From a virus: a stretch of 26,803 nucleotides of DNA. This document shows, piece by piece, positions 1 through 26,803 of the stretch. Where the stretch lies: the IMG/VR virus record IMGVR_UViG_3300028800_000279, positions 1 through 26,803 of that record; one strand, 5' to 3'. Made by a program: the position numbers and the translations under genes. The notes beneath the pieces are model-generated. The model was not told where the DNA came from. It did not search any database and was given only the letters and a program-made list of their open reading frames with translations. Every line of letters starts with the position of its first letter. Positions within the stretch are counted from its first letter, which is position 1.

Positions 1-2
1 CC

Positions 3-59
3 AAAGACTTGCGATCGTTTGAGACGCCTTCAGGATGGACTCCTTCTGGCTTTAGATAA
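3..59 (+). CDS. C-terminal end of an upstream gene (partial)
   Basis: This frame is open from the left edge and ends at a TAA whose last base is the first base of the next gene's ATG (TAATG). Only 18 codons are visible, ending in the peptide TPSGWTPSGFR. TAATG overlaps are typical of translationally coupled phage genes, which is why I choose this frame. Another frame is also open across the edge, so the call is tentative. No function can be read. Confidence 0.45.
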   Translation, partial: KDLRSFETPSGWTPSGFR

Positions 60-769
60 TGCCTTTCATTGAGAGCATTTCGGCGGCTGTAACCCGTCAT
101 CCGTTTATGGTCGCGGGCACTGGTCTAGGTGTCGCCGGGGCCGCGTACGGTTATCGCGTGGGCAGATCCGAGAGTAGCGATCCCGGATACGCAGTCATGC
201 GTTCGGGTGGAATGGCCGTAGCCGGAGTCGCCGCGGGTGGATTGACCACCGTTGCCTTCCAGCAACGTAAAGCTCTGAGCAAGACCGTTCAGGCCCTCGG
301 CGCAGGAGTTGGCGCAGGAAGCGGTCGCTATATCAAGGATATCGCTCGCGATGTTTCGGCACAGAAGAGCTGGGCAGGCAAAGTGCTTGGCAGGGGTTCT
401 GTTGCGATCGCCGGCGGCGCTTTAGTTGGCGGCCTGGTCACTGGTTACAACGAAGATGATCCCGGTAAAGGTGCGTTAGTCGGCGCAGGTGTTGGTGCAG
501 TAGCGTACGCGGCCAATAAAGGCAAGCGTATTTGGAATGCAGCCAGCAAGATCCCAGGTGGCAGGAGTGCTTTGATCCTTGCAGGTGGAGCGGCTATCGC
601 TATTGGCGGCCGCGCCATGTCGCCGGATGCTGAACCGAGTATGGAAGGCGTCGCGACCCGCGATGCCGTCGGCGGGTACGAGACTGAAGTTGTGACCACC
701 GTGCGCGACCGCATGAACACGATCAATGCTACAGGCGACCTGGTCTTCGGACTGCACAATCGGCGATAG
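59..769 (+). CDS. Glycine/alanine-rich protein with hydrophobic segments, unknown function
   Basis: A 236-aa protein dominated by Gly, Ala and Val. It has several hydrophobic stretches with small-residue spacing (glycine-zipper style), near residues 17-30, 51-66, 113-127 and 139-152, and another near 167-182. Two of these form a hairpin-like pair separated by an acidic turn (NEDDPGKG). The C-terminal 50 residues are polar. The start overlaps the preceding stop (TAATG), so it is probably translated by coupling. It is the first of three similar-looking small genes. Such proteins in phage structural operons can be membrane-active virion or ejection proteins, but nothing here proves that. I do not recognise a named family. 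Confidence 0.8.
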   Translation: MPFIESISAAVTRHPFMVAGTGLGVAGAAYGYRVGRSESSDPGYAVMRSGGMAVAGVAAGGLTTVAFQQRKALSKTVQALGAGVGAGSGRYIKDIARDVSAQKSWAGKVLGRGSVAIAGGALVGGLVTGYNEDDPGKGALVGAGVGAVAYAANKGKRIWNAASKIPGGRSALILAGGAAIAIGGRAMSPDAEPSMEGVATRDAVGGYETEVVTTVRDRMNTINATGDLVFGLHNRR

Positions 770-772
770 ACA

Positions 773-1288
773 ATGCAAACGCTTACTCCCTACGAACACG
801 CCAAGAGTTGGCTGAAGCCAGCGACTCAGATGTCCACGCGCCAGTCCTTCTGGAGTGGCATGAAGGCGGGCGCCGACGGCAATATGCTGGGTCTGCCGTT
901 CGTAGCTTATGAGATGGGCACGGCGCAACGCGGCGAGATGCTGGCTATGGCCACCGGACGCGTGACTGGGCTGTGTACCTACCCGGTGACCGCCGGCCTG
1001 ACCCTGGCGATGTTGTCGGCGATTCCCGGTGTCAACGTCGTGGCCTATCCGATCGTGGCCGCGATCCTGGCTCAGTTTCCTAACTCGTATCTGGAGAACA
1101 AGATCATTAGTGGCGTCCGTACTTTGAACGATACTGGGCGCCGGATCCGCCGGCTCGAGGTCGGCGGCGACTTTGAAGACTCGGAAAGCGCCTTCGCAGC
1201 GCGTCAACGTTCCTTGCGCGAATTGACAGGAACCATGCAGACCTCTCGGCGCTATCTCGGTCAAGAGGCTTTGTTCATGCACAGGTAG
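773..1288 (+). CDS. Small protein with central hydrophobic region, unknown function
   Basis: A 171-aa protein. The N-terminal third is polar. A hydrophobic stretch at about residues 65-100 (TAGLTLAMLSAIPG followed by VVAYPIVAAILAQF) could form one or two membrane-spanning or amphipathic helices. The C-terminal third is charged and probably helical (RTLNDTGRRIRRLEV). It starts three bases after the previous stop with no clear Shine-Dalgarno sequence, consistent with coupling to the preceding gene. Its position between two glycine-rich hydrophobic proteins suggests the three act together. No family recognised. Confidence 0.8.
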   Translation: MQTLTPYEHAKSWLKPATQMSTRQSFWSGMKAGADGNMLGLPFVAYEMGTAQRGEMLAMATGRVTGLCTYPVTAGLTLAMLSAIPGVNVVAYPIVAAILAQFPNSYLENKIISGVRTLNDTGRRIRRLEVGGDFEDSESAFAARQRSLRELTGTMQTSRRYLGQEALFMHR

Positions 1289-1298
1289 GAGAAACTCG

Positions 1299-1646
1299 AT
1301 GAATTTACCCTTCAACCCGATCAAAGGATTGTCCGCAGGCTACATCGGCCGCATGGCCGGTATGGGCGCCGGTGTCGGCGCAGCGTACGGTGCGGTGTCC
1401 GATGACTCGTCGATCGTAGGTGGCGCCATCAAGGGCGCGGCCTTCGGCGGCACTTTGGGCGTACTGCGCAGTACCGTCGCGAACAAGGCGTGGCGTGGTG
1501 GTATGGGTAAGAACTGGGATGCCGCCAAACCCTATTTGACTTCCAAATACGACGCTGCCAAGGCCGGTGTGCAGGCAGGAATGGCTACTGCGCGCAAAAC
1601 AGGCAGCGCCGTGGCAGACGCGGTTAAGCAATCTACGAAAGCATAA
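1299..1646 (+). CDS. Small glycine-zipper-like protein, unknown function
   Basis: A 115-aa protein with a clear AGGAGA ribosome binding site before the ATG. Residues about 15-57 form two Gly/Ala-rich hydrophobic stretches (GMGAGVGAAYGAV and GGAIKGAAFGGTLGV) separated by an acidic turn (SDDSS). This hairpin layout resembles the one in the 236-aa protein two genes upstream. The C-terminal half is basic and Ala/Lys-rich, probably helical. The hairpin resembles membrane-inserting segments, so a membrane-active virion or ejection role is possible. This is inference only. Confidence 0.8.
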   Translation: MNLPFNPIKGLSAGYIGRMAGMGAGVGAAYGAVSDDSSIVGGAIKGAAFGGTLGVLRSTVANKAWRGGMGKNWDAAKPYLTSKYDAAKAGVQAGMATARKTGSAVADAVKQSTKA

Positions 1647-1655
1647 GGAGACGCC

Positions 1656-2066
1656 ATGAGCGGACAGCGCAACATCATCAATACCCCTCACCCGATCTAC
1701 GGCATCGATGCCGGCGGCTTCTCCGTCGGTGACTTGCCACCTTCCTATACCAGCTCGACGCCGATCCTGACCGATGCGACTGGCAACACGACCTCGGCTG
1801 CGGTCCAGATCAACGCCAACATGGGAGCGCAGTTCACGCTGGCCTTCACCGATGCCGCAACCTCTTGCGATGTGACCATTCTGCGCGCGGATATCGCAGG
1901 CGACACCCCGCTGGTGACCTTCAAGGGCTGTAACAACCTGACCCCTGACCTCTACGTCGGTTACTTTGACCAACGCGTGGTCTTCAGCGGCGTTGCAGTC
2001 AAGGTCCAGACCTCCAATTGGGTCGGAACCGGTAAACTCTCCGTCTCCGGCTGCCGCACCAACTAA
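1656..2066 (+). CDS. Probable small virion protein, unknown function
   Basis: A 136-aa protein with a strong AAGGAGA ribosome binding site overlapping the end of the previous gene (TAAGGAG). The sequence is rich in Thr, Ser, Val and Asp with alternating hydrophobic residues, as in an all-beta protein. Two cysteines lie near CDVTILRAD and GCNNLTPD and one near the C-terminus. Its place just before a tail-fibre gene suggests a tail or surface protein. No domain recognised. Confidence 0.75.
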   Translation: MSGQRNIINTPHPIYGIDAGGFSVGDLPPSYTSSTPILTDATGNTTSAAVQINANMGAQFTLAFTDAATSCDVTILRADIAGDTPLVTFKGCNNLTPDLYVGYFDQRVVFSGVAVKVQTSNWVGTGKLSVSGCRTN

Positions 2067-2094
2067 GCGATCCTTCCAACGTGCTTTCCTGACT

Positions 2095-2115
2095 GCGCTC
2101 GAACGCAGCGAGTGC
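2095..2115 (+). other. Intergenic stem-loop
   Basis: In the 74-nt gap before the tail-fibre gene, GCGCTCG (2095-2101) pairs with CGAGTGC (2109-2115) through seven base pairs, one of them G-U, around a 7-nt loop. A weak T/G-rich stretch follows (GTTTGTG). It could be a weak terminator or an RNA processing or stability element. Confidence 0.4.
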
Positions 2116-2140
2116 GTTTGTGTCCTGATTGGAACCAAAC

Positions 2141-4006
2141 ATGACAGTGCTCACCATTCCAGTAATGGGGCCCGACGGGCAACCGGCGAAGAATCCGCAG
2201 ATTCTCGCCCAGTTGACTGACTTCACGGGCATTCCGGTGTTTGCCGGAACACAGAACTCGGTACCAACTGAGATGTTTGTTTCCACTTCCAACTCCCAGA
2301 TAGGGGTCCTTCAGATATCCCTGCCGGGCAATGACACCATCGATTGCGGTGGTTCGGCAAACACCACCTGGACGTTAAGCGCGTACTGGGCCCCGGGCAA
2401 GTTGAGTTGGTCGCACAAGTATTACATCACCGGTTCTACGTGGAACTTCATCACCGCGACTCCGATCGCAGTGTCGCCTACAGGAAACCTGATTGCGCTG
2501 GCACCGCCCCCGGCGGCCTTGATGTTGAACTCTCCGGACGATCAGACTCTGGTGGTTGCTCCAGGAAAGGAATTGGATCTTCAGGGCAACGTGTTGATCA
2601 ACGGCACGTCTCCGGTTCCGGAGACTCTGACGATCAACGGGAAACCGCTTTCCGCTCCAGTGACACTGGCAGCTGTGGATGTCGGTCTCGGCCAGGTAGA
2701 CAACACTCCGGACGCCAGTAAACCGATCAGCGCCGCGCAACAAGCGGCACTCGACGGAAAGCAGGCGAGTGGAGATTACGCACTTGCGGAAAGTCTGGCT
2801 CCGGTCGCAACTAGCGGTTCCTATGAAGATCTGACGGGAAAACCAACACTGGGCACGGCAGCCGCTCAGCCGATCGAGACATTTGATGCTGCCGGATCAG
2901 CCTCCGCCGCCGCGGCCGCTGTTCAGGCGAACTTGGCCGCCGAGATCGCGCGCGCACAGGCCGCAGAGGCCCTCAAGGCAAACACATCGTCGCTTGGTAC
3001 GGTTGCAAGTCACGCGGTTACGGAGTTCGATGCCGCGGGAGCTGCAGCAGCGGAAGGTACGCGGGCTCAAGAGGCTGAAACAACCCTTGCGGCTAGTGTG
3101 AGCGCCGAGACCTCGCGGGCGGAAGCAGCGGAAGCCACCAAGGCGGACAAATCGTCACTGGCGCCGGTCGCCACCTCTGGTGACTACGGCGATCTGACCA
3201 ACAAGCCAACCATACCGAATACCCCCGCTCAGGTTGGACTGCCCAATGTAACGAACGACGCCCAGGTCAAACGCACAGAGATGGGCGCCGGTGGCGGAGT
3301 TGCCACATTAGACAGCACCGCGCACGTACCGATGTCTCAGATCCCTGCTTCCCTTGCGGGAGCTCTTGTGTACGCCGGTCTGTGGAATGCGGTTACGAAC
3401 ACACCAACACTTGCAAACGGGTCTGGCTACCAGGGCACTTGCTACAAAGTCAGTGCTGCCGGCTCGACCACGATCGACGGCAACACCGACTGGCATGTCG
3501 GTGATTGGATCATCTTCGATGGCGCGCAGTGGGACAAGTTGGACAATTATGAAGCTGTCTCGACTGTGGCCGGCAAAGTTGGTGCGGTTGTTCTCACCGA
3601 GGCAGACATCGCCAATCTGACCAGTGATCTGGCGAGCAAAGCGAACATCACGTCGTTAGCTCCAGTCGCGACATCCGGCGCGTACAGCGATCTTTCCGGT
3701 AAGCCAACGATTCCCGTAGTTGGCACTGCCGCAGCTCAACCAATCGAGGCGTTTGATGCCGCGGGATCGGCCGCCGCTGTGCAGACGAATCTGACCAGCG
3801 AGGTTGCAAGGGCGGAAGCCGCAGAAACTCTCAAGGCAAACATATCGTCGCTGGCGCCTGTTGCCACTTCCGGCAACTACAGCGACTTGTTGAATCCGCC
3901 GGTGATTCCCGCCGCGCCGGTCGTAGGCAACACTCCAGGAACCGTAGCCGCGGGCAACGATCCACGCTTCCAGAACGCTTATGTCTTCGCAGTGACTCTA
4001 GGATAA
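2141..4006 (+). CDS. Tail-fibre-like protein built from diverged repeats
   Basis: A 621-aa protein. The longer frame begins at a TTG (2129), but the ATG at 2141 gives a more natural start with a GGAA a few bases upstream. The N-terminal about 170 residues are beta-rich and may anchor to the virion. From about residue 218 the motif SLAPVATSGxYxDL recurs four times (near 218, 339, 505 and 570), each followed by a KPT-like or PP turn. Ala-rich coiled-coil segments such as EIARAQAAEALKAN lie between. Other fibre-type motifs are VGLGQVDNTPDASKP, VGLPNVTNDAQ and a WHVGDWIIFDGAQWDKL segment near 450. These are known from trimeric phage fibres. The C-terminus (GTVAAGNDPRF) is also fibre-like. The likely role is host recognition, with the receptor unknown. 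No chaperone-type C-terminal domain is evident. Confidence 0.85.
   Translation: MTVLTIPVMGPDGQPAKNPQILAQLTDFTGIPVFAGTQNSVPTEMFVSTSNSQIGVLQISLPGNDTIDCGGSANTTWTLSAYWAPGKLSWSHKYYITGSTWNFITATPIAVSPTGNLIALAPPPAALMLNSPDDQTLVVAPGKELDLQGNVLINGTSPVPETLTINGKPLSAPVTLAAVDVGLGQVDNTPDASKPISAAQQAALDGKQASGDYALAESLAPVATSGSYEDLTGKPTLGTAAAQPIETFDAAGSASAAAAAVQANLAAEIARAQAAEALKANTSSLGTVASHAVTEFDAAGAAAAEGTRAQEAETTLAASVSAETSRAEAAEATKADKSSLAPVATSGDYGDLTNKPTIPNTPAQVGLPNVTNDAQVKRTEMGAGGGVATLDSTAHVPMSQIPASLAGALVYAGLWNAVTNTPTLANGSGYQGTCYKVSAAGSTTIDGNTDWHVGDWIIFDGAQWDKLDNYEAVSTVAGKVGAVVLTEADIANLTSDLASKANITSLAPVATSGAYSDLSGKPTIPVVGTAAAQPIEAFDAAGSAAAVQTNLTSEVARAEAAETLKANISSLAPVATSGNYSDLLNPPVIPAAPVVGNTPGTVAAGNDPRFQNAYVFAVTLG
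2792..3908 (+). repeat. Four diverged repeat units inside the tail-fibre gene
   Basis: Four copies of a unit encoding SLAPVATSGxYxDLxxxP start at about 2792, 3155, 3653 and 3848. Protein identity is high but the DNA copies differ at many synonymous positions, so they are old duplications under protein-level selection. Units 1 and 3 are also followed by the shared segment GTAAAQPIExFDAAGSA. Confidence 0.85.
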
Positions 4007-4008
4007 TC

Positions 4009-5214
4009 ATGAAACTTCTCGTCGGTACCGACATCGGGATGTACCAGTTCGCTCCGGGCGCGCCTGGCGCCGGCACGATCACGATCACCGGAATGCCTCC
4101 GATTGCCCTGGAGGACGTTCTGCTGGTGATCGACGCCACGCAGGGCGTGATCGTCTATAACCCATCCGTTCCCAACAGCAACGGGACCATCAGTTACAAC
4201 GGAACCCTGGCCGCGAACGTTCTCACCCTGGACAGCGACACTTCGGCTCTCGGCATCTCCGACAACCTGCAAATCTGGGTCAATCTCGCCATCGACCCCG
4301 CAGACACGATTCCGACCTCCATCACTCCTGCCATCTCCGGGAAACAACCGGCAGCTGTCGGGCTGCCGGTGACACTGGTCAATGAACAGATCAACGATCT
4401 CCAGGGTCCGACAGTTTCGCTGTACAACCCACCTATTGGTGCTTTACTGGCATTCCAGGATTGTCTTCAGTACCGCTCGGCGGCAGTGCAGGTTGATGTC
4501 TCGGCTGGATTGACCGCAGGGACAATCCAACTTGAAGGAAGCAATGGTTTGGATTCGGCCGATAGCTGGTGTCCGTTGTTGTTCTTGGATGCCACAAACA
4601 CTACGGCTTCTGCTGTTACGACCACCAACCTTTCTGCGAGTACCCGCAGGTATTTCCTGGTCGCCACATCATTCCGGTATTTCAGAGTACGGGTAACCGT
4701 AGCTGTTACGGGAGGCGCAACGGTATCTTGTTCTTCAGTGTATCGGATGACTCCGTTGTCTTTTCCGGTGTCGCAAGGGATGGCTATAAATACATCTTTG
4801 CTTGGCGGAACTGCGGTTGTTACCGGGGGTGTGTCTGGTATTCAGGCTGTCGGTGGCAACATTGCCCCCGGCGCGGCGCCGACCTCTTATCCATTGCCAA
4901 TCGGCGGCGTGGACTACGGTGGTCTCACTCGCAGAGTTTTAACTGACTCACAGGGCCATCAGATTGCCATAGGTCCTGACCCTTCTAGGGCTGCCAGCTT
5001 ACCTCCTCTTTATGGCATCGGTGCTGACGATCTGCACGGTCGAATGAATCCAGCAGAGGCGTTGGAGTTGATCTTGGGAGAACTCCGCGCGATTGCCTAT
5101 TACATGCATGAGCTGCCGCTTGTGCTCAACCAACCAAACGGCCAATTCGGGAATGATACCGCTGTCGATTTCGTGAATACGGCTGACTACAACAAGAACA
5201 TCCAGGGAGAGTAA
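4009..5214 (+). CDS. Probable virion/tail-associated protein, unknown function
   Basis: A 401-aa protein starting directly after the fibre gene in the junction TAATCATG, so probably translationally coupled. It is beta-rich with many Thr, Val and Gly. A middle segment (about 155-245) reads like a beta-sandwich: VDVSAGLTAGTIQLEGS, then SWCPLLFLDAT, then RYFRVRVTVAV. The C-terminal about 60 residues look helical (AEALELILGELRAIAYYMHEL). The gene between about 4560 and 4950 is visibly richer in A/T at third positions than its neighbours, hinting at a different origin or rapid divergence. Position suggests a fibre-associated or baseplate protein. No named family recognised. Confidence 0.75.
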   Translation: MKLLVGTDIGMYQFAPGAPGAGTITITGMPPIALEDVLLVIDATQGVIVYNPSVPNSNGTISYNGTLAANVLTLDSDTSALGISDNLQIWVNLAIDPADTIPTSITPAISGKQPAAVGLPVTLVNEQINDLQGPTVSLYNPPIGALLAFQDCLQYRSAAVQVDVSAGLTAGTIQLEGSNGLDSADSWCPLLFLDATNTTASAVTTTNLSASTRRYFLVATSFRYFRVRVTVAVTGGATVSCSSVYRMTPLSFPVSQGMAINTSLLGGTAVVTGGVSGIQAVGGNIAPGAAPTSYPLPIGGVDYGGLTRRVLTDSQGHQIAIGPDPSRAASLPPLYGIGADDLHGRMNPAEALELILGELRAIAYYMHELPLVLNQPNGQFGNDTAVDFVNTADYNKNIQGE

Positions 5215-5216
5215 TC

Positions 5217-5882
5217 ATGTTATTGCAGAGCATAGTTGGACCTCAGAGCGCACAGTCGTTGGCACCCGGTTCTGCGGCTACTGCCCGCGCGGGCCAACTG
5301 AACGACATCATCGTCAGTGAGTTGCATGGCAAGTTCTACGAGCAGAACTACAGGGGCAACCTGTTTTCGGTGGGCATGGGCGTCACCGCTTTGTCGGCGA
5401 ATACCATCACCCTCACTGCCGCCACCACCCCGATCATCGGGGTCTGGAATCCTTCGACGTCGACTGTCAACCTGGTGATCGCGAAAGCCAAGTTGCAGGT
5501 TGCCGTTACGGCCGCATCCGCGGTTGCTCCTGGCGGTTTCGTATGGGCCACATCGATCGGCAACACGGCCATCAGCACCGGCCTTACCCCGATCAACCGC
5601 AAGACACTGGCGGCTGCCGGTTCACAGGCGAAGGGATTCAACATCACCACCGCGTTGACCGGATTGACGAACAACCTGGTCGTCATGGAGGCTTCCGCAT
5701 TCGGCACTCTGGTTGCGGCTCAGCCCTCCACCGTTGCACCTCTTATCAGTGCACCGGCACAGGAAGAGTTCGACGGCAGTCTGATCGTGCCTCCGGGCGG
5801 CGTACTGGCGCTCTTGAATACCGTGTCCAGCGTCACGGTGAGTGTCGCTGCCGGCCTGTCGTGGGAAGAAGTGCCAGTCTAA
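5217..5882 (+). CDS. Probable virion structural protein, unknown function
   Basis: A 221-aa protein with GGGAGAG just upstream and the junction TAATCATG. After a short N-terminal segment containing ELHGKFYEQNYRGNLFSVGM, it becomes an Ala/Thr/Val-rich all-beta protein (TPIIGVWNPSTSTVNLVIAK, then GGFVWATSIGN) and ends in SVAAGLSWEEVPV. This composition is common among unnamed phage virion proteins. The hairpin right after its stop codon resembles those behind the other likely abundant virion genes here. A surface or decoration role is plausible but unproven. Confidence 0.75.
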   Translation: MLLQSIVGPQSAQSLAPGSAATARAGQLNDIIVSELHGKFYEQNYRGNLFSVGMGVTALSANTITLTAATTPIIGVWNPSTSTVNLVIAKAKLQVAVTAASAVAPGGFVWATSIGNTAISTGLTPINRKTLAAAGSQAKGFNITTALTGLTNNLVVMEASAFGTLVAAQPSTVAPLISAPAQEEFDGSLIVPPGGVLALLNTVSSVTVSVAAGLSWEEVPV

Positions 5883-5896
5883 TCTGGCTAGTACGA

Positions 5897-5921
5897 GGGA
5901 GGCATTCGACGAGTGCCTCCC
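5897..5921 (+). promoter_or_regulatory. Perfect stem-loop over the terminase ribosome binding site
   Basis: GGGAGGCA (5897-5904) pairs perfectly with TGCCTCCC (5914-5921) around a 9-nt loop. The left arm contains the Shine-Dalgarno-like GGGAGG, and the GTG start at 5913 sits at the loop/right-arm boundary. No T-tract follows. It may end the upstream transcript, or fold over and limit terminase translation. Confidence 0.6.
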
Positions 5922-8072
5922 GCATCTCCCGCCTTAGAATCGATTCCCTTCTTCGTGAATACTCAGATCATCTCGCTTACAACCCTGTTGACTTCCATGA
6001 GCAAGGAACAGAAAGAGTTCCTCGCAGAGGTCATCGCCCGCGATCGCAATGCCGACGGCAGCGATAAGGGAATCCTGCGTCGCATGCAGTGCCAGCAGTG
6101 CCAGGACTGTCACAAAGAGTTCCGTCACAAACACCCCGAGAAGATCTTCAAGATCAAGTGCCAAGGGGTCTACGACCAGGCCGACTATGACGAATATCGC
6201 GCCAAACTGCAGGCGGATGGCGACGACATGTCGATGGACCAGATCCGCGAGATCTTCGATTCGGCTTTCTGGACTGAGCGTCACCTGGTAGTCAAGAATG
6301 ACGAAGGCGACATCGTTCCCTTCGTACCTCGCTGGTATCAGGCCGAAACTATGCGCTGCACCTCGCCGCGCAAGGTCGACCGTTGGGGCCGCGGCCTCGG
6401 CAAGACTGCCATGGGCGTCGCCACCGACCTGCATTACCTCTGCACCAACAAGCGCACCGAGATTATCGTCGTCTGCCCGGCCCAGTCCCAGGCCCAGTTG
6501 TGGTGGGACGAGATCATGTTCCAGGTGGAGAACTCGCCGTCCTTCAAGAACGACGAGGATTTCCTGTTGCAGAAGAAGCAGCAACCGTACCTGTACCTGA
6601 GGTTCGGCAACGGGTCCGTGCTCAAGATCTTTACCGCCGGGTCGAAGAGCGGTAAGGGAGCCGACGCTGTTCGTGGATCGAACCCACGCAGGATCCGCCT
6701 GGACGAGCAAGATTACCTGTCCGAGAAGGACTACGGCGCCATCATGCCGCTGTTGCGCCGTTTCAAGAAGTCGACCTTCCACGGATCGTCGACGCCGACC
6801 GGTCTGCGCGGCATGTACTGGCAGATGTGCATGAAGCTGGCCGAGTACAAAGAGTTCTTCCATCCCGCCCAGGATCATCCGGAGTGGGGCACGGAACAAC
6901 TGAACGAAGAGGTCTGCTTCGCCGAAGCCAAGACCATGGACCGGTACCGCCACGAGTGGCTGGCCGAGTTCGGCGATCCGACGGCGGGCGTCTTCAAGGC
7001 CGCTTTCGTCGATGCCGCCATGAAGCCATACGCCATGGCTTCCTGCGTCTACAACCCCAACTGTCACTACGTCATGGGCGTGGACTGGAATGCCAAGGGA
7101 ACTGGAACCAGGATCATCGTTGTCGAATACAACCCGGACGGCCGCAAGCGCCGACTGGTCGCGCATGCCGTGGTCGACGATCCCAAGTCCACCACCATGA
7201 AGTCGTTGCACAAGATCCGCGATATGAACCGCGACTGGCACTGCGACTATGTCTATATCGATGCCGGCTTTGGGTTCGTTCAGGATGAAATGCTGAAGAT
7301 GATCGGCGTGGAGGCCGGCGACTGGGATCCGGATACCGCTAAGTTGAAGCATATCCAGATCATCGACTTCGGCGCCAAGCTCGAAACCAACCGTATCGTG
7401 CCCAACCGCGATCCGGAATCGAAGTACCTGCCCGATCCCAAGGACGAAGAGTTGAAGCGCAGGACCAAGCCGTTCATGGTCGAAGGGTCTGTCATTGCCT
7501 TCGAGGCCGAACTGGTTGAGATCTCACGCGAGTTCAAGCTTTTGGAAGAGCAGCTTCGTGGGTATAGGGTAAAGACGTGGACCAAAGGCGGGCAGGCTGA
7601 CACCTACGAGACTGATGCCGAGAACGGCGATCATGATCTGGATGCCTTCATGCTTGCCATGTTGGGCATCGAGTCGCATTGGGGCCTGTGGCATACGCCC
7701 GAGACCCTCCATCGGGTAATTAGGGTCTGTCACCTCTCGGGATGGGGATTGCCGGCAACCATGGGAGTCACTCCGGCGACTCTCCCCGGCGAAGCTCCGG
7801 TAGCCGTACCCCTTTCCAATGATCAAGCGCGCGACGCGCGACGCGAAGCAAACGGTGTCCCCTCGCGTACCCCGCAGCAGACCTCGCAGAACCTGGTCGA
7901 CCAGTACCGGTTGCTGGCTCTGCAACGGTTGGCCGGCGGCGTCACGATGAACCTGGCGTCCCAGACACCAAAAGGCGTCACCTCGCGTACCTCGGTCTTC
8001 AACAGCCAGTTGCAACCAGGTGGTAATCGCTTTGCCCGCGGCTCTCAACAATACCGGCCGCGCACCTTCTAA
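5913..8072 (+). CDS. terL: Terminase large subunit (packaging ATPase/nuclease)
   Basis: A 719-aa DNA-packaging motor protein that binds the portal, hydrolyses ATP and cuts the concatemer. A Walker A motif is visible (WGRGLGKT, about 158-165), as are a Walker B (IRLDEQ, D264/E265) and a coupling-type motif (GSSTPTG). The C-terminal RNase-H-like nuclease shows acidic residues at D391 (MGVDWN), D450 (YIDAGFG) and D573/D575 (NGDHDLDAF). A Cys/His cluster near the N-terminus (MQCQQCQDCHKEFRHKH) is unusual and may bind metal. The last about 110 residues are low-complexity, with a Gln/Arg-rich end. The GTG start has GGGAGG 10 bases upstream, but that lies in a hairpin. The alternative ATG at 5997 (MSKEQKEF) gives 691 aa but lacks a ribosome binding site. 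No small subunit was identified. Confidence 0.95.
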   Translation: MPPASPALESIPFFVNTQIISLTTLLTSMSKEQKEFLAEVIARDRNADGSDKGILRRMQCQQCQDCHKEFRHKHPEKIFKIKCQGVYDQADYDEYRAKLQADGDDMSMDQIREIFDSAFWTERHLVVKNDEGDIVPFVPRWYQAETMRCTSPRKVDRWGRGLGKTAMGVATDLHYLCTNKRTEIIVVCPAQSQAQLWWDEIMFQVENSPSFKNDEDFLLQKKQQPYLYLRFGNGSVLKIFTAGSKSGKGADAVRGSNPRRIRLDEQDYLSEKDYGAIMPLLRRFKKSTFHGSSTPTGLRGMYWQMCMKLAEYKEFFHPAQDHPEWGTEQLNEEVCFAEAKTMDRYRHEWLAEFGDPTAGVFKAAFVDAAMKPYAMASCVYNPNCHYVMGVDWNAKGTGTRIIVVEYNPDGRKRRLVAHAVVDDPKSTTMKSLHKIRDMNRDWHCDYVYIDAGFGFVQDEMLKMIGVEAGDWDPDTAKLKHIQIIDFGAKLETNRIVPNRDPESKYLPDPKDEELKRRTKPFMVEGSVIAFEAELVEISREFKLLEEQLRGYRVKTWTKGGQADTYETDAENGDHDLDAFMLAMLGIESHWGLWHTPETLHRVIRVCHLSGWGLPATMGVTPATLPGEAPVAVPLSNDQARDARREANGVPSRTPQQTSQNLVDQYRLLALQRLAGGVTMNLASQTPKGVTSRTSVFNSQLQPGGNRFARGSQQYRPRTF

Positions 8073-8075
8073 ATC

Positions 8076-8501
8076 ATGCTTACCCAGAATCCGGACCAAA
8101 TCGCCAGTGAACTGAACGCGCAGTACAGCCGCCCGATCACCATCTCGGTGATGCGCCGGCTGGACGAGTGGCCATTTCTGCAGACGTTGGGCTTCCAGGC
8201 GTCACTCAAGGATTCCAGCGAGATGTTCCACGGCCTCGAGGACTTCGTCGAGCAGATCGAAGACTACTCGTCCGCCAACCCGACGCAGTTGGGTGGACCC
8301 ATGAGTGTGATCGCGCCGCGCGCGCCGTTGAATGCCAACGTCGAACGCGAGATGTACGAAGATCCGACACTGGGCGAGGTTGGTCTGACATTCGAGTCTC
8401 TGGCTGGCTTTGGCCAGGTCTTTGCCGTTTCGCCCGACGAACTGCAGGAGTCACCCACCGCGGCAGCCGACAAGGTAACCAGTTCCGGGAGTGGCAGCTA
8501 A
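8076..8501 (+). CDS. Hypothetical protein between terminase and portal
   Basis: A 141-aa acidic protein starting three bases after the terminase stop (TAAATCATG), so probably coupled to it. The N-terminal half contains a helical segment (VMRRLDEWPFLQTLGF) and an acidic helix (HGLEDFVEQIEDY). The C-terminus is flexible and Ser/Gly-rich. No membrane segment or known motif. Its place suggests a head-assembly or packaging accessory protein. I do not recognise the family. Confidence 0.75.
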   Translation: MLTQNPDQIASELNAQYSRPITISVMRRLDEWPFLQTLGFQASLKDSSEMFHGLEDFVEQIEDYSSANPTQLGGPMSVIAPRAPLNANVEREMYEDPTLGEVGLTFESLAGFGQVFAVSPDELQESPTAAADKVTSSGSGS

Positions 8502-8504
8502 ATC

Positions 8505-10100
8505 ATGAGTTTCGAACCCTGGCAGTTTCAATACAATCCCCCGCCTACCGTAGCCACACCGGCTGGAGTGATCACTCCTCCCGCGGCCGAAGTGCCCGCG
8601 GTCAACAAGCCGGCCTCGCGGGAAGGCACCACAGCCGGGCAACTGATTCAGCAGATCCAGGACCTGCGCGACACCAACAAGTACCTGCAACAGGTCATTC
8701 TGAACCGCTGTTCCGCGACCACCGTGGCTGTCAATGCCAACGATCCCACCATCGGCCAGGCCCTGAGCGTGATCTACGGCAAGGACGGGCCGGCGGCGAT
8801 TACCGCCGACATGTACTCCAACCTGCTGGATGCGCAGTTTACCAGCATGCAGGTGGATATGGCGATCAACGGTACCGACCTGCAGCTCAATAAGTTCGAG
8901 CAGGGCGCGGTCAGTACCCTGATTTCCGCAGTGCAAGACGCCATGGTCGACTCCGGCGACTTCGAGACCTGTCTGCCTCTGCTCTTGCAGAATCTCAAGG
9001 GCGACGACATGGTCTTTCAGAACATGCAGACCTCGCTGGCTACCTACCCGGCCTACCAGACCGCCGGACAGCAGTTGTCGACGCCCGGCACACCGGCGCC
9101 CCCGATCACGATGTCGAATATCGACGTCGGGCCGGAGACGGCTCAGGTACTCAGCGGCGGACTGGCCGGATTCCCGGCAGTCTACGCCTCGATCTACCAG
9201 CTGGCGACCACGGTTGCCCAGGTAACGGCCGATGCGCAGCGCGTGCTTGCCCTTTACGTCCTGCAACCGCTCGCCATGATTCTTCGGATGTGTGCCCTGT
9301 ACAAGGGCATGACGGCCATGATGCACAAACCGCGGCTGAAGGGATTGCTCAGCGGGCTGACCAATATGGTTTACGCCATGCTGATGGCGCAGTTCGTGGG
9401 CATGGTCATGCTGGCTGACAAGTACATCCAAGCCGTGCTGGCTCCGCTGATGCAGATGGTTGGTTTGATCATGCAGATGATTGCCATGGTCAATGGCGTG
9501 GTCACCAGTGTCAACCTGAGCGTGCATGCCCTGGCGGGAACGGCCAAAGCCGTGAAGGCCACCTTCAGCAGTGGATCTCTGGAAGGCATGTCCATGGCTT
9601 ATGACTGCGGCATGCCCCACAACGCCGGCATGTCCAAACCGCCCTCGGCCTTCGCCATCCAGAAGACGATCAACAAGGGCGTGCTTTCCATGATCACCCA
9701 CATTGTGTGGGGTCTCAACTGGATTACCAAGCAGCAGAAGAAGTTCCTCGAGAAGATGAACAAGCTGCTGAAGCGCAAGTTGATGAACACCGCCGACATG
9801 ATCGATCTGATGTGTTCGTTGCGCGAACTCAACGGTCTGATGCAGTTGGCAAACACGGCTGTCACCATGGTTACCGGCAAACCCAACACCGCGCTCAATA
9901 CTGCCACCGGGCTCACCGCTGCTGCTTCCACGATGATGGTTACCTCTTCGGCGCCGGCGATGGCCATTCCGCCGGTATCGACCTCGATTCCCACTCCGCC
10001 CACTCCGCCACCTGCTGCGGTCAGCGTGATCAATCAGGGCGGTTTGAATCCGCCACTGCCCACCAATTCCACGCCTCTTCCAAGTACGACTACTGGTTAG
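8505..10100 (+). CDS. Methionine-rich hydrophobic protein, unknown function
   Basis: A 531-aa protein starting in the same TAAATCATG context as its upstream neighbour. Residues 1-245 are soluble-looking, with a coiled-coil-like stretch (QLIQQIQDLRDTNKYLQQV). Residues about 247-350 are strongly hydrophobic, and about one residue in five is Met across a 75-residue core (MVYAMLMAQFVGMVML, then LMQMVGLIMQMIAMV). This could make three or four membrane helices or a buried helical bundle. A Lys-rich stretch follows (KQQKKFLEKMNKLLKRK). The C-terminal about 60 residues are Pro/Thr/Ser-rich and probably disordered. A hydrophobic protein between terminase and portal is not part of the usual head-gene order. 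It might be an internal or ejected virion protein, but that is inference. Confidence 0.85.
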   Translation: MSFEPWQFQYNPPPTVATPAGVITPPAAEVPAVNKPASREGTTAGQLIQQIQDLRDTNKYLQQVILNRCSATTVAVNANDPTIGQALSVIYGKDGPAAITADMYSNLLDAQFTSMQVDMAINGTDLQLNKFEQGAVSTLISAVQDAMVDSGDFETCLPLLLQNLKGDDMVFQNMQTSLATYPAYQTAGQQLSTPGTPAPPITMSNIDVGPETAQVLSGGLAGFPAVYASIYQLATTVAQVTADAQRVLALYVLQPLAMILRMCALYKGMTAMMHKPRLKGLLSGLTNMVYAMLMAQFVGMVMLADKYIQAVLAPLMQMVGLIMQMIAMVNGVVTSVNLSVHALAGTAKAVKATFSSGSLEGMSMAYDCGMPHNAGMSKPPSAFAIQKTINKGVLSMITHIVWGLNWITKQQKKFLEKMNKLLKRKLMNTADMIDLMCSLRELNGLMQLANTAVTMVTGKPNTALNTATGLTAAASTMMVTSSAPAMAIPPVSTSIPTPPTPPPAAVSVINQGGLNPPLPTNSTPLPSTTTG

Positions 10101-10102
10101 TC

Positions 10103-12385
10103 GTGATTGCGAGTCCTCTTATGCCCACCAAGCCTGCGCAGGAAAAGTACGCCATCGAGCGTCTGACCCGTCTGATCTCCTTCAGCGAGAAGCGATCCAT
10201 CCCCTCGCAAGTCGCCGCCGTGCGACGCAAGATCAAGGACAATAAGGAGCTCGAGCCTGATTACAGCTTCCTCGGATCCCGTACCCGCCGCGAGGCCGAC
10301 AGCGATCGCTGCGCGCCGCAGTGGCGCCCGTCCGCCTGCCGCGTGATTCCGGAGAGCGACTTCTCCGGGAAAGAGGGCGAGAGGAAACTCAAAGACGCCA
10401 GGAAGGTCATCGACCCGGAAGCCTCCAAGATCAAGGCGCAGATGACCGACGACTATATCGCCAGCTACTACGGCTGGAATGGCACGATCATCCCGGAATA
10501 CGATCAGCGGGAACCGATCGCCATCTACGATACCGAGGTCTTTGTCCGCCGCGCCGTGACCCGCCGGCTGGACTTGGCATTCCGTAACGGTTTCCAGGTG
10601 CTCTCCGATCGCGAGAAGGACGCGCGTTACATCCGCAAACGGATCGCCACCTGCGAGTATGTCAGCGGCCGCAGCTGGCAGGACCTGTTGAAGGGCATCC
10701 TTTATAACCTGTTCACCACCTGCAACTGTTTCGTCATCAAGATCCGCAAGGAAGGCGACCAAGGCGCGGGCGTACCGCGGAAGAAGGACATGAAGGCCCC
10801 GGTGGCTGGATTCACCATCATTCCGGCGCACCAACTCTTCCCTTACCTGATCAATGGCAAGATCGATCACTGGCGCTGGTTCTTCGAGACCGGGCGTCCT
10901 TATAAGGAAGTCGCCAACGACGACCTGATCCACTTCGAGTTGGATCGCAAACCTGGCCACATCTTCGCCACTCCGCGCACCATTGGCGTGCGCGACGACA
11001 TCTTTGCTCTCCGCCGGCTGGAAGAGAACGTCGAGTTGCTGTTCATCAACCACTTGTTCCCGCTCTTTCATGTTAAGGTCGGCAGCGAGAAGGCACCGTG
11101 CACCTACGGCCCGAACGGTGAATCCGAGATCGATCTGATCCGTTGGCAGATTCAGAACATGCCGAAAGAGGGCGTGTTTGTTACGGATGAGAGAGTCGAA
11201 GTCGAAGCCGTCGGCGCCGAAGGCAAGAGTCTGGACTTCAGTGCCCTGATCGCCCACTACAAGGCCCGCATCTACGCCGGTCTGGGTGTGTCTGCGATCG
11301 ACATGGGCGAAGGCGAGACCTCGACGCGCGCCACCGCCGACAACGTCAGCCAGAACCTGAAGGATTCGGTCAAGGCCGACCTGGACAGCTTCGGCAACCA
11401 GCTGCGCCTGACCATCTTCAAGGAGTGGTTCCTCGAGGCCAACTATTCGACCTCCGTCCAGGACGCCACGGCCGCGACTCACATCAAGTTCGCCGAGATC
11501 GATCTCGACAACCTGATCAAGTACCAGAACCACATCCTGCAACTGTTCAACAACCACCTGCTGACCGAAACCGAAGCTCGCAAGAAGTTGGGTGAGCGAC
11601 CGATGGTCGGCACCGAGAAGATCAAGCCCAATGACCGTCGCGGCCTGCACTACGCACTGCATGTTGTCGATCTGGTATGGCAGACCGAGAAAGCCAAGAA
11701 CCAGGAATCGCTCAAGATGCAGCAGCAGCTGGTGCCGATGCAGACGCGCGAACAGCAGAAGCTGCTGGGTGCGCAGACCAAGTTGGCCATGGCACAGGCT
11801 CAGGCCGAGGGTATCAAGGCCAACGCCAAAGAACAGGTTCTGGCCGCACAGGCCAAACACATGCCGACGATCGCCAAGGCCAAGGTCATGGCTTCGAAGG
11901 CTGTGGCTCGGAAGTCCACGACCGGCGCCGGCCGCCCGCAGTCTGCGACTGCTAAGAAGACTACCCAGACCGCGAAGGTAGTGCAGAACAAGGTGACTCC
12001 GACCAATCAACACGGTTCGAACCTGGGCCCGACCAAGGCGAAGAGTGGTTTGATGCTGCGTCCGGAGTTCTTCGAAGCTTGTTACGACCGCTTGTTAGAT
12101 ACGCGTAACGAGTTCATGCGGGATGGTGTGGTTGATTCCGCCGCCTGGCGAACGGAGTCGGTGAAGGTCATCGACGAAGTATTCCAGGAAGAAGTCGGGT
12201 TAACCGACGGGAATTACTATACTAATCAGGTGGGAGAAGAACTCATGCGACTGAAGGCGATGGTCGCGGAGGAAAGTCACCCGGAGATGCTCGCAGTTCT
12301 GCTGAGTCACGGGTTAGACAAGGATGTTTTCCCCAATGACGAATCCGAACTTCAAGAGTCCATACCCGATTACTCCGCTCAATAA
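10103..12385 (+). CDS. Portal protein with C-terminal extension
   Basis: About 760 aa. The portal ring forms the head vertex through which DNA enters and leaves. Portal-type features include the N-terminal region DDYIASYYGWNG, the central VFVRRAVTRRLDLAFRNGF, a DLIHFELDRKPG segment, a clip/stem region and SLDFSALIAHYKARIYAGLG followed by the conserved-type ETSTRATADN. After about residue 530 comes an unusual tail: a Gln-rich coiled coil (KMQQQLVPMQTREQQKLLG), a basic Ala/Lys/Thr linker and a small helical domain. I take the GTG at 10103 because it sits two bases after the previous stop, as at several junctions here. ATG 10121 is the alternative. The same frame is open further left (from 9707), but that part overlaps the upstream gene and is not protein-like. 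Confidence 0.92.
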   Translation: MIASPLMPTKPAQEKYAIERLTRLISFSEKRSIPSQVAAVRRKIKDNKELEPDYSFLGSRTRREADSDRCAPQWRPSACRVIPESDFSGKEGERKLKDARKVIDPEASKIKAQMTDDYIASYYGWNGTIIPEYDQREPIAIYDTEVFVRRAVTRRLDLAFRNGFQVLSDREKDARYIRKRIATCEYVSGRSWQDLLKGILYNLFTTCNCFVIKIRKEGDQGAGVPRKKDMKAPVAGFTIIPAHQLFPYLINGKIDHWRWFFETGRPYKEVANDDLIHFELDRKPGHIFATPRTIGVRDDIFALRRLEENVELLFINHLFPLFHVKVGSEKAPCTYGPNGESEIDLIRWQIQNMPKEGVFVTDERVEVEAVGAEGKSLDFSALIAHYKARIYAGLGVSAIDMGEGETSTRATADNVSQNLKDSVKADLDSFGNQLRLTIFKEWFLEANYSTSVQDATAATHIKFAEIDLDNLIKYQNHILQLFNNHLLTETEARKKLGERPMVGTEKIKPNDRRGLHYALHVVDLVWQTEKAKNQESLKMQQQLVPMQTREQQKLLGAQTKLAMAQAQAEGIKANAKEQVLAAQAKHMPTIAKAKVMASKAVARKSTTGAGRPQSATAKKTTQTAKVVQNKVTPTNQHGSNLGPTKAKSGLMLRPEFFEACYDRLLDTRNEFMRDGVVDSAAWRTESVKVIDEVFQEEVGLTDGNYYTNQVGEELMRLKAMVAEESHPEMLAVLLSHGLDKDVFPNDESELQESIPDYSAQ
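12217..12237 (+). repeat. 21-nt exact repeat, copy 1 (inside the portal gene)
   Basis: The 21-base sequence, whose core is TATACTAATCAGGTGGGAG, is identical to 25412-25432. Here it is translated as part of YYTNQVGE near the portal C-terminus, about 100 bases before the next small gene. Identity stops abruptly on both sides. Confidence 0.9.
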
Positions 12386-12566
12386 GGGCGGCAACGTGAA
12401 CCGGGTTCCGCTGGACCAAGCCATGCAGATCGGTGCAACTGGCATGTTCAACAACACCAGTGTTACCCGTACCCCGCTGGCACCGCAAGAGCGCTTCATC
12501 ACCCGTCCGTTGGGCGGACCCACGATCGTCGTGCCGCCTACTACACCGTTCGGACCACAGAAGTAA
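12336..12566 (+). CDS. Small hypothetical protein after the portal
   Basis: A 76-aa Pro/Thr/Asn-rich protein overlapping the portal C-terminus by 50 bases. It fills the space up to the protease gene and its downstream part has the same GC-rich codon style as its neighbours, so I regard it as real. The start is uncertain. ATG 12336 has AAGGA about 11 bases upstream; ATG 12324 is also in frame. GTG 12396 lies just after the portal stop, with TAAGGG seven bases before it, and would give 56 aa without overlap. No membrane segment or motif. It ends PTTPFGPQK, extended rather than globular. Confidence 0.6.
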   Translation: MTNPNFKSPYPITPLNKGGNVNRVPLDQAMQIGATGMFNNTSVTRTPLAPQERFITRPLGGPTIVVPPTTPFGPQK

Positions 12567-12568
12567 CT

Positions 12569-12584
12569 GCCAGCACCTGCTGGC
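12569..12584 (+). other. Intergenic stem-loop before the protease gene
   Basis: GCCAGCA (12569-12575) is the reverse complement of TGCTGGC (12578-12584), starting two bases after the preceding stop codon. The very short loop means the end pairs would open into a tetraloop hairpin with a 6-bp stem. No T-tract follows. Confidence 0.5.
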
Positions 12585-12622
12585 GCCACTCTGGACCCGG
12601 AGCCTAAACGGGCACCCCTCTC

Positions 12623-15172
12623 ATGCCTTGGTTGAAGATGCACGACCTCCTGACGCTGCGTCCGCGCGAGGTCGAAAACAAGAAGTACCTGTTTGAGTGC
12701 AAGGACTCGAAGTCCGAGTCCGGGCACAGTCTTCTTGTGCACGCTTCCGCTACCCACTCCGGGATTGTCAACGGGAACATGAAGTTCTACCGTCCGGACC
12801 GCATGCAGAAGGGCACGGCTTCCTGGTTGCCGGCGAATTCATACGCCAAGCCAGTGTTGATCATGCACGACGAAGAGGGCCAGGTCATCGGCCGCATTCG
12901 TTCCGCCGACTATGTTGACCTGAGTTGGAAGTGGGCCCAAGAGTATCCGTCCGTCAAGGACATGGCGTTCTACAACCGCGATTCAAGGTCCAAGTGGAAC
13001 CTCTTCAAGTCCTGCGACTGGATCGTCGAGAATCTGCAGCCGATGGAAGACTTCGTCGGTCTGGGTTACATCGACCTTGGTTTCCAGATCACTGATCCGG
13101 ATTCCATCCGCAAGTTCCTGAACGATGAATACCTGACGGTATCAACCGGGTCGCGCACCAACTCCGCTGTCTGCTCGATCTGCCACACCGATTGGGCGCA
13201 CGACGAGCCCTGCGAACACAAACTGGGCAAGCTCTACGACAAGAAGCGCGCTTACTTTATCACCGGTGACTTGAAGTACGACGAGCTCAGCGCAGTCAAT
13301 TTCCCGGCCGACAAAGCAGCCCTGGTCAACAGCAAAGAGTTGAAGGATTCGCTCGACAGGATCTTCTTCCTCGGCCTGTCCACCAAACAGCAGGATCGTC
13401 TGGTCGAGGCTGGCCTCAAGCTGACTGACTCGCTCTACCTATCGGACGTTACTCCAGTCTACGAGGATGAAATGGTTATTGATTTCAATGATGTTGCGGT
13501 TCTCGACAAGGTGACCGCCGATTTGGATTCTCCCGAACTGAACCGCGATCGCGCGCTTGAAATCCGTCAGTCACTCGACAGCTGGCATCCGGAAGTCGAA
13601 GAGATGAAGTCCCGGCGCCGGTCGATCATGTCGACGGTTAACGCCCGGATCAAGAACAAGAAGTGGGATTCGACGGTCCCGGTCGAGAACAAGGAAGCCG
13701 CCGCCGAGATCGAAGTCCTTCTGCAGCAGGAAGACAAGAGCAAGACCCCGAAGAGCTTCTTCATGTGTTCCGCCTGTCAGTCGCCGGCCGACAAGTGCAA
13801 GTGCGGCAAAGACGCGGCGAAGTGCAAGGGTTGCGGCAAGGGCAAGGAAGATTGCACCTGTAAGGAAGCGTCCAAAGACGCCGAGAACCAGGATGCCAAG
13901 AGTTGCAAGAAGTGCGGCAAAGCCGAGTGCATCTGCTCTCCCAAAGAGAAGGAAAGCAAGGATGCCGCGGGCGAGTGCCCGGATGAGACCTGCGAGAACT
14001 GGGATGCAGTCCAGTTGACGGCTGAAGAGACGGAATACTTCGCCGATGCCGACGGTCTCTACGAAGAGATGTGCGTCGAGTTGGACGCCGCGGTCACCGC
14101 CGGCGAACTGAAGGACTCGATTGTGAAGGACGCGAAGTTGTCCAGCGAGAAGCGCAACAAGCTCTCGAAGGGCACCTTCTGCGGACCCAACCGGTCGTTC
14201 CCGGTTCCCGATTGCGCCCACGTCACCGCCGCGCGCCGCCTGATCGGCCGCGCCAAAGCCAGCCAGGCTACGAAAGACAAGATCTCCGCGTGTGTGTCGC
14301 GCAAGGCCGGTGCTCTCGGTTGCGGTAAAGACGGCAACTGCGCGCTTCCCGCGGTCGGCGCCACCCAGAACACCGACGCCGCAGTCAAGATCGACGACGA
14401 GCTGCAGAAGATGTTCGATGCAGCCATGACGATGACCGACGCCGAAGGCAAGAAGGCCGAAACCAGTGAGGAGGCCAAAGCGGCCCTGACTCACTACGAC
14501 GGTCTCCACAAGATCTACATGGGCGCCGAGAAAGACGCCAGCCTGCGCTATCGCATGCGCGATCTGCATGGTGCGGTAGGAGATCACTGGGGCACGCTGA
14601 ACAGCGTGAATTGGGCCAAGGAGTATCTGGGCGCCCATTCCAAGGATTCCCTGGTCATTTCCAAGGTCGAGTTGGCAGACAAGGAAACTGCCCTCAACGA
14701 CCTGGTCACCGAGAAGGACTCGCTGACCAAGCAAGTGACCGCAGTCAACGGCAAGGCTTTCGCGATGTTGTCCGAAGCCAAGCGCCACCTGGCGACCACG
14801 ATCGTGGTCTTCAAAGCCCTCAAGGGCCAGGACGGATTCAAGGATCTCAACGCCGAGCAGGCGGAGACGAAGATCGCCGAGTTTGCCAAGCGTCACATTA
14901 CCTCGCTGAAGGATACCGTCAGCGATCTGCTTCAGGACCTGCAGTGGGTTGCGCCCGCTGCGCACCAGGACGCAAAGACCGACGAGTCTGGGGTCAAGGT
15001 GAACGACAACGCGCAGGTGGACGAGTCGGATGCCGTCAACAAAGACGGCGCTTCCAAAGCGGCACAGACCCAGCAGGACCAGGCATTGATTCGCCGCAAG
15101 CTCGCCCTTATGAGCCCCCAAGAACAGGGGATCTTCCTCGCCGATCTTCGTTTCGGCCGGACTGCAAAGTAA
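12623..15172 (+). CDS. Prohead protease fused to zinc-knuckle and scaffold-like regions
   Basis: An 849-aa head-maturation protein. Residues about 35-240 look like a serine prohead protease: NGNMKFYRPDRM, then LIMHDEEGQVIGRI (H82 is the likely catalytic His), VSTGSRT (S174 the likely nucleophile) and SAVNFPADKAA with a possible third catalytic residue. A C-x2-C-x9-C-x-H cluster lies at 184-199. Residues 382-438 hold three tandem C-x2-C-x(4-6)-C-x-C units, probably zinc-binding. Residues about 517-570 form a conserved-type module (FCGPNRSFPVPDCAH). From about 675 to 775 are long helices with coiled-coil character, followed by a charged tail and a short terminal helix (LALMSPQEQGIFLADL), as expected of a scaffold. 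The position directly before head structural genes supports this. Self-cleavage into protease and scaffold is likely but unproven. No clear ribosome binding site precedes ATG 12623. Confidence 0.88.
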   Translation: MPWLKMHDLLTLRPREVENKKYLFECKDSKSESGHSLLVHASATHSGIVNGNMKFYRPDRMQKGTASWLPANSYAKPVLIMHDEEGQVIGRIRSADYVDLSWKWAQEYPSVKDMAFYNRDSRSKWNLFKSCDWIVENLQPMEDFVGLGYIDLGFQITDPDSIRKFLNDEYLTVSTGSRTNSAVCSICHTDWAHDEPCEHKLGKLYDKKRAYFITGDLKYDELSAVNFPADKAALVNSKELKDSLDRIFFLGLSTKQQDRLVEAGLKLTDSLYLSDVTPVYEDEMVIDFNDVAVLDKVTADLDSPELNRDRALEIRQSLDSWHPEVEEMKSRRRSIMSTVNARIKNKKWDSTVPVENKEAAAEIEVLLQQEDKSKTPKSFFMCSACQSPADKCKCGKDAAKCKGCGKGKEDCTCKEASKDAENQDAKSCKKCGKAECICSPKEKESKDAAGECPDETCENWDAVQLTAEETEYFADADGLYEEMCVELDAAVTAGELKDSIVKDAKLSSEKRNKLSKGTFCGPNRSFPVPDCAHVTAARRLIGRAKASQATKDKISACVSRKAGALGCGKDGNCALPAVGATQNTDAAVKIDDELQKMFDAAMTMTDAEGKKAETSEEAKAALTHYDGLHKIYMGAEKDASLRYRMRDLHGAVGDHWGTLNSVNWAKEYLGAHSKDSLVISKVELADKETALNDLVTEKDSLTKQVTAVNGKAFAMLSEAKRHLATTIVVFKALKGQDGFKDLNAEQAETKIAEFAKRHITSLKDTVSDLLQDLQWVAPAAHQDAKTDESGVKVNDNAQVDESDAVNKDGASKAAQTQQDQALIRRKLALMSPQEQGIFLADLRFGRTAK

Positions 15173-15179
15173 CAACCCC

Positions 15180-15200
15180 GGTTCGGTAGACCACCGAACC
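15180..15200 (+). other. Intergenic stem-loop after the protease/scaffold gene
   Basis: GGTTCGGT (15180-15187) pairs perfectly with ACCGAACC (15193-15200) around a 5-nt loop. It begins eight bases after the stop and ends just before the AGGAGA ribosome binding site of the next gene (15205-15210). No T-tract follows. A role in RNA processing, stability or translation control is possible. Confidence 0.6.
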
Positions 15201-15216
15201 ACACAGGAGATTCAAC

Positions 15217-16371
15217 GTGCCTTTCGATCAGAATAACCAGTTCACCGGCCGGCTGTATGGCCAGGACCGTATGGGCCACACCACTCCGGATCTGGAAGTC
15301 AGCGACATCTACCATCCGTGGCTGCCCTGCGGCTATCCGGCTCCTTACCTGCCTTCTCTCCGCATGGACCAGGGTCATCCGAAACTGGCCAACGTTGTGG
15401 TCAGCTCGCAGATGGTTCTCGGTCAGGACAAGAGCGGCGCCCTGGTTCCCGCAGGCTACATGTGCGGCGACACCGGCGCGAGCGCGGGAGGAGCACACGC
15501 CACTGGCGTGGGTTACCAGGTCATCATCTACAAGGCCGAAGATGTGGGTTTCACGTTCAACCCGCAGACCAACGCCTACGTGGCCCAGGCCGGCGAGTAC
15601 GTTGTGCTGGCAGCCCCGACTGATGCCGCGGCTAGCGACGTCGTGACCGTTCCCGACGGCCGTTCCGTCGTGATCAAGGCTGGCGACATCACCTTCGCGC
15701 ACGCCTGCACTCTGTTCCCGAAGGGCGTAGTCAAGCCTATCGGCATCGCGTTGCATAACATCCTCCAGTACATCGGTGGCGTGCAGGTGTCTTCGACAAC
15801 CGGAGGCATTCTCTACACCCTCGATGGCGTGGTTCCCACCGGCTTCGTGGTGATGAACTACATGCACGAGATGGCGACCGCCATCCAGACGCAGTATGTC
15901 ATCCGCGTGCCCTGGATCGGCGCAACCGAGACCACCCTCACGACTCTCGCCACGGGCGACGGCGTGACCGGTTTTGCCCAGGGTTATGGCCGCAGTTTCA
16001 CCCACGCAGTCGGCGCCATCAACATCGGCGACGGTGTGGTTGCTTCGACAGCATGCCCAGGCTGCTACGGTCCGTTCGACTCGACCAAGAACAGCGTCAC
16101 CGACTTCGTCGGCCGCGTGATCGGCGTGTTGAACATGGTCAACCGGATCGGCTTCACCAGCCGCATCAAGACCCTGTGGGATCCGTCCCGCATGGTTGGC
16201 CCGACCAAGGATCCGAATCCTGCCAGCATCATGATGGGCGGCTCCGCTACTGGCGGCATGCCCTACGACATTAACCTGACGACCGATGGCGTCTACAAGC
16301 TGGCCAAGATGCAGCAGAAGACCGTCCATCCCGAGTACGGAACCTACGTCCTGGTGGAAATCAACCTGTAA
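15217..16371 (+). CDS. Probable abundant virion protein (decoration or minor capsid candidate)
   Basis: A 384-aa protein starting at GTG with AGGAGA seven bases upstream. The sequence is beta-rich: a region around residues 60-190 has the alternating pattern typical of decoration or cement proteins (SSQMVLGQDKSGALVPAG, then FPKGVVKPIGIAL). The second half includes AIQTQYVIRVPWIG and a Gly-rich stretch. It lies between the protease/scaffold gene and the capsid gene, where head decoration proteins are often encoded, and is flanked by stem-loops on both sides. The HK97-type capsid features are in the next large gene, so this is probably a second major head component. A tail-tube role is not excluded. 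I recognise no family with certainty. Confidence 0.75.
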   Translation: MPFDQNNQFTGRLYGQDRMGHTTPDLEVSDIYHPWLPCGYPAPYLPSLRMDQGHPKLANVVVSSQMVLGQDKSGALVPAGYMCGDTGASAGGAHATGVGYQVIIYKAEDVGFTFNPQTNAYVAQAGEYVVLAAPTDAAASDVVTVPDGRSVVIKAGDITFAHACTLFPKGVVKPIGIALHNILQYIGGVQVSSTTGGILYTLDGVVPTGFVVMNYMHEMATAIQTQYVIRVPWIGATETTLTTLATGDGVTGFAQGYGRSFTHAVGAINIGDGVVASTACPGCYGPFDSTKNSVTDFVGRVIGVLNMVNRIGFTSRIKTLWDPSRMVGPTKDPNPASIMMGGSATGGMPYDINLTTDGVYKLAKMQQKTVHPEYGTYVLVEINL

Positions 16372-16373
16372 AC

Positions 16374-16410
16374 CCGTGCGGGTGGCGGCGCCAGTCGCCA
16401 CCCAACACGG
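16374..16410 (+). promoter_or_regulatory. Two-part stem-loop between the head genes
   Basis: An inner 8-bp stem, GGGTGGCG (16380-16387) with CGCCACCC (16396-16403), closes an 8-nt loop. An outer 5-bp helix, CCGTG (16374-16378) with CACGG (16406-16410), continues it across a small internal loop. It starts two bases after the stop of the 384-aa gene and ends just before the Com-like gene's ribosome binding site. It lacks a T-tract. Confidence 0.65.
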
Positions 16411-16412
16411 AC

Positions 16413-16650
16413 GATTAGGTGGGTGCTTCTGATGGTGCAAATCGTAATCACGAAAGGCCAGGCTGTGATCAAGCCCGAGGGATTGCGATGCCGTGCTCCG
16501 CGAGAAGGCGCTCCACGAGGTACGTGTAACAAGCTAGTTGTCAAGCCCAACTCCGCGGGCCGCATTGAAGGCAACTTCGTCTGTCCAGATCGCCGGTGCC
16601 GTCAAGAGATTGAAGTCAGCACCGTCACCAGATCCTAGATCCACCTAATT
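16413..16650 (+). promoter_or_regulatory. Complementary arms flanking the Com-like gene
   Basis: Bases 16413-16424 (GATTAGGTGGGT) can pair with 16639-16650 (ATCCACCTAATT) over 12 contiguous positions, nine Watson-Crick in the core with G-U near or at each end. The left arm is the gene's ribosome binding site and the right arm starts directly after its stop codon. In mRNA this would close a loop around the whole gene and hide its start. Confidence 0.4.
16432..16638 (+). CDS. Com-like zinc-finger protein (predicted RNA-binding regulator)
   Basis: A 68-aa basic protein with two cysteine pairs, LRC-x11-CNKL and VCPDRRCRQEIE, which matches the layout of the Mu Com family (an RNA-binding zinc protein that activates translation of mom in phage Mu). 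The first knuckle is longer than in Mu Com, where both pairs are C-x2-C; here they are C-x11-C and C-x4-C. ATG 16432 is chosen because AGGTGGG lies eight bases upstream; a GTG at 16423 would start inside that site. No mom-like gene is visible. The position between two head genes, next to strong RNA hairpins, fits a local translational regulator. That target is inferred. Confidence 0.65.
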   Translation: MVQIVITKGQAVIKPEGLRCRAPREGAPRGTCNKLVVKPNSAGRIEGNFVCPDRRCRQEIEVSTVTRS

Positions 16651-16700
16651 CATTTCCGAAGTCCACACCAGGACTCGTATACCCCAGGAGGGTTAACTCC

Positions 16701-18026
16701 ATGTCCGTCAAGTCCAAGAAGGTCAAGCTGAACGAGGAAGAGTGGAAGCAGCTGGACCGCCTCACCACCGTCTTCAACAGCGGCGGCTATGACCCAACCA
16801 GCGGCGATTTCATGGACATGAAGGACGCGCTCGATGTTCAGAACGCGGCTTTCATGATTCCGCGCGCCATGACGCAGATTGTCCAGGAAGGCATCGAGCC
16901 CCTGCTGATCGGCACCAGCCTATTGCAGCGCATCGAATTCCAGCCTGGCATGCAGACTGTGTTTCCGATGGTCGAGCCCCTTCGCGCAGAAGAGGCCGGC
17001 GATGGCATGGATCTGCCCGTGTACAACATCAACATCGGCGGCGCCCAGTCGTTCGGCGTGACCGTCAAGAGACACGGTCTCCGTCTGAAGATTGCCAAGC
17101 GCTTCATCGACGAGAGCTCGTACCCGTGGGTCAACTTCTGGCTACGGCTTGCTGGCAACGCCCTCGCGCGCCACAAGGAAGAGTACATCTTCGACTTCAT
17201 CACCCGACTCGGCACGGTTGTCTTCGACAACTCGACCGCCGCGCGTCTGACCAATGCCCCGGTACAGCCCATCAAGGGTGTCACCACCGGTCGCAACTGG
17301 AAAGGCGTGTTGAACGGGTCCATGACAGTTGACGACGTCTTCGACATGTATGCGGCTGTTCTGCTCAACGGCTTCGTGCCCGACACCCTGCTGGTCCATC
17401 CGATGGCATGGTTAATGTGGGTAAAGGATCCGGTGATGAGGGAGTTCGCGATCCAGGCGGGCGGCGGAAGCTTCTTCGCCAACTTCACCGGCAACCCAGC
17501 CGTGTTGGGCAACAAGTTCTACAACAACGGCGGCTTGGGCGTAGGCCAAGGCCAGACGGGTCAGTATTCCGGCGGCAAGTTGACCGGTGGCGAAGTCAGT
17601 TCGCCCGAGGCCGGCAACTACCAGAACATGACCTCGGCCCCGCAGCTGCCGAACTACCTGGGACTGCCCTTCCGCATCCTGGTCAGCCCGTTCGTCAACT
17701 TCGACCCCGAGAACCGGGTAACCGACATCATGATGTTCAACAGCCGTAACCTCGGCGCCCTGATCGTGGACGAAGATCCCCATGTGAAGAGCTGGGAAGA
17801 CGGCCAGTACAACATCCAGAACATGTCGATCGAAGAGACCTACGGCTTCGGCATCCTCAACGAAGGCCAGGCCATCGCGGTCGCCAAGAACGTGAAGATC
17901 CGTCCGAACGAGTTTGTCATGCCGGCTCGCAGCGTGTTCAACCTCTCCGAGGCCAACAGCACCTTCACCGACCTGAGCTCCGCGGCGATCTTCGACGCGA
18001 CCACCCCGATTCCCGTCAACAACTAA
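16701..18026 (+). CDS. Major capsid protein (HK97-fold type)
   Basis: A 441-aa protein with the best ribosome binding site in the window: AGGAGGG eight bases before the ATG. It has a helical, charged N-arm (residues about 1-55), then IPRAMTQIVQEGIEPLLIGTSLL and RIEFQPGMQTVFPMVEPL. These are typical of large-phage HK97-fold capsid proteins at the entry to the fold. A PDTLLVHPMAWLMW segment sits near residue 230, a Gly/Asn-rich flexible stretch near 255-315, and beta-rich C-terminal strands (LPFRILVSPFVNF, then ALIVDEDPHVKSW). Size, position after protease/scaffold and strong translation signal all support the call. A short N-terminal arm could be cleaved by the upstream protease; no cut site was identified. 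Confidence 0.88.
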   Translation: MSVKSKKVKLNEEEWKQLDRLTTVFNSGGYDPTSGDFMDMKDALDVQNAAFMIPRAMTQIVQEGIEPLLIGTSLLQRIEFQPGMQTVFPMVEPLRAEEAGDGMDLPVYNINIGGAQSFGVTVKRHGLRLKIAKRFIDESSYPWVNFWLRLAGNALARHKEEYIFDFITRLGTVVFDNSTAARLTNAPVQPIKGVTTGRNWKGVLNGSMTVDDVFDMYAAVLLNGFVPDTLLVHPMAWLMWVKDPVMREFAIQAGGGSFFANFTGNPAVLGNKFYNNGGLGVGQGQTGQYSGGKLTGGEVSSPEAGNYQNMTSAPQLPNYLGLPFRILVSPFVNFDPENRVTDIMMFNSRNLGALIVDEDPHVKSWEDGQYNIQNMSIEETYGFGILNEGQAIAVAKNVKIRPNEFVMPARSVFNLSEANSTFTDLSSAAIFDATTPIPVNN

Positions 18027-18035
18027 GGTTGTTGA
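18016..18035 (+). other. Stem-loop with the capsid stop codon in its loop
   Basis: TCAACAAC (18016-18023) pairs perfectly with GTTGTTGA (18028-18035). The 4-nt loop TAAG contains the capsid stop codon. It is the first of three consecutive hairpins in the gap after the capsid gene. Confidence 0.6.
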
Positions 18036-18048
18036 ACGGCCAGTACCT

Positions 18049-18076
18049 CGATGGCGGCGGGCAACCGCCGCCATCG
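18049..18076 (+). terminator. Strong 12-bp GCAA-loop hairpin after the capsid gene
   Basis: CGATGGCGGCGG (18049-18060) pairs perfectly over 12 bp with CCGCCGCCATCG (18065-18076), closed by a stable GNRA-type tetraloop (GCAA). It begins 22 bases past the stop codon. No T-tract follows, so it could be a factor-assisted terminator, a transcript-end stabiliser or a processing site. Confidence 0.7.
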
Positions 18077-18098
18077 CTGCGTGATGAAGCCTTTGGTA

Positions 18099-18129
18099 CC
18101 TGCCTCGCGTGCTCCACACTAGAGGCAGG
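18099..18129 (+). promoter_or_regulatory. Stem-loop covering the next gene's ribosome binding site
   Basis: CCTGCCTC (18099-18106) pairs perfectly with GAGGCAGG (18122-18129) around a 15-nt loop. The right arm enters the AGGAGA ribosome binding site (18127-18132) of the gene starting at 18138, so folding would reduce its translation. Confidence 0.55.
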
Positions 18130-18137
18130 AGACTTTT

Positions 18138-18746
18138 ATGACCAAGAGCAAGTTGATCGTGATGCCCACCAAGGCGGAAATCGCCAAGTTGGGCAAATCT
18201 ACACCGGCCTCAAATGGACCAGCCTCGGTGGTTCTGGCTGGTGTGACCAAGGTGAAGACAGGCGACAACCTGTTGGGCCGCACCTTCATGTTGAATTCGG
18301 CGGTTACCACCAAGTTCCAGTGCGGTGGTTTCACCGTTGGGCCCATGCGCCCATTCGCTACTGTCACTCAGGATACGCAACAGGAACCGGTCCGCCGAGC
18401 GATCGCCGAAGGCAAGTTGGTTGACATCACCGGATCCGACCGGGCCAAGGGGATCAAGACCCGCCAGGGCGAGACCACCGAGGTCAAGGAAGAAGACACC
18501 GGTAAGAAGGTCTTTGTTGGCCAGGATTCCCACGGCAACCTCTACGTCGTAACCCCCAAGAACAAGACCGAGCAGAAGAAGCTCGAACGCGAGATCAAGA
18601 AGACAGGCACCATCAAGGCCGCCAAATACGCCAAGGCCGCAGAGAACCAGATCTCCTCTATCTCGCCGATCGTGACCGAAGAACTCTCCGAGGTACCTCC
18701 CGCCCATGGCAGCACCAAACGTTCTAGCCGTAAGCCCCGGAAATAG
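18138..18746 (+). CDS. Lysine-rich hypothetical protein downstream of the capsid gene
   Basis: A 202-aa basic protein with AGGAGA six bases before the ATG. The N-terminal about 90 residues look beta-rich (ASVVLAGVTKVKTGDNLLG, then CGGFTVGPMRPFATV). The C-terminal half is highly charged with Lys/Glu-rich segments (KTEQKKLEREIKKTG) and ends in a basic tail (STKRSSRKPRK). Its place after the capsid gene suggests a head-completion or head-tail connecting protein, but no motif confirms this. Its end overlaps the next gene by 41 bases. Confidence 0.75.
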   Translation: MTKSKLIVMPTKAEIAKLGKSTPASNGPASVVLAGVTKVKTGDNLLGRTFMLNSAVTTKFQCGGFTVGPMRPFATVTQDTQQEPVRRAIAEGKLVDITGSDRAKGIKTRQGETTEVKEEDTGKKVFVGQDSHGNLYVVTPKNKTEQKKLEREIKKTGTIKAAKYAKAAENQISSISPIVTEELSEVPPAHGSTKRSSRKPRK

Positions 18747-19413
18747 CGAGACCGATGTCGTTCTGGGCATCCAGATCGTCGTCACCTTCGATCAGGCAAT
18801 TGACACCACTACAATCGGTGATGCGACCTTCTCGCTGAGCGGCCCGGGCCAGACCCAGATCATTACTGCTCAGTCTGTGGCCACACTCAATCCTCTGCCT
18901 TCGACCGGCCGAGAGTACATTCCCGGCACGTTTGTCTTCTCCAGTGACGCCCAGGGTCGTACGGTCGTCACCTTCAGTCCCAAGCGCCCGCTGCGCAAGA
19001 ATGTCACCTACGACATCATGGTCGCCGGTGGCGGTGGTCTGCTGACCACCAAAGGCGTGCGCAATCCGGCCGGTGAGATGATGGTCAACTCCTACGAGTG
19101 GACCTTTACCACCGGTGACATCGACCTGGTAGTTCCGCCGCCCAGTTCGCCGATCACGGTTATGGAGTCGGACCTGGATCCTCAGACACTCCAGGTAAGC
19201 GTGGGTCAACCGGTGGGTAACGACCTGTCGCAGACGGTCATCATTCACTTCCCCGCCCCAATCGATCCGAGTTCGGTCGACCTGAGCCAGATTCAGATGA
19301 GCATTCAGGCGATTCTCGGAGATCCCACCATCTTCATCCCGCCCGGCCTGACACCGTCGGTGACCATCAATGGCAACGATCTGCTGATCACCGTTGCCGG
19401 TTGGCCTTCCTAA
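18706..19413 (+). CDS. SbsA-type Ig-like domain protein
   Basis: A 235-aa protein whose N-terminus resembles a bacterial Ig-like (SbsA-type) domain: VLAVSPGNSETDVVLGIQI, then VVTFDQAID, FSPKRPLRKNVTYDIMV and a closing YEWTFTTGD. A second, more diverged unit follows at about residues 145-235 (QTVIIHFPAPIDPSSVDLSQ). Such domains form beta-sandwiches and often decorate phage capsids or tails, where they can bind surfaces. It overlaps the previous gene by 41 bases. No signal peptide. Probably a virion surface protein, located between head and lysis genes. Confidence 0.8.
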   Translation: MAAPNVLAVSPGNSETDVVLGIQIVVTFDQAIDTTTIGDATFSLSGPGQTQIITAQSVATLNPLPSTGREYIPGTFVFSSDAQGRTVVTFSPKRPLRKNVTYDIMVAGGGGLLTTKGVRNPAGEMMVNSYEWTFTTGDIDLVVPPPSSPITVMESDLDPQTLQVSVGQPVGNDLSQTVIIHFPAPIDPSSVDLSQIQMSIQAILGDPTIFIPPGLTPSVTINGNDLLITVAGWPS

Positions 19414-19423
19414 GGACTCTTCA

Positions 19424-19870
19424 ATGACTTCCCTGACTGAACACGTCTCCCAAGAAGAGATGGGTGTCGTGGGTCAGGAACAGCGCTTGATCGATAACGC
19501 CACGTTCCTCAGCCAGCAATTGCTGGAACCCATTCGCCAACACTTCGCGCGCCCCGTGCGCCTGCACTGCGGATACCGCAACCCGGAACATAACGCCGCC
19601 GTGGGCGGCAAGCCCAACTCTTATCATCTCTACCAGGACGGACACGCCGCGGTCGATATCGACGTCATCGGCATGAGCCTGAGTTCTCTGTTCGAGTGGA
19701 TCTGCAGCGAGTCGAAGCTTCCCTTCGACGAAGCCATCCTCGAGCGCAACTCCGCCGGCGTCGCCGCCTGCGTTCACCTGCAGATCGATCGTTTCAACAA
19801 ACCCCGCCGTCTCGGATTCACCGGCTCGACCGGTGCGAGCACGCACTACACGCCGGTTACCGTTCGCTAG
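19424..19870 (+). CDS. M15-type peptidase (probable endolysin)
   Basis: A 148-aa protein like the peptidase M15 group, which cleaves peptide cross-links in cell-wall murein. Visible motifs are LHCGYRNPEHNAAVGG, then SYHLYQDGHAAVDID with likely metal ligands H68 and D78, FDEAILE (E107, likely catalytic) and ACVHLQ (H118, likely third ligand). The spacing between the first His and Asp is longer than in the usual SxHxxGxAxD motif. I chose ATG 19424, with AAGGA (from TAAGGA at the previous stop) seven bases upstream; the frame extends left to 19394 without support. No signal peptide, and a holin candidate lies directly downstream, so export through holin holes is likely. Confidence 0.85.
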   Translation: MTSLTEHVSQEEMGVVGQEQRLIDNATFLSQQLLEPIRQHFARPVRLHCGYRNPEHNAAVGGKPNSYHLYQDGHAAVDIDVIGMSLSSLFEWICSESKLPFDEAILERNSAGVAACVHLQIDRFNKPRRLGFTGSTGASTHYTPVTVR

Positions 19871-19890
19871 ACCTCTTCAAGGAGGCAATC

Positions 19891-20172
19891 ATGCCTAATC
19901 TCGCATCCCGCAACGCGGCGATCGCAATCCTGCTGATGCTGACCGTACTGGGCGGTATCGGATCGTTCTTCGCCTACAAGTGCAACCTTCCCGCGGCAGG
20001 TCTGGCCCTGATGGCCAGTTCTTTCAGTGGCGCCTGGAGTTCTCTGATGCTGGCTTTGAACGCCAGTCACCCTGAGACACCGACGTTTGCTGGGTTGTCT
20101 ACTCTGGCCCCTTATATTCCGCCCGATCCGCCGGCACCGCTCGCTGCCGTTCCTGACGAACCTGGGAAGTAG
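19891..20172 (+). CDS. Two-helix holin candidate
   Basis: A 93-aa protein with a strong AAGGAGG ribosome binding site five bases before the ATG. Two hydrophobic segments, AAIAILLMLTVLGGIGSFFAY (about 9-29) and LPAAGLALMASSFSGAWSSLMLAL (about 33-56), are separated by a short turn with Lys and Cys. A Pro-rich polar tail follows. Size, two-helix topology and location after the M15 peptidase fit a class II-type holin that times lysis by permeabilising the inner membrane. The upstream extension of this frame (to 19696) overlaps the peptidase gene and is not coding. No sequence family was recognised, so the role rests on topology and context. Confidence 0.65.
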   Translation: MPNLASRNAAIAILLMLTVLGGIGSFFAYKCNLPAAGLALMASSFSGAWSSLMLALNASHPETPTFAGLSTLAPYIPPDPPAPLAAVPDEPGK

Positions 20173-20174
20173 TC

Positions 20175-20867
20175 ATGAAGTTCTACCTCTGGATCGCGGC
20201 CGTCCGTAGGGTCGGCCGCTCTATTGTCCCCTGGGCTCTGATCGTCTTTCTGTGCTTCTCGTCGTTTGCGGCTTGGCGAGTGTCGCAGTTGGCAAAGAGT
20301 TCACGCGACGCCGTGATTACCGGCAACGACGTACTGTGGCAGGCCAGAACCACGGTCCGCGACGCCGACTGGGCAATCAATATCATTCGGTCGGAAGTTC
20401 ATCACTTGCTTTTGGAGTTAGGCCTGACCGCGGAAGAAGGTCGCAAACTATCGGTCTACGAACGCCAGCTGATCGAGAAAGAAAGTCCGCAGTTGATCGC
20501 CAAGATGAACCAGGCGCTCGACAACGCCAACCTGGTATTGACCAGCAGCCACACCACCATCAACACCCTTAACGACACCCTTAAACCGATCAAACCTTTG
20601 ATCGAGTCGACCACTCCGCTGGTGAACTCTGCCAAGACGGCGATCGACGACATCGACACGGCAGTCAAGAACCCCACCATTCCACTGATCGCCTCGCATG
20701 TTGAACACATGACCGCGTCCGGCGAACAGATCCTGTCTGACGGCGCGCGGGTAGTGCACAAGGCGACTGATCCTGCTCCCAAGAGCCGCGCCAAGCGGAT
20801 CTTCATGGGCGGACTTCAGTTGGTTGTCAAGATCCTTGAAGGCGCTGCTTACGCGCACGAGCTTTAA
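20175..20867 (+). CDS. Membrane-anchored helical protein (spanin-like candidate)
   Basis: A 230-aa protein starting two bases after the holin candidate (TAGTCATG), so likely coupled. A single hydrophobic helix near the N-terminus (IVPWALIVFLCFSSFAAW, about 17-34) follows a basic segment (RRVGRS). The rest is mainly amphipathic helix with heptad-like stretches (YERQLIEKESPQLIAKMNQALDN). The topology, short cytoplasmic end then long external helical part, resembles inner-membrane spanins, which fuse membranes in the last step of Gram-negative lysis. It is longer than typical spanins and no outer-membrane lipoprotein partner is visible. A different membrane-anchored role is possible. Confidence 0.55.
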   Translation: MKFYLWIAAVRRVGRSIVPWALIVFLCFSSFAAWRVSQLAKSSRDAVITGNDVLWQARTTVRDADWAINIIRSEVHHLLLELGLTAEEGRKLSVYERQLIEKESPQLIAKMNQALDNANLVLTSSHTTINTLNDTLKPIKPLIESTTPLVNSAKTAIDDIDTAVKNPTIPLIASHVEHMTASGEQILSDGARVVHKATDPAPKSRAKRIFMGGLQLVVKILEGAAYAHEL

Positions 20868-20879
20868 CCCTCCCAATCC

Positions 20880-20902
20880 GGAGGTCTTTGGAACAAGCCT
20901 CC
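20880..20902 (+). other. Bulged intergenic stem-loop
   Basis: GGAGG (20880-20884) pairs with CCTCC (20898-20902). After one bulged T, CTT (20886-20888) pairs with AAG (20895-20897) around a 6-nt loop. It lies 12 bases after the stop of the spanin-like gene, with no T-tract. Confidence 0.45.
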
Positions 20903-20930
20903 ACCTACCACACTCGAATAAGGAGTCATC

Positions 20931-21332
20931 ATGAACAAGTTTCTCTCTGTCATGGAAGTAATCGGCAAGGATTGTTTGAAGGCCCTGGGCGAAGTCGAGA
21001 AGTATCTGCCCACCGCCGCGGCCCTGGCTGCTATTCTCTTCCCTGGCCAGACCGGCACGATCGCGGCTGTGGTTACCGGCACGGACCTGATTCAGAAGGC
21101 CGTTGTTTCGGTCGAACAGAAGATGGCTGCCGCCGGCAAGACGCAGGGCAGCGGAGCCCAGAAGTTGGCCGACGTGTTGTCTCTCACCGTGCCTACGGTT
21201 ACTCAGCTGTTCGCACAGGCCGGGCTGAAGGTCGACCAGACCTACCTGACGAAGGTGGTCAACGCAGTCGTCGCCGTGCTCAACGTTCAGGCCTCAGCTG
21301 TCGCCGTGGAACCCACAGCGGTGAAGCCGTAA
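20931..21332 (+). CDS. Small hydrophobic-core protein near the lysis genes, unknown function
   Basis: A 133-aa protein with AAGGAG seven bases before the ATG. A moderately hydrophobic stretch (TAAALAAILFPGQTGTIAAVV, about residues 29-49) and a second weaker one (VVNAVVAVLNVQASAVAV, about 107-124) flank a soluble Ala/Lys/Gln segment. It could be a second lysis-related membrane protein or a small helical virion protein. It ends just before the best terminator-like hairpin in the window, marking a likely transcription unit end. No family recognised. Confidence 0.75.
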   Translation: MNKFLSVMEVIGKDCLKALGEVEKYLPTAAALAAILFPGQTGTIAAVVTGTDLIQKAVVSVEQKMAAAGKTQGSGAQKLADVLSLTVPTVTQLFAQAGLKVDQTYLTKVVNAVVAVLNVQASAVAVEPTAVKP

Positions 21333-21361
21333 TCTCGATCTAACCTGTACCATCACTCGAA

Positions 21362-21387
21362 GGCGGGAGAGGTCTCCCGCCCGTTTT
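21362..21387 (+). terminator. Rho-independent-type terminator
   Basis: GGCGGGAG (21362-21369) pairs with CTCCCGCC (21374-21381) around the loop AGGT, followed after two bases by four Ts (21384-21387). It lies 30 bases after the stop of the preceding gene and is the only hairpin in the window with a clear, though short, T-tract. It separates the lysis cassette from the next tail-gene group. Confidence 0.7.
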
Positions 21388-21411
21388 CCCTCCTCGCAGG
21401 TCCCAAATCCC

Positions 21412-22089
21412 ATGATCTATTCAGGCGACGTTTACACCTTCGTTCTCTCCCTTACCAAGACCGACGGCACGGTGTCCAGTGTGACTACCGCACCGGCTAT
21501 CAACGTCGTGCGTCTGAGCGACGGCGTTTCGATCGCCAACGGCGCCATGGCACTGGTTGCCAACACGCAGTTGGTTTACACGTTTCCGTGGAATACATCG
21601 AGTGTGCAGAACGGCGATTACATGGCTGTGGTCAGCTATGTTGCCGACGGCGTGGTTGTGACCAGTCGTATGTTTGACCGCGTGCGGATAGGCGACAGCC
21701 GGGTCACAGGCGCGGTCGCGCTTGACGCAACTGTGGCCAAGGATGCTTCGGTAGCCAAAGACACGACCGTGGCGCATGCCACCGACATTCAAGGCATTAA
21801 CCCGGCGAACTCCGCGACCATCCTGGCCATCAAGGCCAAGACCGACGCATTGCCGGCCGATCCCGCCTCGACCACCACGCTGAATGCTCTTTTGGCGCTG
21901 ATCAACGACATTCACGATGGACAGATCGGCAGTATGGTCATCGACAAGACCACGACCCCGTGGACCATGACCATCCGGCGCGACTCAACGCGCGCCACCA
22001 ACGCCGCCGACAACTCCGTTCTGGCCACCTACCAACTCAGCGAAGACAACAACGGCGCCCAGCGCCTGGCCGTTCCCGTCAGCCAGTAG
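21412..22089 (+). CDS. Probable virion/tail protein, unknown function
   Basis: A 225-aa protein. The N-terminal about 95 residues are beta-rich (YTFVLSLTKTDGTVSSV, then YTFPWNTSSVQNGDYMAVV), similar to an Ig-like sandwich. A short repetitive segment (DATVAKDASVAKDTTVAHATD) leads to a helical linker and a beta-rich C-terminus (TTPWTMTIRRDSTR). The repeated VAKD units resemble linkers in phage surface proteins. It precedes the large FN3 tail protein. The ribosome binding site is weak (GCAGG about 10 bases upstream). No family recognised. Confidence 0.75.
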   Translation: MIYSGDVYTFVLSLTKTDGTVSSVTTAPAINVVRLSDGVSIANGAMALVANTQLVYTFPWNTSSVQNGDYMAVVSYVADGVVVTSRMFDRVRIGDSRVTGAVALDATVAKDASVAKDTTVAHATDIQGINPANSATILAIKAKTDALPADPASTTTLNALLALINDIHDGQIGSMVIDKTTTPWTMTIRRDSTRATNAADNSVLATYQLSEDNNGAQRLAVPVSQ

Positions 22090-22101
22090 TTCCCTTCCCT
22101 C

Positions 22102-25100
22102 ATGTCTCAGCGAGTCGATCTCAGTTCGTACTACACCAAACGACAGGCGGATACGCACTTCCTGCACATTCCGCCTCCGCCCACGGCGCCAACCCTTGCG
22201 GTGGCGGGTAGCGGCGTTGTGTCCGAGTCGAATCAGACCTACGCCTATGTCGACATTCTGATCACCGATCCGACGGCACCTCCAGGTTGCCCGGCGGTCA
22301 ATCCCTACATCCAGGGTTACCTGGTTGAAATCACCTATTCAGCGGTCGATGGCACGCGTACGAAGTCGCTCTTTGTGCCGCACATTCCCACCGACGATGA
22401 CGCTTACCGACTGAGTTCTCTGCCGTGCGGCGTCACCCTGACATTCGAATTCTGGTCGGTAGACTTTGCCGGACAACGCAGCGCGACTTCCGCTACCGGC
22501 TCGGTACTGACCGCGCCTGACAACTTCCCGCCCGCGACGCCTGCCATTGTCGTCGAGATAGAACCGGATGGTCCCCACGTCGTCCTGACGAAACTCAACA
22601 ACGAAGCCGACTTCAACTACTATTCGTTGTTGCGCCGGCGGCAAGACGGTGTCTTTGCCGAGGTCAGCAAGTTCGTCAGCGGCGATTACCTGGATCAGAG
22701 TGTTCCTGTCACCGACTACTATTACTACCAGGTCCAGGCCTTCGACCTGTCGGGCAACTTCTCCACTTCCAACGAAGTAGGTCCGATTCTGCTGCAGGAG
22801 AGTATTCCGCAGCCACCGGTCGCCCTCGATCTCAGCCAGGGTTCGGCGACCGCCCAGGCCGACGGCAGCATCGTCCTTTCGTTTCCTGCCTCGCCCGACA
22901 TCACTGTGGTTTCCTATCACGTCTGGCGGCAGACGGTAGGAGGTGACGGTTTCTTGGTGCTGCTGGATACATTCAACAGTCCAGGGACCTCGCCGATCAC
23001 CTACACCGATGTCCATGCCATTGACGGCGTGTCCTACGTTTACAACGTCACCTGCATTCGCAGCAACACGCTGGAATCCGTTATGGCGACGACGACCCTG
23101 CAGGCGACCGCCGATCGCACGATCGCGCCTTCCGCGCCTGCTGGAGTCGAATTCTCCGGAGGTCTGGGATTGCTCAATATCTCCTGGACCGGAGATGCGG
23201 CCACGACCTTGTACGGTGTGAGTTGGCGTTTCGCTCAAGTAGGCGACCCGGGACTGACAACCTTTGGTGAGGAACTGCTGGTCCAGACATCGAGTCTGGA
23301 TCTGCGCGGTTTGCTCATGCCGACTACGGGCATGCCTCCCACCAAGGACGACCTGGCTAACGAGTTCGAAGTCAGGGTGCGAGCCTCCGATGGCAAGAAT
23401 TGGTCTGCCTATAACACGCCGCCAGCGATCATCACCTATCCTGAGTTAACCGGTTATCAGCCGGCAGACAGCACGCTCCCACCCGCACCCGTGACACTCA
23501 CAGTGGCGACTCCGCCCGACGGGTCGACGCAACTGCTGTGGACGACTCCCAATGTTACCGATCTGTGGGGTTACCAGGTCGAACAATGGGACAGCATTTC
23601 CCAGGAGTGGACGACGATTGCTCCGGTCAAAGATATTCTCCCCGGCAACAAGAGTTATTCGATCGTCGGCCTGGAACCTTACAGTTTGCAAGAGCGCAGT
23701 TACCGTTTCCGCGTACGTACCCTCGATAACACCGGCAACCTCAGCGAACTCAACCTGCTGGAGAATCCCAGTTTTGATGGAGATCTGAGTCTGTGGGCGG
23801 GATCCACCGAAGGTGGCGCCGTCGAAGCAGTGGTTACCGACAGTAGTCTGGCGAGGAATCAGAGTGGAAGTTGTCTGCGCAGCAACTGGGCTGCCGCGCC
23901 AAGCCAGCGCGCGGCGATTACAGATCCCGCACCTTATACAGCTTCGGTCTTCGTGCGCAGTGATGTTTCCAACGGCACGGCCAGTTTGCAACTGAACATT
24001 CTCGACATCTACGGCAGGTTGCTGGACACCCAAACAGTCTCGATCGCAACCAGCGCCGCCTATCAACGCCTGACTGTAACCGTCGACGCAAGTCCCGGCG
24101 CCGCGCAGGCCGCGGTTGTGTTGTTGGGCAATTCCAGCAACCCCACCCAGACCTTTCTGTGGGACGATGTTCAACTGGAACAGTTGCCGTTTGCCTCGCC
24201 ATACGGTTACGGCGTCTCGCCAGTTATCCAAGCATCGGCAAATGGCAACGGTCCGGCGGATTATCCCGGTCTGAAGTTCACAGCAACGGCGCAGCTGGGC
24301 GCGGTCTCTTTGCGCTGGAACAACCCGACGACGGCATTTATGCCAGCTCCGGGCATTCACAACGGCTACAAGGATTACATCAACGGAACCTTCCAGATCT
24401 TCCGTGCCAACTACGCCTACGGCCCGACCGAGGGAGCTGTACTAGACGTGCAAGCCTCCAATCTGTGGGTGATCGAGGTTGACGAGTTGGGAGATCTGGA
24501 TACCGGCTTGAACACAGGCACACCTTTGGACTTCGCTCTGGCCGACGCCTCAGGCGCTACCGCCTGGAGCATCGTTGTGGCCTCCGACGGCGCCATTACC
24601 ACTTCACCCGTAACAGTCAGTGGCCAACCGCTGGCCTGCCTGCTGGTAACCCCACTCGGCTCGTACTGGGTATTGGCTGTAACGGCTCAGGGTGAATTGA
24701 TCGTCGTCTCCAGCTACATCAAGATCGGCGAGATCCTGGCGTCGGTGGGTGACAACGCAGGTTTCGACGATCTGCAGGCCGATGAGTTGGTAGCCACCAC
24801 CTGGTATTACAAGTTGCGCGCGGTCGATCGTTTCGGCAACGTCGGCGCGTTCCTCAACGGTGGTGCTCCTATCTCGGCCACGACCCTGACGATTGCCGAC
24901 AAGGGCATTGCCAACGTCACCAGCGTCTCCGCGGCGCAAACCGCGGCGGACAGCGCCCTGACCAAGATCGGAGCAGTGACTGACACCAATGGCAACCTGC
25001 TGCTCAAGAACGTCACCCAGGTCAGCGATATCACAACGACGACGTTGAACGCCACCCAGCCGGCGGCGCTCATCACCGGCATGACGAATACCTTGACCAC

Positions 25101-25395
25101 CCACGGGAACAACGTTCTGGTGATCTTCAACGGCCTGCTGTCGCTTGCCGACGGAGCCGTAGCAACACTCAGTTTCCGCTGTGATGGGGTCGAATTCTAC
25201 AAGATGGCGAATCTGACCGGTTCTTCGTATCTGATCTCCATGCCCTGGCTGGACCAGGGCATCAATGCCAATCCATCCAGCGGGCGCGCCGCCGGCGTGC
25301 ACACGTACCAGATCTGGTGGAGTCTGGCTTCAGGAACCAGTGGCCAAATCGGCCAGGTGGTCAGCAAGTCCATGCAGGTGATCGAGCTGGGTTAG
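22102..25395 (+). CDS. Large FN3-repeat tail protein with carbohydrate-binding-like module
   Basis: A 1097-aa protein. After a short N-terminal stretch (about 1-26) come five fibronectin type III-like beta-sandwich units, roughly 27-140, 140-232, 236-340, 345-450 and 461-553. They are recognised by repeats such as YYYYQVQAFDLSGNFS and YRFRVRTLDNTGNLSEL. Residues about 554-696 look like a CBM4/9-type carbohydrate-binding module (ENPSFDGDLSLW at the start, FLWDDVQLEQ at the end). A further FN3-like part split by an insertion follows (about 715-940), then a short coiled or helical joint and a C-terminal domain (about 960-1097). The likely role is a tail-tip or side-fibre protein that contacts cell-surface sugar. 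It starts about 13 bases after the previous stop with no strong ribosome binding site. Confidence 0.85.
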   Translation: MSQRVDLSSYYTKRQADTHFLHIPPPPTAPTLAVAGSGVVSESNQTYAYVDILITDPTAPPGCPAVNPYIQGYLVEITYSAVDGTRTKSLFVPHIPTDDDAYRLSSLPCGVTLTFEFWSVDFAGQRSATSATGSVLTAPDNFPPATPAIVVEIEPDGPHVVLTKLNNEADFNYYSLLRRRQDGVFAEVSKFVSGDYLDQSVPVTDYYYYQVQAFDLSGNFSTSNEVGPILLQESIPQPPVALDLSQGSATAQADGSIVLSFPASPDITVVSYHVWRQTVGGDGFLVLLDTFNSPGTSPITYTDVHAIDGVSYVYNVTCIRSNTLESVMATTTLQATADRTIAPSAPAGVEFSGGLGLLNISWTGDAATTLYGVSWRFAQVGDPGLTTFGEELLVQTSSLDLRGLLMPTTGMPPTKDDLANEFEVRVRASDGKNWSAYNTPPAIITYPELTGYQPADSTLPPAPVTLTVATPPDGSTQLLWTTPNVTDLWGYQVEQWDSISQEWTTIAPVKDILPGNKSYSIVGLEPYSLQERSYRFRVRTLDNTGNLSELNLLENPSFDGDLSLWAGSTEGGAVEAVVTDSSLARNQSGSCLRSNWAAAPSQRAAITDPAPYTASVFVRSDVSNGTASLQLNILDIYGRLLDTQTVSIATSAAYQRLTVTVDASPGAAQAAVVLLGNSSNPTQTFLWDDVQLEQLPFASPYGYGVSPVIQASANGNGPADYPGLKFTATAQLGAVSLRWNNPTTAFMPAPGIHNGYKDYINGTFQIFRANYAYGPTEGAVLDVQASNLWVIEVDELGDLDTGLNTGTPLDFALADASGATAWSIVVASDGAITTSPVTVSGQPLACLLVTPLGSYWVLAVTAQGELIVVSSYIKIGEILASVGDNAGFDDLQADELVATTWYYKLRAVDRFGNVGAFLNGGAPISATTLTIADKGIANVTSVSAAQTAADSALTKIGAVTDTNGNLLLKNVTQVSDITTTTLNATQPAALITGMTNTLTTHGNNVLVIFNGLLSLADGAVATLSFRCDGVEFYKMANLTGSSYLISMPWLDQGINANPSSGRAAGVHTYQIWWSLASGTSGQIGQVVSKSMQVIELG

Positions 25396-25411
25396 TCGAA
25401 GACCGTCGTCT

Positions 25412-25432
25412 CTATACTAATCAGGTGGGAGA
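25412..25432 (+). repeat. 21-nt exact repeat, copy 2 (intergenic)
   Basis: Identical to 12217-12237. Here it is non-coding, 17 bases after the FN3 gene stop and 31 bases before the next ATG. The TATACT inside resembles a bacterial -10 box, but I see no good -35 element at 16-18 bases upstream. It may be a promoter for phage transcription, a protein-binding site or a recombination relic. Confidence 0.7.
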
Positions 25433-25462
25433 TCGGCCCATTCCCTTCCTAAGGATCCTTCC

Positions 25463-25804
25463 ATGTCCAGTCCCGTATCAGCTGTCAGCGCTGTGATTGG
25501 TAACCTACCTATGGGCAACAAGTTAGCGCCCTGGATGCAACAAGTGATCGCCTGGTTCCTGATTGCCGTGTTTGGCACGTTGATCGCCATGGCCACGGTG
25601 CAGACCAAGGTAGCTGGGTTAGAAAGTCGAATGGATCGCCATGAGGTCGACCAGGAGAAACACGAGGAACTGGACAAGCGGGACAAGGAACTTGTGCGAC
25701 AACAAATGGTAACCGTCGACAGATTCAATCAGTTCGAACGTGACAACTCAAGTCGTTTGACTCGCATGGAAGACAAGCTTGATCGGTTAATAGAGAGGCA
25801 TTAA
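25463..25804 (+). CDS. Single-pass membrane protein with coiled coil
   Basis: A 113-aa protein with AAGGA eight bases before the ATG, inside the 10-base palindrome AAGGATCCTT. One hydrophobic helix (VIAWFLIAVFGTLIAMATV, about 28-46) is followed by a charged coiled coil (LESRMDRHEVDQEKHEELD, continuing to the C-terminus). The layout resembles small phage membrane proteins such as inner-membrane spanins or XhlA-type haemolysins, though XhlA places its helix at the other end. It sits among tail genes rather than in the lysis cassette. Lysis accessory or superinfection-related roles are both possible. Confidence 0.7.
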   Translation: MSSPVSAVSAVIGNLPMGNKLAPWMQQVIAWFLIAVFGTLIAMATVQTKVAGLESRMDRHEVDQEKHEELDKRDKELVRQQMVTVDRFNQFERDNSSRLTRMEDKLDRLIERH

Positions 25805-25806
25805 GT

Positions 25807-26379
25807 GTGGGCCAGGTCGGAACAACACGATATATTCCGTGGCGGATCGAGGACGCAAACTCCGATCCCGTCACCGGCCGCCAACTGTCCGATCTGCAGG
25901 TAATCTTCCTCCGTGATGCCGCGGTTTGTTCCGATACGTTGAATCTGCGGGAGACGCAATCCGGCCTTTACTTCCTCGAGTACACACCCACCGCAGTTGG
26001 CGAAGACTACATCGACATCTACGACGCAACGAATGATGTGCGTCTGGTTGATGACGAGGTGATTGTGGGAACCTCGGGAGCCTCTGGCACCTCGGGCATG
26101 AACATTGTTCAGCTCACCCAGGATACTGGTGGAGTCGGAGCCTTGAAGGTAGTGCTTCCGGATCCGTCGACGTATACGCTTTACGTCTTCGTTTCTCAGG
26201 TTTGGCAGTCGGGCCAGAGTTCACCGACCGACGCCGTGGCTCATACGGCGATCAACGACGACGGCAGTTGGGCTACTACCCCGCTGAGTGTGCTGCCCGG
26301 CACCTACCACATCGTGGTCATGAGCAGCAACGGCATCGTTTACGTGATGCGCAGTTTCTTCCAGTTAAGCCCATCTTAG
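25807..26379 (+). CDS. Probable virion surface protein, unknown function
   Basis: A 190-aa protein starting at GTG two bases after the previous stop, with GAGAGG eight bases upstream. The first about 85 residues are beta-rich (LYFLEYTPTAVGEDYIDIYD), followed by a Gly/Ser/Thr linker (TSGASGTSG) and a second beta-rich part (STYTLYVFVSQVWQSG, then PGTYHIVVMSSNGIVYVM). The layout of two beta domains with a flexible linker suits a fibre-associated or decoration protein. No family recognised. Confidence 0.75.
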   Translation: MGQVGTTRYIPWRIEDANSDPVTGRQLSDLQVIFLRDAAVCSDTLNLRETQSGLYFLEYTPTAVGEDYIDIYDATNDVRLVDDEVIVGTSGASGTSGMNIVQLTQDTGGVGALKVVLPDPSTYTLYVFVSQVWQSGQSSPTDAVAHTAINDDGSWATTPLSVLPGTYHIVVMSSNGIVYVMRSFFQLSPS

Positions 26380-26389
26380 GACTAATCCC

Positions 26390-26803
26390 TTGCAGAATCT
26401 GCTCTTACATATCTCTCTGCCCACAGGTCTGCGTCTGACCAACGGACAGAAACTGGCGCAACCGGTGACCTTCGACGTCATCTCCCAGTTGAATCCTTAT
26501 TACGCCACGCCGGACGAAGTTCGTCTGGCGGGCGGTCCTCTGCTGCGCGATCTGCGGGACATCACCATCGCCTGTCAGATCTACCACTGCAGCCAGGAAG
26601 CCGACCTGATCACGCCTTTCCAACAGATCAATCTACAGTCGGCCAACGGTTGGCGCTTCGCCGGCGCGCGTGGTCACTGGGTGCACGACACGGCCGCCAA
26701 GGTATTGCTGCTGAATCAGGGCGAACTTCTCGGTCGTCCAGGCGGACATGTGCTGGCCAACCTGTCGGTTACCCGCCAACCGGAGCGTAATGAAGATGCC
26801 GGC
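26390..26803 (+). CDS. Start of an unknown gene running off the window (partial)
   Basis: An open frame of 138 codons from a TTG start to the window edge. TAGGA, overlapping the previous stop, lies eight bases before the TTG, in the same style as several starts here. The encoded part (LLLHISLPTGLRLTNGQKLA, then VISQLNPYYATPDEVRLAGG) has the codon use and composition of the other genes. It seems globular with mixed helix and strand, and no membrane segment. No family recognised. Its true C-terminus and function cannot be judged here. Confidence 0.75.
   Translation, partial: MQNLLLHISLPTGLRLTNGQKLAQPVTFDVISQLNPYYATPDEVRLAGGPLLRDLRDITIACQIYHCSQEADLITPFQQINLQSANGWRFAGARGHWVHDTAAKVLLLNQGELLGRPGGHVLANLSVTRQPERNEDAG

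Follow-up and report, generated by a model that had tools for sequence, protein, structure and literature searches.

The major capsid protein (MCP) gene of a 26.8-kb IMG/VR virus contig, analysed here over its whole stretch of 26,803 nucleotides (the window), is preceded by a leader with two hairpins (HP1 and HP2), and the second of them, which includes the Shine-Dalgarno (SD) sequence of the gene, covaries between the lineages of its clade of large uncultured phages. Upstream of this leader lies a gene for a small basic zinc-ribbon protein that resembles Com of phage Mu. The translation of the capsid gene may be gated by the hairpin, with the zinc-ribbon protein as a trans-acting regulator of the leader, and this is the reading that we favour, albeit with rather less than even confidence. 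The first-pass annotation had suggested control of capsid translation without including the leader; this part of it now gains support from the covarying two-hairpin element downstream of the com-like gene.

The small zinc-protein gene that had been placed between the 384-aa gene and the capsid gene is present as an intact reading frame with the cysteine pattern of a zinc ribbon (see the table). Its alternative start is a GTG at 16423 with the same stop at 16638, while the ATG at 16432, which AGGTGG precedes by nine bases, agrees better with the starts of the relatives in the alignment and is preferred. The product of the 384-aa gene had no match in the family searches. Further upstream, at 12623-15172, the window encodes an 849-aa protein that includes a cysteine-rich segment (CSACQSPADKCKCG...) and whose family matches are weak for the greater part of its length.

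Table. Features of the com-like gene and MCP region; coordinates are those of the window unless a locus is named.
Feature	Position	Strand	Remarks
384-aa gene, 5' of the com-like gene	15217..16371	+	no family match
Two-part hairpin (5+10 bp), gap between the 384-aa gene and the com-like gene	16374..16410	+	from the fold
SD of the com-like gene, AGGTGG	16417..16422	+	inside the 5' arm of the first-pass pairing; from the sequence
Com-like zinc-ribbon gene	16432..16638	+	68 aa; Cys20, Cys32, Cys51, Cys56; pI about 10; intact ORF
3' arm of the first-pass pairing	16639..16650	+	pairs with 16413-16424 in the window only; judged a chance match
HP1, AGTCC-ACACCA-GGACT, MCP leader	16660..16675	+	kept in most lineages
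HP2, ACCC-CAGGA-GGGT, with MCP SD AGGAGG (16686-16691)	16681..16693	+	covarying
MCP gene	16701..18026	+	phrog_3922 major head protein
Distant com-like gene, L215	3001-3201		
Distant com-like genes, L240	2986-3201 and 3765-4031		
Distant com-like gene, L241	about 3001-3177		

IMG/VR was searched with the MCP and the com-like protein for related loci, of which several belong to records between 100 and 215 kb long; after duplicate removal, the loci with enough sequence upstream of MCP were counted. Of 63 distinct related loci, 60 carry the com-like gene ahead of MCP, and nine records between 99 and 215 kb in length each have a single copy of it. Where the contig of a relative extends far enough, a homologue of the 384-aa gene almost always stands before the com-like gene in turn. 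Three loci do not have it: L167, the same locus as L242, where com is lost or absent and is also missing elsewhere in the 30.5-kb record; L312, a more distant relative whose MCP is 43% identical; and L177, which matches the MCP in part and, as a contig in an Acidobacteria MAG, gives a weak hint of the host. No annotated gene occupies the corresponding gap in the named distant phages Moorella MTATph1, Acinetobacter ME3, and Bacillus KLEB27-3, and tblastn with the com-like protein of a relative returned no match in named phages.

In most lineages the gap between com and MCP contains HP1 and then HP2, with the MCP SD lying partly in the loop and partly in the 3' arm of HP2. A covariance model of the leaders was dropped, since the MAFFT alignments shifted the hairpin arms against each other and the resulting model contained no base pairs, and two permutation tests were used in its place: in the first the segment upstream of the SD was exchanged between lineages, and in the second the 16 bases upstream of the SD of each leader were shuffled. 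The mean of native HP2 was -3.4 kcal/mol versus -1.82 kcal/mol after swapping, and the native value was reached by none of 5000 swaps and by none of 400 own-composition shuffles (z -5.4), although such counts, here and below, are not strict probabilities since the lineages are related. With strong-SD leaders only, 1 of 5000 swaps and 0 of 400 shuffles reached it, and a simpler test counting contiguous pairs was weaker and had the same direction (34 of 10000). The same tests applied to six other gene leaders gave no comparable SD-hairpin signal. The HP2 stem occurs as ACCC/GGGU, as GCCC/GGGC with G-U intermediates, as UGCC/GGCA, and as CGCC/GGCG; its third pair is C-G, G-C, or A-U, and its fourth (outer) pair is A-U, U-A, G-C, C-G, or G-U and so includes all four Watson-Crick pairs. 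From this comparison of sequences the MCP leader is classed as an SD-hairpin element, that is, a covarying stem that includes the SD and is particular to MCP among the seven genes tested.

HP1 was also better in its native form, with 0 of 5000 swaps and 0 of 40 shuffles as good, where the swap test is favoured by a split chosen on the native sequence while the shuffle test is not. The arms of HP1 vary widely between lineages (AGTCC/GGACT, GGTCC/GGACC, GTCC/GGAC, GATC/GATC, GGTT/AACC, and GATT/AATC). Individual HP2s are weak and unexceptional within one genome; among 194 genes scanned in the window and in stretches of two relatives, 23 had an SD hairpin of 3 kcal/mol or more, dinucleotide shuffles of single leaders were mostly not individually significant, and SD pairing probability gave no separation between genes. 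The HP2 signal is a comparative one, read from the set of lineages and not from single leaders. A scan of the window against Rfam gave no match.

Intergenic gaps in these phages often contain hairpins. In the window a strong 12-bp hairpin without a U tract stands 3' of the MCP stop (18049-18076), and the gap between MCP and the next gene has strong hairpins or unusual structure in 94% of lineages (mean z -3.9); possibly the post-MCP hairpin serves RNA processing or 3'-end protection. A strong SD hairpin that looks much like HP2 (GGCCCTAGGAGGGTC) belongs to a putative lipoprotein gene (L188, 18602-19174), which lies a few kb 3' of MCP in a 215-kb relative.

The com-like proteins share the core GLRC-x-APR...C-NKLLVKKN-x2-GQIAG-x-F-x-C-x-RC-x-Q-x-IEV, have eight invariant columns including the four Cys in an alignment of 35 proteins, and are basic throughout the family (pI 9.0-10.2). 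The first two Cys are 12 apart (C-x11-C), and the second knuckle is C-x4-C in the window clade and C-x2-C in most other relatives. A small all-beta domain was predicted with confidence by AF2 (mean pLDDT 86), for which Foldseek returned no significant match in PDB and BFVD, while a PDB profile search with the protein gave chance-level matches only. The window protein had no match in Pfam, PHROGs, and NCBIfam; among 18 relatives 2 matched PF10122 (best E 0.018) and 9 matched phrog_13819 (best E 0.0097), a non-Com zinc ribbon scored as well (Desulfoferrod_N, E 0.0032), and weak matches to RNA polymerase subunit P were also obtained. The hhalign comparison with Com gave a probability of 90-91% over 32 columns with three of the four Cys, a value uncalibrated against other zinc ribbons, and the similarity spans the C-terminal half of the ribbon. 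The curated family score of PF10122 / gpCom was reached neither by the window protein nor by its relatives. Thus the designation "Com-like" of the first-pass annotation is kept as a suggestive one for a weak profile resemblance that misses all curated cutoffs and is equalled by other zinc ribbons, short of an identification as Com; the weak profile match counts against a trans-regulator.

Regulation of the MCP leader in trans is nevertheless favoured because the two hairpins together with the Com-like gene reproduce the layout of Mu com/mom. The capsid mRNA would start with the short HP1 followed by the weak HP2 carrying the SD, HP2 would tune or gate ribosome entry, as its covariation suggests, and the basic zinc-ribbon protein would most likely regulate this leader in trans, in the way that Mu Com acts near mom, and thereby set the level or the timing of capsid synthesis; the RNA binding, the target, and the direction of this action we infer alike. 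Such a role is consistent with a conserved single-copy gene in a fixed position, with the covariation of the leader, and with an SD hairpin particular to MCP.

Nearly as likely is a leader that acts independently of the zinc protein, through the initiation rate, through accessibility of the site in a weak stem, or as a mark for RNA processing or stability, while the zinc protein is an unrelated, co-transcribed late protein, for example, a head assembly, transcription, or packaging factor. HP2 and com are not strictly linked in these sequences, since an HP2-like SD hairpin persists in L167, which has no com, and several com-bearing lineages (L142, L144, L145, L175, L096, and L097) have little or no HP2. 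The many other intergenic hairpins of the operon also fit an independent leader, as do the distant com-like homologues of 37-47% identity in other phages (L215, L240 with two copies, and L241), which adjoin genes identified by eye as HNH, ParB-like, and terminase small-subunit-like rather than MCP. On the other hand, the position of the com-like gene is linked to MCP almost completely in the clade, and L167 is without HP1, so that HP1 and com are missing together, a single case that counts for linkage between com and the leader. L312 has by inspection neither the HP1 nor the HP2 motif.

It is rather improbable that HP1 is a dyad DNA site, such as a late promoter or operator, on which the zinc ribbon may act as a transcription factor. 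The arms are indeed short and palindromic (AGTCC/GGACT and GGTCC/GGACC), and zinc ribbons of similar size are found in transcription proteins, in line with the weak subunit P matches; however, the arm sequence differs widely between lineages, a scan of the region that covered sigma-70-like promoters returned none, and the pairing of HP2 includes the SD itself, pointing to RNA.

Translational coupling, in which ribosomes ending com melt the hairpins and reinitiate at MCP, is more improbable still. It would agree with the 62 nt from the com stop to the MCP ATG in the window and with the same strand and order of both genes throughout the clade. In L027, however, an inserted ORF (4458-4907, HNH-like by eye) separates com from MCP by about 520 nt and both hairpins remain beside MCP, which therefore argues against simple coupling; the gap is also enlarged to about 360 nt in L144/L248 (with an extra ORF in L144), and a ribosome terminating at the com stop of the window would probably be too far away to cover HP2. 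Another extra ORF, also HNH-like by eye, lies near the com-like gene in L026 (4283-4825).

By far the least credible is the initial model, in which the com-like protein or its mRNA is autoregulated by pairing of the com ribosome binding site (RBS) with the sequence after its own stop. The complementarity that had been described is present, with 16413-16424 (GATTAGGTGGGT) and 16639-16650 (ATCCACCTAATT) pairing at 12 of 12 positions (10 Watson-Crick and 2 G-U), and is retained in the MFE fold; 9 of 500 shuffles yielded a full 12-pair partner for this RBS, about 2% before multiple testing. However, this DNA often contains helices of at least 12 pairs (31 of 177 contig windows of 329 nt, and 7 of 60 dinucleotide-shuffled versions of the region), and the closest relative, L002 (ATCCATACCTTT), whose protein is 93% identical, lacks the 3' arm, as do others. 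Over 34 lineages the duplex showed no covariation (native -7.94 versus swapped -7.82, with 1914 of 5000 swaps as good), and the com RBS of L002 can still form a strong duplex at a different site, CCCACC inside HP1. The two-part hairpin upstream of com exists and is slightly longer than the 13 bp first ascribed to it; a recognisably similar sequence, with one compensatory change (G-C to A-U), is present in L002 alone, and several other relatives have unrelated hairpins in the same gap. No hairpin over the SD of com itself is conserved, and 396 of 400 own-composition shuffles were as stable or more stable. The self-complementary frame thus fails because its arms are neither conserved nor covarying, and with com leaders free of an RBS-occluding hairpin autoregulation by this route falls as well.

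Hairpins at the SD or the start control translation in phage mRNAs, as does the coat operator hairpin of RNA phages. The MCP leader resembles this class in a hairpin that includes the initiation signal and is kept as structure rather than as sequence, while it differs in that the gated gene would be the MCP of a large dsDNA phage and the trans-acting factor is a candidate. No description of MCP control at the level of translation in large dsDNA phages was found in the open-access literature.

In Mu a short hairpin is followed by the translation-inhibition hairpin of mom, and Com acts on the former (PMC6483171). The Com SELEX motif is CC(N)2-3GAG (PMC6483171); a match of HP2 to it was discounted, since the SD gives GGAGG and its pairing partner gives CC anyway. 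The locus described here is similar to com/mom in a com gene directly upstream of a candidate regulated late gene, here MCP, in a short hairpin followed by one that covers the initiation signal of the downstream gene, and in a small basic zinc-ribbon protein with the CNKLL...C(x)RC core of Mu Com (PF10122; phrog_13819 gpCom). In contrast to Mu, the candidate target is a capsid gene and not DNA modification, the genes do not overlap and the hairpins lie between them, and the protein, whose similarity stays below the curated cutoffs, has C-x11-C / C-x4-C (in most relatives C-x2-C at the second knuckle) instead of C-x2-C / C-x2-C, additional strands at its N terminus, and a C-terminal end without the long tail. 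A Mom relative was not matched in ten records, a weak negative from a search with no positive control, and no overlapping downstream mom or DNA-modification gene was seen, the downstream gene being MCP in clade loci holding both. A Com-type zinc ribbon likewise lies directly before a single gene in the Mu-like and other phages B3 (ORF47-48), Chuche, and Mcat5, although in B3 and Chuche the annotated partners are DNA methylases and the genes overlap.

The candidate pair is compact, consisting of a 68-aa protein and a leader of roughly 35 nt, and its RNA half has strong comparative support. As a whole, the proposal that a Com-type zinc-ribbon RNA-binding regulator is fixed upstream of MCP in large phages and gates translation via a two-hairpin leader is somewhat doubtful. 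To our knowledge, Com-type zinc-ribbon regulators occur only in DNA-modification operons, and, if the proposal is true, the roles of Com-like zinc ribbons extend beyond DNA modification.
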